The position numbers and the translations under genes were made by a program. Under the pieces are notes generated by a model that made no database searches, was not told where the DNA came from, and saw only the letters and a program-made list of their open reading frames with translations. DNA of 64,000 bases, from assembly GCF_030418305.1 (NCBI RefSeq), contig NZ_JAUHPX010000002.1:372001-436000 (forward strand). The letters are read 5' to 3'. This document shows, piece after piece, positions 1-64,000 of the stretch. How positions within the stretch are numbered: the first letter of the stretch is position 1; every line of letters starts with the position of its first letter. Source of the stretch: Demequina lignilytica (GTDB lineage: Bacteria > Actinomycetota > Actinomycetes > Actinomycetales > Demequinaceae).

Positions 1-744
1 TCCGCGGCCGCCGCCGTCACCGCCAAGCCGGTGACCGAGGCCCTCGACGCCGCGATGCTGTCCGCGCTGGCTGACGTCGTGGACGCCGCGACGGCCGCGC
101 TCGACAACTACGACCACACGAAGGCCCTCGAGGTCGCCGAGACCCTGTTCTGGACGTTCTGCGACGACTACCTCGAGCTGGTGAAGACCCGCGCGTACGA
201 CGGCGCCGCGCCCGGCGAGGCCATCGACCCGTTCGCGCCGTGCTCCGAAGGCGCCGCGTCCGCTCGCGCCACGCTGGTGACCGCGCTGGGCGTGTTCCTG
301 CGCCTGTTCGCGCCGGTGCTGCCGTTCGCGACCGAGGAGGTCTGGAGCTGGTACCAGGAGGGCTCGGTGCACCGCGCCGCGTGGCCCGTCTCGGCGCCGG
401 TGCGGGCCGCCGCCGACTCGACGTCGGGGGGCGCGCCGCTGCTGGCCGCCGCCGGCGAGGCACTCTCGGTGCTCCGCAAGGTGAAGTCCGAGGCGAAGGT
501 GTCGCAGCGCACCGAGATCGAGTCGATCGACCTGCTGGTGCCCGAGGCGAAGGTCGCGTTCGTGCGGGCGGCGGAGCCCGACCTGCTCGCGGCCGGCCGG
601 GTGCGGACCATGCAGATCGTGGACGCGGTCGCGGCGCTTGAGCCGGGCGTGGACGGTGAGGCGCCGGAGGACGGCTCGGTCGACGAGATCGCGGATCCGA
701 CGGTGATGCGGACGGAGAACGCGGCTCTGGTCACGGAGGCTTGA
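1..744 (+). CDS. valS: valyl-tRNA synthetase, C-terminal part
   Basis: The frame is open from the first base, so the 5' part lies outside the window. The visible 247 residues form the anticodon-binding helical domain of a class I aminoacyl-tRNA synthetase: helices with DNYDHTKALEVAE and FWTFCDDYLELVKTRAY, then LFAPVLPFATEEVWSW, all typical of ValRS. The enzyme charges tRNA-Val in the cytoplasm. After this domain only a short acidic tail follows, so I see no long C-terminal coiled-coil arm; this fits the shorter ValRS type. The assignment is firm because the WTFCDDY and PFATEEVW blocks are family hallmarks. Confidence 0.93.
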   Translation, partial: SAAAAVTAKPVTEALDAAMLSALADVVDAATAALDNYDHTKALEVAETLFWTFCDDYLELVKTRAYDGAAPGEAIDPFAPCSEGAASARATLVTALGVFLRLFAPVLPFATEEVWSWYQEGSVHRAAWPVSAPVRAAADSTSGGAPLLAAAGEALSVLRKVKSEAKVSQRTEIESIDLLVPEAKVAFVRAAEPDLLAAGRVRTMQIVDAVAALEPGVDGEAPEDGSVDEIADPTVMRTENAALVTEA

Positions 745-764
745 CCCCCCGCCCCTCGGGACGG

Positions 765-1766
765 TCAGCGTCGCATTCCGCCGATCGCTGACCGCTGCGG
801 GGCGCTGTCTGTCGTACGCCTGACCGCGAGCACGTCTCTCACCACCGACCGGCACCACTGCGGCCGCTCGGTGATGTCCGCGTAGGTCAGCCGCACGGTG
901 AGGATGCCCATGCTTGCGAGGATCGCGTCCCGCCGGACGTCGCGTTGACGCTGGTACGGGGTCGAGTGATAGGCGGCGCCGTCGAGCTCCACAGCAGTCA
1001 TGGTCGCCGCGTCGTACATGTCGATCCGGAACAGCTCGCCACGCACCCGCACGCGGTGCTGGCGGACCAGCTGCCCGAACTCCCTCGTGTTGAAGACCCT
1101 CCGCGCACCGTGCTCCTCGAGATGGCTCTCCGCTCCCCGCGCCGCAGCCTCGATGCGGGCGAGCAGCTCTCGACGTGACCTGCACCGAGGCACGCGGGCG
1201 AGCGTGGCAGCGAGCCGGTCAGGCGTGGTCGCACGCGTCGCGATCGCCCGGTACACCACCCGCCCCCGGCTGTCTCGTGGCAGCGTGCCGAACCCGAGGA
1301 CGATCGCCAGGTCACGGGAGACCAGCGTCAGGGACCCGACGCGACCCGCCGTGAGGTTCCAGGTCACGCGTCGGACCCGCACCCACTCGGGACCCCGTGG
1401 CCGGTCCGTGTGGGGAACCACCAGGTCGATCTGCGACGGCGGCGCATCGATCAGGCCCCACACGAACAGCGCGGCCGCGCCCGAGAGCGCCGCGTTCGCG
1501 CCGGCCCACAACAGGGCCGCATCCGCACGGGCGACGAATGAATCGGCGTGCAAGCTCGAGACGTACGCGTCCGGGAGCAGCCTCACGACCTCGCCGCGCT
1601 CGATCGCCGTGCGTGCACGCCGCTCCGAGGACATCGCGACCAGCTCTGCGAGCCGGAAGGCGCGAGGTTCGCGCGCGAGCCGCGCCGCCATCGCCTCGCC
1701 GGGCTGCAGCACCGGTATCGGCCTGAGGTGCGTCATGCACTCGTTGTAGGTCAGCCCGGTCGTCAT
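765..1766 (-). CDS. AbiEi-like / DUF559-type protein of unknown function
   Basis: A 333-residue soluble protein. The N-terminal half (about 35-200) has the look of AbiEi-type antitoxin or transcription-factor-like proteins common in actinobacteria: RARTAIERGEVVRLLPDAYVS is a winged-helix-like start, followed by a region with GAALFVWGLIDAPP. The C-terminal 100 residues resemble DUF559/Vsr-like nuclease folds: an Asp-bearing strand (FRIDMYDAATMTAVELDG), YHSTPYQRQRDVRRDAIL, then a hydrophobic strand (ILTVRLTYADI). No partner toxin lies next to it. Such proteins are frequent lone genes in actinobacteria and their role is not known. An internal ATG at 1736 is an alternative start. It runs convergent to valS with 20 bases between the stops. 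Confidence 0.6.
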   Translation of the reverse strand: MTTGLTYNECMTHLRPIPVLQPGEAMAARLAREPRAFRLAELVAMSSERRARTAIERGEVVRLLPDAYVSSLHADSFVARADAALLWAGANAALSGAAALFVWGLIDAPPSQIDLVVPHTDRPRGPEWVRVRRVTWNLTAGRVGSLTLVSRDLAIVLGFGTLPRDSRGRVVYRAIATRATTPDRLAATLARVPRCRSRRELLARIEAAARGAESHLEEHGARRVFNTREFGQLVRQHRVRVRGELFRIDMYDAATMTAVELDGAAYHSTPYQRQRDVRRDAILASMGILTVRLTYADITERPQWCRSVVRDVLAVRRTTDSAPQRSAIGGMRR

Positions 1767-1913
1767 GAGCGGGGGCCGACACCGCCTGGGGATCGGACCG
1801 GGGCTCGCTCACGCCTGGGGAAACCGAAGCGACGTCGGTGGGTGTCCCCCTTCAGGCGGCAACCTGCCGCAACCGTCCCTGGTTGTCCCCTGGTGAGAGG
1901 GTGCGGGTGCGGG

Positions 1914-3158
1914 TCAGGCCGCGCCGGCCTCCAGGTCGCGGCCCTCGAACGTCGGCTCGCCGCGCCTCAGCACCGTCGCCTCCGTCACCACCACGCGGGA
2001 GATGTCGTCGCGGCCGGGGACCTCGAACATGGTGTCCTGGAGGACCTCCTCCATGATCGCCCGCAGGCCGCGCGCGCCCGTGCCGCGCTCGAGCGCCTGC
2101 TCGGCGATCGCGCGCACTGCGGCCGGCTCGAACTCGAGCTCGACGTTGTCGAGGTCGAACATCCGCTGGTACTGCTTCACCAGCGCGTTCTTGGGCTCGG
2201 TGAGGATCGAGACCATCGCATCGACGTCCAGCGGCGACACCGTGGCGATCACGGGCATCCGGCCGATGAACTCGGGGATCAGCCCGAACTTGTGCAGGTC
2301 GGACGGCGTGACCTGAGAGAACAGGTCGGTGTTGTCCGCCTCCTTGAGCGTCGACCCGAAGCCGATGCCCTTGCGGCCCACACGCGCCGAGATGATCTCC
2401 TCGAGACCCGCGAACGCCCCGCCGAGGATGAACAGCACGTCGGTGGTGTCGATCTGGATGAACTCCTGGTGCGGGTGCTTGCGCCCGCCCTGCGGCGGCA
2501 CCGACGCCACGGAGCCCTCGAGTATCTTGAGCAGCGCCTGCTGCACGCCCTCGCCGGACACGTCGCGGGTGATCGACGGGTTCTCCGCCTTGCGGGCGAC
2601 CTTGTCGATCTCGTCGATGTAGATGATCCCCCGCTGCGCCTTGTCGACGTCGTAGTCAGCCGACTGCAGCAGCTTCAGCAGGATGTTCTCGACGTCCTCG
2701 CCCACATAGCCGGCCTCGGTCAGCGCGGTGGCGTCGGCGATCGCGAACGGCACGTTCAGCATCTTCGCGAGGGTCTGCGCGAGGTAGGTCTTGCCGGTGC
2801 CGGTGGGACCGATGAACAGCACGTTGGACTTGGCGATCTCGATCTGGTCGTCGTCCGCCTTGGTGCGGGTCTCGCCGGCGCGGACGCGCTTGTAGTGGTT
2901 GTACACCGCGACGGACAGCGCCCGCTTCGCCTGGTCCTGGCCCACGATGTACTGCTCGAGGAAGTCGTAGATCTCGCGCGGCTTGGGCAGCTCGGTGAGC
3001 TCGGCCTCGACCTGCTCGGCGAACTCCTCCTCGATGATCTCGTTGCACTCGTCGCAGATGTACACGCCACCGCCCGCGATGAGCTTGCGCACCTGCTTCT
3101 GCGTCTTGCCACAGAACGAGCACTTCAGCAGGTCGCCGCTGTCCGCGGGTCGATTCAT
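1914..3158 (-). CDS. clpX: ATP-dependent Clp protease ATPase subunit ClpX
   Basis: AAA+ unfoldase of 414 residues that recognises tagged proteins and feeds them to ClpP. The N-terminal zinc-binding domain has its four cysteines at 13, 16, 35 and 38. Walker A is GPTGTGKT at about 117-124, Walker B is IIYIDEID, and the pore loop GYVG is present. The ClpP-docking IGF-type loop is seen as KGIGFGS. The start was chosen at the ATG at 3158 because an AGGAG lies 8 bases upstream and the zinc domain begins directly after it. The gene follows clpP2 in the same direction, but a strong hairpin lies between them, so it probably has its own promoter in 3159-3311. Confidence 0.97.
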
Positions 3159-3311
3159 CGGGAGTCTCCTCTCACGCCCCTCCAGGCTACCCAGGCGGTG
3201 TGACACGCGCGGGGCGGCGCGCCGGTCCGTCGGGCCCGGAATCCGCCTAGCAGGAAGGACACCAAGCAAGTCAGCCGAATCGTGACCTCCCCGACACGGC
3301 CCGGAAACGCG

Positions 3312-3345
3312 CCGAGGGGCTCCGGCGCGTGCCGGAGCCCCTCGG
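3312..3345 (-). terminator. hairpin terminator after clpP1-clpP2
   Basis: A perfect 15-bp stem (3312-3326 with 3331-3345) and a 4-base loop lie 17 bases past the clpP2 stop. The transcribed strand continues with CGCGTTTCC. It separates clpP1P2 transcription from clpX. Confidence 0.8.
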
Positions 3346-3347
3346 AC

Positions 3348-3360
3348 GGGACGATGCGCG
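3348..3360 (+). repeat. GGGACGATGCGCG repeat copy
   Basis: Exact copy of the 13-base word. It lies two bases past the clpP2 stop codon, between the stop and the terminator stem, and reads CGCGCATCGTCCC in the direction of clpP2. Confidence 0.85.
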
Positions 3361-3362
3361 GG

Positions 3363-4067
3363 TCAGGCGGGCGGCGCGGCCACCGCGGTCGCGCCCTTGC
3401 GCGACTCGAGGACCACGTCGACCAGGCCGTACTCCTTGGCCTGCTCGGCCGAGAGGAACGTGTCGCGCTCGATGTCCTCGCGGACCTTCTCCGGGGTCTG
3501 GCCGGAGTGGTAGGCGAGCGTGTTCTCGAGCCACTCGCGCATGCGGAGCATCTCCTCCGCGTAGATCTCGATGTCCGAGGCCTGGGCGCGGGCGCCGCCC
3601 TCGATGCGCGGCTGGTGGATCATCACGCGGGCGTTGGGCAGCGCGAGGCGCTTGCCGGGCGTGCCCGCCGCGAGCAGCACCGCCGCCGCGGACGCCGCCT
3701 GACCCAGGCACACGGTCTGGATCTCGGGCTTGACGTACTGCATCGTGTCGTAGATCGCGGTCAGCGCGGTCTGCGAGCCGCCGGGCGAGTTGATGTACAG
3801 CGTGATCAGGCGGTCCGGGTCCTGCGACTCGAGCACCAGCAGCTGCGCCATCACGTCGTCAGCCGACGCGTCGTCGATCTGCACGCCGAGGAAGATGATG
3901 CGGTCCTCGAACAGCTTGGCGTAGGGGTCCTGACGCTTGAAGCCGTAGGCGGTCCGCTCCTCGAACTGCGGAAGGATGTATCGCGACGAGGGGGCGTCGT
4001 ACGCCCCGCCGCCGAACGTGCCGGCCGTGCGTCCGGCCGCCTGGAACGCGCGCTGGATCTCGCTCAC
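3363..4067 (-). CDS. clpP2: ATP-dependent Clp protease proteolytic subunit 2
   Basis: Serine peptidase of 234 residues forming one ring of the ClpP1P2 barrel. Catalytic Ser is at 126 in GQAASAAA and His at 151 in RVMIHQP; the acidic residue follows in the ERDTFLS region. A 35-residue extension precedes the core, as is usual for the ClpP2 type of actinobacteria. The GTG start at 4067 is part of a GTGA overlap with the clpP1 stop, so the two are translationally coupled. In actinobacteria the two ClpP types assemble into a mixed complex with ClpX or ClpC1. Confidence 0.95.
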
Positions 4068-4678
4068 GCCTTGCCTCCCTGGGACTTGTCGCCGGCCTCG
4101 GCCGCGTGCTTGATGACCTTGTCGACGAAGCCGTACTCGAGCGCCTCGTCCGCGGTGAACCACCGGTCGCGGTCGGCGTCCTTGGTGATCTCCGCGACGG
4201 TCTTGCCGGTCTGCTCGGCGGTCAGCGAGGCGAGCGTCTTCTTCATGTGCATGATGAGCTCGGCGTTGATGCGGATGTCCGTCGCAGTGCCGTAGATGCC
4301 GCCGGAGGGCTGGTGCATCATCACGCGGGCGTGGGGCGTCGCGAAGCGCTTGCCGGGAGCACCGGAGCTCAGCAGGAACTGGCCCATCGACGCCGCCATG
4401 CCCATCGCCACGGTCGCGACATCGGGCTTGATGTACTGCATCGTGTCGTAGATCGCCATGCCCGCCGTGATCGAGCCGCCAGGGCTGTTGATGTAGAGGT
4501 AGATGTCCTGGTCCGGGTCCTCGGCAGCCAGCAGCATCATCTGCGCGCAGATGGCGTTCGCGTTGTCGTCGCGCACCTCGTCGCCCAGCCAGATGATCCG
4601 CTCCCGCAGCAGCCGGTTGAAGATCGAGTCGTTCAAGGCCATCCCGGGCCCGTCGCCTCGTGCGGTGATGTGGTCCAC
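4064..4678 (-). CDS. clpP1: ATP-dependent Clp protease proteolytic subunit 1
   Basis: The second ClpP of the pair, 204 residues. Catalytic Ser is at 97 (GMAASMGQ) and His at 122 (RVMMHQP), with Asp in the KDADRDRWF region. I chose the GTG at 4678 because AGGAGG sits six bases before it; an internal ATG at 4642 would give MALNDSIF but has no good ribosome-binding site. The gene overlaps clpP2 by four bases. Upstream, two DUF4190 genes on the other strand separate it from tig, interrupting the usual tig-clpP order. Confidence 0.95.
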
Positions 4679-4856
4679 GCCTCTCCTCCTGTCGTGCGTC
4701 CTGCTCGACACTAACGCGACACGAGGACACCCCCATGCCGTTTGACCCCCGTTTTCGCTACGGGGGGAACGATGCGCGGGCCGGGCATGCGGGGCCGCAC
4801 CGGCGGGACTACCGTGGAGATGAGGTCCCCAGAGGCGCTGGCCGAAGGAGGGCATC

Positions 4857-5252
4857 ATGAGCACCTCAGCCGAGACTCCGACCCCGCAGCGAGACGTCGC
4901 GGCGGCACCGTCCCCGGCGCCTCCGCCCCACGCGACCGCGCCGCCCGGCCCCTATCCCCCGCCGCCGTGGCGCGCGAAGAACTGGATGGGCGTCACCTCG
5001 CTCGTGCTGTCGCTGGTAGGTCTCGTCACGGGCGTCACCGCCATCGCCGGCATCGTCTTCGGGCACCTGAGCCTCAACGCCGTCGCCCACGGCGAGGCGG
5101 ACAACCGCAGCGTGGGCCTCGCGGGACTGGTCCTCGGGTACATCCTGCTGGGCCTGAGCATCGTCATCCTCGTGGTCGTGTTCGGCTTCGTCGGCTGGGT
5201 CGTGTCCCAATGCGCCGGGCCCGATCCCGCGTCCTGGTGCACCACCCCGTAG
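4857..5252 (+). CDS. DUF4190-type small membrane protein
   Basis: A 131-residue protein with a proline-rich N-terminal tail (about 1-40) and two hydrophobic segments, at about 45-75 and 85-115. The block [16 protein letters not shown] followed by [18 protein letters not shown] is the DUF4190 signature. It ends with a short tail holding two cysteines. GGAGG precedes the ATG. A related gene follows 130 bases downstream, so this is a tandem pair. The function of the family is not known; members are common in actinobacteria, where the Pro-rich tail should face the cytoplasm. Confidence 0.85.
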
Positions 5253-5312
5253 CCGCCTCTGCGGCACCGCCAGGGTGAACCCCGAGGTCCGACCCCGCTC
5301 GGATCCACCGAC

Positions 5313-5325
5313 GGGACGATGCGCG
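5313..5325 (+). repeat. GGGACGATGCGCG repeat copy
   Basis: Exact copy of the 13-base word in the gap between the two DUF4190 genes, reading forward towards the second gene. Confidence 0.85.
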
Positions 5326-5382
5326 GCGCACCGCCGCGCAATAGCCTGGAGGCGTCCGGCACCCGAGCACCGAGGAGGGGAC

Positions 5383-5934
5383 GTGTCGACCCAGGACCAG
5401 AACCCGAACCCCCAGGACCCCACGGGGTCCGGGGCGTATCAGCCCGAGCCGAGCGGCGAGGCCGCTCCGGCCGACCCGTACGCGCAGCCGCCCGCCGCGC
5501 CGTACGGCCAGCAGCCCGGCACCACGCCCCCGCCGCCGCCCGGCTCGACACCCCCGCCCCCGCCGGGGTACGGCGCCCCCCAGTACGCGGCACCGCCGGC
5601 GTACGGCGCCCCGCAGTACGCCGCGGCGCCCATGACCACGCCGTACCCGAAGAACTGGATGAACACCACGGGCATGGTGCTCTCCCTGCTCGGCCTCATC
5701 ACGGGCATCACGGCGATCGCCGGCGTCATCTTCGGCCACCTGGGCCTGGCGGCGGTCAAGCGCGGCGAGGCCGACAACCGTGGCCAGGGCGTCGCCGCCC
5801 TGGTGATCGGCTACATCCTGATCGTGCTGGGCATCGTCGCCACCATCGCGATCATCGCCTTCGCCGGCTGGTTCGTGAACGAGTGCGGCGGCGACAACCC
5901 CGCCAGCTGGTGCACCGACCTCGACAGCCAGTAG
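5383..5934 (+). CDS. DUF4190-type membrane protein with long Pro/Tyr/Gln-rich tail
   Basis: A 183-residue paralogue of the preceding gene. The first 85 residues are a low-complexity tail rich in Pro, Tyr, Gln and Gly, with repeated YGAPQYAAPP units. The core then repeats the family pattern: a first membrane segment, TGITAIAGVIFGHLGL, GEADNRGQGVAALVIGYI and a second membrane segment, ending in CGGDNPASWC. That CxxxxPASWC end is shared with the first copy ([10 protein letters not shown]), so both carry a conserved cysteine pair after the second membrane segment. The GTG at 5383 is chosen because GAGGAGGGG precedes it. Function unknown. Confidence 0.83.
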   Translation: MSTQDQNPNPQDPTGSGAYQPEPSGEAAPADPYAQPPAAPYGQQPGTTPPPPPGSTPPPPPGYGAPQYAAPPAYGAPQYAAAPMTTPYPKNWMNTTGMVLSLLGLITGITAIAGVIFGHLGLAAVKRGEADNRGQGVAALVIGYILIVLGIVATIAIIAFAGWFVNECGGDNPASWCTDLDSQ

Positions 5935-5956
5935 CGGCGCCCGCACCGCGGACAGC

Positions 5957-5994
5957 ACAGCGCCCCGGCCACCTCACGGTGACCGGGGCGCTGT
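5957..5994. terminator. bidirectional terminator between DUF4190 gene and tig
   Basis: Inverted repeat 5957-5973 with 5978-5994: a 12-bp outer stem, one mismatch, a 4-bp inner stem and a 4-base loop. It sits between two convergent genes and can serve both. Confidence 0.8.
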
Positions 5995-6009
5995 CGCGTC
6001 TGCGGCTGG

Positions 6010-7341
6010 TTACGCCTCGGCGGTCTCGGCGGCGGCCTCCTCGGCCTCCTCCGACTTCTCGTCCTCGATCGAGCCGATCACGGCGGACAGGTCCACCGCG
6101 GCACCCGCGGTGTCGACCACGGTTGCACGGCGCAGCGCGAAGGCGGTGGCCTTCGAGCGGGCGACCTCGGCGACCATCGCGGGGATCTGGCCGGCCTGCT
6201 CCACCTGCTGGATGAAGGTGCCCGGGTCCATGCCGTACTGGCGCGACGAGTTGATCAGGTAGTCGAGGAGCTCCGACTGCTCGACCTCGATGTCCAGGTC
6301 GTCCGCGAGCTGGTCGAGCAGGATCTGCGTGCGCAGGGCCTTGGTCGCCTCCTCGGTGACCTCGGCGCGGTGCTCGTCGTCCTCGAGGCGGTTCTCGTTC
6401 TCGAGGTGGTTGTGGACCTCGGTCTCGATGACCTTCTTGGGGAGCTCGAACTCGGTGGCCTCGGTCAGCTTCTCGAGGAGCTGCTCGCGGGCCTCCATGG
6501 CCTGGTTGTTCGTCTTGATGCGCGCGGCCTGCTCGGTGAGGTCCTCGCGGAGCTCCTCGATGGTGTCGAACTCGGAGGCGAGCTGCGCGAAGTCGTCGTC
6601 GGCCGCGGGGAGCTCGCGGGCCTTCACCGCGGTCACCGTGACGGTGATCTGGGCGGTCTCGCCGGCGTGGTCGCCCGCGGCGAGCGGGCCCTCGTAGGTG
6701 GTGGTCTCGTCGGCGGACAGGCCGGTGATCGCCTCGTCGATGCCCGCGAGCATGTTGCCCGCACCGATCTGGTACGAGGTGCCCTGGACCGAGTCGATGG
6801 TCTCGCCGTCGATCACGGCGGTGAGGTCGATGGTGACGAAGTCGCCATCGGCGGCCGGGCGGTCGACCGAGACCAGGGTGCCGAAGCGCTCGCGGAGCGC
6901 GTCGAGGCGCTCGTTGACGTCCTCGTCGGAGACGGCGACCGGCTCGACCTCGATGGTGAGGTCGGCGGCGGCGGGCAGGGTCACCTCGGGGCGGACCTCG
7001 ACCACGGCGGTGAACTCGAGGCCCTCGTCGCCGGCGACCACACCGGGGATCTTGGTGACCTCGACCTCGGGCTGGCCGAAGGGGCGGATGCCCGACTCCT
7101 TGACGGCCTCCGAGTACCAGCCGGGCAGGCCGTCGTTGACGGCGTGCTCGATGATCGCGCCCTTGCCCACGCGCTGCTCCAGCACCTTCGCCGGGACCTT
7201 GCCCTTGCGGAAGCCGGGGATCTGCACCTGCTTGCCCACGTGCTCGTAGGCGTGCTCCATGGAGGGCTTGAGGTCCTCCTCGGTGAGGTTGACCGTCAGC
7301 TTGACGGTCGTGGCGTCGATCTTCTCGAGGGCGCTGGTCAC
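6010..7341 (-). CDS. tig: trigger factor
   Basis: Ribosome-associated chaperone and prolyl isomerase, 443 residues. The N-terminal ribosome-binding domain contains the tail-loop signature as QIPGFRKGKVP. The PPIase domain follows at about 150-245 and the helical C-terminal arms after it. The C-terminal end is very acidic and alanine-rich. I chose the GTG at 7341 (product starts TSALEKIDATTVKL after the initiator) because AGGAG precedes it and the family begins there. It receives nascent chains and lies near clpP1P2, a common arrangement. Confidence 0.96.
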   Translation of the reverse strand: MTSALEKIDATTVKLTVNLTEEDLKPSMEHAYEHVGKQVQIPGFRKGKVPAKVLEQRVGKGAIIEHAVNDGLPGWYSEAVKESGIRPFGQPEVEVTKIPGVVAGDEGLEFTAVVEVRPEVTLPAAADLTIEVEPVAVSDEDVNERLDALRERFGTLVSVDRPAADGDFVTIDLTAVIDGETIDSVQGTSYQIGAGNMLAGIDEAITGLSADETTTYEGPLAAGDHAGETAQITVTVTAVKARELPAADDDFAQLASEFDTIEELREDLTEQAARIKTNNQAMEAREQLLEKLTEATEFELPKKVIETEVHNHLENENRLEDDEHRAEVTEEATKALRTQILLDQLADDLDIEVEQSELLDYLINSSRQYGMDPGTFIQQVEQAGQIPAMVAEVARSKATAFALRRATVVDTAGAAVDLSAVIGSIEDEKSEEAEEAAAETAEA

Positions 7342-7487
7342 TGCTACTCCTGAATGGTGGGGTGTGGGGCCCGCGGGTGCTCCGTCGGCTCCCGGTGGTC
7401 GGGCAACCCCACAAGCGTACCCGCCATACGCGAACGACCCAATTCGAACCGGACGATGCCCGGGAGCCTCGCGCACGAGTCGTCGCC

Positions 7488-7519
7488 TTGACATTTGTAC
7501 ATCAGCCACTTAAATAAGT
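7488..7519 (+). promoter_or_regulatory. marR promoter with overlapping palindrome
   Basis: A perfect TTGACA (7488-7493), a 17-base spacer and TAAATA (7511-7516) end eight bases before the marR ATG, so the transcript would start at or next to the start codon. The palindrome ACTTA-aa-TAAGT (7508-7519) covers the -10 box, a good place for autorepression by the MarR protein. Confidence 0.7.
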
Positions 7520-7524
7520 TGCTT

Positions 7525-7950
7525 ATGGAAAACCGTCGCCGCGTGATCGTCGAGCTCGTCGCCCAGACCCAGCGCCTGACCCGTCTCGCCGCGCAGGCCA
7601 CGGGCAACTCCACGCCCGCGTCGTCGTGGCGCCTGCTGTCGATCCTCGACCGCGAGGGGCCCCAGCGCATCGGCACCCTCGCGGCCGCCGTGCGCGTGAG
7701 CCAGCCGGCGCTCACCCAGATCGCCCAGCAGCTGACCGAGCAGGGCCTCGTCGTGAAGGGGCCCGACCCTGACGACGCACGCGCCGCCATCCTCACCCTC
7801 ACGGATGAGGGCCGCGTCGCGATCGCCGACTGGCGTGCCGAGCTCGGCGGCGCCCTCTCCCCCTACTTCTCCGGACTCGACGCCGACGCGTGGGAGCACC
7901 TCGCCGCGACCGTCGAGATCCTCACCGCTCTCGACAAGGAGTCCCTATGA
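7525..7950 (+). CDS. MarR-family transcriptional regulator
   Basis: A 141-residue winged-helix regulator. The DNA-binding domain is visible as RIGTLAAAVRVSQPALTQIAQQLTEQGLV (helix-turn-helix plus wing start), then DPDDARAAILTLTDEG, the beta-wing typical of MarR. Dimer helices lie at both ends. No ribosome-binding site precedes ATG 7525 and the promoter fits a leaderless message. The gene overlaps the following transporter by four bases (ATGA), so it most likely controls that exporter and itself. The ligand cannot be told from sequence. Confidence 0.88.
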   Translation: MENRRRVIVELVAQTQRLTRLAAQATGNSTPASSWRLLSILDREGPQRIGTLAAAVRVSQPALTQIAQQLTEQGLVVKGPDPDDARAAILTLTDEGRVAIADWRAELGGALSPYFSGLDADAWEHLAATVEILTALDKESL

Positions 7951-9182
7951 GCCGCTCCCCCGCCACCTCCAGCCTGCTGCACCAGCCCCGCGCGGTCTGG
8001 GCCGTCGCGTTCGCCGCGGTCATCGCCTTCATGGGCATCGGCCTGGTCGACCCGATCCTCCCCGCCATCTCCGCGCAGCTCGACGCGAGCCCCACGCAGG
8101 CGGAGCTGCTGTTCACCTCGTACCTGCTGGTCACCGGGCTCGCGATGCTGGTGACCAGCTGGGTGTCTGGACGGATCGGCGCGCGCCGGACGCTGCTCAT
8201 CGGGCTAGGGCTGGTGGTGGTGTTCGCCGCCTGCGCGGGCGCCGCGGGAGACGTGAACACCATCATCGGGCTGCGCGCCGGCTGGGGCCTGGGCAACGCG
8301 CTGTTCATCTCGACGGCGCTCGCCACCATCGTCGGCGCGGCAGCCGGCGGCGCCGGGAACGCGATCATCCTCTACGAGGCCGCGCTGGGGCTCGGCATCG
8401 CGATCGGCCCGCTGCTCGGCGGGTTGCTGGGCGAGGTCAGCTGGCGCGCCCCGTTCTTCGGCACGGCGGCGTTGATGGCGATCGCGTTCGTCGCGCTGCT
8501 CGTGATGCTCAGGGACGACACCACCCCGCGGGTCCGGGTGCCGCTGCGCGCGCCGTTCTCGGCGCTGCGCCGCGAGCGGGGCCTGCGCCGCCTCGCGGTG
8601 ACCGCGGTGCTGTACAACATCGGCTTCTTCACCCTGCTCGCGTACACGCCCTTCCCCCTGGGCTTCGGCGCCATCGAGCTGGGGCTGACGTTCTTCGGGT
8701 GGGGCGTGGGCGTGGCCGTCACGTCGGTGTGGGTGGCACCCCTCCTGACCGCGCGCTACCGCCGCACCAGCGTGCTCGCCGTCACGCTCGCCCTCCTCTC
8801 CGCGGACCTCCTCGCGGCGGCGGCGGCCGTCGGCTCGCCGGCGGCGCTCGTGGTCTGCGTGGTGGTCGGCGGCCTGCTGCTGGGCGTGCTCAACACGGTC
8901 TTCACCGAGGCCGTCATGGAGGCCACCGACCTCCCCCGCACGGTCGCCTCCTCCGCTTACTCGTCGGTGCGCTTCCTCGGCGGAGCGGTCGCGCCGCCGC
9001 TCGCGGCCTGGCTGGCGTCGCAGGCGGGCGACTGGCTGCCCTACACGGTCGCGGCCGCGGCCGTCCTCGCCGGCGCGATCGTGGTGCGCGCCTCCCGTGA
9101 CCTGCTCGCACGCGTCGACGCGCACCTCGCCGAGAGCCCCGCGGTCGAGGCCGTCGCGATCTCCGTGGGCGATGCCGCGTAG
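7947..9182 (+). CDS. MFS drug-type exporter
   Basis: A 411-residue integral membrane protein with about 12 hydrophobic segments. It starts with FMGIGLVDPILPAISAQL, the first helix pattern of drug:H+ antiporters, and has the loop after helix 2 as GRIGARRTLLIG, close to the MFS motif A. It is co-transcribed with the MarR gene through an ATGA overlap, with AAGGAG five bases before the start. By family and context it is an efflux pump for a small toxic compound; the substrate is not predictable. The stop lies six bases from the end of the convergent neighbour. Confidence 0.88.
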   Translation: MSRSPATSSLLHQPRAVWAVAFAAVIAFMGIGLVDPILPAISAQLDASPTQAELLFTSYLLVTGLAMLVTSWVSGRIGARRTLLIGLGLVVVFAACAGAAGDVNTIIGLRAGWGLGNALFISTALATIVGAAAGGAGNAIILYEAALGLGIAIGPLLGGLLGEVSWRAPFFGTAALMAIAFVALLVMLRDDTTPRVRVPLRAPFSALRRERGLRRLAVTAVLYNIGFFTLLAYTPFPLGFGAIELGLTFFGWGVGVAVTSVWVAPLLTARYRRTSVLAVTLALLSADLLAAAAAVGSPAALVVCVVVGGLLLGVLNTVFTEAVMEATDLPRTVASSAYSSVRFLGGAVAPPLAAWLASQAGDWLPYTVAAAAVLAGAIVVRASRDLLARVDAHLAESPAVEAVAISVGDAA

Positions 9183-9188
9183 CGCCGC

Positions 9189-10826
9189 TCAGGAATCGAG
9201 CTCCGGCAGGGGTCCGACCTCGCCGCGCGGGTCGCGCTCGAGCACGAAGTAGTAGGGACGGCCGTCGTCGAGGGCGCCCCGCCCGGCCATCACGCCGAGC
9301 AGCGTGTCCGCGTCGACGCGCACGAAGTGGTCGTGGAGGGGGCGCGCGTCGTAGCTCATGGTCGCCGTGACCTTCCCACGGTGCGCGGCGTCGGCGAGCC
9401 ACGCCCCGGCGCCGCCCGCGAGCGTGGAGGCGGACCGGAGCTCCCCGTGCTCGTCGCGCACCACCAGCGGCTGCACGGTCTCGGCGTCGATGAAGTTCTT
9501 GCCGTACCAGCGCGACCGCACCAGCAACTGCTGGGTGCGATGCCCGGTGTCGATGCCGGCGCCGTGCCAGAGGCCTCGCAGGTCGTCGGCGCGCACCGGC
9601 GGGAGCAGGTCCCACAGCATCGCGAGCTCGTCGGCCTCGCCCGCGCCGGAGGCGGCGATCCGTCTGACCCGGTCCGCGGCGGTCGCCGTGCGGGGACGTC
9701 GTGCGGGCGGCACCGACTCGTCGCCGAGCAGGAGCACGGCCTTGACGGCGCGCCCGACGCGCGCGGCGCCCACCGCATCGTCCACCCGCTCGAAGCGGAA
9801 CGGCACCACCAGCCGTTCGAGCGGCAGCAGACCCGCCCTCCACATCGCGACCAGGAGCGGGATGGTCGCGTCGGGCATCGCGTCCCCCTCGATCACTCCG
9901 ACCAGGGTGCGGCCCCACAGGAGGGCCGTCTGGCTCACCGTCACCCGGTTCGCCCCCGGCCGCAGGGCGACGGTGGCGCACACGCCCGGCGACGCGAGCC
10001 CACCGAGCGCGGCGTCGAGCGAGTCCTGGGTGCCGACCGTGTCGATCGCGAGGTCGTGCGCCGCGGCCCGTGGGTCGAACGCGTCGGGCGCGACCACCAG
10101 GTCCGCGCCCAGGTCGATCGCGAGCGCGCGGCGCGCGACGTCCGGCTCGACCACCGTGATGGTCGCGCATCCGAGCGCGCGCGCCACCATCACCGCCGAC
10201 AGCCCCACGGTGCCGGCGCCCATCACGAGCAGCGAGTCGCGGTCAGTGGGCCGGAGGACGCGGAGCACCGTGCCCGCGCCGGTGAGCACGCCGCAGCCGA
10301 GCGGCGCCGCGAGCGCGAACGGGATGTGATCCCCGATCCGCACCACGTTGGTCTCGCGCGCGATCGCGTGCGTGGCCCAGGACGACTGCGCCATCCAGGC
10401 GGCGGCCACCGGCTCCCCGGCGGAGTCGCGCAGCGTGGGCGAGCCGTCGGCGCGGGCGCCCAGGTAGTTGCGCGCCGCGAACTCCTCGCACGACGCCGGA
10501 TGCCCGTCGCGGCAGCGTCGACAGGCCCCGCACGAGTCGAAGGTCAGCACCACACGGTCTCCCGGCGCCACGCGGGTCACGCCCGATCCCACCTCGACCA
10601 CCGTGCCGGCGCCCTCGTGGCCGAACACCGCGGGGAACGAGTAGCCGACGCCCCCGTCGAGCGCGGTCAGATCCGTGTGGCAGACGCCCGACGCGGCGAC
10701 CGCGACCAGCACCTCGTCCGCACGGAGCGCATCGAGCCGCACCTCGGCGATCTCGGGGGCGCCACCCGGCTCCCGCACGGTGGCGGCGAGCGCCACCACC
10801 GGCGGCGCGGAGGCATCGATGCTCAT
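9189..10826 (-). CDS. zinc alcohol dehydrogenase fused to a GXWXG/DUF4334 domain
   Basis: A 545-residue fusion. Residues 1-360 are a medium-chain zinc alcohol dehydrogenase: GVCHTDL with the catalytic-zinc Cys, GHEGAGTV, the structural zinc cluster CGACRRCRDGHPASC, and a nucleotide-binding GAGTVGLSA. The last 155 residues match GXWXG plus DUF4334 proteins: LPPVRADDLRGLWHGAGIDTGH and then RSRWYGKNFI, ending in PYYFVLERD. The DUF4334 domain is usually a separate small protein, so the fusion is unusual; it may bind or hand over a lipophilic alcohol or aldehyde, which is inference. The gene stands alone, with a palindromic promoter upstream. Confidence 0.85.
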   Translation of the reverse strand: MSIDASAPPVVALAATVREPGGAPEIAEVRLDALRADEVLVAVAASGVCHTDLTALDGGVGYSFPAVFGHEGAGTVVEVGSGVTRVAPGDRVVLTFDSCGACRRCRDGHPASCEEFAARNYLGARADGSPTLRDSAGEPVAAAWMAQSSWATHAIARETNVVRIGDHIPFALAAPLGCGVLTGAGTVLRVLRPTDRDSLLVMGAGTVGLSAVMVARALGCATITVVEPDVARRALAIDLGADLVVAPDAFDPRAAAHDLAIDTVGTQDSLDAALGGLASPGVCATVALRPGANRVTVSQTALLWGRTLVGVIEGDAMPDATIPLLVAMWRAGLLPLERLVVPFRFERVDDAVGAARVGRAVKAVLLLGDESVPPARRPRTATAADRVRRIAASGAGEADELAMLWDLLPPVRADDLRGLWHGAGIDTGHRTQQLLVRSRWYGKNFIDAETVQPLVVRDEHGELRSASTLAGGAGAWLADAAHRGKVTATMSYDARPLHDHFVRVDADTLLGVMAGRGALDDGRPYYFVLERDPRGEVGPLPELDS

Positions 10827-10885
10827 CCCGCATCCCTTCGTACGACGCTGTACCGCGCCCGGGACGCGGGCGCGAGGACGCCCTC

Positions 10886-10914
10886 AGTCTGCCGCGCCGA
10901 GGCGCGGTTGTCAC
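10886..10914 (-). promoter_or_regulatory. candidate promoter with palindromic spacer for the dehydrogenase fusion
   Basis: On the minus strand GTGACA (10914-10909) and CAGACT (10891-10886) are 17 bases apart. The spacer is filled by the perfect inverted repeat CCGCGC-N4-GCGCGG (10892-10907). An operator placed inside the spacer is typical of MerR-type activation, although steric repression is equally possible. Confidence 0.45.
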
Positions 10915-10975
10915 GCATTTTGTTAATCGAGATTCACATGCTGGCCGGCGCCGACGGCGCGGCGAGCGCACGCCC

Positions 10976-11536
10976 CTACAGGAACTCGAGCGGGTCGAAG
11001 TCCTCGATCGGGATGATCCGCACGCGCGGCAGCGGCTCGTTGAAGGCATGGATGTCGTACTCCATGTCGAAGAACTCGAGGCCCTGCGACTGGAGCTGGA
11101 TGAAGCCGTTGTTGCGGAACTCCACGAACCCGGCGACGCCCACGCGGCGGCCGTCGAGGAGCTCGTCGACGTGGTCCACGAAGTCGCCGTCGTTGCTCAC
11201 CAGCAGCACATCCGCGTCGCGCTCCGCGAGCGCGTCGAGGGTGCGCTGGATCGCGATGTCCACGACCTTCTCCCCCGCCGAACCCGACAGCGGCACGGGA
11301 CGGAAGCCGATCGCCAGGAGCGCCTGCACGAACGTCATGGGCAGCTCGTTGTTCGCCGCGAGGAAGAACAGCCCCTGCGCGGGCTGGCCCCAGCGCTGCT
11401 CGATGTGTCGCAGCACCCTCTCCCACCGCGGCCGCTCCTCGGGCTTGGGGCGGCGGCCCAGGATCGAGGTGCCGAGCGTGGCGTCGATGTTCTCGCCATC
11501 GACCAGGACGTACGTGAGCCGCGAGGAGTCTGCCAT
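10976..11536 (-). CDS. NYN-domain putative ribonuclease
   Basis: A 186-residue protein made almost entirely of one NYN (PIN-like, LabA/DUF88) domain. Acidic active-site positions are seen in LVDGENID near the start, then EKVVDIAIQ and VLLVSNDGDF with the paired Asp residues that bind metal. NYN proteins are metal-dependent RNases in RNA processing or decay; the target here is unknown. The start has no ribosome-binding site but TAGTCT lies six bases before it, so the transcript is probably leaderless. It is divergent from an acetyltransferase gene, with only 33 bases between the two starts. Confidence 0.88.
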   Translation of the reverse strand: MADSSRLTYVLVDGENIDATLGTSILGRRPKPEERPRWERVLRHIEQRWGQPAQGLFFLAANNELPMTFVQALLAIGFRPVPLSGSAGEKVVDIAIQRTLDALAERDADVLLVSNDGDFVDHVDELLDGRRVGVAGFVEFRNNGFIQLQSQGLEFFDMEYDIHAFNEPLPRVRIIPIEDFDPLEFL

Positions 11537-11542
11537 GCGATG

Positions 11543-11563
11543 AGACTACGGCGCCGGTAGCGT
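11543..11563. promoter_or_regulatory. divergent -10 elements of two leaderless genes
   Basis: TAGTCT (minus strand, 11548-11543) lies six bases before the NYN start and TAGCGT (plus strand, 11558-11563) six bases before the GNAT start. Both fit a TANNNT -10 box of a leaderless message, within a 33-base gap. Confidence 0.6.
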
Positions 11564-11569
11564 GACCGC

Positions 11570-12154
11570 ATGACCCAGCCGCGCATCGTCCCTGCGAATC
11601 TGGCGTCAGCCGCCGATCTCGACCTGGTGATGCGCGAGGGCGGCGACGCGAACGGCTGCCGCTGCCAGTGGTTCAAGCTGGCCCAGCGGGACTGGAAGGC
11701 GACCGGCCGCGAGGCGCGCGCGGCGACCCTGGAGGAGCAGGCCGGCTGCGGGCGGCCCGACGCGCCCACGTCCGGGCTGCTGGCCTACGTCGGCGGCGAG
11801 CCCGCCGCGTGGGTCGCGGTCGAGCCGCGGACGGCCTATCCGCGGCTGCGCACGGCGCGGATCCCGTGGAGCGGGCGCGACGAGGACCGGGACGATGCCG
11901 ACGTGTGGGCGATCACGTGCTTCGTGGTGAGGAAAGGCTTCCGGGGCCGGGGCCTCGCGAAGGCGCTCGCCGTCGCCGCGGTCGAGCACGCGCGCCAGGG
12001 CGGCGCGACGGCCGTCGAGGGCTACCCGCAGGCGGGCGACGCCACCGTGTCCGACCTGTTCGTCGGGTCGATCGGGATCTTCGCGTCGGCCGGGCTCGAC
12101 GTGGTGTCGCGACCCACGCCTGCGCGGGCCGTCATGCGGCTCGAGCTCGCCTGA
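11570..12154 (+). CDS. GNAT-family N-acetyltransferase
   Basis: A 194-residue acetyltransferase. The acetyl-CoA binding motif A is visible as ITCFVVRKGFRGRGLAKALAVAAVEHA (R-G-x-G-L/K loop), and a second strand pair follows with SIGIFASAGLDVVSR. The N-terminal part has the CxCQWFKL pattern seen in a group of actinobacterial GNAT proteins of unknown substrate. The transcript looks leaderless from the TAGCGT box. Divergent from the NYN RNase, so the two may be co-regulated. Confidence 0.85.
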   Translation: MTQPRIVPANLASAADLDLVMREGGDANGCRCQWFKLAQRDWKATGREARAATLEEQAGCGRPDAPTSGLLAYVGGEPAAWVAVEPRTAYPRLRTARIPWSGRDEDRDDADVWAITCFVVRKGFRGRGLAKALAVAAVEHARQGGATAVEGYPQAGDATVSDLFVGSIGIFASAGLDVVSRPTPARAVMRLELA

Positions 12155-12162
12155 ACGCCCGG

Positions 12163-12384
12163 TCAGGCGACCCGGTCGCGGACCTTCCGCCCCGCCAGGG
12201 GCATGCGGAACAGCGGCGCGAGCAGGCACACGTCGAGCAGCCCGACCAGGATGAACACCGCGCCCGGCGCGATGAGCCAGAGCCAGGCACCGCCGAGCGA
12301 CACCGCGACCACGACGAGCGCGACGCCCGCGAGCGAGCGGGTCCACCGTCCTGCGGTCGAGCTCATGAAGCGTACGAATCCCAT
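12163..12384 (-). CDS. DUF2892 (YgaP-like) membrane protein
   Basis: A 73-residue protein with two hydrophobic segments and the pattern FMSSTAGRWTRSLAGVAL ... GLLDVCLLAPLF, which is the DUF2892 family; in YgaP this domain is joined to a rhodanese. GGAGG precedes the ATG at 12384. The upstream region carries a palindrome of the CsoR/CstR operator type overlapping the promoter, so the gene may belong to a persulfide or metal response. No rhodanese gene is adjacent. Small size keeps the function open. Confidence 0.75.
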   Translation of the reverse strand: MGFVRFMSSTAGRWTRSLAGVALVVVAVSLGGAWLWLIAPGAVFILVGLLDVCLLAPLFRMPLAGRKVRDRVA

Positions 12385-12414
12385 GGGAGCCTCCTTCGGT
12401 TCACTTCGGAGCGT

Positions 12415-12430
12415 ATACCCCATCGGGTAT
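12415..12430. promoter_or_regulatory. CsoR/CstR-type operator palindrome
   Basis: ATACCC-CATC-GGGTAT is a perfect 6-4-6 inverted repeat. On the minus strand it overlaps a TATACG -10-like box, 30 bases upstream of the DUF2892 start. AT-flanked C/G runs of this form are known for CsoR-family repressors (copper CsoR, persulfide CstR). No CsoR-like gene lies in the window. Confidence 0.55.
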
Positions 12431-12445
12431 TCCGGAGCCGGAACC

Positions 12446-13042
12446 TCAGGCCTCCGCGTACTTCGCCTCGAGCCGCTCCTTGGTGGCCGCGCGCCAGACC
12501 TTGATGCCGGCGTCGGCGTTGAGATAGGCGATGCCGATCCCGACGATGATGTCGGGCCAGCCCGACACCCACGCGAGCGCGACCAGGGCCGCCGCGATCA
12601 CCGCGACGTTCGCGAGCGCATCGTTCCTCGCCGAGAGCCACGCGGCGCGCGCCAGCGATCCGCCGTGGTGACGATGCCGGGCGAGGATCGCCGCGGCGGT
12701 GAGGTTGGCGATCAGCGCGCCGAGCGCCGCGAGCGACATGGGCACCGTGTCGGGGCGCGTGGGGTCCATGATCTTGATCACCGCGGTGACCAGCGTGAAC
12801 ACGGATGGGATGAAGATGATGACCGCGAGCACGTGGCCCACGTTCGCGCGCCGGCGGAGCGACCACGTGAACGCGAAGAAGATGAGCAGGTTGAGCGCGG
12901 CGTCCTCGAGGAAGTCGACCGAGTCGGCGACCAGCGAGACCGAGCCGATCAGCTGGGACACGGTGAACTCGACGATCCCGTAGCCCAGGTTGATGAGCGC
13001 CACGGCCATGACGGCCCGGCGGAGCGCTGCGACGTTGGTCAT
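12446..13042 (-). CDS. short CDF-type cation transporter
   Basis: A 198-residue membrane protein with five to six hydrophobic segments. SLVADSVDFLEDAALN in the second helix and ARNDALANVAVI in the fifth correspond to the metal-binding helix pairs of cation diffusion facilitators, with Asp residues replacing some of the usual His. The cytoplasmic C-terminal domain of classical CDF proteins is missing, as in the short group annotated as cation transporters. It should export a divalent metal such as zinc; the metal is not certain. It has no obvious partner, lying between DUF2892 and a divergent DUF1304 gene. Confidence 0.78.
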   Translation of the reverse strand: MTNVAALRRAVMAVALINLGYGIVEFTVSQLIGSVSLVADSVDFLEDAALNLLIFFAFTWSLRRRANVGHVLAVIIFIPSVFTLVTAVIKIMDPTRPDTVPMSLAALGALIANLTAAAILARHRHHGGSLARAAWLSARNDALANVAVIAAALVALAWVSGWPDIIVGIGIAYLNADAGIKVWRAATKERLEAKYAEA

Positions 13043-13082
13043 GGGAGCATCGTCGCAGGTCCCACCGACGCCGAGGAGCACC

Positions 13083-13478
13083 ATGACCGTCGCCGCGCTC
13101 GTCCTGGCCGCGCTCGCCGCCGCCAGCCACGTGTACATCTGGTGGCTCGAGTCCGTCACCTGGATGACGCCGCGGACGCGGGCGGTGTTCGGGATCGCGT
13201 CGGAGGACGATGCGCGGGTCACCCGGGGACTGGCGTTCAACCAGGGGTTCTACAACCTCTTCCTCGCGGTGGTGACGGCGGTCGGCATCGTCCTTCTCTG
13301 GACGGGGTCCGAGGCCGCCGGGGCCGCGCTCGTGTACGCGGGCTGCGGCTCGATGGCGGCCGCCGCGGCGGTGCTCCTGGCGTCGGGCGGGCGGACCTAC
13401 AGCCGCGCGGCCGCCGTGCAGGGGGCGCTGCCGGCGCTCGCGCTGATCCTGCTCACCGTCGGCCTCCTCGCGGGCTGA
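13083..13478 (+). CDS. DUF1304 membrane protein
   Basis: A 131-residue integral membrane protein with four hydrophobic segments. The block ASHVYIWWLESVTW, then RVTRGLAFNQGFYNLFLA, matches DUF1304. GAGGAG stands five bases before the ATG. The function of DUF1304 is unknown. The segment EDDAR at about residue 42-46 is encoded by a copy of the GGACGATGC word, with a GAT codon where neighbouring Asp codons are GAC. It is transcribed away from the CDF gene. Confidence 0.82.
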   Translation: MTVAALVLAALAAASHVYIWWLESVTWMTPRTRAVFGIASEDDARVTRGLAFNQGFYNLFLAVVTAVGIVLLWTGSEAAGAALVYAGCGSMAAAAAVLLASGGRTYSRAAAVQGALPALALILLTVGLLAG

Positions 13479-13488
13479 GGCCGCAGGC

Positions 13489-14199
13489 TCAGGAGGCCGC
13501 GCGGTACTGCCGGACGAGCTCCTCGACCCCGCCGCTCCACGGTTCGCCGTGCCCCGGCAGCACCCAGTCCACGTCGAGCCCCGCGAGCGCGTCCAGGGAG
13601 GACGCCGCCTGAGCCGGGGCGTCCGTGAACGGGGCAGGAGCCGGTCCCTCAGCGCCCGTGAGCACGTGGCGGGTCGTGAGCGCATCCCCGACCATGACGG
13701 CGCGCGCACGGGGGAAGTGGAGGGCGACGGATCCGGGCGAGTGCCCGGGCATCCCGATCACCCGGGGATCGCCGGGCACGTCCAGCACCTCGCCCGCCTC
13801 GAAGGTCGCGACCTCGGTGAGCGGGGCGGCGCGCAGCCCGCCCCGACGCGCCGCGTACGCGAGGAATCGGAGCGCTGGCCCCAGGCGCCAGCTTCCCCAC
13901 GGCGTCGACGGCTTGCCCTCACCACGCGCCCGGCCCGCGTCCGCGCCATGCACCAGCACCGGGATCCCGTGATCCCGGCGCAGGCGCTCGGCGAAGCCGA
14001 TGTGGTCCTCGTCGCCGTGGGTGAGCACCACCGCGCGGATGTCGGACACCTCGCACCCCATGGCTCCGAGCTCGGCCACGAGCTCGCGCCACTGTCCCGG
14101 AAGGCCTGCGTCGACCAGCGTCAGCCCGGACGTGTCCTCGACCAGGTAGCAGGCGACGATCTCGTTGCCGATCCGGTGCAGCCCATCCGCGATCCTCAT
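13489..14199 (-). CDS. MBL-fold metallo-hydrolase
   Basis: A 236-residue metallo-beta-lactamase-fold hydrolase. The metal-binding motif is VVLTHGDEDHIGF (HxxxDH variant T-H-G-D-E-D-H), followed by GMPGHSPGSVAL and the later Asp in VMVGDAL and His in VLPGHGEPW. The order and spacing fit glyoxalase II-like or general thiol/ester hydrolases. The ATG at 14199 overlaps the stop of the DUF2568 gene (ATGA), so the two form an operon that starts under the TetR operators at 14585-14626. The substrate is unknown. Confidence 0.87.
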   Translation of the reverse strand: MRIADGLHRIGNEIVACYLVEDTSGLTLVDAGLPGQWRELVAELGAMGCEVSDIRAVVLTHGDEDHIGFAERLRRDHGIPVLVHGADAGRARGEGKPSTPWGSWRLGPALRFLAYAARRGGLRAAPLTEVATFEAGEVLDVPGDPRVIGMPGHSPGSVALHFPRARAVMVGDALTTRHVLTGAEGPAPAPFTDAPAQAASSLDALAGLDVDWVLPGHGEPWSGGVEELVRQYRAAS

Positions 14200-14558
14200 C
14201 GCGTCACCGCCTCGGCCGCCGCGAGCGTGTCGGGCGCGCCGAGCACTCCGAGCACGACCGTGTTCGCGACGACCGCGACGGCGTAGGCGACGGCGAGCCC
14301 CGGCGCGCCCGCGATCGCCAGCGCGACCGCGGCGAGGAGGAGGATGCCGGAGCCCAGCCGCTGGCGCGTCTCCTGCGACAGGCCGGTGCGGGCCTTCGGG
14401 GCCGCGACCCGGGCCCACACCGCGATCATCGCCGCCGGGAGCACCGCCGCGAGGACCCACCCCCAGGCGCCATCGGCGACCTGCGTCCCTGCATACGCGA
14501 GCGCGGCGAGACCTGCGACCTCGAGCAGGAATCGCACCGCGAGATTCGTGGCGATCAT
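14196..14558 (-). CDS. YrdB/DUF2568 membrane protein
   Basis: A 120-residue membrane protein with four hydrophobic segments. NLAVRFLLEVAGLAALAYAG at the N-terminus and WARVAAPKA in the middle are the DUF2568 (YrdB) pattern. The start at 14558 is preferred because GGAGGT lies eight bases before it; an in-frame ATG at 14576 exists. It is the first gene of a two-gene operon with the MBL-fold hydrolase, divergent from the TetR regulator that very likely controls both. Function unknown. Confidence 0.8.
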   Translation of the reverse strand: MIATNLAVRFLLEVAGLAALAYAGTQVADGAWGWVLAAVLPAAMIAVWARVAAPKARTGLSQETRQRLGSGILLLAAVALAIAGAPGLAVAYAVAVVANTVVLGVLGAPDTLAAAEAVTR

Positions 14559-14584
14559 GGTTCGCACCTCCGTCATCGACTACC

Positions 14585-14626
14585 ATGGCTAACATACGTA
14601 GCCATCATGGCTAATGTCAATAGCCA
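14585..14626. promoter_or_regulatory. tandem TetR-type operators in the divergent promoter
   Basis: Two inverted repeats with the same design stand side by side: ATGGCTA-N7-TAGCCAT (14585-14605) and TGGCTA-N7-TAGCCA (14608-14626). A minus-strand promoter, TTGACA (14620-14615) with TATGTT 18 bases on, leads to the DUF2568-MBL operon and is covered by both sites. The TetR gene starts 15 bases downstream on the other strand. Confidence 0.75.
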
Positions 14627-14640
14627 AAGGAGGGGCCCGC

Positions 14641-15204
14641 ATGCCCGCACCGTCTCGCACCTCGGTGGAGCGCATCGTCGCCGCGGGGCGCTCCGTCCTG
14701 TCGGACGCCGGCATGGAGGGGCTGACCATGCAGCGGGTCGCCTCGGAGGTCGGAGTGCGTCCGCCGTCGCTGTACAAGCACGTGGCGAACCGTGCCGACC
14801 TGGTCCGGCTGGTGGTGGCGGACATCGCGCGGGAGACGCGGGAGCTGCTCGCCGCGGCGGCCGGTGAGGGCGACGCGGCCGACGACGCCCGCGCGATGGC
14901 GCTGGCGCTACGAGGATTCGCACACCGCGACCGGCACGCGTTCGAGGCGATGTTCTCCCCCGCAGCGGACGCGGCGACGATCGACAGCGCCGTGTACGCG
15001 ACCGCGGCGGAGCCGATCCTCGAGGTCGCGGCACGGCTCGCCGGAGCGGACCACGCGCTCGACGCCGCCCGCACCGTCACCGCGTGGGCCGCAGGCTTCC
15101 TGACCATGGAGCTCGCGGGCGCCTTCCACCTCGGCGGAGACCTGGACCGCGCCTACGACTACGGCATCGACGCGCTCATCGCCGCCCTGCGCAAACCACA
15201 GTAG
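14641..15204 (+). CDS. TetR-family transcriptional repressor
   Basis: A 187-residue regulator. The N-terminal helix-turn-helix is RIVAAGRSVLSDAGMEGLTMQRVASEVGVRPPSLYKHVANRADLV in pattern (recognition helix around RPPSLYKHV). The C-terminal helical part matches the WHG/TetR_C group (AFHLGGDLDRAYDYGIDALI). AAAGGAGG precedes ATG 14641, better than the upstream ATG at 14614, which would lie inside an operator. It is divergent from DUF2568-MBL, and two identical-type palindromes in the gap mark it as their repressor and its own. Confidence 0.87.
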   Translation: MPAPSRTSVERIVAAGRSVLSDAGMEGLTMQRVASEVGVRPPSLYKHVANRADLVRLVVADIARETRELLAAAAGEGDAADDARAMALALRGFAHRDRHAFEAMFSPAADAATIDSAVYATAAEPILEVAARLAGADHALDAARTVTAWAAGFLTMELAGAFHLGGDLDRAYDYGIDALIAALRKPQ

Positions 15205-15261
15205 TTGACACTTCAACCAATCAGGCCCTACAGTCTCCCTCGTTAGTTCAACCTACAACCA
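15202..15261 (+). promoter_or_regulatory. doxX promoter with two operator-like repeats
   Basis: TTGACA (15205-15210) and TACAGT (15229-15234) are 18 bases apart. TAGTTGA-N4-TCAACCA (15202-15219) is a near-perfect inverted repeat over the -35 box, and a related TAGTT-N8-AACCA (15244-15261) lies just past the expected start. The pattern resembles operators of MarR/HxlR-type redox regulators. Confidence 0.55.
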
Positions 15262-15276
15262 ACCGAGGGGTATCCC

Positions 15277-15696
15277 ATGGACATCGTCTTCCTGGTCGCG
15301 CGCATCCTGGTCGCGCTGATCTTCCTGTTCTCCGCGTTCGGCCACATCGCGGCCGCCAACGCCATGGCGCAGTACGCCGCCTACAAGGGCGCGCCGGGCG
15401 GCAAGGCCGGCGTGATCCTGTCCGGCGTCGCCATGGGCATCGGCGGCGTGATGATCCTGCTGGGCGTCTGGGGCGAGATCGGCGCGCTGCTGATCGCCGC
15501 GACCCTCATCCCGATCACCTTCTTCATGCACGCCTACTGGAAGGAGACCGACGCTCAGGCCAAGCAGACCGAGCAGATCTCCTTCAACAAGAACCTCGGC
15601 CTCATCGGCGGCGCGCTCGCGCTGTTCCTGCTCTTCGCGAGCCAGGGCGCCGCCATGGGCCTCACGATCACCGAGCCGCTCATCGCGCTCGCCTGA
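15277..15696 (+). CDS. DoxX-family membrane protein
   Basis: A 139-residue protein with four hydrophobic segments. LVARILVALIFLFSAFGHI at the start and FFMHAYWKETD in the third loop followed by NKNLGLIGGALALFL are typical of the DoxX family. Members are linked to quinone, thiol or redox stress. GAGGGG lies eight bases before the ATG. A well-formed promoter with repeat operators precedes it, so it is probably induced by a signal; the regulator is not identified. It is not part of an operon: tRNA-Pro follows on the opposite strand. Confidence 0.87.
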   Translation: MDIVFLVARILVALIFLFSAFGHIAAANAMAQYAAYKGAPGGKAGVILSGVAMGIGGVMILLGVWGEIGALLIAATLIPITFFMHAYWKETDAQAKQTEQISFNKNLGLIGGALALFLLFASQGAAMGLTITEPLIALA

Positions 15697-15716
15697 CGCG
15701 CCGCACCCGAACGCGA

Positions 15717-15790
15717 GAGGGGTGACAGGATTTGAACCTGCGACCCTCTGCTCCCAAAGCAGATGCGCTACCAAGCTGCGCTACACCCCG
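15717..15790 (-). tRNA. tRNA-Pro(TGG)
   Basis: Cloverleaf read on the minus strand: acceptor start CGGGGTG, D stem GCGC/GCGC, anticodon stem TCTGC/GCAGA with loop TTTGGGA (anticodon TGG), T arm GCAGG-TTCAAAT-CCTGT. The 3' acceptor strand is CACCCC then T, so the first pair would be C-T rather than the C-G normal for tRNA-Pro. CCA is not encoded. End coordinates are uncertain by one or two bases because of that mismatch. Confidence 0.9.
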
Positions 15791-15880
15791 TCGCGCCCGT
15801 GGCGCGGGCGCGGTACCCCGCATCGGCAAGGCTCCGCTACTCTAGTACGCGCTGAGCACGCGGCATCGCGGGCAGGCAAC

Positions 15881-15951
15881 GCGGGTGTAGCTCAATGGTA
15901 GAGCCTCAGTCTTCCAAACTGATGGTGCGGGTTCGATTCCCGTCACCCGCT
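15881..15951 (+). tRNA. tRNA-Gly(TCC)
   Basis: Complete cloverleaf: acceptor GCGGGTG/CACCCGC, D stem GCTC/GAGC, anticodon stem TCAGT/ACTGA with loop CTTCCAA (anticodon TCC), T arm GCGGG-TTCGATT-CCCGT, discriminator T. CCA is not encoded. It is divergent from tRNA-Pro. Confidence 0.97.
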
Positions 15952-15959
15952 CTCGCGAG

Positions 15960-16009
15960 ATGGACAATCGGGGTACGAAACCGTCGGGTTTCGTACCCCG
16001 ATTCTCCAT
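15960..16009. terminator. 50-base palindrome after tRNA-Gly
   Basis: Arms 15960-15982 and 15987-16009 pair over 23 positions with a single mismatch around the loop GTCG; the inner 17 bp are perfect. It starts nine bases past tRNA-Gly and can terminate both it and the convergent minus-strand aminotransferase gene. It is longer and less GC-rich than other stems here. Confidence 0.8.
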
Positions 16010-16017
16010 TTCGGGCA

Positions 16018-16030
16018 GGGACGATGCGCG
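16018..16030 (+). repeat. GGGACGATGCGCG repeat copy
   Basis: Exact 13-base copy that abuts the stop codon of the minus-strand aminotransferase gene, lying between that stop and the 50-base palindrome. Confidence 0.85.
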
Positions 16031-18910
16031 TCACAGCGCCGCACGGGCCTCCCGGAGCTCCATGACCCGCCCGAGCGCCCCGAGGAAGCGCCGCACGGCC
16101 GCCGCGTCGATGGTGAGGGGCGGCTTGATCTTCAGGACGTTCTTGTGGTCCCCCGTGGGCTGCACGATCACGCCCTCGGTCAGCAGATCCTCGCAGATCT
16201 CACGGGCCGCGACGGGGTCGGGCGCGTCCGGGCCGCCGGCCACCACCTCGACGCCCAGGTACAGCCCCATCCCGTGCACCGCGCCGAGCGCGGGGTGACG
16301 GCGCGCGAGGGACCGCAGCCCGTCGGCGAGCAGCGCGCCGACCACGCGGGCGTTCTCCTGCAGCCCGTCCTGGTCCAGCACCCGCAGCACGGTGGACCCG
16401 ACCACGCAGCTCACCGGGCTCCCGCCCGCCGAGGAGAAGAACGAGCCCTCCACCGCGAACGCCTCCGCGATCGCCCGCGTGGTGATCACCGCCCCCAGCG
16501 GATGACCGTTCCCCATCGCCTTCGCCACCGCGCTCACGTCGGGCACCACGCCCTGCTGGTCGAAGCCCCAGAAGTGCTCGCCGAGCCGGCCGTAGCTCAC
16601 CTGGACCTCGTCCGAGACCACCAGCCCGCCGCGCTCCCGCACCGCCGACGCCAGGCCGGCCAGGTAGCCGTCGGGCAGGAGGATCCCTCCGCCGTTGCCG
16701 AAGATCGGCTCCGCGATGAGCCCCGCGAGAGACACCCCCGCGGAGTCGAGCTCCTCGAGCCTCTCGAGCGCATCCTCCAGGTACCGCCCCGCATCGGGAC
16801 CCCGGTGACGCCCGCGGTAGGCGTTCGGCGCGTCGAGCAGGTGCACCCAGTCGGGTCGCGTGGCGAGCGCGTGCGGGTTGTCGCCCAGCGACGTCGAGAC
16901 GGCATCGGCGCCGACGGTCCACCCGTGATAGGCCTCGGTGAGGGCGAGCACGTCCGCGCGCCCGGTCGCCGCACGCACCATCCGCAGCGCGAGGTCCACC
17001 GCCTCGGATCCCGAGTTGACCAGCAGCACCGTGTCGAGCCCCGCGGGAGCGCGGGCCGCGAGCGCCTCGGAGAGCTCGACCACCGCACCGTAGTGGAACC
17101 TCGAGTTGGTGTTGAGCAGCCGCAGCTGGCGCTCGACGGCATCCGCGATCCGGGGCTCCCCGTGCCCGAGGATCGCCACGTTGTTCACCATGTCGAGGTA
17201 GCCGCGCCCGCGGACGTCGATCAGATGGTGGCGCCAGCCGCGCTCGATCCGCGGCGGCGCCTCGTAGTAGTGCTCCTGGACCGGCGCGAACGCTTGGGTC
17301 CGCGCGGCGAGCAGGCCCGGCTCGTCGGGGGACGATGCGACGGCCGGCTTCCGACCGAGCAGCACCGAGGGATCGGGGCAGAGCCGCCGCCACGCGTCCT
17401 CGTGCCCCGCAGTCACGCGCGCGGGCGGCCAGGCATCGGCCACCGCCGAGGCCTGCACCCCGACGATCCCGTTGTCGCGCACCCGCGCGAGGGGGTCGCC
17501 CGCCGCGACCCGCCCCTCCACCAGCGCGGTGGCCCCGGTCAGCAGGATCGCGGGCCCGGCGTCGCAGGTGAGACGCACGGCGCCCCGCGCCTCCTCGACC
17601 CATCCGTCGCTCGGCGCGCTCAGCACGGTGCCACCCTCGACCACGCCCTCGATCGCGAGGGCGTAGGAGCGCGGCGCGTAGCCCTGCCCCGCCTGCACGT
17701 CGAGGCGGTGCTCGCCGTAGCGGGTGACCGCGGCTCCCGCGCCGTCCCGTGCGGCCGCCAGCACGCCCATGGGGCGGTACGGCTCCAGCCAGGCACCGGA
17801 GTCGTGCACCGCGGACGTGACGGACAGGTCGATGACCGCAGCGGATCCGAGGTCGATCAGCGGGCGCGCGCCGGTCCAGTCGACCGCGGGCACGCGCCCG
17901 AGCGCGTCGCGCAGGAGCAGCTCGGCCTCGCCCGACGCCCACCGCAGCGCGGTCTCGAGCATGCGGGCCTCGAGCAGGCGGCGCGCCTCCGCGTAGGCGT
18001 TCCCGGGATCCTCGGCGCGGACCCGGGCGCCCGCCGCAACCAGCACCGCCGCCCGACGCACGACGAGCGGCCACAGGGCCCGGAGCTCCGGCTCCGTCAG
18101 CGGCGCCTCACGGTCGAACGCCGCGGCGGCGGCCAGCACGTCGGACATGGCGGCGTCGCCGCGATGGAGCAGTGCGCACAGCGCGATCGCCAGCTCCGCC
18201 ACACGCCACGACACGCCCAGGTCGCCCAGGTCGATCACCCCGGCGAGCGCCCCGTCCGCCGCGAGCACCACGTTGTCCTCGGTGAGGTCGCCGTGGATGG
18301 GCTGCACCGGCAGCGCGTCGGCGAGCGGCGCGAGGGCGGCGTCCGCGCGGGCCATCGCGACCGCGACCCGGTCCCGCTCGCCGGCATCGAGCAGCGGAAC
18401 CGCCTCCGCGACCACGGCGGACACCTCGCGCAGGTCCCAGGGCCCGCCCCCGGAGAGCCCCTCATGGCTCCACCCCTCCAGCCCGGCGACCACGCGTCCG
18501 GCCACGGCGCCGAGGCTCGCGGCCAGCCCGGAGGGGAGACGTCGCGCACCCCCGGGCGGCGTGCCGTCGAGGAAGTCGAGCACCCTCGCATGCGCGGGCC
18601 GCTCCGGCGCCGCGAGCGGCACCGCCGTCCCGCCGTCCAGCGCGGGCCAGGGCGCCGGCAGGAGCGCGCCGATCCCCCGCGCCGACAGCCGGGCCACCGC
18701 CGCGTGCTGCGCGTCGAGCGCCGCGGGTGCGATGCCCGGATGGGAGACCTTGAGCAGCACGCGCCGGCCGTCGGCAAGGGTGACGAGGAGGTTCTGGTCC
18801 TCGTTGCTGCCCAGGTCGCGGATGTCCGTCACGTCCAGTCCCCAGGCCTGCCGCACCAGGGCGGTCGCCGCGTCGTGATCGAGCCGTGGGAACGATGCTG
18901 TGGTGTCCAC
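16031..18910 (-). CDS. three-domain protein: APH-like kinase, M23-like domain, class III aminotransferase
   Basis: A 959-residue protein. Residues 1-330 are an aminoglycoside-phosphotransferase/choline-kinase-like kinase: HGDLTEDN (catalytic loop, His206-Asp208) and VIDLGDLGVSW. Residues 400-500 resemble a degenerate M23/biotinyl-like beta domain (APSDGWVEE, AGDPLARVRDNG). Residues 540-955 are a class III PLP aminotransferase: VNSGSEAVDLALRM, SDEVQVSYGR and the PLP lysine at about 797 in AVAKAMGNG. This architecture is known in bacteria and relates to enzymes that phosphorylate an amino alcohol and then eliminate phosphate. That role is inferred. GTG 18910 was chosen as start; no ribosome-binding site is seen. 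Confidence 0.85.
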   Translation of the reverse strand: MDTTASFPRLDHDAATALVRQAWGLDVTDIRDLGSNEDQNLLVTLADGRRVLLKVSHPGIAPAALDAQHAAVARLSARGIGALLPAPWPALDGGTAVPLAAPERPAHARVLDFLDGTPPGGARRLPSGLAASLGAVAGRVVAGLEGWSHEGLSGGGPWDLREVSAVVAEAVPLLDAGERDRVAVAMARADAALAPLADALPVQPIHGDLTEDNVVLAADGALAGVIDLGDLGVSWRVAELAIALCALLHRGDAAMSDVLAAAAAFDREAPLTEPELRALWPLVVRRAAVLVAAGARVRAEDPGNAYAEARRLLEARMLETALRWASGEAELLLRDALGRVPAVDWTGARPLIDLGSAAVIDLSVTSAVHDSGAWLEPYRPMGVLAAARDGAGAAVTRYGEHRLDVQAGQGYAPRSYALAIEGVVEGGTVLSAPSDGWVEEARGAVRLTCDAGPAILLTGATALVEGRVAAGDPLARVRDNGIVGVQASAVADAWPPARVTAGHEDAWRRLCPDPSVLLGRKPAVASSPDEPGLLAARTQAFAPVQEHYYEAPPRIERGWRHHLIDVRGRGYLDMVNNVAILGHGEPRIADAVERQLRLLNTNSRFHYGAVVELSEALAARAPAGLDTVLLVNSGSEAVDLALRMVRAATGRADVLALTEAYHGWTVGADAVSTSLGDNPHALATRPDWVHLLDAPNAYRGRHRGPDAGRYLEDALERLEELDSAGVSLAGLIAEPIFGNGGGILLPDGYLAGLASAVRERGGLVVSDEVQVSYGRLGEHFWGFDQQGVVPDVSAVAKAMGNGHPLGAVITTRAIAEAFAVEGSFFSSAGGSPVSCVVGSTVLRVLDQDGLQENARVVGALLADGLRSLARRHPALGAVHGMGLYLGVEVVAGGPDAPDPVAAREICEDLLTEGVIVQPTGDHKNVLKIKPPLTIDAAAVRRFLGALGRVMELREARAAL

Positions 18911-19009
18911 GCGCGCATCGTCGCACGGTCGACCGCACCGGCGGGAGGGGCGGAGCGCCGCGTTCCGACCGGACTGTGCCGCCCCTCCGGGCGGCATGTC
19001 CGGACGGCG

Positions 19010-19957
19010 TCAGGCCGAGGCGTCGGTGAGGGCCTGGACCTCGTCCTCGGTGAGCTCGAGCGTGAGCGCCGCGATCAGCGGGTCGAGCTGGCCGACCGTG
19101 CGCGCGGAGGCGATCGGCGCGACCACGGTGGGCTGCGAGCGCAGCCACGCGAGCGCGACGGTCGCGACCGGCACCCCATGCGCCTCCGCGGCTGCGTCGA
19201 GCGCCGCGAGCACGGCGCGCCCGCGGTCGTCGAGGTACTCGGCGGCCTGTCCGGCCCGCTGGCTGTCGACCTCCACGCCATCGCGGTACTTGCCGGTGAG
19301 GAAGCCCTTGGCGAGGGCCCAGTAGGGCAGGACTCCGAGCCCGTGGCGCTCGGCGGCGGCCCGCAGCTCCGTCTCGAAGTCGCGCTCCATCAAGTTGTAG
19401 TGCGGCTGCAGGGCGACGGGCCGGTGCAGGCCCTCGCGTTCCACGATCGCCATCCACTCGTCGATGCGAGCCGCGCTGTAGTTCGAGATCCCGATCTCCC
19501 GCACCAGGCCCTGGTCGACCAGGGTGGAGAAGGCGGCGACCGTCTCCTCGAGCGGCGTGGACGCGTCGTCGAAGTGGGCGTAGTAGAGGTCGAGGCGGTC
19601 GGTGCCGAGGCGTGCCAGGCTCGCCCGCGCCGCGGCCGCGACGTTGGCCGCGGCGAGGCCCGCGAACTCGGGGTGCTGGCTCACCTTGGTGGCGACGAGC
19701 ACGTCGTCGCGGGACCGGCCGGCGGCCAGCCACTCCCCGATCACGGTCTCGGACTCGCCGCCGCTGTTGCCGGGCGCCCAGGCCGAGTAGGCGTCGGCGG
19801 TGTCGATCATGCGGCCGCCCGCGGCGACGAAGCCGTCGAGGATCGCGAAGGAGGCCTCGCGATCGGCGGTCCAGCCGAAGACGTTCCCGCCGAGCGCGAG
19901 CGGCGCGCCGGACAGGTCGAGGGTTCCGAGGGTGGGGGCGGTGATCTCTGCAGTCAT
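19010..19957 (-). CDS. aldo/keto reductase
   Basis: A 315-residue TIM-barrel NADPH-dependent oxidoreductase. The catalytic tetrad can be followed: DTADAYS (Asp, Tyr), VLVATKVSQ (Lys) and LDLYYAHFDD (His). The cofactor part has GISNYSA, then LPYWALAKGFLTGKYR and the C-terminal VVAPIASART. It resembles the group of actinobacterial AKR enzymes annotated as general oxidoreductases or sugar-aldehyde reductases; the substrate is unknown. Its ATG overlaps an open frame stop, and 50 bases separate it from the DUF1761 gene upstream, so it may be the last gene of that run. Confidence 0.9.
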   Translation of the reverse strand: MTAEITAPTLGTLDLSGAPLALGGNVFGWTADREASFAILDGFVAAGGRMIDTADAYSAWAPGNSGGESETVIGEWLAAGRSRDDVLVATKVSQHPEFAGLAAANVAAAARASLARLGTDRLDLYYAHFDDASTPLEETVAAFSTLVDQGLVREIGISNYSAARIDEWMAIVEREGLHRPVALQPHYNLMERDFETELRAAAERHGLGVLPYWALAKGFLTGKYRDGVEVDSQRAGQAAEYLDDRGRAVLAALDAAAEAHGVPVATVALAWLRSQPTVVAPIASARTVGQLDPLIAALTLELTEDEVQALTDASA

Positions 19958-20006
19958 GCAGTCGTCAACCACCCAGGCCGGGCGTCATTCCCGTCGCGCG
20001 CTTCTC

Positions 20007-20423
20007 TCAGAAGAGTCCCAGGATCACGCCCGCGACCGCGAGCGCGACCGTGTCGTGCGCCGTGTCGATCGCGGTGACGGCGGGGCTGCGGACGGCGAAG
20101 CCGTTGTGGATGGCGTGGGCGCCTCCGCGGAAGATCAGGCCGACCAGCGCGCCGAGCACGAGCCCGCCCGACCACGTGTCGATCCCCAGCCCCGCCATCA
20201 GCAGCGCGAGCAGGATCACGCCCAGCACGTTGAACACGACCGTCCCGCCGAACGCGGCACCCATGTTCGCGTCCTTCATCAGGTCGTCGGTCACGCCGGC
20301 CTTGTCCCGCCAGAGGTTCCAGAAGCCGGCGGGCGAGTACCACCACCAGCCGAGCGCGAAGCTCACCACGAACGCCACGAGCACCGCGATCCAGTTGATC
20401 GCGCCCAGATCGAACCAGTCCAT
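20007..20423 (-). CDS. DUF1761 membrane protein, copy 1
   Basis: A 138-residue protein with four hydrophobic segments. AVLVAFVVSFALGWWWYSPAGFWNLWRDKAG at the start (Trp/Tyr-rich first helix and loop) and the C-terminal HDTVALAVAGVILG are the DUF1761 pattern. GGGGAGG precedes the ATG. A second DUF1761 gene lies directly upstream, related only distantly in sequence. The family has no known function; these genes sit next to two SRPBCC proteins, which bind hydrophobic ligands, hinting at lipid-related work, but this is weak inference. Confidence 0.83.
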   Translation of the reverse strand: MDWFDLGAINWIAVLVAFVVSFALGWWWYSPAGFWNLWRDKAGVTDDLMKDANMGAAFGGTVVFNVLGVILLALLMAGLGIDTWSGGLVLGALVGLIFRGGAHAIHNGFAVRSPAVTAIDTAHDTVALAVAGVILGLF

Positions 20424-20487
20424 GACCCCTCCCCGAGTCGGCGACGCGGCCCCGAGGGCCCCGCCTACGGCGACAGTACCGTCAGGG

Positions 20488-20904
20488 TCAGACGAACGCT
20501 CCGATGATCGCCCCGGCGACCGCGAGCGCCACGATGTCGTGCCCGCCGTTGACCAGGGTGAGGGTGTGGGGCCGGAGCTCGAAGCCGTGATGGATCACCT
20601 GGTTGCCCGCCCGCATCACGAACGCGAGGAAGGCTCCGAACAGCGCTCCCCCGCCCACGGAGAGCACCGACAGCTCGACCATCAGGACGTTCAGCACGAT
20701 CGCGGTGACGAACGCGACCACGCCGGTCGCCACGAACCGCAGCGGCGGCGCCGTCCGCACCTCCTCCTCGGTGAGCCCGACCAGCCGCATCCACAGCGGG
20801 CCCAGCGTGCGGGGGTGGTACCAGGCGAAGCCGACCACGAAGGTCGCGATGGTCGCGAGGATGACCGCGAGCCACTCGATGTGGCTGGCGGTGAACCAGC
20901 TCAC
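20488..20904 (-). CDS. DUF1761 membrane protein, copy 2
   Basis: A 138-residue paralogue of the next gene, with four hydrophobic segments: FVVGFAWYHPRTLGPLWMRLVG is the family's first loop and GGHDIVALAVAGAIIGAF the last helix. The GTG at 20904 forms a GTGA overlap with the stop of the SRPBCC gene, and GAGGAGG lies upstream, so these two are translationally coupled. Function unknown. Confidence 0.82.
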   Translation of the reverse strand: MSWFTASHIEWLAVILATIATFVVGFAWYHPRTLGPLWMRLVGLTEEEVRTAPPLRFVATGVVAFVTAIVLNVLMVELSVLSVGGGALFGAFLAFVMRAGNQVIHHGFELRPHTLTLVNGGHDIVALAVAGAIIGAFV

Positions 20905-21368
20905 TCCGCCGCCTCCTCGGCGACCCGAGCGATGTCCTCGAGGTCGTCCTCGAGCGCCTTCTCCGTCGCTCTCATGCCCGCCTTGCCGAACACCAGCCAC
21001 CCCACCCGCTGCGCCGGCCCGGGGTTCGGCGTCTCGGCGCCGAAGTCGATCCGCAGGAGCGTGCCGCCCTCGACCTCCTCGAGGGCGAACACGGTCGTGT
21101 AGTCCGTGCCCCGCGAGTGGGAGCCGACCGTGGTGGACACCGGCGCCTCGACGGCGTCCACCCACATCTCCTCGGTCTCCGACCTGCCCCACAGCCGCCG
21201 GGTCTCCCGCCACCGCACGCCGACGGCCCAGCCCTCGCCGGCCACCCGCTCGACGGACTGGATCGACCGGATCACCTCGGGTGAGTAGTCCAGGTCCGTG
21301 ATGACCTGCCACACGCGCTCGCGCTCGGCCGCGATGACCCGCTCGACGCTGATGCTGTGCCCGACCAT
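20901..21368 (-). CDS. SRPBCC-family protein, copy 1
   Basis: A 155-residue START/Bet v1-like single-domain protein: ISVERVIAAERERVWQVITDLDYSPEVI at the N-terminus, a run of beta strands, and a long C-terminal helix (ATEKALEDDLEDIARVAEEA). This fold encloses a hydrophobic cavity for lipids or other ligands. It overlaps the DUF1761 gene by four bases and follows a second SRPBCC gene by 46 bases. Ligand unknown. Confidence 0.82.
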   Translation of the reverse strand: MVGHSISVERVIAAERERVWQVITDLDYSPEVIRSIQSVERVAGEGWAVGVRWRETRRLWGRSETEEMWVDAVEAPVSTTVGSHSRGTDYTTVFALEEVEGGTLLRIDFGAETPNPGPAQRVGWLVFGKAGMRATEKALEDDLEDIARVAEEAAE

Positions 21369-21414
21369 GCTCTCTCTCCCTCGCGCCCTCAACACGCTCA
21401 GGCTAACGCGCCGG

Positions 21415-21882
21415 TCAGGAGAAGTGCCTGATGAGGTCCCCGATGTCGGCCTTGAGCCGGACCGTGCCGCCGAGCGTGAAGAAGGTGGAGATCGCCTTGC
21501 GCATCGCGCGCTCGGCGACGCTGGGCTCGGCCTTGTACACGTGGAAGACACGCCTCACGTGGGTGCCGTCCTGCGTCTCCTCGAGGAAGGTCGAGGACGT
21601 GAACGTGCCGTCCGGACCCACGCGCTCCTGCACCAGCCGCCGGTAGGGCTCGACCTCGATCGTCGTGAGCCGGACCACCACCGGATCGCTCCCGGCGTCG
21701 ATCTCGCTGAACTGGAGGACGTGGCCCACCTGACCGGGCTCACCCGCCTCGGTGACGGCCTGCGTGACCATGCTGAACACCTCGACCCGGAGATCGGGCT
21801 CGGTCACGCAGCGCCACACGTCCTTGGCCGTCGCCGGCACCAGGCCCTCGCGCTCCACGGCCACGTCGAGCGGTCCCGTCAT
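21415..21882 (-). CDS. SRPBCC-family protein, copy 2
   Basis: A 155-residue protein of the same fold class as the following gene: LVPATAKDVWRCVTEPDLRVEVFSMV starts the domain, then antiparallel strands and a C-terminal helix. AGGGAGG lies five bases before ATG 21882. It is the first gene of a minus-strand run that continues with another SRPBCC and DUF1761 genes. The GGACGATGC word lies about 20 bases upstream of the start (21903-21911). Confidence 0.78.
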   Translation of the reverse strand: MTGPLDVAVEREGLVPATAKDVWRCVTEPDLRVEVFSMVTQAVTEAGEPGQVGHVLQFSEIDAGSDPVVVRLTTIEVEPYRRLVQERVGPDGTFTSSTFLEETQDGTHVRRVFHVYKAEPSVAERAMRKAISTFFTLGGTVRLKADIGDLIRHFS

Positions 21883-22027
21883 CGTCGCCTCCCTGGCCCG
21901 GGGCATCGTCCGCACCCCGTCTTCCCACCGTAGTAGCAGGAACGCCGCCGCGTCAGGAGGCCCGCACGGGTTGCCTCGCCCCCGGCCCGGCGCTACCCTT
22001 GCGGCGGAGCGACGAAAGGTCAGGACG

Positions 22028-22129
22028 ATGAGCATCGAGCGCCGCGCGGTCACCGCGCCCGCCTCTGCCCGCCTGATGCGCTCCTCCGACGCGATGTGCT
22101 GCCGCGCCTGCGTCTGCTGCTGTCTGTAG
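22028..22129 (+). CDS. polycysteine leader peptide upstream of cysK
   Basis: A 33-codon reading frame ending in MCCRACVCCCL, with six cysteines in the last ten residues before the stop. GAAAGG precedes the ATG and a TACCCT -10-like box lies at 21994-21999. Cys-rich leader peptides before cysteine-synthesis genes are known from actinobacteria, where ribosome stalling or flow at the Cys run reports Cys-tRNA supply. The position, 138 bases ahead of cysK, fits attenuation control. Cys is rare elsewhere in the window, so a CC-x-x-C-x-CCC run is not chance. Confidence 0.85.
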   Translation: MSIERRAVTAPASARLMRSSDAMCCRACVCCCL

Positions 22130-22267
22130 AGCGCTGACCGCCCCCGAACCCGCCCGCGGGTCGACGGGACACGGCCGCCCAGCGCTCGCCCCGGCATCGT
22201 TCGCGATGCACCGTTGTTGCACCATCTCGACGCAGGTCCCCGACTCAAGGAACAGGAAGACACCGCC
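22130..22267 (+). promoter_or_regulatory. candidate cysteine-responsive attenuator
   Basis: The leader between the peptide stop and cysK can fold. GCATCG-TTCG-CGATGC (22194-22209) is a perfect hairpin with a UUCG loop. AGCGCT blocks at 22130 and 22181 can pair around it. A second short frame begins at 22206 with HRCC after the ATG and runs out of frame into cysK. CAGGAAG serves as the cysK ribosome-binding site. How stalling on the leader peptide switches these structures cannot be settled by eye. Confidence 0.5.
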
Positions 22268-23203
22268 ATGGCCCGCATCTATCAGGACGCCACCGCCCTC
22301 ATCGGCAACACCCCGCTCGTCCGCATCAACACGCTCACCGAGGGCGTCGACGCCACGGTGCTCGGCAAGCTCGAGTTCTACAACCCCGCGAACTCCGTCA
22401 AGGACCGCCTGGGCGTCGCGATCGTCGACGCCGCCGAGGCGGACGGCTCGCTCCAGCCCGGCGGCACGATCGTCGAGGCCACGTCCGGCAACACCGGCAT
22501 CGCGCTCGCCATGGTCGGCGCGGCGCGCGGCTACAACGTCGTGCTCACCATGCCCGAGACCATGTCCAAGGAGCGTCGCGCCCTGCTGCGCGCCTTCGGC
22601 GCGGAGCTGATCCTCACGCCCGGGCCCGAGGGCATGCGCGGCGCGGTCGAGGCGGCCACCAAGATCGCCGAGGAGCGTCACGGCTCGGTGCTGGCGCGCC
22701 AGTTCGCGAACGAGGCGAACCCGGAGATCCACCGCAGGACCACCGCCGAGGAGATCTGGAACGACACGGACGGCGAGGTCGACATCGTGGTCGCCGGCAT
22801 CGGCACCGGCGGCACCATCACCGGCGTCGGCGAGGTCCTCAAGGCTCGCAAGCCCTCCGTGCAGATCGTCGGGGTCGAGCCGGCCGAGTCCCCGATCCTC
22901 AACGGCGGCCAGCCGGGCCCCCACAAGATCCAGGGCATCGGCGCGAACTTCGTCCCGGAGATCCTCAACACCGAGATCTACGACGAGATCATCGACGTCG
23001 ACGCGGAGACCGCGGTCGCGACCGCGCGCGCCGCCGCCCGCAAGGAGGGGCTGCTCGTGGGCATCTCGTCCGGCGCCGCGATCCACGCCGCCATCGAGCT
23101 GGGCAAGCGCCCTGAGAACGCCGGCAAGACCATCGTCGCGATCATCCCCTCGTTCGGCGAGCGCTACCTCTCCTCGGTGCTCTACGCCGACCTGATGGAC
23201 TAA
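22268..23203 (+). CDS. cysK: cysteine synthase A (O-acetylserine sulfhydrylase)
   Basis: PLP enzyme of 311 residues that makes cysteine from O-acetylserine and sulfide. The PLP lysine is Lys45 in NSVKDRLG; the substrate loop TSGNTGIA and the phosphate-binding GTGGT loop ([10 protein letters not shown]) are intact. The end GERYLSS is typical. It stands behind a polycysteine leader and is followed 61 bases later by cysE, so both steps from serine to cysteine are together. The start ATG 22268 is fixed by the family N-terminus. Confidence 0.97.
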
Positions 23204-23264
23204 AGCGGACGCCCCGCGCGTTCCAGTCCCCCAGCACCCCAGCCCCTCCCGGAAGGCAGTACCG

Positions 23265-23912
23265 ATGGCATCCGACATCTCAGCGCTCGCCCGAGCGCTC
23301 GAGGACATCCGCACCGTGCAGCGCCGCGATCCTGCGGCGCCCGCGTGGTGGGTGATCGCGGGCTCCTACCAGGGAGTTCACGCCGTCTGGTACCACCGGG
23401 TCGCGCACTGGTTCTGGCGGCACGGCATGCGGTCCTACGCCCGGCTGATCTCGCAGCGGGCGCGTCGCGCGACCGGGATCGAGATCCACCCGGGCGCGCA
23501 GCTCGGGCGGCGGCTGTTCATCGACCACGGCACGGGGGTCGTGATCGGCGAGACCGCCGTGGTCGGGGACGACGTGCTGATGTTCAACGGCATCAACCTG
23601 GGCGGCACCACGATGAGCCCCGGCAAGCGCCACCCCACCATCGGCGACCGCGTCGTGATCGGCGCGGGCGCCAAGGTGCTCGGACCCCTGCGGGTCGGCT
23701 CCGACGCCCGCGTCGGCGCGAACGCCGTGGTGGTGAAGGACATCCCCGACGGCGCCACCGCGGTCGGGATCCCCGCGGTCATCCGCAGCCACCCCGGGCC
23801 CACCGAGGCGTCGACCGCCGCGTCGGCGGTGGACGCGGGCGACTCGCACCGTCACCCCGATCCCGACCAGCCGCCGGAGCCGGTGCGCGAGCCGGCGATG
23901 TACTACATCTGA
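23265..23912 (+). CDS. cysE: serine O-acetyltransferase
   Basis: Hexapeptide-repeat acyltransferase of 215 residues making O-acetylserine. The left-handed beta-helix is seen as GIEIHPGAQLG, IDHGTGVVIGETAVVGD and VVIGAGAKVLGPLRVG, with catalytic His in the IDHGTG region. After the helix a 40-residue flexible tail ends in MYYI. A C-terminal Ile is the residue that inserts into the CysK active site in the cysteine synthase complex, so the two neighbouring products probably bind each other. GGAAGG precedes the ATG. A strong terminator follows. Confidence 0.96.
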   Translation: MASDISALARALEDIRTVQRRDPAAPAWWVIAGSYQGVHAVWYHRVAHWFWRHGMRSYARLISQRARRATGIEIHPGAQLGRRLFIDHGTGVVIGETAVVGDDVLMFNGINLGGTTMSPGKRHPTIGDRVVIGAGAKVLGPLRVGSDARVGANAVVVKDIPDGATAVGIPAVIRSHPGPTEASTAASAVDAGDSHRHPDPDQPPEPVREPAMYYI

Positions 23913-23915
23913 GCA

Positions 23916-23963
23916 GGACGCGACGGAGGCCCCCACCGGTCGGTGGGGGCCTCCGTCGCGTCC
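23916..23963. terminator. 22-bp bidirectional terminator between cysE and dps
   Basis: Perfect inverted repeat, 23916-23937 with 23942-23963, and the loop GGTC, four bases past the cysE stop. It ends about ten bases from the convergent dps stop. Confidence 0.9.
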
Positions 23964-23973
23964 GGGGCGCGGG

Positions 23974-24474
23974 TCAGGCCGCGAAGGACCGGAGCATCCA
24001 CGCCGCCTGCTCGTGCGCGGCGAGGCGCGCGTTGAACAGGTCCGCGGTGGCACCGTCTCCGGCGTCTTCGGCGACCTCGACCAGCGGGCGGATCAGGCGT
24101 GCCAGGGTCTCGTGGTCGCGCGCCAGGTTCTCGACCATGGTCATCGCGTCCGTGGTGCGCTCGTCGTCGACGATCGACGCGTGCTCGAGGAACTCGGCCA
24201 TGGAGCCCGGGGCGCCGGAGCCGAGCGCGCGCATGCGCTCCGCCAGCACGTCCGCGGCGGCCCACAGCTCCTGGTACTGCTCCTCGAAGAGCAGGTGCAG
24301 CGACCGGAAGTGCGGCCCGGTCACGTTCCAGTGGTAACCGTGGGTCTTCAGGTAGAGGGTGAACGTGTCCGACAGCACCTGGCCGAGACCGGCGTTGATC
24401 GCCGTGAGGTCATCGACCTTGAGGCCGATCTTGGGGGTCGACTCGGTGGTCTTCACGGGAGCGTTGCTCGCCAT
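23974..24474 (-). CDS. dps: Dps-family ferritin-like DNA protection protein
   Basis: A 166-residue four-helix protein. The ferroxidase residues are visible: His in KTHGYHWNVTGPHF, and the Asp/Glu set in LHLLFEEQYQELWAAADVLAERM. Dps forms a dodecamer that oxidises and stores iron and shields DNA. The N-terminal 20 residues are a short basic tail that may contact DNA. Two adjacent ATG codons follow AGGAGG; I took the second for spacing. Convergent with cysE. Confidence 0.94.
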   Translation of the reverse strand: MASNAPVKTTESTPKIGLKVDDLTAINAGLGQVLSDTFTLYLKTHGYHWNVTGPHFRSLHLLFEEQYQELWAAADVLAERMRALGSGAPGSMAEFLEHASIVDDERTTDAMTMVENLARDHETLARLIRPLVEVAEDAGDGATADLFNARLAAHEQAAWMLRSFAA

Positions 24475-24566
24475 CATTCCTCCTGGTGTCTCTCGCTCTC
24501 CGGCGCACCGGGGCGGCACGCCGTCACTCGGTGGCAACAGCAAAGACTTGGTCAACATTCCCCGTC

Positions 24567-24579
24567 GGGACGATGCGCG
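24567..24579 (+). repeat. GGGACGATGCGCG repeat copy
   Basis: Exact 13-base copy in the gap between the divergent dps and CoA-binding protein genes, reading forward to the latter. Confidence 0.85.
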
Positions 24580-24658
24580 GGCGGGCCCGGCCACGCCGTC
24601 GCACGGCGGGACCGCGGTCCCTTCGGAATCCCACGGCGCGCTGTTATGTTCCGATGCC

Positions 24659-25162
24659 ATGGACCAGTTCCGCCTCGACGCGTTCCCCGCCGGCGACGCC
24701 TGCCCGGCGCCGCACCACACCGACGCGCCCGACGACGAGCACCTCGCCCGGATCCTCGCGGCGACCCGCCGCGTCGCGATCGTCGGCGCCTCCCCCAACC
24801 CGTCGCGCACGAGCTACCAGGTGGCGATCTGGCTGATGGAGCACACGCCGTACGAGCTCTACATGGTCAACCCGGCCGCGGGCGCCGAGGAGATCCGCGG
24901 CCACGGCTTCTACGCCTCGCTCGCGGACCTGCCGGTCCGGGTCGACATGGTCGACGTGTTCCGCCGGGCCGAGCACACGCCGGCGATCGCCCGCGAGGCG
25001 GTCGACGCGGACGTGAAGACGCTGTTCCTCCAGCTGGGGATCCGGTCGGACGAGGCGATGGAGATCGCGGACGCCGCCGGCATCGACGCCATCCAGAACC
25101 GCTGCCTCAAGGTCGAGTACCGCCGGCTCGAGGGCCGGATCCGCGAGCTGCGCGGGGAGTGA
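24659..25162 (+). CDS. CoA-binding domain protein (YccU-like)
   Basis: A 167-residue single-domain Rossmann protein. RRVAIVGASPNPSRTSYQVA is the CoA-binding motif; later VDMVDVFRRAEHTPAIA and the ending CLKVEYRR match the YccU family. YccU-like proteins bind CoA; their role is not well defined. TATGTT lies eight bases before ATG 24659 and there is no ribosome-binding site, so the message is probably leaderless. It is followed after about 40 bases by an Eis-type acetyltransferase. Confidence 0.9.
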   Translation: MDQFRLDAFPAGDACPAPHHTDAPDDEHLARILAATRRVAIVGASPNPSRTSYQVAIWLMEHTPYELYMVNPAAGAEEIRGHGFYASLADLPVRVDMVDVFRRAEHTPAIAREAVDADVKTLFLQLGIRSDEAMEIADAAGIDAIQNRCLKVEYRRLEGRIRELRGE

Positions 25163-25200
25163 GGGCGCGCGTCATCGCCCCGGGTGGGACGATGGCCGCC

Positions 25201-26466
25201 ATGAGCCTCGCACCCGGGTACCGCCTGATCGACGTCGCACCGTCCCGCGTGGGCGAGGTGCTGCGCGTCGCCTCGTGGGCGTTCGCCGACGAGCTCAAGG
25301 ACGAGGACCTGCCGCACTGGGAGATCATGACGCCGGCCTCGCGGATGCTCGGCGTCGAGATCGACGATGCGTCGCGCGGCACCGTCGGCACCCTCGCCGG
25401 GGTGGCGGCGACGTTCCGCTTCGGCATGCGGGTGCCCGGAGGCGCCGAGGTCCCCGTCGCCGGGCTCACCGGGGTCGGCGTCCACACGGGCCACCGGCGG
25501 CGCGGGCTGCTGACCGCCATGATGGCGGCGCACCTCGAGGACGCGCGTCGGCGGGGCGAGGTCGCGAGCGCCCTCTACGCCGCGGAGACCTCCATCTACC
25601 AGCGGTTCGGCTACGGGCTGGCGAGCTGGCAGGCGACGGTGCGGGTGCCCCGCGGCGCCGGGCTGCGCCCCGTGCCCGGCTCGGAGGACCTCCTGGTGGC
25701 GATCGAGCCGGTCGACCCGGCTCGGCACGGTCCGGTGATCTCGTCGGTCCAGGCTCGCCTGACCCGGCCCGGCAGCATGACGCTGGCGGACCCGGAGGCG
25801 CTCGCGGCGCGCTTCGCGGACCCCTCCGTGCGCCACCAGAGCGAGCCGCTCCGCATGCTCACCGTGACCACGCCCGACGGCGACCCGCGGGCGTTCGCGA
25901 TGCTGCGCCGCCGCAGCGCGTGGGGTGACGACGCCCTCCCCGACGGCGTGGTCACCACCCAGGAGCTCGCCGCTCTCGACGCTGCCGCCGCGCACCGGCT
26001 CTGGTCCGTGCTGCTCGACATCGACCTCATGGGCACCGTGACGGCCGATCCCCTCGCGCTCGACGACCCCCTGCTCCACCTGCTCGAGGATCCGCGCTCC
26101 GCGCGGGCCAGGGTCTTCGACAACCTCTGGCTGCGGCTGGTCGACCTGCCCGCCGCGCTGGAGGCGCGCACCTACGCCGCCGACGTCGACACGGTGCTCG
26201 AGGTCGACGACCCGCTGGTGCCGGACAACACCGGGCGCTGGCACCTGACCGTCGACGGCGGCGACGCGCGCGTGGCCGCCGCGCCCGAGGCCGCGCCCGA
26301 CGTCAGGCTCGGCATCGCCGACCTCGGCGCCGCCTACCTGGGCGGCACCTCGCTCGCGGCTCTCGCGTCGGCGGGCCGCGTGATCGCGCGCGACGCGGCG
26401 GCGCTGGAGCTCGCGTCGGCGGCGTTCGGTGCCGCCGTCGCACCCGTGTGCAACCTGCACTTCTGA
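25201..26466 (+). CDS. Eis-type GNAT acetyltransferase, copy 1
   Basis: A 421-residue protein with the three-part Eis layout: a GNAT domain with GVHTGHRRRGLLTAMM (acetyl-CoA loop), a second degenerate GNAT part, and a sterol-carrier-like C-terminal domain (DVRLGIADLGAAYLGG). The catalytic Tyr sits in IYQRFGYG and the chain ends in a free C-terminal Phe (CNLHF); in Eis this carboxylate serves as general base. Eis enzymes acetylate amines, including aminoglycosides; the natural substrate here is unknown. An in-frame ATG at 25192, inside a GGGACGATGG word, could also start it. Confidence 0.9.
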   Translation: MSLAPGYRLIDVAPSRVGEVLRVASWAFADELKDEDLPHWEIMTPASRMLGVEIDDASRGTVGTLAGVAATFRFGMRVPGGAEVPVAGLTGVGVHTGHRRRGLLTAMMAAHLEDARRRGEVASALYAAETSIYQRFGYGLASWQATVRVPRGAGLRPVPGSEDLLVAIEPVDPARHGPVISSVQARLTRPGSMTLADPEALAARFADPSVRHQSEPLRMLTVTTPDGDPRAFAMLRRRSAWGDDALPDGVVTTQELAALDAAAAHRLWSVLLDIDLMGTVTADPLALDDPLLHLLEDPRSARARVFDNLWLRLVDLPAALEARTYAADVDTVLEVDDPLVPDNTGRWHLTVDGGDARVAAAPEAAPDVRLGIADLGAAYLGGTSLAALASAGRVIARDAAALELASAAFGAAVAPVCNLHF

Positions 26467-26569
26467 GCGGCCCGCAACCCCGCATCGTCCACCCTGCCAG
26501 GGCGTATTCCCCCACGTGACCAGTCGCACAGGATTGGCCACGGCGCCGGAAGCCTGCCACGGTGGAGGG

Positions 26570-27829
26570 ATGAAGAAGTCAGCAGGCTACCGATCCGTGT
26601 CCGTTCCCGAGGAGCGCCTCGACGAATTCTTCGACGTGGTCCAGTGGGCCTTCGTGGGCGAGTGGCTACGCGAGGACCGCCAGGACTATGTCGACGCGCT
26701 GCCCGTCGAGCGCGCCCGCGCGGTCGAGGTGACCGACGAGCACCGCGGCACCCCCGGGACCCTCGCGGGCGTGCACGCCAGCTTCGGCACCGAGATGGTC
26801 GTGCCGGGCGGGCGGCGCGTCCCTACCGCGGGGCTGTCGTGGCTGGGCGTGCACCCCGGCCATCGCCGCCGCGGGCTCATGACCACCATGATCCACGACC
26901 ACTTCGAGCGGTCCCTCGCCCGTGGCGAGTCCGTCAGCGTCCTGTACGCGATGGAGGCGCCCATCTACGCGCGCTTCGGCTACGGGATGGGCTCGCAGAC
27001 CGTGAAGGCCGAGATCCCGCGCGGCGCGAAGATGTGGGACGTCGACGGCGCCGACGAGCTGACGGTCCGGCTCGAGCGCGCGTCCTTCGAGCGGCACGAC
27101 GCGTTGGTTGCGGGTCTGCAGGCGCGGCTGAGCCGGCCCGGGACCGTGCTCAACGCCGTCGGGTCCGGCCGCAACGCGCGCTTCACCGACCCCGTGGGCA
27201 ACCGCCGCGGGATGGAGAAGTGGCGGATCGCGATCGTCGAGGACCGCGGCGAGCCGGTCGCGTACGCGTTCTTCCGGCGTCATGCGCGGTCCTCGGTCGG
27301 CATCCACGACGGGGTCTGCCAGGTCCGCGAGCACGGCTCCCTCACCCCCGCCGCGGCGCAGCGCTTGTGGCAGACGCTCACCGACTTCGACCTGGTCGAG
27401 ACCACCATGACCGAGAACCTCGCGACCGACGACCCGCTGCTGCACCAGCTCAAGGACCCGCGCGGAGTGCGGTCCAAGGTCATCGACAACCTGTGGGTGC
27501 GTCTCCTGGACGTCCCCACGGCCCTCGCCGCGCGCGAGTACATGCGCGACTGCGACGTGGTGGTCCAGCTCACCGACAAGCACGTCCCTGCCAACGCGGG
27601 GACGTGGCGGATCGCGGTCACGGGTGGCGAGGCGACCGTGACCCGGACGGACGATGCGCCGGACCTGACCATGGACGTCCGCCACCTCTCCCAGTGCTAC
27701 CTGGGCGGGACGTCGATGGAGTCGCTGGCGGCCGCCGGGCTCGTGCGCGAGCACACGGCCGGCCGGGCGCGCGAGCTCGCCGTGGCGATGCTGTCGCCGG
27801 TGGCGCCGCTCGCGAACTGGGACTTCTAG
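26570..27829 (+). CDS. Eis-type GNAT acetyltransferase, copy 2
   Basis: A 419-residue second member of the same family: GVHPGHRRRGLMTTMI, IYARFGYGMG with the catalytic Tyr, a C-terminal sterol-carrier-like domain (DVRHLSQCYLGG) and a terminal Phe (ANWDF). It is clearly diverged from copy 1, so the duplication is not recent. GGTGGAGG lies just before ATG 26570. The stop codon overlaps, on the opposite strand, the stop of the convergent rpiB-like gene. Confidence 0.9.
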   Translation: MKKSAGYRSVSVPEERLDEFFDVVQWAFVGEWLREDRQDYVDALPVERARAVEVTDEHRGTPGTLAGVHASFGTEMVVPGGRRVPTAGLSWLGVHPGHRRRGLMTTMIHDHFERSLARGESVSVLYAMEAPIYARFGYGMGSQTVKAEIPRGAKMWDVDGADELTVRLERASFERHDALVAGLQARLSRPGTVLNAVGSGRNARFTDPVGNRRGMEKWRIAIVEDRGEPVAYAFFRRHARSSVGIHDGVCQVREHGSLTPAAAQRLWQTLTDFDLVETTMTENLATDDPLLHQLKDPRGVRSKVIDNLWVRLLDVPTALAAREYMRDCDVVVQLTDKHVPANAGTWRIAVTGGEATVTRTDDAPDLTMDVRHLSQCYLGGTSMESLAAAGLVREHTAGRARELAVAMLSPVAPLANWDF

Positions 27830-28278
27830 CGCGTGGCCTCGAAGTCCTTCATGAGGTCGATCCGGCGCTGGTGGCGCTCGTCGCCCGAGAAGGGCTCGGC
27901 GAGGAACGCGTCGGCGATGGCCGTCGCCTCCTCGAGCGAGTGCATGCGGGCGCCGATCGAGCCCACCTGGGCGTCGTTGTGCTGGCGCGCGAGCCTCGCG
28001 GTCTCGACCGACCAGATCAGCGCGGCCCGGATGCCGGTGACGCGGTTGGCCGCGAGCTGCTCGCCGTTGCCCGAGCCACCGATCACGATGCCGAGGTCGG
28101 CCCCGGCGCTCGCCGCCACGGCCTCCGCGGCCGCGATGCACATGGGCGGGTAGTCGTCGAGCGCGTCGTACTCGTACGCGCCGTGGTCGACCACGTCGTG
28201 GCCCGCCTCGGCGAGGTGGGCGATCAGGTGCTGCTTGAGCTCGAAGCCGGCGTGATCCGCGGCGATGTGGATGCGCAT
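27826..28278 (-). CDS. rpiB: ribose/galactose isomerase (RpiB-like)
   Basis: A 150-residue RpiB/LacAB family isomerase. HIAADHAGFELK at the start, then GSGNGEQLAANRV (GxGxG with active-site residues) and ARQHNDAQVGSIGARM near the middle are the family marks. It interconverts ribose 5-phosphate and ribulose 5-phosphate in the pentose phosphate pathway. CAGAAT six bases before the ATG and no clear ribosome-binding site suggest a leaderless message. Its TAG stop shares the CTAG tetranucleotide with the stop of the neighbouring Eis gene. Confidence 0.92.
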   Translation of the reverse strand: MRIHIAADHAGFELKQHLIAHLAEAGHDVVDHGAYEYDALDDYPPMCIAAAEAVAASAGADLGIVIGGSGNGEQLAANRVTGIRAALIWSVETARLARQHNDAQVGSIGARMHSLEEATAIADAFLAEPFSGDERHQRRIDLMKDFEATR

Positions 28279-28369
28279 GGCCCCATTCTGCCAGCGTCGC
28301 CGCCGTGCTCGGCTCGCCGTGAGCGAAACCTCGCCCCTCGGGCCGAGCCCGCCGCCTAGGGTGAGACGC

Positions 28370-30307
28370 ATGACGCTTCACTCCGGCATCGACCAGTCCG
28401 AGTTCTCGCCCACCGACCGCGCGCAGGACGACTTCTTCCGCTACGTCTCCGGGCCGTGGGAGGACACGCACCCGATCCCGGCGGATCGCGCCGCCGACGG
28501 CTCGTTCTACACGCTGCGCGACGAGGCGGAGGCGCACACCCGGACCATCATCGAGGAGGCGCCGACGGAGTCGGTGATCGGCGCGCTGTACGCCAGCTTC
28601 ATGGACGTCGAGCGGGTCGACTCCCTCGGCATCGCGCCGCTGCTGCCCGACCTCGAGCCGATCGAGGCGGCGACCAGCCACGAGGAGCTGGCCCGCGCGA
28701 TGGGCGCGCTCCAGCGCTCGGGCGTCACCGGCATCGTCGGCTACTACGTCTTCGCCGACCGCCTCGACCCCGATCGCAACGTGGTCTACCTCAGCCAGTC
28801 GGGCCTGGGCCTGCCGGACGAGGCGTACTACCGCGAGGACGCGCACGCCGCGACCCGGGAGAAGTACGCCGCGCACCTGGACCGCATGGCCGAGCTCACC
28901 GGGCTCGCGTTCGACTCGGCGACCGTGATGGCGCTCGAGACCGCGGTGGCCAAGGAGCACTGGGACGTGGTGAAGACCCGCGAGGCCGAGCTCACGCACA
29001 ACCCCACCACGCTGACCGGCCTGGCCGCGGACGCCCCGGGCTTCCCGTGGGCGACGTGGGCGGACGCGATCCGGATGCCGTCGACCGCCCACGAGCTGCT
29101 GGTCGCGGGCGAGCCGACGTACTTCACGGCCGTCGCGACCGTGTGGGCGGAGACCGACCTCGAGACCTGGAAGGCGTATCTCCGCTGGCGCGTGGTCAAC
29201 TCCCGCGCCGCCTACCTCACCCAGGAGATCGCGAAGGCGAACTTCGACTTCTACGGGACGGTGCTGTCGGGCGCCACCGAGCAGCGCGAGCGGTGGAAGC
29301 GCGGCGTGGGATTCGTCGAGGGGGTCGCGGGCGAGCTGGTGGGCCAGGAGTACGTCCAGCGGCACTTCCCGCCCGCCTACAAGGAGCAGATGGACGTCCT
29401 GGTCGGCAACCTGATCGAGGCGTACCGGCGCTCGATCCTGGAGCTCGACTGGATGACCGAGGCCACCAAGGAGAAGGCGCTCGAGAAGCTTCGTCAGTTC
29501 ACCCCCAAGATCGGCTACCCCGACAAGTGGCGCGACTACTCCGCGCTCGAGGTCGCCCCCGACGACCTGGTGGGCAACCTGCGCGCCGCGTGCGCGTTCG
29601 AGGAGGACTGGGAGTGGGCGAAGATCGGCCGGCCGGTCGACCGCTCCGAGTGGCTGATGACCCCGCAGACCGTCAACGCGTACTACCTGCCCGTCGCCAA
29701 CGAGATCGTGTTCCCCGCCGCGATCCTGCAGCCGCCGTTCTTCCACCCCGAGGCCGACGACGCGGTCAACTACGGCGGCATCGGCTCGGTGATCGGGCAC
29801 GAGATCGGCCACGGCTTCGACGACCAGGGATCGAAGTACTCGGGCACCGGCGCGCTCGAGGACTGGTGGACGGCGGCGGACCGCGAGGCGTTCATGACGC
29901 GCGCGACCATGCTGATCGAGCAGTACAACGGCTACTCGCCGCGCCAGCTGTCCGACGAGCACACGGTCAACGGCGCCCTGACCGTCGGCGAGAACATCGG
30001 CGACCTGGCGGGCGTCGAGATCGCGCTCAAGGCCTACGAGATCGCGCTCGGCCACCCGATCGACGAGGCCCCCGAGCTCGACGGGCTGACCGCGCTGCAG
30101 CGGTTCTTCATCGGCTACGCCCTGACGGAGCGCATGAAGGTCCGCGACGAGGCGTTGGTGACGCGGCTCAGCACCGACCCGCACTCGCCGAGCGAGTTCC
30201 GCGTCAATGGGATCGTCCGCAACCTCGACCCCTGGTACGCGGCGTTCGAGGTGTCGGAGGGCGATGAGCTGTGGCTCGACCCGGAGGCGCGCGTCTCCAT
30301 CTGGTGA
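28370..30307 (+). CDS. M13 family metallopeptidase
   Basis: A 645-residue neprilysin/PepO-type zinc peptidase. Zinc ligands His477 and His481 with Glu478 lie in IGHEIGHGFDD, and the third ligand Glu541 in GENIGDLAG. The substrate-binding NAYY motif (VNAYYLP) and the C-terminal end VSIW are standard. No signal peptide or membrane anchor is seen, so it is likely a cytoplasmic oligopeptidase, as in many actinobacteria. TAGGGT lies seven bases before ATG 28370, so the message looks leaderless. Confidence 0.95.
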   Translation: MTLHSGIDQSEFSPTDRAQDDFFRYVSGPWEDTHPIPADRAADGSFYTLRDEAEAHTRTIIEEAPTESVIGALYASFMDVERVDSLGIAPLLPDLEPIEAATSHEELARAMGALQRSGVTGIVGYYVFADRLDPDRNVVYLSQSGLGLPDEAYYREDAHAATREKYAAHLDRMAELTGLAFDSATVMALETAVAKEHWDVVKTREAELTHNPTTLTGLAADAPGFPWATWADAIRMPSTAHELLVAGEPTYFTAVATVWAETDLETWKAYLRWRVVNSRAAYLTQEIAKANFDFYGTVLSGATEQRERWKRGVGFVEGVAGELVGQEYVQRHFPPAYKEQMDVLVGNLIEAYRRSILELDWMTEATKEKALEKLRQFTPKIGYPDKWRDYSALEVAPDDLVGNLRAACAFEEDWEWAKIGRPVDRSEWLMTPQTVNAYYLPVANEIVFPAAILQPPFFHPEADDAVNYGGIGSVIGHEIGHGFDDQGSKYSGTGALEDWWTAADREAFMTRATMLIEQYNGYSPRQLSDEHTVNGALTVGENIGDLAGVEIALKAYEIALGHPIDEAPELDGLTALQRFFIGYALTERMKVRDEALVTRLSTDPHSPSEFRVNGIVRNLDPWYAAFEVSEGDELWLDPEARVSIW

Positions 30308-30318
30308 CGCCGGGCGGC

Positions 30319-30331
30319 GGGACGATGCGCG
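30319..30331 (+). repeat. GGGACGATGCGCG repeat copy
   Basis: Exact 13-base copy filling most of the 24-base gap between two convergent genes and abutting the stop codon of the alpha-glucosidase gene. Confidence 0.85.
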
Positions 30332-32011
30332 TCAGGCCGTGAGCGTGGCGCGCACCTCCCAGGGCCGCAGGTCGGCTCCGACGACCGGGTCGGGGAGGTT
30401 GGCGACCAGCACGTCGGCGCCGGGGTCCTCGACGTCGACCGCGACGTCATCGCCCGAGAGGTTCGCGACCACGGTGAGCACGGTGCCGTCGAGCTCGCGC
30501 CGGTAGGCGAACACCTGCGGGTCCCCGGGCAGCAGCATCTCGAAGGTGCCGTGCGCGATCACCGGGAGCTCGTGGCGCAGCGCGATGAGCCGTCGGTAGA
30601 ACGCCGCGACCGAGTCGGGGTCCTCCCGCTGCGCCGCGGCGTTGAGCCACGTGTGGTTCGGGGTCGCGGGCAACCACGGGGTGCCCGTGGTGAAGCCGGC
30701 GTGCTCGCTCGCGTCCCACTGCACCGGCGTGCGCGCGTTGTCGCGGCTCACGTGGGCCATGCCGGCGAGGATCCGCTCGTCGGGCACGCCGATCGCGCGC
30801 AGCTCGTCCCACGCGCCATGGACCTCGATGTCCTGGTACTGGTCGATCGAGGTGAACCCGGCGTTGGTCATGCCGATCTCCTCGCCCTGGTAGACGTACG
30901 GTGTGCCGCGCTGCAGGTGCAGCACGGCGCCCAGCGCCTTGGCCGAGGCCGCCCAGTGGTCGCGATCGTCGCCGAAGCGGGACACGACCCGCGGCTGGTC
31001 GTGGTTGTTCCAGTAGAGCGAGTTCCAGCCGCGCTCCGCGAGCGCCACCTGCCACCGGTCCAGGATCGCCTTGAGCCGGACCAGATCCAGCGGTTGGGTG
31101 TCGAACTTCCCCAGCGGGCCGTGGTCGACGTCGACGTGGTCGAACTGGAACACCATGTCGACCTCGGCGCGGTCCGGATCCGTGAACTTCACCGCGTGGT
31201 CGGTGGTGACGCCGGGGGTCTCGCCCACGGTCAGCAGCTCCGCGTCCCGACCGGAGAACACCTCGCGGTGCATCTCCTGGAGGAACTCGTGGACCCGGGG
31301 CCCGTTGGCGTACAGCGGGAAGCCGTTGCCGAGCCCGCCGGGCAACGGCTCGCCGTCCCCCAGGGGCAGCACCTTCGAGATGAGGTTGATGACGTCCATC
31401 CGGAAGCCGTCGACGCCCCGGTCGAGCCAGCGGTTCATCATCGCGTAGACGGCGGAGCGCACCTCGGGGTTCTCCCAGTTGAGGTCCGGCTGCTTCACGT
31501 GGAAGAGGTGCAGGTAGTACTCCCCCGACGCCGGGTCGAGCTCCCAGGTCGAGCCCGAGAAGAAGGCCCGCCAGTTGGTCGGCTCCGCCCCTGCCTGCCC
31601 CGCCGCGAAGCCCGCGCGCGGCGGCCGCCACCAGTACCAGTCCCGCTTGGGGCTGTCGACGGAGGAGCGGGCCTCGACGAACCAGGGGTGCTCGTCCGAC
31701 GTGTGGTTCACCACCAGGTCCATCACGAGCTTCATGCCGCGGGCGTGCACGTCCGCGAGCAGCGCGTCGAAGTCCTCGAGCGTGCCGAACGCGGGGTCGA
31801 TCGCCTCGTAGTCCGAGATGTCGTAGCCGTTGTCGGCGTGCGGGGAGGCGTAGATGGGCGACAGCCAGAGCACGTCGACGCCCAGCCACTCGAGGTGGTC
31901 GAGCCGGGAGCGGATGCCCTGCAGGTCGCCCACGCCGTCGCCGTTCGAGTCCTGGAAGCTGCGCGGGTAGATCTGGTACACCACCGCGGACTTCCACCAG
32001 TCGTTCGCCAC
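30332..32011 (-). CDS. GH13 alpha-glucosidase / oligo-1,6-glucosidase
   Basis: A 559-residue GH13 enzyme. VYQIYPRSFQDSNGDGVGDL at the start, GFRMDVINL with the nucleophile Asp, VGETPGV with the acid/base Glu and NNHDQPR with the third Asp are all intact. The QIYPRSF and MDVINL pattern fits the oligo-1,6-glucosidase and alpha-glucosidase group, which splits maltose or isomaltose ends in the cytoplasm. GTG 32011 is chosen because GAGGAGG stands six bases before it. It follows the ABC exporter gene after 37 bases; malQ is 15 kb away. Confidence 0.93.
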   Translation of the reverse strand: MANDWWKSAVVYQIYPRSFQDSNGDGVGDLQGIRSRLDHLEWLGVDVLWLSPIYASPHADNGYDISDYEAIDPAFGTLEDFDALLADVHARGMKLVMDLVVNHTSDEHPWFVEARSSVDSPKRDWYWWRPPRAGFAAGQAGAEPTNWRAFFSGSTWELDPASGEYYLHLFHVKQPDLNWENPEVRSAVYAMMNRWLDRGVDGFRMDVINLISKVLPLGDGEPLPGGLGNGFPLYANGPRVHEFLQEMHREVFSGRDAELLTVGETPGVTTDHAVKFTDPDRAEVDMVFQFDHVDVDHGPLGKFDTQPLDLVRLKAILDRWQVALAERGWNSLYWNNHDQPRVVSRFGDDRDHWAASAKALGAVLHLQRGTPYVYQGEEIGMTNAGFTSIDQYQDIEVHGAWDELRAIGVPDERILAGMAHVSRDNARTPVQWDASEHAGFTTGTPWLPATPNHTWLNAAAQREDPDSVAAFYRRLIALRHELPVIAHGTFEMLLPGDPQVFAYRRELDGTVLTVVANLSGDDVAVDVEDPGADVLVANLPDPVVGADLRPWEVRATLTA

Positions 32012-32048
32012 GTCGCGCCTCCTCGTCGGGTCGGGTCCGTCCTCCACC

Positions 32049-33932
32049 CTAATCGCGCTGCTGGGCGGCGAGCGCGGCGTAGAGCCCGCCCGCGGCGAGC
32101 AGCTCGGCGTGGGTGCCGGACTCGACGATCCGCCCCGCGTCGACCACGTGGATGACGTCCGCGTCGGCCACCGTCGAGAGACGATGCGCGACCACCAGGG
32201 TGGTCCGGCCGCGCGCCGCGCGGTCGAGCGCCGACTGGACGACCCGCTCGGAGACGGTGTCCAGGGCGCTCGTCGCCTCGTCGAGCAGCAGCACCGGCGG
32301 GTCCTTCAGCAGCACGCGCGCGATCGCGATGCGCTGCTTCTCGCCGCCCGAGAGCCGGTAGCCCCGCTCGCCGACCACGGTGTCGTACCCGTGCTCGAAC
32401 GTCATGATCGCGTCGTGGATGCTCGCGTCGCGGCACGCCTGCTCGAGCTCGGCATCCGTCGCGTCGGGCCGCGCGTAGCGCAGGTTCTCGGCGATGGTCG
32501 CGTGGAACAGGTAGGTCTCCTGGCTGACCACCCCGACGTGATCCACCACCGACTCGTGGCGCAGGCGCCGCACGTCCTCGCCCGCGAACAGCACCGCACC
32601 GCCGCTCACCTCATGGAGCCGTGCCGCCAGGTAGGTGATGGTGGTCTTGCCCGCGCCCGAGGGGCCCACGAAGGCGTGCGTGCTGCCCGGCTCGACCCGG
32701 AAGCTCACACCGTCCAGGGTGGGCCGCGCATCGTCCCTCGCCCCGGGATACCGGAAGGTGACGTCGCGGAACTCGACCGCGCCGACGGGTCCGGGCGCGT
32801 CCTCCACGTCCACCGCATCGTCCGCATCCCTGATCGCGGGCTCCAGGTCGAGGTATTCGAAGATGCGCGCGAAGAGCGCGCGTGAGGTCTGGACCTCGAG
32901 CGCGACACGCATGAGCGCCATCAGCGGGAACAGCAGCCGCGACTGCACGGCCGTGAACGCCACGATGGTGCCCGCGCTGATCGCGGTCGAGCCGTTCGCG
33001 ATCAGCAGGCCGGCGGCGAGGTAGATCACCGCCGGCACCGAGGACATGATCACCGTGACCAGGCCGAAGAACCACTGGCCGGTCATCGCCTGCTGGACCT
33101 GGAGCCGGATCTGGTTCGCGTTCTCCGCGGCGTAGCGGCGGGACTCGAGCCGCTGCCGGTTGTAGACCTTGGAGAGCAGGATGCCGCTGACCGAGAGGGA
33201 CTCCTGGGTGATCGCCGTGAGCTCGGACAGCGACTCCTGGGTCCGGGCGGCGATCCGCGCCCGCACCCGGCCGACCCGCCGCTGCACCGCCACCAGCGCG
33301 GGCATGAGGATCACGGCGATCACCGTCAGGCGCCAGTCGAGCAGGACCATGGCGACCAGGCTCGCCGCGACCGTGACGGAGTTGCCCACGATGCTGGAGA
33401 CGAACGTGGTCAGCACGCCCGAGACTCCCCCGACGTCGTTCTGCAGCCGCGACTGGATCACGCCCGTCTTGGTGCGGGTGAAGAACGCCAGCTCCATCGA
33501 CTGCAGGCGCTGGAACAGCCGCTCGCGCAGGTCGCCGGTCACACGGTTCCCGACGGAGGATGTCAGGTAGGTCTGCCACACCTGGAGGCCCGCCGCCGCG
33601 ATGAAGATCGCGATCATGAGCGCGACCAGCTCCGCGAGCAGGCCGACCCGCGGCGTCCCGTCCGGCGGGAAGAGCGCGCTGTCGAAGATCCGCTCGATGA
33701 GGAGCGGAGGCACCACGGTGGCGCCGGCGGCCACCACGACCAGCACGGCGGTCGTGAGCAGCGCTCCCCGGTACGGCCGGAACAGCGCGATGACGCGGGG
33801 CCAGAGGTCGGGGATGTCCGGGGCCTCGGCGTTGAGCGCGCGCTGCGTCTCCTCGTCCCGTCCGGCGATCCCCCGGCCGGGCATGCCTCCCATCGCGGCG
33901 CGGCGGGAGCCCGAGGGCGCGGGATGGCTCAT
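32049..33932 (-). CDS. ABC exporter, fused permease and ATPase
   Basis: A 627-residue half-transporter. Residues 50-340 hold about six membrane helices. The ATPase domain follows with Walker A GPSGAGKTT, Q-loop, signature LSGGEKQR, Walker B PVLLLDEAT and the H-loop in VVAHRLS. Such proteins act as dimers exporting lipids, drugs or peptides. TAGGCT lies six bases before ATG 33932 and no ribosome-binding site is seen, so the message is probably leaderless. Substrate unknown. It contains three copies of the GACGATGC word, two of them within 100 bases (32728, 32815). Confidence 0.92.
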   Translation of the reverse strand: MSHPAPSGSRRAAMGGMPGRGIAGRDEETQRALNAEAPDIPDLWPRVIALFRPYRGALLTTAVLVVVAAGATVVPPLLIERIFDSALFPPDGTPRVGLLAELVALMIAIFIAAAGLQVWQTYLTSSVGNRVTGDLRERLFQRLQSMELAFFTRTKTGVIQSRLQNDVGGVSGVLTTFVSSIVGNSVTVAASLVAMVLLDWRLTVIAVILMPALVAVQRRVGRVRARIAARTQESLSELTAITQESLSVSGILLSKVYNRQRLESRRYAAENANQIRLQVQQAMTGQWFFGLVTVIMSSVPAVIYLAAGLLIANGSTAISAGTIVAFTAVQSRLLFPLMALMRVALEVQTSRALFARIFEYLDLEPAIRDADDAVDVEDAPGPVGAVEFRDVTFRYPGARDDARPTLDGVSFRVEPGSTHAFVGPSGAGKTTITYLAARLHEVSGGAVLFAGEDVRRLRHESVVDHVGVVSQETYLFHATIAENLRYARPDATDAELEQACRDASIHDAIMTFEHGYDTVVGERGYRLSGGEKQRIAIARVLLKDPPVLLLDEATSALDTVSERVVQSALDRAARGRTTLVVAHRLSTVADADVIHVVDAGRIVESGTHAELLAAGGLYAALAAQQRD

Positions 33933-33988
33933 GGGGAGAGCCTAGGCCCGCCATCCGACGTCGCTGCGCCCGTGGAAGACTGGGCGCC

Positions 33989-34480
33989 ATGCCCGTCGCC
34001 ATGCCCTCGATCGCGTTCTACGAGCCCCGCATCCCCGAGAACACGGGCAACGCGATCCGGCTCTCGGCCGTGACCGGGGCGCCGCTGCGGCTGATCGAGC
34101 CCCTCGCGTTCACCTTCGAGGACAGCAAGCTGCGGCGCGCGGGCCTCGACTACCACGACCTCGCGACGGTGACCGTGCACCCGGACCTCGAGGCGATGCT
34201 CGCCGACCTGCCGGACTCGCGCGTCTTCGCGTTCACGGCGCGCGCGCAGACCGTGTACACCGAGATCGACTACCGGGCCTCCGACGTCCTGCTGTTCGGC
34301 CCGGAGCCCACCGGCCTGCCCGAGGAGGTGCTGGCGCATCCGCGGGTGACCGCGCGCGTCCGGATCCCCATGCTCGCGGGCCGGCGGTCGCTCAACCTGG
34401 CCAACTCCGCCTCGATCGCCATCTACGAGGCCGCGCGGCAGCTGGGTTTCACGGACATGGAGACGTCCGTCCCGGAGTGA
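33989..34480 (+). CDS. trmL: tRNA (cytidine(34)-2'-O)-methyltransferase
   Basis: A 163-residue SPOUT methyltransferase. IAFYEPRIPENTGNAIRLSAVTG at the start, LLFGPEPTGLP in the middle and RIPMLAGRRSLNLANSASIAIYEA at the end form the three SPOUT motifs with the AdoMet knot. TrmL modifies the wobble base of certain leucine tRNAs. The family usually reads IPM...SLNLSNS, here SLNLANS. It is divergent from the ABC exporter. Confidence 0.94.
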   Translation: MPVAMPSIAFYEPRIPENTGNAIRLSAVTGAPLRLIEPLAFTFEDSKLRRAGLDYHDLATVTVHPDLEAMLADLPDSRVFAFTARAQTVYTEIDYRASDVLLFGPEPTGLPEEVLAHPRVTARVRIPMLAGRRSLNLANSASIAIYEAARQLGFTDMETSVPE

Positions 34481-34504
34481 GCCGCGGCAGCGGCCGCGGG
34501 CGCG

Positions 34505-34966
34505 TCAGATCCCGAACTCCAGCAGGTCCGCCGGCTCGGGCTCGCCCGCCGCACGCGCGAAGATCTCCATGCCGCGGCGGACCTGATCGCGGTCGTCGTC
34601 GGTCAGCCCGTCGATGACCTTGACGATCTCGGCGCGTCGCACGTCCGTCACCGTCGCGACGAGCGTGGCCCCCTCGGGGGTGAGCTCGACCTTGACCTCG
34701 CGGCGGTTTCCGGGCACCTGCGCGCGGAGGATCAGCCCGGCGGTCTCCAGGCGCTCGACGGTGCGCGTCAGCGTCGAGGGGTGGACGCCGATCTGCTCCG
34801 CGAGGTCGCCCATGCGCTGCGGCCCGGTCGACGCGAGCACCACCAGCACGCGGAACTGCGGGACCGTCACCGTCTCGAGCACCGTCGACAGCGATCGGGC
34901 GACCATCCCCAGCAGCGCCCGGGAGGCGACGACGGTCGAGTCGGTGGCATTGAGAGGCGGATTCAC
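34505..34966 (-). CDS. MarR-family transcriptional regulator
   Basis: A 153-residue winged-helix regulator: RMGDLAEQIGVHPSTLTRTVERLETAGLI is the DNA-binding helix pair and NRREVKVELTPEG the wing. Dimer helices lie at the ends. TAGCCT is seven bases before the GTG start, so the transcript looks leaderless. It is divergent from the ClC channel gene with 70 bases between the starts, which makes the channel a possible target; a CAAC-T-GTTG palindrome lies in that gap. It is convergent with trmL. Confidence 0.88.
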   Translation of the reverse strand: MNPPLNATDSTVVASRALLGMVARSLSTVLETVTVPQFRVLVVLASTGPQRMGDLAEQIGVHPSTLTRTVERLETAGLILRAQVPGNRREVKVELTPEGATLVATVTDVRRAEIVKVIDGLTDDDRDQVRRGMEIFARAAGEPEPADLLEFGI

Positions 34967-35036
34967 CTCACCCAGGCTAGTCCATCAGCTCTGGTATCGT
35001 CCAACTGTTGCGGACATACAACCTTGAGGATTCCTC

Positions 35037-36800
35037 GTGCCTTCCCCTGCCCCCACGGCCTCGCTGACGTCGCGCGCCCTCGCCTGGATGCGGCGCTCCG
35101 AGAACTCGACCCTCATCGCCCTCTCCCTGGTGGTCGGGACCTGCGCCGGGTTCGGCGCCATCGCGTTCCGCTGGCTCATCGAGCGCGCGACGCTGCTGTT
35201 CACCGGCACCGCGGACTACGCCGCCACCACGGACCACCCGTCGCATCCGTGGCTCCCGTGGCTCGGTGGTTTCTTCGTGATCCTGGCTCCCGCCGTCGGC
35301 GGCCTGCTCCACGGCCCGCTGGTCCAGCGCTTCGCGCCTGAGGCACGTGGCCACGGCGTCCCCGAGGTCATGTATGCCATCCACCGGCGCGGCGGCCGCA
35401 TCCCCGCGAAGGTCGCCTTCGTCAAGGCGCTCGCCTCCGCCATCACCATCGGGTCGGGCGGCTCGGTCGGGCGGGAGGGGCCGATCGTCCAGATCGGCTC
35501 CGCGATCGGCTCGAGCCTCGCGCAGCGGGCGCGACTCAACGAGAACGGGGTCCGCATGCTGGTCGCGTGCGGCGCCGCCGGCGGCATCGCGGCCACCTTC
35601 AACGCCCCGATCGCGGGCGTGTTCTTCGCGTTCGAGCTCCTGCTCGCCTCGATCGCCGCGCGCTCGTTCGGGGCGATCGTGATCTCGGCCGTCACCGCCT
35701 CGGTGATCGGACGCGTGTTCCTGGGCGACGAGCCCTTCCTGGTCCTGCCGGAGTTCTCCGTGGGCCACCTGGGCGAGTACGGCCTGTACGTGGTGCTGGG
35801 CCTGCTCGCGGCGCTGGTCGGAGTCGCGTTCACCCGCGTGCTGTACAAGGTCGAGGACTGGTGCGACGCCGCGTGGAAGGGACCGGAGTGGGCACGGCCC
35901 GCGGCCGGCGGCCTCCTGCTGGGCGTGCTGCTGTTCGCGCTCCCGCAGATGTACGGCGTCGGCTACCCCGTGCTCGAGGGCGCGGTCATGGGTGCCTACG
36001 CGATCGGCTTCCTGGTGCTGCTGCTCGTCGCCAAGATCGTCGCGACGTCGCTCACGATCGGCATCGGCGGGTCGGGAGGCGTGTTCGCGCCCTCGCTCTT
36101 CCTCGGCGCCATGCTGGGCGCGGCGTTCGGACAGGCGGCGCAGCTCGCCCTCCCCGGGCTCGACATCCATCCGGGAGCGTACGCGCTCGTGGGGATGGCG
36201 GCCATGTTCGCCGGAGCCGCGCGAGCGCCCATCACCGCGGTCATCATCCTGTTCGAGCTCACCGGGGAGTACACGATCATCCTCCCGCTGATGCTCGCGG
36301 TGGCGGTGGCGACCCTCACGTCGAGCGCGCTCAGCCACGACACGATCTACACGCTCAAGCTGCGCCGACGCGGCGTCGACATCACGCAGCGCGCCGGCGG
36401 GCGGCCTCTCGACGGGCTCACGGTCGGCGATCTGATGACGGTCGCGCCGCCCTCCGTGCCCCTGACGCTGGGCACGGCGGACGCGGTGGGCGCGTTGGTC
36501 GCCGCCCGACGCCACTCCCTTCCCGTGGTGGGCGCCGACGGCTCCTACGCGGGGATCGTGACCTCTCCCGCCGCCGCCGGCGCGCTGACCTCCGACGACG
36601 ACGTGTCGAGCGTCACCGTCGAGCGGCTGCTCGACTGGCACGAGCCGCTCCGACCCGACCAGGCGGTCGAGGACGTGCTCGAGGCCATGCTCTCGGAGGA
36701 GGCCGAGAACGGTGTCGCGGTGGTCGGTCCCGACGGGGCGCTGGTCGGCTGGCTGCATCAGGAGGCGGTGCTGAGGAAGGTGTCGACGGTCGCGACCTGA
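35037..36800 (+). CDS. ClC-family chloride channel or antiporter with CBS domains
   Basis: A 587-residue membrane protein. The ClC signatures are present: GSGGSVGREGP (with the gating Glu), then GIGGSGGVFAPSLFLGA and FELTGEYTIILPLM. After the transmembrane part, about 120 residues form a CBS pair (VGDLMTVAPPSVPL and LDWHEPLRPDQAVEDVLEAM). It moves chloride or another anion; whether as channel or H+ antiporter is not clear. GAGGA precedes the GTG start. Confidence 0.93.
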   Translation: MPSPAPTASLTSRALAWMRRSENSTLIALSLVVGTCAGFGAIAFRWLIERATLLFTGTADYAATTDHPSHPWLPWLGGFFVILAPAVGGLLHGPLVQRFAPEARGHGVPEVMYAIHRRGGRIPAKVAFVKALASAITIGSGGSVGREGPIVQIGSAIGSSLAQRARLNENGVRMLVACGAAGGIAATFNAPIAGVFFAFELLLASIAARSFGAIVISAVTASVIGRVFLGDEPFLVLPEFSVGHLGEYGLYVVLGLLAALVGVAFTRVLYKVEDWCDAAWKGPEWARPAAGGLLLGVLLFALPQMYGVGYPVLEGAVMGAYAIGFLVLLLVAKIVATSLTIGIGGSGGVFAPSLFLGAMLGAAFGQAAQLALPGLDIHPGAYALVGMAAMFAGAARAPITAVIILFELTGEYTIILPLMLAVAVATLTSSALSHDTIYTLKLRRRGVDITQRAGGRPLDGLTVGDLMTVAPPSVPLTLGTADAVGALVAARRHSLPVVGADGSYAGIVTSPAAAGALTSDDDVSSVTVERLLDWHEPLRPDQAVEDVLEAMLSEEAENGVAVVGPDGALVGWLHQEAVLRKVSTVAT

Positions 36801-36902
36801 CCGCGCGCGCATCGTGCCGCGCGACGATGGTGGACAATGGTCCGGTGCCCGGCACGGCCGACGGCCGCCGCCGGCGTCAACCCGATCGACGGAAGGGACC
36901 TG

Positions 36903-37469
36903 ATGAGCAAGCTCGCGCTCGCGACCCGACTGGGCGCCGCCGCCGCGGCCGCCCTGCTCCTGGCGGGCTGCACCGCCGCCGGAGGCGGCGCCGCCAGCTC
37001 CGCGTCCCCCAGCGCGGACCCGACCGTGAGCATCGTCGCGCAGCCGGACCCGAACCACCCCGATCCCTGCGAGCTCCTCACCGCGGCCGACTTCGAGGAG
37101 TGGGGCGGCACCCCCGAGATGACCGACGGACGCTTCATCGGGTCGCTCTCGGGCGACGGCCGGTCGATCTGCCGCTGGCAGCCCGCCTCCGACGAGCTCA
37201 GCGTGCCGCGCATCCAGGTGCTGCTGAACTGGGAGTACGCGGACATCGCCGAGCAGCGCGAGCTGAGCGAGGGCATCGGCGCGAAGACCGAGGACATCGA
37301 GATCGAGGGCGCCTCGAGCGCGTACGCCGCGTACGGCGGCCGCACCATCGCGATGGAGGTCGGCGACTACTTCGTGCAGGTCTCGTACACCCGCCCGACG
37401 TCGAAGGCCGCCGACGTGAAGCGCGCGTGCGCGCACTTCGCCACGCTGGTCGCGTCGCGCCTCGCCTGA
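36903..37469 (+). CDS. DUF3558-like lipoprotein
   Basis: A 188-residue secreted lipoprotein. The N-terminus is a signal peptide with a lipobox LLLAGC, so Cys is lipidated at about residue 23. A short Ser/Ala linker leads to PDPCELLTAADFEEWG, the DUF3558 opening, and a second Cys in SICRWQPA that may form a disulfide. A later Cys (KRACAHFA) is also present. DUF3558 proteins are common in actinobacteria and have no known function. GGAAGGGA precedes the ATG. Confidence 0.85.
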   Translation: MSKLALATRLGAAAAAALLLAGCTAAGGGAASSASPSADPTVSIVAQPDPNHPDPCELLTAADFEEWGGTPEMTDGRFIGSLSGDGRSICRWQPASDELSVPRIQVLLNWEYADIAEQRELSEGIGAKTEDIEIEGASSAYAAYGGRTIAMEVGDYFVQVSYTRPTSKAADVKRACAHFATLVASRLA

Positions 37470-37490
37470 GGCCTCGCCTGAGGCCCCGCC

Positions 37491-38864
37491 TCAGGGTGTC
37501 GGCGCCTGCGCGTCGTACTCGCGCCATGCCCGCTGCGCGCGCGTGAGGATCGCGATCAGGGCGATCACGAGCACTCCGCCGAGCAGCGGGGGGAACCACA
37601 GCGCGACGGCGGCGGCCAGCGCGCCCGCGTACATGTCGCCGAGGCGCGGCCCCCCGGTCACCACGACGACGAAGACTCCTTGGAGGCGCCCGCGCATCTC
37701 GTCGGGCGCGGCCTGGATGATCATCGTCTGACGGAAGATCGCGCTGACCTCGTCCGCGGCGCCCATCCCGGCCATGCACAGCGCGAGCACGGCAAGCGTG
37801 GGCCAGTGCACGCCGCCCCAGCCCTCGGCGGGCTCGTGCTCCACGGCGGTCGCCACGAGCGTGGTCAGCCCGAACAGCGCGGCGAACACGCCGAACACCT
37901 GGATCGCCCGGGAGATCGCCACGCCATGGCGATGGACCCGCGCGACGGGCCCCGAGAACAGGCTCGTCAGCATCGTCCCGACCGCGCCGGCGGCCGCGAG
38001 CGCCCCGACGGTCAGCGCGCCGCCGCCGACCAGCGTGGCGCCGAGCGCGGGGAACAGCACGTAAGGGCGCCCGAACGTCATGGCGATGATGTCGACGACG
38101 AAGCTCATGCGGATGTTGGGGCTGCGGCGCAGGAACGCGAGCCCCTCCTTGAGCACCGGCCACCCCGCCTCCACCCGCTCCCCCAGCCGCGGCAGGGACG
38201 GCAGCATCCAGATGCCCAGGAATCCCGCGCTGAACAGCACGGCGTCCACCGTGAACGTCCACGGCAGGCCCACGCCGGCCGCCAGCACGCCCGCGAGCGC
38301 GGGTCCCACCGTCAGCATCACGCCGAAGGAGATCCCGTTGAGCGCGGTGGCCCGGCTGATCATGTCCGCGGGCAGGATGCGGCCGACCACCGAGCCACGC
38401 GTCGCGTTGGAGACCGTCGACGCGACGGCGCTGAGGGTGGTGACGACGAAGAAGTGCCACACGGCCGCGTGCGTGCCGTCGGCGTGCAGGTGCTGGTCGT
38501 GGAAGGACAGCGCCGCGAGCGCCACGGTGGACGCCCACGCGGTCAGCGACGCCACGATCAGCACCCTGCGGCGGTCGAAGACGTCGGCGATCACCCCGCC
38601 CCAGAGCCCGGCGATGATCATCGGCAGCAGCGCGATGCCGCCCACGAGGCCGACCATGAAGGTCGACTCGGTGATCTCGTAGACCTGGAGGCCCACGGCG
38701 ACCTGGGTCATGAAGGCGCCGATCCCGGAGATCGCGCCGCCGATCCACAGGCGCGCGAAGGCCGGGCTCGCGCGCAGCGGCGCGAGGTCCACCAGGTGGC
38801 GCGACAGCCCGCGCCTCCCGGAGGCGGGCGACGGGGACGATGCGGGCGACGGCTCGGGCGGCAC
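37491..38864 (-). CDS. MFS transporter (EntS/MFS_3-like)
   Basis: A 457-residue transporter with about 12 hydrophobic segments and a cytoplasmic N-terminal tail of about 35 residues. FARLWIGGAISGIGAFMTQVAVGLQVYEIT is the first-helix pattern of the enterobactin-exporter-like group and ADVFDRRRVLIVAS the motif A loop. It likely exports a siderophore, drug or macrolide-like compound; the substrate is unknown. The GTG start lies nine bases after the stop of the preceding gene, and a TAGACT box overlaps that stop, so it could also be made from its own leaderless message. Confidence 0.87.
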   Translation of the reverse strand: MPPEPSPASSPSPASGRRGLSRHLVDLAPLRASPAFARLWIGGAISGIGAFMTQVAVGLQVYEITESTFMVGLVGGIALLPMIIAGLWGGVIADVFDRRRVLIVASLTAWASTVALAALSFHDQHLHADGTHAAVWHFFVVTTLSAVASTVSNATRGSVVGRILPADMISRATALNGISFGVMLTVGPALAGVLAAGVGLPWTFTVDAVLFSAGFLGIWMLPSLPRLGERVEAGWPVLKEGLAFLRRSPNIRMSFVVDIIAMTFGRPYVLFPALGATLVGGGALTVGALAAAGAVGTMLTSLFSGPVARVHRHGVAISRAIQVFGVFAALFGLTTLVATAVEHEPAEGWGGVHWPTLAVLALCMAGMGAADEVSAIFRQTMIIQAAPDEMRGRLQGVFVVVVTGGPRLGDMYAGALAAAVALWFPPLLGGVLVIALIAILTRAQRAWREYDAQAPTP

Positions 38865-38873
38865 CAGCCGAGT

Positions 38874-39233
38874 CTAGGCGGGGCCCGGACCCGGGTCGCC
38901 GCCGTCCGGGTCGGCGAGGTCCTCGGCCGTCGGGTGCGGCTCGGGCGGCGCCTCCACGGGGGCCTCGATCACGCGCCACACGCGCGCCCGCTGCTCGGGG
39001 CGCAGCTCGTTGCCGCCGTCGATGCTGCCCGACCGCGTCCGCAGGCGCCTCACCAGCGCATCGTCGCCACGCAGGTCCACCACGTGGGTCCGGACCACCT
39101 CCTCGGGCCGGTACCTCGCCGAGCGGTTCCGGTAGTGGCCCTGGATCCACATCCACACCGCGACGCCTGCCCCCGGGCCGAGCGCGAACAGGAACAGCGC
39201 GATCAGCGGGCTGCCGTCGGAGTTGCCGCCCAT
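38874..39233 (-). CDS. small membrane-anchored protein (YdjH-like position)
   Basis: A 119-residue protein with one N-terminal membrane segment (LIALFLFALGPGAGVAVWMWIQG) followed by RYRPEEVVRTHVVDLRGDD, then a charged Pro/Asp-rich tail. I recognise no family by itself. It overlaps the upstream zinc-ribbon gene (TGATG), and that gene follows the SPFH gene, so it is the third gene of a module laid out like Bacillus ydjG-ydjH-ydjI, where the small membrane protein partners the zinc-ribbon protein. That link is inferred from order and topology. Confidence 0.65.
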   Translation of the reverse strand: MGGNSDGSPLIALFLFALGPGAGVAVWMWIQGHYRNRSARYRPEEVVRTHVVDLRGDDALVRRLRTRSGSIDGGNELRPEQRARVWRVIEAPVEAPPEPHPTAEDLADPDGGDPGPGPA

Positions 39234-40471
39234 CAGATCCCCCTCATGATCAGGAACGCGATCGGCCAGGTGACGACCGACGCGGCGGCGGCGACGCCGA
39301 ACGCCACGCGACGCGCCTTGGAGGTGTTGATCGGGACCGACCCCATGGTGGCGCGGCTGCGGCCGTTGACCGCGAGGTAGTGCGTCACCGAGCCGTGCCG
39401 GCCCTTCTCCTCGAAGCCGTAGAGCCAGACGGGCAGCAGGACCGACGTCCAGCGCGTGCCCGTCACGCTCAGCTGCTCCTGCTCCCACCGCACGCCGCGG
39501 TCGTACCGGCCCACCGAGGCGGCGGCCGAGCCCCGCGCGATCGTGAGCATGTGCGCGTACGCGGCGTCGTCCGCGTGGTCGACGTCCATGTCGCGGCGCT
39601 CCGAGGTGTACTCGTCGCCCAGGAAGGACGCGTTGAACCGGACGATGTTCTTCACGTCGAACGGGAGGATCGAGTTGATGATGTTGTTGGTGCTCTCCGT
39701 CGCGTGGATATCGGCCTTCGACGCGGAGGTCTCGACGATCACGTCGTCGATCTCGAGGTCGAGCTCGCGGGCCACGGCGTAGCGGTCCACCTTGTACTCG
39801 TAGTTGTTCTCGCCGACCTTGACCCGGCCCCGGCCGATCTCGCCCACGCCGTCGAGCCGCGCCGTGACCTTCCCGTCGACCGTCATGTACGGGATGTACA
39901 CGCCCATGACGTTCTCGGGCCGGAAGGTCTTCTCGAACTCGGGATGCGCGAACGACTTGCGCTTGGCCACGAACGCCGAGATCGACTCCATCGCCTGCTC
40001 GCGGGTCACCGAGAACGGCAGGATCCCGTCGGGCACCGCGCCGTTGGGGATCCGGTTGTTGATCGAGAGCACGTGCTTGCACCAGTGGCAGCGGGCCTGG
40101 AGGCTGCGCGCCGTGTCGACCACCACCTCCGCGCCGCAGCCGGAGCACTTGAAGGTCATGAGCGTCTCGTCGTCGGTGATGTCGGCCGACGCGGTCGACA
40201 GCGTGCGTCCCCGCAGGTCGGCGATCCCCTCCGACAGCCCCATCGCCTCGTCGAGGCGTGCCTCGGTCCACTCGTAGCGGCAGAACTCGCACACGAGCGT
40301 GCCCGTCTCTGGCCGGTAGGCGACGTCCGTCGCGCCGCAGCGGGCGCAGCGGACCAGCCCGTCCTTCGCGCCGGCCGGGGTGGCGTTCTCCGCGGGGCCG
40401 GCCGGCTCGGGCACGGGCTCGGGCGTCCATCCGGGCTCGGGCGCGGCTCCGCCCTGGTCGGGGGTGGTCAT
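39233..40471 (-). CDS. zinc-ribbon membrane protein (YdjG-like)
   Basis: A 412-residue protein with two zinc ribbons: CARCGATD...CEFCRYEW at about 42-68, and CSGCGAEV...CHWCKHVL at about 109-137. A large soluble beta-rich region follows, and the last 35 residues hold a membrane segment. Proteins of this type are annotated as TFIIB-type zinc ribbon proteins; Bacillus YdjG is one. It stands five bases from the SPFH gene upstream and overlaps the small membrane gene downstream, so the three are co-expressed. The segment HADDAAYAHM is in the same family block. A role in membrane stress is inferred. Confidence 0.75.
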   Translation of the reverse strand: MTTPDQGGAAPEPGWTPEPVPEPAGPAENATPAGAKDGLVRCARCGATDVAYRPETGTLVCEFCRYEWTEARLDEAMGLSEGIADLRGRTLSTASADITDDETLMTFKCSGCGAEVVVDTARSLQARCHWCKHVLSINNRIPNGAVPDGILPFSVTREQAMESISAFVAKRKSFAHPEFEKTFRPENVMGVYIPYMTVDGKVTARLDGVGEIGRGRVKVGENNYEYKVDRYAVARELDLEIDDVIVETSASKADIHATESTNNIINSILPFDVKNIVRFNASFLGDEYTSERRDMDVDHADDAAYAHMLTIARGSAAASVGRYDRGVRWEQEQLSVTGTRWTSVLLPVWLYGFEEKGRHGSVTHYLAVNGRSRATMGSVPINTSKARRVAFGVAAAASVVTWPIAFLIMRGI

Positions 40472-40476
40472 CGCGT

Positions 40477-41685
40477 CTAGAGCCCCAGCACCTTCTTCTT
40501 GAGCGCCTCGAAGTCGTCCTCGTTGATGAGGCCGTCGTCGAGCATCTTCTTGTACTGGGCGAGCTGGACGGCCGGGTCGGCCGGGGCCTGCGCGGGGGCG
40601 GGCGCGGGCGCGCCGGCCGTCGCGGCGGCGGGCGCCGCCCCGGGCGTGGGCGTGGGCGGGACCAGGTTGCCGATCGCGCCCATCCCCATGCCCATCATCG
40701 CCAGGCCGGTGCCGCCGCCACCCGACTCGCCGGCGGCCTGCACCCCGCGCGCGACGGACTGCTTGAGGAAGGTGTCCGAGCGGCCGCCGGAGAGGGCGTC
40801 GGCGCGGCGCACGTCGCTCAGGAGCGCGGTCGTGTCCTCGTCGTACTCGATCGCGACCAGGGTCGCGGACTCGATCTGCAGGCCGCGCCCGGACTCCCAC
40901 TCGTAGTTCGCCTCGACCTCGTCCGCGAGGGACTTGGCGAAGCCGACGGAGTCGCCCTGGATGCGGGTGATCCGGTGCTCCTTGTCGGCGTCGTTGACGT
41001 AGCGGCTGAAGGCCCCGGCCAGGGAGCCCACGACCTCGCTGAACAGCTGCTCGGAGACGGGGTTCGTGTGCTCCGTGATGTCGAACGGGCGGGCCCCTGC
41101 AGAGATGTAGGAGGCGGGCACCAGGTTCTTCACGAACAGGATCGGGTCGACCACCTTGAGCACGTAGGTGCCGCGGGTGATCGCACCGGCCTGCGCGTTG
41201 AGGTAGCGGTCGTCCCAGTAGATCGGGCTCTGCGTGCCGAAGCGGTTGTTCGGGATCTGCTTGAGGTTGACGTAGAACGCGAGCTGCTGGCTGCCCGGGC
41301 GTCCGCCGAACTTGAACCTCTCCCACGAGGTGGTGAACGTCGAGCTCAGGAGCCCGCCGCCGCTGAACACGGACTTCGAGTTCTGGTCCTCGCTGTCCCA
41401 GCGGAACGCGCCGGGCTCGGCCACGACCGCGGTGACCGCGCCGTCCTGGAAGGTGAGCAGCCCGTAGCCCTCGGGGACGATGATGACGGAGCCGTTGGTG
41501 ATGATGTTCTCGGAGCCGCGGGTGTTCTGTCCGCGCCCGGCGTTGGTCCCCTGCGTCACGGCGGGGAACACCACCGCGGTGTCGCCGACGCCGGCGGGCG
41601 GGACCAGGAAGTCGAGGAACTGGTCCCCGAACGTCGACTTGAGCGAGTCCCATGCCGCGCCGACCGCGATCTGGATGAATCCCAT
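40477..41685 (-). CDS. SPFH-domain protein with C-terminal SHOCT motif (YdjI-like)
   Basis: A 402-residue SPFH protein of the 'virion core protein' type: VIIVPEGYGLLTFQDGAV begins the SPFH part, and AGAITRGTYVLKVVDPILFVKNL follows. A glycine/methionine linker and a Pro/Ala-rich stretch lead to a SHOCT-like end, LAQYKKMLDDGLINEDDFEALKKKVLGL in pattern (a two-helix oligomerisation motif). No membrane helix is present. GGCAGGAG precedes ATG 41685. It opens the three-gene module; Bacillus YdjI works with the phage-shock protein PspA, but no pspA lies here. Confidence 0.82.
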   Translation of the reverse strand: MGFIQIAVGAAWDSLKSTFGDQFLDFLVPPAGVGDTAVVFPAVTQGTNAGRGQNTRGSENIITNGSVIIVPEGYGLLTFQDGAVTAVVAEPGAFRWDSEDQNSKSVFSGGGLLSSTFTTSWERFKFGGRPGSQQLAFYVNLKQIPNNRFGTQSPIYWDDRYLNAQAGAITRGTYVLKVVDPILFVKNLVPASYISAGARPFDITEHTNPVSEQLFSEVVGSLAGAFSRYVNDADKEHRITRIQGDSVGFAKSLADEVEANYEWESGRGLQIESATLVAIEYDEDTTALLSDVRRADALSGGRSDTFLKQSVARGVQAAGESGGGGTGLAMMGMGMGAIGNLVPPTPTPGAAPAAATAGAPAPAPAQAPADPAVQLAQYKKMLDDGLINEDDFEALKKKVLGL

Positions 41686-41876
41686 CACTGCTCCTGCCCT
41701 CGGGGAGGAGCCGGGTCCCGACGCCCCCACGCCTGTGCGCCCGCGGCGCATGTCCGTCGCGACACTATCCCGCGGCCGGGGGCCGGGCAAGGCGGGACAC
41801 CAGGCTCCCAGCCATTTCGCAGTGATGGAATTATCAGCGCAACGCGAATGACACAGGTTTCTGACACAATCTCGCC

Positions 41877-44477
41877 ATGCCAGGTACGAACCTCACGCGC
41901 GCCGAGGCCCAGGCCCGCGCCGCCATCGTCGCCGTCGACGCCTACCTCGTCGACCTCGACCTCACCTCGTCGAACACCACCTTCCGTTCGACCTCGACCG
42001 TCCGCTTCACCGCCACCCCCGGCGAGAGCACGTTCATCGACCTGATCGCGCCGGCCGTCGTCAGCATCGTCCTCAACGGCGAGGAGCTCGACCCGGCGAC
42101 GCACTTCGCGGACTCGCGGATCTCGCTGCCGTCCCTCGCGGCGGACAACGAGCTCACGGTGGTCGCCGACTGCGCCTACATGAACACCGGCGAGGGCCTG
42201 CACCGGTTCGTCGACCCCGAGGACGGCGAGGTGTACCTCTACTCGCAGTTCGAGGTCGCCGACACGCGCCGCGTCTACGCCGTGTTCGAGCAGCCCGACC
42301 TCAAGGCCTCGTTCACCTTCACCGTGACGGCGCCGGAGCACTGGCACGTGCTGTCGAACTCGCCGTCCACCAAGGAGGCCGTCGACGGGTCGCTCGAGAT
42401 CGCCGGCACCGCGCGCGGCGTCGCGCGCTGGTCGTTCTCCCCGACCACCCGCATCCCCTGCTACGTCACCGCGATCGTCGCGGGCCCGTACCACGAGGTG
42501 GTCGGGACGGTGGAGTCCCGCAAGGGCACGCTGAGCGCCAACGTGTACTGCCGCAAGGGTCTCGCGCCGTTCCTCGACGCGGATGTGATCCTCGACGACA
42601 CGCAGAAGGGCTTCGCCTTCTACGAGGAGAAGTTCGAGACGGACTACCCGTTCGAGAAGTACGACCAGATCTTCGTGCCGGAGTTCAACGCGGGCGCCAT
42701 GGAGAACGCCGGCTGCGTCACCTTCCTCGAGGACTACGTCTTCCGGTCCAAGACCGCGCAGGCGCGCGTCGAGCGCCGCACGGTCACGGTCCTGCACGAG
42801 CTCGCCCACATGTGGTTCGGCGACCTGGTCACCATGAAGTGGTGGAACGACCTGTGGCTCAACGAGTCGTTCGCCGAGTTCGCGTCGACGCTCGCGACCG
42901 CGGAGGTCACCAGGTACACGAACTCGTGGGTGACGTTCAACGCCCTCGAGAAGTCGTGGGCGCTGCGCCAGGACCAGCTCCCGTCGACGCACCCGATCAT
43001 GGCCGACATCAAGGACCTCGAGGACGTCGAGGTCAACTTCGACGGCATCACCTACGCCAAGGGCGCATCCGTCCTGCGCCAGCTGGTCGCGTGGGTGGGC
43101 CAGGACGAGTTCTTCGCCGGCGTCGCCGAGTACATGCGCAAGCACCACCACGCGAACGCGACGCTGAACGACCTGCTGGTCGAGCTCGAGAAGGCCTCCG
43201 GCCGCGACCTGTCCGGCTGGTCGGACGTGTGGCTCCAGAAGGCCGGCGTCACGACGCTGCGCCCGGAGATCGAGACGGACGATGCGGGGATCATCACCTC
43301 CTTCGCCGTCCTCCAGGAGGTGCCCGCCGAGTGGCCGACCCAGCGCCCGCATCGTCTGGGCATCGGCGGCTACGACCTCACGGTGAACGACGAGGGTGAC
43401 GAGGTGCTCGAACGCGTCCTGTCGGTCGAGGTGGACATCGACGGGGAGCGTACGGAGATCCCCGCGCTGGTCGGCAAGCCGCGCCCCGCGCTGCTGCTGG
43501 TCAACGACGGCGACCTGGCCTACGCGAAGGTCCGCCTCGACGAGGCCTCGCTGGCCACCGCGGTCGAGCACGTGTCGAAGTTCACCGACCCGCTGGCGCG
43601 CTCGATGGTGCTCGCCTCCGCCTGGGACATGACGCGCGACGCGGAGATGCCGGCGCGCCAGTACGTCGAGCTGGTGCTGAAGAACATCGGCGCCGAGACC
43701 GAGTCGACCACGGTGCTGGTGCTGCTGCGCCAGCTCGCGACCACGCTGGGCGTCTACGTGCACCCGACGGTGTCGGACGCGACCCAGTCGGACGCCGCGC
43801 GCGAGGTCTGGACGCTGATGCTCGCCGCCGCACCCGGCTCGGACAGCCAGCTCCAGTTCCTCAAGGCCTTCGCCTCGCTCGCCAACACCGAGCCGATGTA
43901 CGACACGGTGCAGGCCGTCATCGACGGGAAGATCGCGATCAACGGCCTCGAGCTCGACACCGACCTCACGTGGGACCTGCTGACGTCGCTGGTGGCGGGC
44001 GGGCGCGCGTCCGAGTTCGCCATCGAGGTGCAGCTCACCAAGGACGCGACCGCGTCCGGGCAGCGCCGTGCCGCGCACGCCCGCGCCGCGATCGCGACGC
44101 CTGAGGCGAAGCGGGCCGCGTTCGACGCGCTCATCAACGCGGAGGTGGACCTGCCGAACGCGCTCCAGTACGGCACCATCGCGGGCTTCAACCACGCCCA
44201 CGACGCCGCGCTGCTCGCGCCGTTCGTCGACGAGTACTTCGCCGCGCTCCGCCGCATCTACGCGGAGAAGACCAACGAGATCGCCGCGAACCTCATCGAG
44301 GGCCTGTACCCCGTCCAGCTCGCCGGGCGCGTGCCCGACCTGCAGGACAAGGCCTTCGCGTGGCTCGAGGCGAACGCGGATGCGCATGACGCCCTCCGCC
44401 GTCTGGTGGTCGAGGGCAAGGACGGCGTCCGCCGCGCGCTCATGGCGCAGGCTGCGGACCTCGCCTACGAGGGCTGA
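41877..44477 (+). CDS. pepN: aminopeptidase N, copy 1
   Basis: An 866-residue M1 zinc aminopeptidase. GAMENAG (substrate N-terminus binding) is followed by HELAHMWFGD with zinc ligands His307 and His311 and Glu308, then the third ligand in NESFAEF. The C-terminal ERAP1-like helical domain fills the last 350 residues. It trims N-terminal residues from peptides released by proteases such as Clp. CACAAT lies six bases before the ATG and there is no ribosome-binding site, so the transcript looks leaderless. A related gene follows directly. Confidence 0.96.
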   Translation: MPGTNLTRAEAQARAAIVAVDAYLVDLDLTSSNTTFRSTSTVRFTATPGESTFIDLIAPAVVSIVLNGEELDPATHFADSRISLPSLAADNELTVVADCAYMNTGEGLHRFVDPEDGEVYLYSQFEVADTRRVYAVFEQPDLKASFTFTVTAPEHWHVLSNSPSTKEAVDGSLEIAGTARGVARWSFSPTTRIPCYVTAIVAGPYHEVVGTVESRKGTLSANVYCRKGLAPFLDADVILDDTQKGFAFYEEKFETDYPFEKYDQIFVPEFNAGAMENAGCVTFLEDYVFRSKTAQARVERRTVTVLHELAHMWFGDLVTMKWWNDLWLNESFAEFASTLATAEVTRYTNSWVTFNALEKSWALRQDQLPSTHPIMADIKDLEDVEVNFDGITYAKGASVLRQLVAWVGQDEFFAGVAEYMRKHHHANATLNDLLVELEKASGRDLSGWSDVWLQKAGVTTLRPEIETDDAGIITSFAVLQEVPAEWPTQRPHRLGIGGYDLTVNDEGDEVLERVLSVEVDIDGERTEIPALVGKPRPALLLVNDGDLAYAKVRLDEASLATAVEHVSKFTDPLARSMVLASAWDMTRDAEMPARQYVELVLKNIGAETESTTVLVLLRQLATTLGVYVHPTVSDATQSDAAREVWTLMLAAAPGSDSQLQFLKAFASLANTEPMYDTVQAVIDGKIAINGLELDTDLTWDLLTSLVAGGRASEFAIEVQLTKDATASGQRRAAHARAAIATPEAKRAAFDALINAEVDLPNALQYGTIAGFNHAHDAALLAPFVDEYFAALRRIYAEKTNEIAANLIEGLYPVQLAGRVPDLQDKAFAWLEANADAHDALRRLVVEGKDGVRRALMAQAADLAYEG

Positions 44478-44514
44478 GCGCCTCCTGCGGGGATCACCTC
44501 CCCGCAGGAGGCGC
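44478..44514 (+). terminator. hairpin after the first pepN
   Basis: Perfect 15-bp stem (44478-44492 with 44500-44514), 7-base loop, immediately past the pepN stop. A CGCGCATCGTCCC repeat begins inside its last bases. Confidence 0.85.
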
Positions 44515-44524
44515 GCATCGTCCC
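44512..44524 (-). repeat. GGGACGATGCGCG repeat copy (inverted)
   Basis: Exact copy on the minus strand, overlapping the 3' foot of the hairpin after the first pepN. Confidence 0.85.
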
Positions 44525-44603
44525 CCGAGGGCACTCACCTCCCCGTAGGACGCCGGGACCCTCGCCGCGCGACGAGCGCGTCACCCCTGACAGACTGGAC
44601 CCC

Positions 44604-47192
44604 ATGCCAGGCCTGAACCTCACGAAGGCGGAGGCGGTCGAGCGCGCCGCCACTGTCGCGAACGTCTCCTACCGCGTCGACCTCGACTTCACCGCGACCG
44701 CGGACACCTTCCGCTCGGACACCGTGGTCGAGTTCGACGCGGTCGACGGGGCCTCGACCTTCATCGAGGCCGCAGGCGCGCGCATCGACCTCATCGAGCT
44801 CAACGGGGAGGCCCTGGACCCGGTCCTCCACGCCGAGGGCCGCATCGTGCTCGCTCCTCTCCGCGCGCGGAACACCCTGCGCGTCGCCGGCGACTTCGCC
44901 TATCGGAACGACGGCCAGGGGATCCACCGGTTCGTCGACCCGGCGGACGGGGAGGTCTACCTCTACAGCCAGTTCGCGGCCAACGACGCGCGCGCCGCCT
45001 TCGCGTGCTTCGACCAGCCCGACCTCAAGGCGCCGTTCACCTTCACCGTGACCGTTCCGGATCACTGGGTGGTGGTGTCGAACTCCCCCACGCCCGAGCC
45101 CGAGCCCCTCGACGGCCTCGCGACGGTCGCCGACGCGGACCACGGCACCGCCCGATGGAGCTTCGGCCCGACCGCGCCGATCCCCACCTACGGCGCCGCG
45201 GTGGTGGCCGGGCCGTACGCGTTCCACGAGGGGCTCCTGCACAGCGCCAAGGGCGACGTCCCCGCGCGCGTGTACGGGCGCCGCGAGCTCGAGGAGCACT
45301 TCGACGCCGAGCGCGTCCTCGCGGATACCCAGGCCGGGCTCGACCTCTACGAGCGCGTGTTCCGCACCGACTACCCGTACGAGAAGTACGACCAGATCTA
45401 CGTCCCCCAGTACAACCTGGGCGCGATGGAGAACATCGGCTGCGTCACCATCTCCGAGGACCGGCTGCTGTTCCGCGGACGCGCGTCCGCGGCGAACCTG
45501 GAGTTCCGCACCGTGGTGGTGCTCCACGAGCTCGCCCACATGTGGTTCGGGAACCTCGTGACGATGCGCTGGTGGGACGACCTGTGGCTGAACGAGTCCT
45601 TCGCTGAGTTCATCGGCACGTGGGCCGCGGCCGAGGTGTCCGAGTGGACCGATGCGTGGGTCACGTTCGCGGCCGACCGGAAATCGGTCGCCTACGTCCA
45701 GGACCAGCTCCCGACCACGCACGCGATCGTGACCGAGGTCCCCGACACGGAGGCGACGGTCTCCGCGTTCGACATGATCACGTACGCCAAGGGCGCGTCC
45801 GCGCTCAAGCAGCTCGCCGAGCAGGTGGGCGAGGCGGTCTTCTTCCGCGGCGTAGCGTCGTATCTCAAGCGCTACCGCCACGGCAACGCCACGCTCGCCG
45901 AGTTCCTCGCGGAGGTCGAGCAGGCGGCCGACCGGCCCCTGGACGCCTGGGCGAGGGTCTGGCTCGAGACGCCCGGCGTCACCACGCTGCGCGCGATCGT
46001 GACGGAGGACGATGCGGGCCGCATCTCCCGCCTGGCGATCGCCGAGGACGTGCCGGCCGAGCACCCGGTCGGCCGCCCGCACCGCGTGCGCGTCGCCGGA
46101 TACCTCCTCGGCGAGGAGGGCCTGCACCGGTCCTGGAGCGTCGACGTGGGCCTCGACGGCGAGCTCACCGAGGTGGGCGCCGCGGTGGGTCTTGCCGCGC
46201 CCGACCTGCTGCTGGTCAACGACCAGGACCTGACGTACGCCAAGCTCCACCTCGACGACCGCTCGCTCGAGACGCTGCGCGACGGCATCCGCGCGATCGA
46301 CGAGCCGATGGTGCAGGCGACCGTGCTCGACGCGCTCTGGCACATGGTCCGCGACGGGTCGCTGCCCGCGCAGGTCTACGTCGACGCCGTGCTCACCCTC
46401 CTGCCGCGCCTGCGCAACTCCGCGACTGCTGAGTCGCATGTGCGCCTGACCGTGTTCGCGCTGACGCGCTACGTCGCGCCCGAGCTCACGCTGCCGCTGA
46501 CCGAGGCGGCGGCCGAGCGGATGTGGGCCGCGCTCGCGGGGGCCGCCCCGGGCGGCGATCCCCAGCTCCAGCTGCTCAAGGCCTACGCGTGGTTCGCGAC
46601 CACCCCCGATCAGGGTGAGCGCCTGCGGGCCCTGGTCGACGGCTCCGCCGAGCTCGAGGGGCTGCCGCTCGACTCCGACCTGCGCTGGGACCTGGTGGCG
46701 GGGATGGCCGCGTCCGGCGCGGCCACGCTCGAGCAGGTCGACGTGTACGCGGCGCGCGACGTGACCTCGGCGGGCCAGCGGCGAGCGGCCGGCGCGCGGG
46801 CGGCGATCGCGTCACCGGACGCCAAGCGCGCCGCCTGGGACGCGCTGGCCCACCCGGCGACCGGACCCGCCACGAACGCCGTCCAGTTCGAGCTCGCCGC
46901 CGGTCTCGCGCGCGCCGTCGACCCGCGGCTGCTCGTCCCGCTGCTCGACGACCTGCTCGCGGGGCTCCGCGGCTACTACGACGCGAACGCCGGCTTCGTC
47001 GGCGCACGGGTGGTCAAGGCGGTGCTGCCGACCGCGCTCACCGGGCGCGTCGACGGGATCGCCGAACGGCTCGAGACGTGGCTCACGGCGAACGCCGATG
47101 CGCCGTCCGTGCTGCGCAAGGCCGTGATCGAGGCGCTCGACCACGTGCGCCGCGCGGCCGTGGCGCAGGCGGTCAGCCGCTCCGCGCGCTGA
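44604..47192 (+). CDS. pepN: aminopeptidase N, copy 2
   Basis: An 862-residue paralogue of the gene before it. GAMENIG and HELAHMWFGN (His308, Glu309, His312) with NESFAEF are intact, so it should be active. N-termini of the two copies are alike (MPGLNLTKAEA against MPGTNLTRAEA), but the helical C-terminal part is well diverged, including its loop lengths. CAGACT lies seven bases before the ATG with no ribosome-binding site. The two may differ in residue preference; the sequence does not tell which. Confidence 0.95.
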   Translation: MPGLNLTKAEAVERAATVANVSYRVDLDFTATADTFRSDTVVEFDAVDGASTFIEAAGARIDLIELNGEALDPVLHAEGRIVLAPLRARNTLRVAGDFAYRNDGQGIHRFVDPADGEVYLYSQFAANDARAAFACFDQPDLKAPFTFTVTVPDHWVVVSNSPTPEPEPLDGLATVADADHGTARWSFGPTAPIPTYGAAVVAGPYAFHEGLLHSAKGDVPARVYGRRELEEHFDAERVLADTQAGLDLYERVFRTDYPYEKYDQIYVPQYNLGAMENIGCVTISEDRLLFRGRASAANLEFRTVVVLHELAHMWFGNLVTMRWWDDLWLNESFAEFIGTWAAAEVSEWTDAWVTFAADRKSVAYVQDQLPTTHAIVTEVPDTEATVSAFDMITYAKGASALKQLAEQVGEAVFFRGVASYLKRYRHGNATLAEFLAEVEQAADRPLDAWARVWLETPGVTTLRAIVTEDDAGRISRLAIAEDVPAEHPVGRPHRVRVAGYLLGEEGLHRSWSVDVGLDGELTEVGAAVGLAAPDLLLVNDQDLTYAKLHLDDRSLETLRDGIRAIDEPMVQATVLDALWHMVRDGSLPAQVYVDAVLTLLPRLRNSATAESHVRLTVFALTRYVAPELTLPLTEAAAERMWAALAGAAPGGDPQLQLLKAYAWFATTPDQGERLRALVDGSAELEGLPLDSDLRWDLVAGMAASGAATLEQVDVYAARDVTSAGQRRAAGARAAIASPDAKRAAWDALAHPATGPATNAVQFELAAGLARAVDPRLLVPLLDDLLAGLRGYYDANAGFVGARVVKAVLPTALTGRVDGIAERLETWLTANADAPSVLRKAVIEALDHVRRAAVAQAVSRSAR

Positions 47193-47243
47193 CCGGCCGA
47201 GGCACGCCCCGGCCCGCGAGCCTTCCGCCCCGGCCCTCCCCGT

Positions 47244-47344
47244 CGGACAGTCCGCACGGAGCTGGTCCCGGTTGGTCGGCGTGTCGCGGCGCGAACCGTC
47301 GTGACACGCCGCAGACCCGGGACGCACTCCGTGCGCACCGTCCG
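47244..47344. repeat. 101-base interrupted inverted repeat between pepN and malQ
   Basis: Four arm blocks pair in order around a central loop: CGGAC/GTCCG, GCACGGAG/CTCCGTGC, GTCCCGG/CCGGGAC and CGGCGTGTC/GACACGCCG (47277-47285 with 47303-47311), separated by short unpaired spacers. It fills the gap between two convergent genes. It can act as a bidirectional terminator but is far longer than the others and has interrupted arms. Confidence 0.65.
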
Positions 47345-47353
47345 GGGGGGTGG

Positions 47354-49498
47354 TCAGGAGCGGGCCGCCTTGATCGCGCGGAACAGCCGCCGCACACGCG
47401 GGTGCTCGAACAGGTCGTCCAGCAGCACGGGCTCGCCGTTGCCGTCGGTGATCGGCACGCACCAGTTCGGGTACTCGGTGTCCGTGCCCGGCATGTTCTG
47501 GGCACGACGGTCGCCCACCGCATCGGTGATCGCGACGCCCGTGAGGAGCGAGGGGCTGTCGAGCACCCACCGGTGCAGGCCGGCGACCAGGTCCTCCTCG
47601 TTGTAGTCGCCCAGGATCCAGCCGCGTTCGAGCATCACGTCGATGTACGCCTGACGCTCGCGCTCCGCCTCCGCCTGCGCCGCCTCGATCCCGCCCTCGC
47701 CGAGCATGCCGAGCTCGGCCCGCAGCGTCACGTGCTCGCCCGCGAGGTACGCGGGCGTCGGGGGCAGGTCGTGCGTGGTGACGGCCGCGAGCGTGTCCGC
47801 GCGGTAGTCCTCGGGCAGGCGCGGGGCGCCGTCGTCATGGCGCTCGAACCAGACGATGGACGTGCCGAGGATCCCGCGGGAGTGCAGGTAGTCGCGCACC
47901 CACGGCTCGACGGTGCCGAGGTCCTCGCCGATCACGATCGTGCCGGCGCGCTGCGCCTCGAGCGCGATGATCCCGATGAGCGCCTCGTGGTCGAGGTACA
48001 CGTACGCGCCGTCGAGCGGCGGGTGCCCGGCCGGGACCCACCACTGGCGGAACATGCCGAGCACGTGGTCGATCCGCAGGGCGCCGGCGTGACGCGCCGC
48101 CGCACGCACCATGTCCCGGAACGGCAGGTACGCGGCGGCCTCCAGGGCGCGCGGCTGCCACGGCGGGATCGACCAGTCCTGGCCCATCGCGTTGTAGTAG
48201 TCCGGCGGCACGCCCAGGCTGATCCCCTGCGCCAGCACGCGCTGGGAGGACCATGCGTCCGCCCCCTCGGGGTGCACGCCGACCGCGAGGTCGACCATCA
48301 CGCCGATGCTCATGCCGGCGCGGGTCGCGGCGGCCTGCGCCCGCTCGAGCTGCTCGTCGGCGATCCACTGGAGCCACGCGTAGTACAGGACCCGGTCGGC
48401 GTGCTCGTCGCGCCAGGCCGCCACCGCCGCGGACGTCGGGGAGTCGAACTCGTCGGGCCAGGGCAGCCCGCGGTGCGCCTCGGAGATCGCGCACCACGTG
48501 GCGAAGTCCTCGAGAGCGGCGCCCTCGCGGAGGCAGAACTGCTCGAAGAGCGCGTCGCGGCCCGCGGAGCGGGGCGCCTTGAACACCTCCTCGAGCGCGG
48601 CGGACTTGAGCCTCCACACCGCGTTGCGGTCGAGCAGCTCGTCCGACTCGTTGAGGCGCTGAGGCTTCTCCGCCTCCCACGCCAGGAGCGCGCGCTGCTG
48701 CGACGGCAGGTACGCGACCTCGGGGATGTCCTCGACACGGATGTAGAGGGGCGAGAGGAACCGCTTGGACGTCGGCAGGTACGGCGAGTTGGTGATCGGC
48801 GCCACCGGCTCCGTCGCGTGCAGCGGGTTCACCAGGACGAACTCGGCCTCCGCGCGCGCCTTGCCCAGCGCGCACAGATCCGCGAGGTCGGCCAGGTCGC
48901 CCACGCCCCACGAGCGCTCCGAGCGCAACGAGTACAGCTGCACCGTGAGACCCCACGGCCGGGCCGCGCGGATCGCCGGGTCGATCTCAACCTGGGCGGG
49001 GGCGATCACGATGTGCCCGCGCCCGCGGCGCCCACCGGACACGGCCTCGACCACGTGCCAGCCCAGGGGAAGATCGGGTGGGACCAGGAAGGTCGCCCGG
49101 CCGCGCATCGTCCCCGCGACCTCTCGCGGCGGCACCCACCGGTCGAGCTGCTCCATCTCGCGCGTCTCGCCGCTCTCGAGGCGCAGCGTCACATCGACCT
49201 CGTCGCCGTCGTCGACGTGGACGGGCAGCTCGAGGGCGTCGCCGGCGGTCACCACCACCACGGGCGGCACCAGCCGGCTCCACTCGAGGTCCTCGAGGGC
49301 CTCGAGGGAGCGCTCGCACGCGACGTCCGAGCCGGCGTCGACCCCCATCGCGGCGAGGGCCGCGCGGATCGCGGGAGCGGAGCACTGGACCAGGGTTCCG
49401 TCGATGGCGTAGTACTCGACGGACACGCGGCACGCGCGCGCGAGCGCCGCGAGGGCCTCCGACGGCAGCTCGCGCTCGACCTCGGGCGCATCGTTCAC
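47354..49498 (-). CDS. malQ: 4-alpha-glucanotransferase
   Basis: A 714-residue GH77 amylomaltase with the long N-terminal extension (about 150 residues) usual in actinobacteria. Catalytic residues can be read: ALRIDHVLGMFRQWWVP (nucleophile Asp), VIGEDLGTVEPWV (acid/base Glu) and VTTHDLPPTPAYL (third Asp). It transfers maltosyl units between glucans and supports maltodextrin and glycogen turnover. I took the GTG at 49498; CAGGAT lies six bases upstream. A full GGGACGATGCGCG word lies in its coding strand and encodes Gly-Thr-Met-Arg-Gly. Confidence 0.95.
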   Translation of the reverse strand: MNDAPEVERELPSEALAALARACRVSVEYYAIDGTLVQCSAPAIRAALAAMGVDAGSDVACERSLEALEDLEWSRLVPPVVVVTAGDALELPVHVDDGDEVDVTLRLESGETREMEQLDRWVPPREVAGTMRGRATFLVPPDLPLGWHVVEAVSGGRRGRGHIVIAPAQVEIDPAIRAARPWGLTVQLYSLRSERSWGVGDLADLADLCALGKARAEAEFVLVNPLHATEPVAPITNSPYLPTSKRFLSPLYIRVEDIPEVAYLPSQQRALLAWEAEKPQRLNESDELLDRNAVWRLKSAALEEVFKAPRSAGRDALFEQFCLREGAALEDFATWCAISEAHRGLPWPDEFDSPTSAAVAAWRDEHADRVLYYAWLQWIADEQLERAQAAATRAGMSIGVMVDLAVGVHPEGADAWSSQRVLAQGISLGVPPDYYNAMGQDWSIPPWQPRALEAAAYLPFRDMVRAAARHAGALRIDHVLGMFRQWWVPAGHPPLDGAYVYLDHEALIGIIALEAQRAGTIVIGEDLGTVEPWVRDYLHSRGILGTSIVWFERHDDGAPRLPEDYRADTLAAVTTHDLPPTPAYLAGEHVTLRAELGMLGEGGIEAAQAEAERERQAYIDVMLERGWILGDYNEEDLVAGLHRWVLDSPSLLTGVAITDAVGDRRAQNMPGTDTEYPNWCVPITDGNGEPVLLDDLFEHPRVRRLFRAIKAARS

Positions 49499-49564
49499 AC
49501 GCTCATCCTGCCACGATGCTGGGCGGATGCGGGCGCTGGCGCGCCCTCGTCTAAGGTGGGGCGC

Positions 49565-50650
49565 GTGATCTTCCTCACCGCGTCGGCGACCCCCGAGCCC
49601 GTGCCCACCAGCAGCGCGGAGGCGCAGGAGCTGATCGACGGGTGGATCTCGAACCTCGAGGACGGCGCGCTCGCGATGCTCGTCGTGACCGTCCTGCTGC
49701 TGCTCGCCTGGTTCGTCGGTCGCGGCCTGATCAAGGGCGTGACCAAGGGGATCGAGCGAGGGACCCCGTTCCAGGACGCGCGGACGCGCCGAGCGCTCAA
49801 GAAGGCACGCATCCCGATGCCGGAGCCCGACACGATGGAGCTGCGGCTCGAGACCGAGCGTCGGAGCCAGCGCGCCCACACCCTCAAGCGCGTGATGACG
49901 TCGGCCCTCGCCGTGGTGCTGATCGCGACGTTCGTCATGACGCTGCTCACCGTGCTGGGCATCCCGGTGAGCGGCATGCTCGCCTCCGCCGGCATCGTGG
50001 GCGTGGCGCTGGGCTTCGGCGCGCAGTCGCTCGTCAAGGACGTGCTCACCGGCGTGTTCATGCTGATCGAGGACCAGTACGGCGTCGGCGACGTGGTCGA
50101 CCTGGGCGAGGCCTCCGGAGCGGTCGAGGAGGTCGGGATCCGGTCGACCCGGCTGCGGTCCCTCGACGGGACCGTCTGGTACATCCCCAACGGCGAGATC
50201 ACGCGCGTGGGCAACATGACGCGGCTGTGGTCGCGCGCGCTCGTCGAGGCCCGCTTCGCCTACGACACCGACATCGAGGCCGCCCGTCAGGCGATGCTCG
50301 ACGCGGTCGAGGCCGCCAAGGGCGCCTCCGACCAGGTCGCGGCCAACGTGCTGTCCGAGCCGGAGGTCGCCGGGGTCGAGTCGCTCGAGTACAACGCGGT
50401 GATGCTGCGGCTCCTGGTTCAGGTGAACCCGTCGACGCAGTGGGACATCATGCGCGAGATCCGTCGGCAGCTGCGGACCATCCTCGCGGAGCGGGGCATC
50501 GAGCTCGCCGTGCCGGGCGACGCCATGATGGTGTCCTCGACGGCGCCGAACCGCGCGGTGCACGACTCTGCGCGCACCGACTCCGGAGATCAGCCGACCG
50601 ATGCCGACGGCCGGCCGCTCCCTCCGCCCAACGACGCCGCGGACGACTGA
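49565..50650 (+). CDS. small-conductance mechanosensitive channel family protein
   Basis: A 361-residue MscS-type channel: one N-terminal membrane helix, a second at about 100-125, then the pore helix [42 protein letters not shown], the family's most conserved stretch. The cytoplasmic beta domain follows ([15 protein letters not shown]). It opens under membrane tension to release solutes. The C-terminal tail is Asp/Pro-rich. TAAGGT seven bases before the GTG suggests a leaderless message. It overlaps the globin gene (TGATG). Confidence 0.93.
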
Positions 50651-51078
50651 TGAGCCAGCCGGGCATGAACGTCGGAGCGGGTCCCGCTCAGGACGAGGGC
50701 CAGAGCTTCTTCGAGGCGGTCGGAGGGCACGCGACCTTCGACGCGATCGTGCGCGCGTTCTACGACGGCGTCGCGGGGGATCCGGTGCTCCGACCCATGT
50801 ACCCGGAGGACGACATGGAGGGCGCCGTCGAGCGCCTCACGCTGTTCCTCGAGCAGTACTGGGGCGGTCCCACCACGTACTCCGATCGGCGAGGTCACCC
50901 GCGGCTGCGCATGCGCCACCAGCCGTTCCGCGTCAACCCCGACGCGCGCGACCGGTGGATCGCCCACATGCGCGAGGCCGTCGCACGCCAGAACCTCGCT
51001 CCGCTGCACGCCGTCACCCTGATGGACTACCTGGAGCGCGCGGCGCATTCCATGGTGAACACGTTCGAGGAGGGCTGA
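50650..51078 (+). CDS. group II truncated haemoglobin
   Basis: A 142-residue single-domain globin with the two-over-two fold. Family marks: [36 protein letters not shown] at the start, then [30 protein letters not shown] with the haem-ligand His in the LRMRHQPF block. It binds O2 or NO. It overlaps both neighbours by one base (TGATG at each end), so it is coupled to the mechanosensitive channel and to tesB in one operon. Confidence 0.95.
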
Positions 51079-51950
51079 TGGAGCGCGTCGAGGACATCTG
51101 GGCGGACGCCGCGGTCGCCTCCGGCATGGCCGCCCTGGACCTGCGCCGGCTCGGCGACACGAGCTTCGAGGGCGACTCGCTGCCGATGCCGCGCGGCCGC
51201 GTGTTCGGCGGGCAGGTGCTCGCGCAGTCGCTGCTCGCGGCGGGCGCCACCGTGGCCGAGGACCGCTTCGCCCACTCGCTGCACGGGTACTTCCTCCGCG
51301 CGGGCGACGCCACCCAGCCGATCCAGTTCGAGGTCGAGATCCTCCGCGACGGCGGCTCCTTCTCCGCGCGCCGCACGCATGCGCTCCAGAACGGCAAGCC
51401 GATCCTGTCCCTGATCGCGTCCTTCCAGCTGGAGCAGGAGGGACCGGAGCACGCGGCGCCCATGCCCGCGGTGCCCGGTCCGGAGGAGGCCGCGTCGGGC
51501 GTCGACATCATGGCTCCGTTCGCCGGCCACCCCTCCGCCGACTTCTGGCTCACGAAGGCACCGTTCGACGTGCGCCACCTCGACGGCTCGCTCTTCCTGG
51601 GGCCGGACGCGGAGCCGAAGTCGACCCAGATGGCCTGGATGCGCGTGCGCCGGCCGATCGACGCCCCCGACCTGATGCACCGCGCGCTCCTGGCGTTCGG
51701 CTCGGACCAGGTGATGCTCGAGCCGCTGCTGCGTCGCCACGGGGCCTCGTGGGTGACGCCGGGGGTGGCCGTCGCCAGCCTCGACCATGCGATGTGGTGG
51801 TACCGGCCGGCGCGCGCCGACGAGTGGCTGCTGTTCGTCCAGGAGGCGCCCAACGCCCGGGGCGGTCGCGGCCTGACCGCGGCGCGGATCTACGCGCAGG
51901 ACGGTACCCTGGTCGCCTCCGCGGCCCAGGAGGGCATGATCCGGATGTAG
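51078..51950 (+). CDS. tesB: acyl-CoA thioesterase II
   Basis: A 290-residue double hot-dog thioesterase that cleaves medium and long acyl-CoA. RVFGGQVLAQSLLAA near residue 40 and HSLHGYFLRAGD carry the N-terminal hot-dog; the second domain has VASLDHAMWWYRP with the catalytic Asp-His, and ARGGRGLTAARIYAQDGTLVASAAQEG at the end. It is the last gene of the mscS-globin-tesB operon. No physiological link to the two upstream genes is evident. Confidence 0.95.
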   Translation: MERVEDIWADAAVASGMAALDLRRLGDTSFEGDSLPMPRGRVFGGQVLAQSLLAAGATVAEDRFAHSLHGYFLRAGDATQPIQFEVEILRDGGSFSARRTHALQNGKPILSLIASFQLEQEGPEHAAPMPAVPGPEEAASGVDIMAPFAGHPSADFWLTKAPFDVRHLDGSLFLGPDAEPKSTQMAWMRVRRPIDAPDLMHRALLAFGSDQVMLEPLLRRHGASWVTPGVAVASLDHAMWWYRPARADEWLLFVQEAPNARGGRGLTAARIYAQDGTLVASAAQEGMIRM

Positions 51951-52300
51951 CGGGCTGACTGGTCCGTCATGCCTCGTAGGACCACGGATGTCACCGGTCT
52001 CACCGGCCGACCGGACACCACGGCGCCGTGTAACGATTCGATAAAGCCTGCTGCCTGAGTTGGACAACCCCCCGGGGGTCGTTGTTACGGTCGGCGAGCC
52101 GCTTCGCCTGGCTGTACCCGGCCGGCTGAGGCGTCAATGACCAGCCGAAGACCTCCTGACGCGCCCGCCCGACGCGGTGCTGCGGAGTGTGAGCAACGCC
52201 GCCCCGCGGTGTCGCCGGCGGGCCCGTGATTGCCGTCCGACGGCTGCGAGTCCCCTCGCTTGCCGAGGCCTTCGCCCACCCGAGTGAAGCCTGAGGACCC
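51951..52300 (+). promoter_or_regulatory. 350-base non-coding leader region upstream of proV
   Basis: No gene is seen here. TTGGAC at about 52060 followed by a C6G5 run and TGTTAC could be a promoter; transcription from it would give a leader of about 200 bases. Small hairpins are visible: GGCG-N8-CGCC around 52092-52107 and CCTCG-N5-CGAGG around 52254. I looked for the conserved blocks of the ydaO (c-di-AMP) riboswitch and did not find them. TGAGGA serves as the proV ribosome-binding site. An osmotic control element is plausible but unproven. Confidence 0.4.
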
Positions 52301-53593
52301 GTGAACGACGCGATCGCCTTGAAGGCGGAGGGCCTGTACAAGGTCTTCGGCCGCAATGCCGAGGCCGCCGTGGACAAGCTCCGCGCCGGCACCCCCCGAG
52401 ACCAGCTCGGCGGCGCCACCGCCGCCGTCATCGACGCCTCCTTCGAGGTCATGCGCGGCGAGATCTTCGTCGTCATGGGTCTGTCGGGCTCGGGCAAGTC
52501 GACCCTGATCCGCATGCTCAACGGGCTCCACCCCGCGACCACGGGCAGCGTCGAGATCGGCGGCGAGCCGATCACGGCGACCAGCCCGAAGCGCCTGCGC
52601 GAGGTCCGTCGCACCAAGGTCTCGATGGTATTCCAGCACTTCGCGCTGCTCCCCCACCGCACCGTGATCGACAACGTCGCCTACGGCCTGGAGATCCAGG
52701 GCATGGGCCGCGAGGAGCGGATCGCCCGCGCCCGGAAGGTCACCGAGATCGTCGGGCTCGCCGGCTGGGAGGAGAAGCACCCCGGGGAGCTCTCGGGCGG
52801 CATGCAGCAGCGCGTGGGCCTCGCCCGCGCCCTCGCGGCCGACACCGAGGTCCTGCTGATGGACGAGGCGTTCTCCGCGCTCGACCCGCTGATCCGCCGC
52901 GGCATGCAGGATCAGCTGCTCGAGCTCCAGACCGAGCTCGGCAAGACCATCATCTTCATCACCCACGACCTCAACGAGGCGATGTACATCGGCGACCGGA
53001 TCGCCGTCATGCGCGACGGGCGGATCGTCCAGATCGGCACGCCGGAGGAGATCCTCACGGACCCCGCGAACGACTACGTCGAGCAGTTCGTCCAGGACGT
53101 CGATCGGGCCAAGGTGCTCACGGCGGAGTCGGTCATGCGGCCCGCCCGCGCGGTGGTCCACACCGGTGCGGGCCCCCGTGCCGCCCTCACGCTGATGCGC
53201 GACGAGCAGGTCGCGGGCGCGTACGTGGTCAACCGCGACCGCAGCATCGTCGGTTGGGTCCGGGACCGCGACGTCTTCGACCTGGTGCGGAAGGGATCGA
53301 CCGACCTCACGCCGGCGGTCAAGCCCGACCACGGCGCCGTCCCCGCCGACACCGCGCTCGCCGACCTGTTCATCCCCTCACTCGAGGCCGCGCTCCCGCT
53401 CGGCGTCGTCGACCACCGGGACCGTCTGGTCGGCGTGATCCCGCGCGTCACTCTGCTCGCGGCGCTGGGCGGGGAGCCCGAGGCGGCCGCCACGGCCAGC
53501 CCCCGACCCGACCCGCTGCCGACCGAGATGGTCGACCAGCTGCTGGAGAGCGCCGTCGGAGCCGGCGCCGCCGACGCCAAGGAGGCCCGCTGA
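52301..53593 (+). CDS. proV: glycine betaine/proline ABC transporter, ATPase
   Basis: A 430-residue ATPase of the osmoprotectant importer. Walker A GLSGSGKST, signature LSGGMQQRVGLARAL, Walker B LLMDEAFSALDP (MDEAFSALDP is characteristic of ProV/OpuAA), and H-loop FITHDLNEAM. The last 150 residues hold a CBS pair, which in the family senses ionic strength. The next gene overlaps (TGATG). The long upstream leader may carry osmotic control. Confidence 0.96.
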   Translation: MNDAIALKAEGLYKVFGRNAEAAVDKLRAGTPRDQLGGATAAVIDASFEVMRGEIFVVMGLSGSGKSTLIRMLNGLHPATTGSVEIGGEPITATSPKRLREVRRTKVSMVFQHFALLPHRTVIDNVAYGLEIQGMGREERIARARKVTEIVGLAGWEEKHPGELSGGMQQRVGLARALAADTEVLLMDEAFSALDPLIRRGMQDQLLELQTELGKTIIFITHDLNEAMYIGDRIAVMRDGRIVQIGTPEEILTDPANDYVEQFVQDVDRAKVLTAESVMRPARAVVHTGAGPRAALTLMRDEQVAGAYVVNRDRSIVGWVRDRDVFDLVRKGSTDLTPAVKPDHGAVPADTALADLFIPSLEAALPLGVVDHRDRLVGVIPRVTLLAALGGEPEAAATASPRPDPLPTEMVDQLLESAVGAGAADAKEAR

Positions 53594-54552
53594 TGGACAT
53601 CCGCATCCCCGTCGGCTCGTGGATCAAGGACTTCTTCGACTGGCTCGAGGACACGTTCTCCTGGCTCTTCGAGGCGCTCCGCCAGCTCTTCATCTGGATG
53701 TTCGACGCCGTCGACTGGGTCTTCGCGACCCCGCCGGCGCTCGTGGTGATCGCGCTCGTCGCGGCCGCCGCCCTCCTCGCGCGCGGCTGGCGCTTCGCGC
53801 TCGGCTCCGCGATCGGCCTGCTCTTCATCATGAGCGTCAACCAGTGGGACAACGCGGTCGACTCGCTCGCGCTCGTGCTGGTCGCCGCCTTCCTGGCGGT
53901 GGTGATCTCCATCCCGCTCGGCATCTGGGCCGCCCGCAACGACACGGTCTCGGCCGTGCTCAAGCCGGTCATGGACTTCCTGCAGACCCTGCCCGCGTTC
54001 GTGTACCTCGTGCCCGCGCTCGGGCTGTTCCGCATCGGGGTCGCCCCCGGCATCATCGCCACCCTGATCTTCGCGATGGCCCCCGGCGTGCGCCTCACCG
54101 AGCTCGGCATCCGCGGCGTCGACAAGGAGGTGGTCGAGGCCGGGCAGGCGTTCGGCGCGCACCCCCGTCGCATCCTGCGCCAGATCCAGATCCCCCTCGC
54201 GATGCCGTCGATCATGGCGGGCGTCAACCAGATCATCATGCTGTCGCTCTCGATGGTGGTCATCGCCGGGCTTGTCGGCGCCGGCGGGCTCGGCGGCGAC
54301 GTGGCGCAGGCGATCTCCGCGCTCAACGTCGGGCTCGGCTTCGAGGCGGGCCTGTCGGTCGTCGTCCTCGCCATCCTGCTCGACCGCTTCACTGCATCGT
54401 TCGGCAAGGGCCTCGGCCTCTACTCGCGATGGCGCCGTGCCGCCGTCGCGAAGAAGGAGGCGGACGAGCAGGCGCGCTTCGACGCCGAGCTCGTCGAGGT
54501 CGGCGGGCCCCGTCGCTCGCCCGGCGCGGGCGGGGGCGGCGGCAGCCTCTGA
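53593..54552 (+). CDS. proW: glycine betaine/proline ABC transporter, permease
   Basis: A 319-residue permease with six to seven membrane segments. An amphipathic N-terminus rich in Phe, Trp and Asp (FFDWLEDTFSWLFEALRQLFIW) precedes the first helix, as in ProW. The binding-protein-dependent transport motif is LGIRGVDKEVVEAGQAFGAHPRRILRQIQIPLAMP. The charged C-terminal tail ends in a Gly run. It overlaps proV by one base. A GCATCGTTC variant word lies inside. Confidence 0.95.
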   Translation: MDIRIPVGSWIKDFFDWLEDTFSWLFEALRQLFIWMFDAVDWVFATPPALVVIALVAAAALLARGWRFALGSAIGLLFIMSVNQWDNAVDSLALVLVAAFLAVVISIPLGIWAARNDTVSAVLKPVMDFLQTLPAFVYLVPALGLFRIGVAPGIIATLIFAMAPGVRLTELGIRGVDKEVVEAGQAFGAHPRRILRQIQIPLAMPSIMAGVNQIIMLSLSMVVIAGLVGAGGLGGDVAQAISALNVGLGFEAGLSVVVLAILLDRFTASFGKGLGLYSRWRRAAVAKKEADEQARFDAELVEVGGPRRSPGAGGGGGSL

Positions 54553-54557
54553 CCCTT

Positions 54558-54619
54558 CGCCGCATCGTCCCGCCCGGACGATGCGGCGCCCACCCAGGCT
54601 TCGCGGCCGCAAGGCCGCG
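54558..54619 (+). terminator. double hairpin between proW and proX built on an inverted GGACGATGC pair
   Basis: First hairpin: perfect 13-bp stem, 54558-54570 with 54576-54588, 5-base loop; its stem is an inverted pair of the GGACGATGC repeat. Second hairpin: CGCGGCC-GCAA-GGCCGCG (54602-54619) with a GNRA loop. Lying inside an operon, they may stop part of the transcripts or protect RNA ends so that proW and proX levels differ. Confidence 0.75.
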
Positions 54620-54691
54620 TGCGCATCGCGGAGAAAGGACCCGGATGCGCTCACGGGCGCGGAGACACCGCGACCCGGGAAAGGAATACCA

Positions 54692-55597
54692 ATGTTCAAG
54701 CGCACTGCCACCGCGTTCGCGGTGACGGCTGCTGCGGGCCTCGTGCTCGCGGGCTGCTCGTCCTCCGAGGGCGAGGCCGCCGACGAGGCCACCTCCGGCT
54801 CCGACGCCATGGCCGGCGGCGAGCTCACCCTCGCCGTCTTCAACGGCTGGGACGAGTCGCTCGCCACCTCGCTGCTCTGGGAGAACATCCTCGAGTCCAA
54901 GGGCTACACCGTCGAGCTCGAGTACGCCGACCCCGCGGTCGTCTTCCAGGGCGTCGCGGACGGCGACTACGACATCGTCACCGACGTGTGGCTGCCCCTC
55001 ACCCACGCCTCGTACATCGAGGAGTTCGGTGACGACATGGAGGAGCTCGGCGCCTGGTTCGACTCCGCCGCGCTGACCGTGGCCGTGAACGCGGACGCGC
55101 CGATCGACTCGCTCGACGAGCTCGCCGACAACGCGGACGCCTTCGGCAACCGGATCGTCGGCATCGAGCCGGGCGCGGGCCTCACCGCCACCGTCCAGGA
55201 CGCGGTCATCCCGACCTACGGCCTCGAGGGTCTCGACTTCATCACCTCGTCGACCCCCGCGATGCTGTCGGAGCTCGACACCGCCACCTCGAACGGCGAG
55301 AACATCATCGTGACGCTGTGGGAGCCGCACTGGGCCTACGGCGCGTACGACCTCAAGAACCTCGAGGACCCCGAGGGCACGCTCGGCGAGGCCGAGAGCA
55401 TCGTGACCTACGGTCGCGCGGGCATCTCCGAGGACCTCCCCGAGGTCGCCGCGTGGCTCGGCGCGTTCACCATGGACGCCGACCACCTCTACGACCTCGA
55501 GAACCAGCTCAACGGCCAGGACGCGTCGGACTACGCGGACATCGTGTCCGAGTGGGTCGCCGCGAACCAGGAGTGGGTGGACTCGCTCACCGCGTGA
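54692..55597 (+). CDS. proX: glycine betaine/proline-binding lipoprotein
   Basis: A 301-residue substrate-binding protein of the OpuAC/ProX family. The signal peptide ends in the lipobox VLAGC, so it is a lipoprotein anchored outside. LAVFNGWDESLATSLLWENILESKGY, then VVFQGVADGDYDIVTDVWLP and LWEPHWAYGAYDLKNLEDP follow; the Trp residues in WDES, VWLP and WEPHW are the usual aromatic cage for quaternary amines. AAAGGA precedes the ATG. The mature part starts with an acidic Ser/Asp-rich linker. A terminator follows. Confidence 0.96.
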   Translation: MFKRTATAFAVTAAAGLVLAGCSSSEGEAADEATSGSDAMAGGELTLAVFNGWDESLATSLLWENILESKGYTVELEYADPAVVFQGVADGDYDIVTDVWLPLTHASYIEEFGDDMEELGAWFDSAALTVAVNADAPIDSLDELADNADAFGNRIVGIEPGAGLTATVQDAVIPTYGLEGLDFITSSTPAMLSELDTATSNGENIIVTLWEPHWAYGAYDLKNLEDPEGTLGEAESIVTYGRAGISEDLPEVAAWLGAFTMDADHLYDLENQLNGQDASDYADIVSEWVAANQEWVDSLTA

Positions 55598-55613
55598 TCC
55601 TCTCGCATCGCTG

Positions 55614-55651
55614 AGAAGGCGCCGGTCACCCTCGGGTGGCCGGCGCCTTCT
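55614..55651. terminator. terminator after proX
   Basis: Inverted repeat of 18 bp with one G-T pair, 55614-55631 with 55634-55651. It lies between proX and the convergent thioesterase gene. Confidence 0.85.
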
Positions 55652-55667
55652 GCGCGTGCGGGGCGGC

Positions 55668-56147
55668 TCAGCGGTTGCGGAAGCGCACCGGCTCGTCGAG
55701 GTGCGGGCTCCACGCCTCGCGCTCGGCCTCGGTGAGGCGCCGCGGCCGGTTGGACTCGGCGTCGATCAGCACCAGGGTGGTCGCGGCCTTGGCGTAGAGC
55801 GCGCGCGGCTCGTCGCCGGCGGGGGACCACACCTCGTAGCAGATCTCGATGCTCGCGCCGCCGAGCCGCCCGATCCACAGCTGGACGTCGAGCGGCCGGC
55901 GCAGGTACGGGATAGGCGCCAGGTACTCGATCCGCTGGGCCGCGATCAGGGTGATGGTCTCCGCGTCGGGGCCCCCGGCGATCAGGGCCGTGTGGGGCAC
56001 CTCGTGCTCCTCGGCGGCGGAGCGGTCCGCCCAGAACACGCGGATGCGCGCCTCCTCGAGGAGCCGCAGCATCTCGGCGTTGTTGACGTGCCCGTAGGCG
56101 TCGAGGTCCGACCACCGCAGCGTGATCGGCACATGGATCCGGCTCAT
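55668..56147 (-). CDS. 4HBT-family acyl-CoA thioesterase
   Basis: A 159-residue single hot-dog protein. WSDLDAYGHVNNAEMLRLLEEAR is the catalytic helix pattern of 4-hydroxybenzoyl-CoA thioesterases, with the nucleophilic Asp in DLDAYGHVNN. It should hydrolyse an acyl-CoA; the substrate is not known. TAGCGT six bases before the ATG suggests a leaderless message, although GAAGG lies immediately upstream. It is divergent from a VOC-family gene with only 39 bases between them. Confidence 0.9.
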   Translation of the reverse strand: MSRIHVPITLRWSDLDAYGHVNNAEMLRLLEEARIRVFWADRSAAEEHEVPHTALIAGGPDAETITLIAAQRIEYLAPIPYLRRPLDVQLWIGRLGGASIEICYEVWSPAGDEPRALYAKAATTLVLIDAESNRPRRLTEAEREAWSPHLDEPVRFRNR

Positions 56148-56153
56148 GCCTTC

Positions 56154-56180
56154 ACGCTAGCGCGGACCTGCACCTAGCCT
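56154..56180. promoter_or_regulatory. divergent -10 elements for the 4HBT and VOC genes
   Basis: TAGCGT on the minus strand (56159-56154) and TAGCCT on the plus strand (56175-56180) each stand six bases from their start codons, mirroring the arrangement at 11543-11563. Confidence 0.6.
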
Positions 56181-56186
56181 GGACCG

Positions 56187-56573
56187 GTGAGGTTCACGGA
56201 TCCGCAGGTCATCCTGTTCGTGGGCGACTGCGAGCGCGCGGCGCGCTTCTACGCGGCGTTCGGATTCGCCGAGACGTTCCGCAGCCCGGACGATGCGCCG
56301 GTCAAGATCGAGATGGCGATGGGCGGCTTCGCGCTCGGGCTGGCGCTGCCCGGCCCCGCCGCGGAGAGCCACGGCCTCTCCCCCGTCACCACCGGCGACC
56401 GCGCCTGCCTCACCCTCTGGACCGACAACGTCGAGGCCGCGTACGGGCTCGCGGTCGATGCGGGCGGCACGGCGCGGCGCGCGCCGCATCCCTTCCGCGA
56501 CGGGATCCTCAGCGTCGCCTTCGTCGACGACCCCGACGGGCATCCGGTCCAGCTGGTCCAGCGCGTCCGCTGA
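56187..56573 (+). CDS. VOC-family (glyoxalase/dioxygenase-like) protein
   Basis: A 128-residue vicinal-oxygen-chelate protein: VILFVGDCERAARFYAAFGFAETF starts the first beta-alpha-beta-beta-beta module, and DGILSVAFVDDPDGHPVQLVQ ends the second with the metal-site Glu position replaced by Gln. The change may mean altered metal binding. Function unknown. TAGCCT lies six bases before the GTG, so it looks leaderless. The segment SPDDAPV is encoded by a GGACGATGC word. Confidence 0.85.
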   Translation: MRFTDPQVILFVGDCERAARFYAAFGFAETFRSPDDAPVKIEMAMGGFALGLALPGPAAESHGLSPVTTGDRACLTLWTDNVEAAYGLAVDAGGTARRAPHPFRDGILSVAFVDDPDGHPVQLVQRVR

Positions 56574-56615
56574 GACGACGATGCCCGCGCCTCGGGTGAG
56601 GCGCGGGCGTCGTCG
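56574..56615. terminator. bidirectional terminator between the VOC gene and ettA
   Basis: Core stem GCCCGCGCCTC/GAGGCGCGGGC (56583-56593 with 56598-56608), loop GGGT, extended by GACGAC/GTCGTC past a small bulge. It starts at the VOC stop and ends 14 bases from the ettA stop. Confidence 0.85.
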
Positions 56616-56629
56616 ACGGGTGCTCGCGG

Positions 56630-58312
<1,683 letters not shown>

Positions 58313-58394
58313 TGCCGCTCCGTGTCTCGAGTGCGCGCGTGCGTGCCGCGCCGCATACCAGTGACCTAGCCTACGCGAGCGATGCCGGGCGCAG

Positions 58395-58410
58395 GGGCGT
58401 CCGGACGCCC
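58395..58410. terminator. palindrome after ssb
   Basis: GGGCGTCCGGACGCCC is a perfect 16-base palindrome that is nested in a wider pairing (GCCGGGCG at 58384 with CGCCCGGC at 58406). It lies 12 bases past the minus-strand ssb stop and may terminate it. Confidence 0.55.
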
Positions 58411-58422
58411 GGCACCGAGGCC

Positions 58423-58929
58423 TCACCGCACCAGGGTCGGTTCCTCGACCTCCGCATCCTCCGGCTCGTCCAGCTCCTCGCCCCCGGGGCCGTGCTCCTC
58501 CGCCTCGCCGCGCGCCGCCTCGATGGCCTCGCCCGCAGCGGTGCCGTCACCTTCGCCCATCGACTCGTCGCCGACGGCACGGGTGAACGTCGCGAAGCCT
58601 CGCGTGAGGTCGTGCCCGACGGCGGTCGCGTCGATCACCAGGTCCGTGCGCGGGCCCTTCTCCGACTCCCAGAGGTTGGTCCGCATCCTCCCGGTCACCA
58701 GCACCGGCTGGCCCTTCTCCACCGACTGCTTGATCAGGATCGCGGAGCCGCGGAACGCGCGGACCGTGAACCACTCCGTCGACCCGTCGACCCACTCGCC
58801 CCGCGCCCGGTCGAAGTACCTCGGAGTCGAGGCGAGCCGGAAGCTCGCCACCGCCGCCCCGTTCTTGCCCACGGTCAGGCGGACGTCCGTCGCCGCCCAC
58901 CCCACCACGGTCACCTGCAGCTCGTTCAT
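58423..58929 (-). CDS. ssb: single-stranded DNA-binding protein
   Basis: A 168-residue OB-fold protein: VTVVGWAATDVRLTVGKNGAAVASFRLAST and then STEWFTVRAFRGSAILIKQSVEKGQPVLVTGRMRTNLWE are the SSB core, complete to about residue 115. The tail is acidic but ends in EPTLVR and lacks the DDIPF tip that recruits repair and replication proteins. This suggests a second SSB with a special role, such as transformation or recombination, rather than the main replicative SSB. GGGAGG precedes the ATG. It follows the dynamin-like genes. Confidence 0.9.
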   Translation of the reverse strand: MNELQVTVVGWAATDVRLTVGKNGAAVASFRLASTPRYFDRARGEWVDGSTEWFTVRAFRGSAILIKQSVEKGQPVLVTGRMRTNLWESEKGPRTDLVIDATAVGHDLTRGFATFTRAVGDESMGEGDGTAAGEAIEAARGEAEEHGPGGEELDEPEDAEVEEPTLVR

Positions 58930-59072
58930 GTCTTCCTCCCTGGCGGCCGCACCGTGCGGCCGCCTCCAGGGTGGGCGGGTGGACGATGCCGCGCGGCGCC
59001 GGGCGCCGCGATCGGGGATGACGGCAGGCAGCGACGCGGGTGGGGACATCGCACGCGGCTCACCCGCGCGGG

Positions 59073-60590
59073 TCAGCGGGCGTCCGGCTCCGGTGCGCCG
59101 GCATCGCCGCGGAGGTGGGCGGGACCGTGATGCGGCCGGCCGTCGCCCTCGCCGGCGACCGGCTCCCACAGCTCGGCCGGCGCGGTGTGCGGTTCCTCGG
59201 GCTCCGCGACATGCGCGGGCACGCGTGAGTCGGGGCGGTCGCGCGGCACCTCCGGGGGTGCCTCGCTGCGGGCGAGCTCCGTGAGCTCGTCGAGGTTGCG
59301 GTAGGCCTGGTGGATGAGCTCGGTCGGGGCCACCACCAGGGGCGAGACGGCGCCGAGGACGGCGGCCCTCCCCTGCTCGACCATCCCGCGGGCGAACGCG
59401 GTCCCCTTCGCCCCGCGCCGGAAGAAGCCGCCCGCGCGCACCGGCGTCTCCCACGGGACGGCCGCGAGGGCCTCGGCGATGCGCTCGGTCAGCAGCTCCG
59501 CCGGCGCCACCGCGTCGTCGATCACGGTGCGCCACGTGACGGGCAGCCCCTCGGACGCCGCGTCGACCCAGTCGAGCCTCTCGCGCTCGACCACCTCGCG
59601 GCCCAGCCCCGCGGGCTGCGGCACCTGCTGCGCCTTGCCCGCCACCACCAGCGCCGCCGCCTGCGCGCGCGCGTCGACACCGGCCGCGGCCGTCAGCGCC
59701 GCGACGAGCTCCGCGACGTCGGGCAGGACCGGCTCCGCGTCACGCGCCAGCGCGCGCTCGAGCGTCCGGCCGGCCTCGACCAGGTCGGCGGCCACCGCGT
59801 CGGCGGCGACCGAGCGCGCCTCCACGGCGCCCTCGAGCTCCGCGCGCAGCACGTCCACCCCCTGGCCGGTGCGCGCGCTCACCGGCATGACCGGGACGGA
59901 GTGCATCCCGTCCTCCGCCAGCAGACGCTGCAGGTCGCGCGCGACGTTCCAGCCGTCCTCGGTGGTGAGCCGGTCCACGTGGTTGAGCACCACCAGCGAC
60001 GGCTGGCCATGGTCGGAGGCGACGCGCAGGTAGCCGTCGTGGATCGCGTGGTCGGCGTACTTCTGCGGGTCGACCACCCACAGCAGCAGGTCGACCATGG
60101 GGATCATGCGGTCCACGGTCGCGCGGTTGTGCGCGTTGACCGAGTCGTGGTCGGGCAGGTCCAGCAGGATCAGGCCGCCGAGCGCCGGATCCGCATCCGC
60201 CTCCGGCGCCTGCGCGCGCACCAGCCGACGCTGCGGAGCGACGCCGAGCCAGTCGAGCAGCGCCTGAGCGGGGTCGGGGCCCCAGACCGCCGCACTGACC
60301 TCGGAGGTGGTGGGGCGCGCGACGCCGGGCACCGCGAAGGACATGCCGGCGAGCGCGTTGAACAGGGTCGACTTGCCGGACCCCGTGCCGCCCGCGAGCG
60401 CGACCACCGTCCAGTCGATGCCGAGCCGGAGCCGCTCCTCGCAGCGGTCGATCGTCGCCTCGAGCTCGCGGCGCACGTCGCCGGGGATCGCCGCGCGGGC
60501 CCACGTGAGGGACGAGCGCAGGCGCTCGACCCGCTCGCGCAGCACGGAGGTCTCGTCGCGGGGCGCCAGGTGGTCGAAGCTCACGCTCAC
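59073..60590 (-). CDS. dynamin-like GTPase, second gene of the pair
   Basis: A 505-residue GTPase. The P-loop is AGGTGSGKSTLFNALAG (G1), a conserved Thr/Ser lies in PTTSEVSA (G2), DLPDHDSV is G3 and LNHVD G4. The middle part is helical; near the C-terminus FFRRGAKGTAFARG and a hydrophobic patch (AVLGAVSPLVV) could contact membrane. The last 90 residues are charged and disordered. It overlaps the upstream GTPase gene by four bases (GTGA). Paired dynamin-like proteins of actinobacteria, such as DynA/DynB, work at septa; that link is inferred. Confidence 0.83.
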   Translation of the reverse strand: MSVSFDHLAPRDETSVLRERVERLRSSLTWARAAIPGDVRRELEATIDRCEERLRLGIDWTVVALAGGTGSGKSTLFNALAGMSFAVPGVARPTTSEVSAAVWGPDPAQALLDWLGVAPQRRLVRAQAPEADADPALGGLILLDLPDHDSVNAHNRATVDRMIPMVDLLLWVVDPQKYADHAIHDGYLRVASDHGQPSLVVLNHVDRLTTEDGWNVARDLQRLLAEDGMHSVPVMPVSARTGQGVDVLRAELEGAVEARSVAADAVAADLVEAGRTLERALARDAEPVLPDVAELVAALTAAAGVDARAQAAALVVAGKAQQVPQPAGLGREVVERERLDWVDAASEGLPVTWRTVIDDAVAPAELLTERIAEALAAVPWETPVRAGGFFRRGAKGTAFARGMVEQGRAAVLGAVSPLVVAPTELIHQAYRNLDELTELARSEAPPEVPRDRPDSRVPAHVAEPEEPHTAPAELWEPVAGEGDGRPHHGPAHLRGDAGAPEPDAR

Positions 60591-62176
60591 AGCAGGCCTC
60601 GCAGCTCTGCGCGCCGCAGCCGGATCTTCGCCGAGGAGTCGGGCATCAGCGACGGGATGTCGGTGGGCCGCATCATGTCGAGCGACTCCCGGGAGACGCA
60701 GTGGCGGCGGGCGGCGGCCAGCTCCGCCCGTGCCTCCTCGACGGCCTCGCCGACGGCCTGGCCCGTGAGCACCATGAGCGCGGTGCGCGCCTCCTCGATC
60801 CCGAGCGCGGCGCTCGCGAGGGTGGTGGTGAGGCCGGGCTCCCCGACCACCTCGATGCCGGACGATGCGCCGGGCAGCGCGAGGACGATCTCCTGGCAGC
60901 GGTGCATCCACCGGCGGGCCGCGTCGGCCGCCTGGCGCTCGCGCGCCTGCCGGGCGTCGCGGGGATCGCGTCGCTCCGCGAGCCAGGGTCCCACGCCGGT
61001 GTCGGCGCGCCGCAGCGCGGCCGTCATCGCCTCCGCCACCGAGGCAGCGGCGTGGACCAGGCGCGACTCGACCGCGTCGAGCACGTCGACGTAGATCTCG
61101 TGCAGGACGGTGTCACGGTCCTCCCGCAGGTGCCGGCGCTTGACCCACAGCGAGTTGCGGAGCCGGAAGAGCGCGCCGCCGTCGGCCGTCGCCTGCTGCC
61201 ACCGGGTGGTGAGCGCGCCGGTCGGGATGGTCTCCCACCACCGGTCGCCGCCTTCGTTCTCGACCTGGGCGGCGCTGCGGCGGACCTCGGATCGAACGTC
61301 CTTGGCGGCGGCGGACTGCTCGTCCATCGCCTCGGCGACCACCTCGAGCCACTCCTTCACGGACTCGGCGGCGCCGTGCAGCGTGCGTTCGACGATGGTC
61401 GCGGCGGACGCGGCCGCCACGGAGTCGAGCCAGCGGCCCAGGCCGTTGACCACGTCGCGCGGCACCGTGGCCTGACGCGCGGTGTCCTCGGGGATCACGA
61501 ACAGCGGGAGCGTCTCGAGGTGCTCGAGCGTGAGGCGGTCGACCAGCTCGCGGCGCACCTGGGCGGCGATGTCGACCGTGACACGGTTGAGCACCACGGC
61601 GATCGACGCACCACGGTCCGCGCCCGCGCGCAGAGCCTCCCACGGCAGCGCGTCGCCGTAGCGAGCGGGGGTGGTGACGAAGATCCACAGGTCGGCGGCC
61701 TCGAGCAGCACCTTGGCGATCTCGCGGTTCTCCCCGCGCACCGAGTCCAGGTCGGGCGAGTCCACGATCGCGAGCCCGCGGGGCACCGCCTCGGTCGCGA
61801 TGACCTTGCCCCGCTGCTCGACCTCCGTGAGCACCGAGGTGTCGAGCGGGTGGTGGAACACGTGAGGGATACGGGTGGTCGGGCGCAGCACCCCCGATGG
61901 GGTGAGCTGCTCTCCCACCAGCGCGTTGACCACGGTGGACTTGCCCGCGCCCGTCGAGCCGGCGACCACCACGACGGCGGGCGACGCCTCCTCGCGGACG
62001 CGCGGGATCAGGTGATGGTCGAGCTGGTCGAGCATGCGGCGCATGGTGTCGCGCGCCTCGTCCACGCTGGGCGTCGGGAGCGGCAGCTCCACCCCGGCGA
62101 CCACCTTCCTGGTGTCCACCAGGGCGTCGAGGAGGTTGCCGGGGTACGACCACGTCTTGATGGGTCGCACGCTCAT
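60587..62176 (-). CDS. dynamin-like GTPase, first gene of the pair
   Basis: A 529-residue GTPase. The P-loop is AGSTGAGKSTVVNALVG (G1), PTTRIPHV holds G2, VDSPDLDSV G3 and VLNRVTVD the G4 region. A long helical part follows with the conserved KRRHLREDRDTVLHEIYVDVLDAVESRL. No clear membrane helix is seen, though the helical tip could bind membrane. It is the first gene of a tight pair with 4-base overlap, and both have the same G-motif layout, so a hetero-oligomer is likely. A GGACGATGC word (60860) encodes Ala-Ser-Ser on the coding strand. Confidence 0.85.
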   Translation of the reverse strand: MSVRPIKTWSYPGNLLDALVDTRKVVAGVELPLPTPSVDEARDTMRRMLDQLDHHLIPRVREEASPAVVVVAGSTGAGKSTVVNALVGEQLTPSGVLRPTTRIPHVFHHPLDTSVLTEVEQRGKVIATEAVPRGLAIVDSPDLDSVRGENREIAKVLLEAADLWIFVTTPARYGDALPWEALRAGADRGASIAVVLNRVTVDIAAQVRRELVDRLTLEHLETLPLFVIPEDTARQATVPRDVVNGLGRWLDSVAAASAATIVERTLHGAAESVKEWLEVVAEAMDEQSAAAKDVRSEVRRSAAQVENEGGDRWWETIPTGALTTRWQQATADGGALFRLRNSLWVKRRHLREDRDTVLHEIYVDVLDAVESRLVHAAASVAEAMTAALRRADTGVGPWLAERRDPRDARQARERQAADAARRWMHRCQEIVLALPGASSGIEVVGEPGLTTTLASAALGIEEARTALMVLTGQAVGEAVEEARAELAAARRHCVSRESLDMMRPTDIPSLMPDSSAKIRLRRAELRGLL

Positions 62177-62292
62177 GCGACCCCGACCCCTCGTCCCACC
62201 ATGCGTCAAGGGTAGCGCGGGGCCTCCTACCAGGCCGCACGAGCGCAGCGAGCCGCGCGACTACTCTGTATCCGTGCGTTCTGCGCGCGCCG

Positions 62293-62365
<73 letters not shown>

Positions 62366-62733
62366 CCGCCGACCGAGCGCCACCGAGATGGCGCGCGAGC
62401 GCTCGATACCCGCGGGCCCTGTGCACCGGTCCTCCATCTCAGGGGGGGGGGTGAGGGCGGACGATGCGCCGGGACGGCGGGACGATGCGCGCCCGGCGCG
62501 GCGATTTCTGGCACCGGGGCGCCCGCATGAGCCGTCTCACCAGGCGAGACGCTTCCGCCGAGAATTGGGACCAGGAGCGGGCACAGGTCCCGGGTCGCGC
62601 CCGCGAACCGTCCACTAGCCTGGTCGCGAGGCAACCAGGAACCCGGTCCGCGGCCGCCGCATCGGCACGTCGCACCGACCGATGGAGACCGGTTCCGCGG
62701 CACGCGACGCGCGGGACCAGAACAGGATGACCG
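62366..62733 (+). other. intergenic region with G10 tract, two repeat words and a candidate pntA promoter
   Basis: No gene is seen in these 368 bases. A run of ten G lies at 62442-62451, followed by two forward copies of GGACGATGC (62459-62467 and 62480-62488, the second a full 13-base match at 62479-62491). TAGCCT at 62616-62621 is a possible -10 box, which would give pntA a leader of about 110 bases. CCGGT(T)CCGCGG occurs twice in that leader. Confidence 0.5.
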
Positions 62734-64000
62734 ATGAAGATTGGGGTCCCCGCGGAGACCCGTGCGGGCGAGAGGCTCGTCGCGGCGAGCCCCGCCTCGG
62801 TGGCGCAGCTGATCAAGCTGGGCTACGAGGTCGTGATCGAGGCAGGCGCCGGCACGTCGGCCAGCTTCCTCGACGCCCAGTACGAGGAGGCCGGCGCGAC
62901 GCTCGTCGACGCCGCGACCGCCTGGGGCGCGGACATCGTCACGTGCGTGAACGCCCCGAAGCCCGCGCAGATCAAGCTGCTGCGCGAGGGCGCGACCCTG
63001 GTCGCGACCATGGCGCCGCACTCGAACGAGCGGCTGGTGGCCTCGCTCGCGAAGCGCGGCGTCACCGCGCTCGCCCTCGACGCCGTCCCGCGCATCTCCC
63101 GCGCGCAGGCGATCGACGTCCTGTCGACCATGTCGAACGTCGCCGGCTATCGCGCGGTGATCGAGGCGGCCGAGAACTACGGCGGCATGTTCACGGGCCA
63201 GGTCACCGCCGCCGGCAAGACCAAGCCCGCCACCGTGTTCATCATCGGCGCGGGCGTCGCCGGCCTCGCGGCGATCGGCGCCGCGTCCTCCCTGGGCGCC
63301 CAGGTGCGCGCGTTCGACGTGCGCCCCGAGGTGGCGGAGCAGATCGAGTCGATGGGCGGCACGTTCGTCGACGCCCCCGAGGCTCAGCAGGAGATCAGCG
63401 CCGACGGCTACGCCAAGCCCCTCACGGCGGAGCAGCAGGCCGCCGCGATGGCCGTCTACGCCAAGGAGGCCGCGAACGCCGACGTGGTGATCACGACGGC
63501 GCTGGTGCGCGGCACCGCGCCCACCACGATCACCGCCGACGTGGTGGCGGGCATGCGGCCCGGCTCCGTGATCGTCGACCTCGCGGCCTCGGGCGGCGGC
63601 AACTGCGCGCTCACGGTCCCCGGCAAGACGGTCCTGTCGGACAACGGCGTGACCATCGTCGGCTACACCGATCTCACCAGCCGCATGCCGCGCCACACGT
63701 CGACCCTGTTCGGCACCAACATCGTGCACCTGATGGCGCTGCTGACGCCGGGCAAGGACGGCGCGATGGTGCTCGACCTCGAGGACCAGGTGCAGCGCGG
63801 CATGACCGTCGCGCACGCGGGCGAGGTCATGTGGCCGCCGCCGCCCGTGTCCGTGTCCGCGGCGCCGGCCCCGGTCGCGGCGCAGGGCCCGACCGAGGAG
63901 GAGCTGGCCGAGAAGGCCCGCCTCGAGCAGGAGGTCGCGCTGGCGACGGCCAGGCGCCGCAACTGGCTCTACGGCGCCGGCGCGGTCGCCGCGCTGCTCC
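62734..64000 (+). CDS. pntA: NAD(P) transhydrogenase subunit alpha, 3' end outside window
   Basis: The frame is open to the window end, giving 422 residues. IGVPAETRAGERLVAASPASVAQL and GYEVVIEAGAGTSASFLD are the N-terminal alanine dehydrogenase-like domain; VFIIGAGVAGLAAIGAASSLGAQVRAFD the NAD-binding fold; PGSVIVDLAASGGGNCALT and GYTDLTSRMPRHTSTLFGTNIVHLM the PntA family ends. A Pro-rich linker and charged helix lead into NWLYGAGAVAALL, the first membrane helix. With PntB it couples NADH-to-NADPH hydride transfer to the proton gradient. CAGGATGA precedes the ATG. Confidence 0.95.
   Translation, partial: MKIGVPAETRAGERLVAASPASVAQLIKLGYEVVIEAGAGTSASFLDAQYEEAGATLVDAATAWGADIVTCVNAPKPAQIKLLREGATLVATMAPHSNERLVASLAKRGVTALALDAVPRISRAQAIDVLSTMSNVAGYRAVIEAAENYGGMFTGQVTAAGKTKPATVFIIGAGVAGLAAIGAASSLGAQVRAFDVRPEVAEQIESMGGTFVDAPEAQQEISADGYAKPLTAEQQAAAMAVYAKEAANADVVITTALVRGTAPTTITADVVAGMRPGSVIVDLAASGGGNCALTVPGKTVLSDNGVTIVGYTDLTSRMPRHTSTLFGTNIVHLMALLTPGKDGAMVLDLEDQVQRGMTVAHAGEVMWPPPPVSVSAAPAPVAAQGPTEEELAEKARLEQEVALATARRRNWLYGAGAVAALL

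Follow-up and report, generated by a model that had tools for sequence, protein, structure and literature searches.

In E. coli trp-type attenuators, the position of the ribosome in a leader decides whether a downstream hairpin forms. Leaderless polycysteine short ORFs are said to have been described in mycobacteria by Canestrari in 2020.

Ribosome occupancy of Cys-rich uORFs has been observed in mycobacteria (Shell 2015; PMC4633059), and translation attenuation has been reported for M. smegmatis cysteine genes, according to a citation in PMC13236596. Cys leader peptides were predicted in Mycobacterium, P. acnes and B. longum by Seliverstov (2005; PMC1262725); no conserved terminator hairpins and no obvious terminators were found in those leaders, Rho was suggested and the mode of regulation was unknown at that time. 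In Rhodobacterales, the uORFC-8-2 motif lies 5' of cysS and ends in an intrinsic terminator (PMC8632094).

The leader examined here lies 5' of cysK-cysE in a window of 64,000 nucleotides (i.e. the whole stretch of DNA analysed) from the 2.9 Mb genome of Demequina lignilytica. Positions refer to this window and all features located in it are on the + strand. The feature is genuine and belongs to a known class (i.e. the polycysteine attenuators), with a structural variant in the form of a hairpin, P1, at the stop codon of the leader ORF. Judged from sequence and its conservation, the leader is very probably a cis-acting, cysteine-responsive, ribosome-mediated attenuator of cysK-cysE. P1 is highly likely to be a working part of the switch, and the attenuator and P1 taken together, the readout not being included, make up a likely reading.

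The cysteine-rich uORF and its gene context

The leader ORF (uORF; 22028–22129) has 33 codons, starts with the ATG at 22028, ends with a UAG stop (TAG, 22127–22129) and is given in the open reading frame listing of the window as the peptide MSIERRAVTAPASARLMRSSDAMCCRACVCCCL. Both the sequence and this listing confirm an earlier note, which had described a 33-codon frame with a ribosome-binding site and the ending MCCRACVCCCL. A Shine-Dalgarno site (GAAAGG, 22014–22019) is located eight bases 5' of the ATG, and AAAGG or GGAGG occupies this position in relatives. Further 5' is a promoter-like pair (i.e. TTGCCT at 21971–21976 and TACCCT at 21994–21999, with a 17-base spacer); the pattern TTGCC-N17/18-TAnCCT was found 5' of the uORF in most Demequina relatives in the leader comparison. 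This pair was not picked up by a scan with an E. coli-type consensus. As the conserved promoter-like pattern is placed about 30 bases 5' of the uORF and is followed by a short predicted 5' UTR with a Shine-Dalgarno site, the uORF is probably Shine-Dalgarno-led and not leaderless. The mycobacterial parallel drawn in the earlier note holds for a Cys-rich uORF ahead of cysteine genes but probably not for a leaderless start, the conserved promoter and Shine-Dalgarno site being found instead. The locus resembles the mycobacterial polycysteine short ORFs in having a Cys-rich uORF 5' of actinobacterial cysteine or sulfur genes, but differs from the leaderless ORFs in that the Demequina uORF appears to be Shine-Dalgarno-led, is placed ahead of cysK-cysE and is tied to a covarying hairpin, with a fixed UAG and an invariant UGU. 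In Myceligenerans salitolerans, the cysK uORF comprises just 11 codons (MRIVRMCRLCR) and seems to be leaderless, TAGGCT being placed seven bases 5' of its ATG; P1 is retained in this leader as GAGCGUC/GACGCUC.

As the earlier note had stated, cysK and cysE follow the uORF. Matches were obtained for cysK (cysteine synthase A, 22268–23203) to TIGR01139 (E 1e-132) and for cysE (serine O-acetyltransferase, 23265–23912) to TIGR01172 (E 4e-69). The Shine-Dalgarno region of cysK (AAGGAACAGGA) is at 22247–22257, and most relatives have AAGGA or AGGA at this position. The arrangement is that of amino-acid attenuators, in which biosynthetic genes are preceded by a short ORF containing codons for the amino acid that they produce.

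A uORF ending in Cys-x-UAG was present at all 46 Demequinaceae cysK loci (the window included), at 114 to 209 bases before cysK. The same type of uORF was found in Cellulomonas, Actinotalea, Oerskovia and one Isoptericola MAG among loci fetched by cysK similarity alone, and most cysK loci of Arthrobacter, Agromyces, Rathayibacter and Terrabacter were without such a frame within 400 bases. Its presence in the same place in 46/46 Demequinaceae loci and in Cellulomonadaceae loci fetched through cysK alone indicates, at the level of sequence comparison, that the uORF is not a chance frame. No matches of the leader peptides to NCBIfam or Pfam models were detected. The N-terminal part of the uORF varies freely and its length ranges from 17 to 47 codons across leaders, and this free variation of the peptide fits a codon-sensing role. 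Almost all Demequina leaders have AGC as the second codon (22031–22033; i.e. ATGAGC), despite an otherwise variable N-terminus. Conservation and gene context strongly support the earlier proposal of a cysteine-sensing leader for cysK-cysE.

Hairpin P1 and the codons at its foot

Hairpin P1 (22129–22187) was located from covariation and the fold of the window, with arms GAGCGCUG (22129–22136) and CAGCGCUC (22180–22187). It was missed by the earlier reading and is the main RNA feature of the leader. The first base of P1 is the G of the UAG stop of the uORF and the stem has up to ten pairs; nearly all leaders read UAGAGCG...CGCUC directly 3' of the Cys codons. Covariation was examined in an alignment of 75 distinct sequences, an alignment holding opposite-strand matches of the symmetrical hairpin being left out. 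In a register fixed by the four lowest pairs, these pairs (GAGC/GCUC) are invariant and the upper pairs exhibit compensatory changes, with UA in 54, CG in 14, AU in 3 and GC in 3 sequences for pair 7 and CG in 59 and UA in 10 for pair 6. Double-change cells, which count sequences and not independent events, numbered 50 as compared to 10.8 in shuffles, and the covariation score was 0.225 as compared to no more than 0.095 in slid controls. Within Demequinaceae alone covariation was modest (8 double-change cells). As in attenuators, a conserved RNA structure is thus found within reach of a ribosome on the leader ORF, P1 being placed at the stop codon and covarying.

The leaders of Seliverstov (2005; PMC1262725) are alike in having Cys codons near the stop and no obvious U-tract terminator, but no conserved hairpins were found there whereas P1 is conserved across families. 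Similarly, uORFC-8-2 (PMC8632094) combines a Cys-codon uORF with a structured RNA element, but its Cys codons are inside the first stem, it has an intrinsic terminator and it belongs to another phylum and another gene. Folding of the leader, proposed in the earlier note as a check, did predict P1, but the whole leader of the window was no stabler than shuffles. This last result, together with the abundance of spurious ORFs in the window, is what could be said for frame and hairpin being chance features of GC-rich DNA; set against some 80 genomes in which the frame end and its fixed distance to P1 are conserved, and against the covariation of P1, such an explanation has a negligible probability. 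In two Cellulosimicrobium cysK leaders, the uORF continues beyond the usual stop as far as a UGA, and the UAGAGCG with which P1 starts is missing; natural variation of this kind could be used as a test of P1 function.

The invariant sequence CUGUC (22120–22124) emerged from the leader comparison and contains the Cys codon UGU (22121–22123) two codons before the stop. The second-last sense codon was UGU in 79/79 leaders compared, of which those found by the element-built model are not independent for invariant bases and those of Demequinaceae and Cellulomonadaceae were found through cysK. Among the Demequinaceae leaders found through cysK, all 46 had UGU at position -2, whilst Cys codons elsewhere in these uORFs comprised 217 UGC and 27 UGU; Cys codons of the genes in the window were 78 UGC and 6 UGU. 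The stop was UAG in 46/46 Demequinaceae, and genes of the window prefer UGA. Further Cys codons are carried by most leaders at -4, -5 or farther back, and one leader had no Cys codon other than -2 within 12 codons. Because P1 starts five bases past UGU, a ribosome whose A site holds this codon would be expected, from the usual ribosome footprint, to meet the foot of P1. Pairing of CUGUC with a downstream GACAG was rejected, being present in 6/60 leaders against 7.4 expected.

A second hairpin, P2 (GCAUCG-UUCG-CGAUGC, 22194–22209), corresponds to the UUCG hairpin of the earlier note. It does exist in the sequence, and similar hairpins occur in many Demequina, but it is confined to this genus and is not the general structure; as a regulatory hairpin P2 was demoted, being altered or missing in several members and without a U-tract. 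A second sensing frame had also been suggested at 22206 (MHRCC), its ATG falling within the 3' arm of P2; this suggestion is not borne out, a counterpart being found in only 9/46 loci with the window counted. A GYGUU motif follows P2 in most Demequina (22210–22217 in the window). Pairing of the P1 3' arm with GYGUU fits many but not all Demequina and showed no overall excess over shuffles.

Proposed mechanism and alternatives

In the proposed mechanism, ribosome progress on the uORF would decide cysK expression, and expression of cysK-cysE would track how much charged tRNA-Cys is available. When cysteine is plentiful, the ribosome would complete the uORF and depart, P1 would fold and expression would drop. 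When cysteine is scarce, the ribosome would pause, its A site occupied by the last Cys codon, and would cover or prop open the lower four pairs of P1 (GAGC/GCUC), such that expression would rise. The least certain step is the readout, for which P1 is suggested to act on continuation of the transcript (i.e. Rho-assisted or U-tract-less termination) and not by hiding the cysK start. P1 is favoured as the OFF state because the sole universal Cys codon is where a waiting ribosome would obstruct it; a transcript-level readout of this kind is nonetheless advanced tentatively, as quite possible rather than probable.

The cysK leaders were searched for the usual partners of an attenuator hairpin. A scan for terminator-like sites found 0, and P1 is not followed by a U-tract, the following 6 bases having a mean U of 0.23 and being mostly C (3.9 of 6). 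No conserved alternative partner of the P1 3' arm was detected downstream (mean z of 0.0 and -0.3). Masking of the P1 5' foot gave a predicted accessibility of the cysK start site of 0.53, as compared to 0.54 with P1 allowed (60 leaders). Accessibility, U-tract and partner results together support neither a textbook terminator/antiterminator pair nor simple start-site hiding. The leader would share with the E. coli trp-type attenuator a control of the downstream hairpin by ribosome position, but differs in that no antiterminator partner and no U-tract were detected at cysK. The accessibilities, albeit from minimum-energy folding that may miss the relevant structure, also bear on translational attenuation of the M. 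smegmatis type, in which a stalled ribosome would prevent a structure from hiding the cysK ribosome-binding site. Such an explanation has a precedent in the M. smegmatis cysteine genes (as cited in PMC13236596) but is unlikely, given the near-identical accessibilities and a spacing between P1 and cysK of anywhere from about 38 to 176 bases.

In Demequinaceae, the linker before cysK is rich in C and poor in G, so that a role for Rho is conceivable: C minus G in the 60 bases before the cysK Shine-Dalgarno region was +0.20, the remaining genes of the window having a value of 0.00 (sd 0.14). This composition also speaks for the opposite, trp-like polarity, in which stalling at earlier Cys codons would allow P1 to form as an ON structure that hides C-rich RNA, and a ribosome at UAG would cover the P1 5' arm and leave the 3' arm and linker open, so that Rho could load and terminate transcription. 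This polarity is the better fit for leaders with many upstream Cys codons, since ribosomes stalled at -4, -5 or farther back, where most leaders have Cys codons, would by the inferred geometry be too far back to touch P1, and Rho has been proposed for the mycobacterial cys leaders (PMC1262725). The C bias of the cysK linker is, however, small in this window, the only universal Cys codon is that at -2, where a waiting ribosome would obstruct P1, and one leader lacks any other Cys codon within 12 codons; the opposite polarity is accordingly held to be unlikely. The single stop-rooted hairpin could be the whole switch, acting without antiterminator, U-tract or start hiding, and the invariant UGU, five bases before the hairpin, could be the decisive sensor because a ribosome decoding it touches the stem foot. 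This strongest form of the proposal is possible but rather doubtful.

Distribution, a second leader and significance

A covariance model of the element (i.e. R1) was searched in 396 genomes of the order of the host with E values up to 0.01. Matches were obtained in 79/396 genomes and 17/109 genera of the order, a few weak ones arising by chance. Outside the genus, 40 matches were fetched; 31 sit 5' of cysK, with cysE following in nearly every case, and the remaining nine had E values of 3e-4 or weaker and no cysK nearby, and were taken as chance. Among 395 genomes of the class, only the genome of the window and two weak matches were recovered. The order-wide and class-wide matches indicate that the element is confined to part of the order. 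No further copy was detected by R1 in the genome of D. lignilytica, and a second match in this genome to TGYTGYTGYnnnTAG, antisense in a ribosomal-protein cluster, was taken as chance. Searches of Rfam gave nothing at the gathering threshold, with only a chance match (E 6.2) in 21900–22300.

Whilst the same genome was being searched for sulfite reductase, another uORF (MAIPANLRAHMCCVRCAMCLSA) was met outside the window (contig C14:245176-245244), 5' of a gene of the nitrite/sulfite reductase family. In 29/30 Demequina loci this reductase gene is preceded by a related uORF with Cys codons, the remaining locus ending at a contig end. A -10-like hexamer is located about seven bases before its ATG, as in leaderless genes, and this uORF is apparently leaderless. 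Any of the three stops is used, and this free choice emphasises the link between P1 and the UAG at cysK. At least two candidate cysteine-sensing leaders are thus present in this genome.

A literature search, largely without subscription papers, found no description of the cysK leader element, and the hairpin part of the switch appears to be new to the literature. With its conserved, covarying hairpin locked to a stop codon, this clade offers a well-delimited RNA element for mutation, and from the invariant UGU the site at which ribosomes would pause can be predicted precisely. If P1 works without the usual partners, this leader would be a simpler attenuator than the textbook one.
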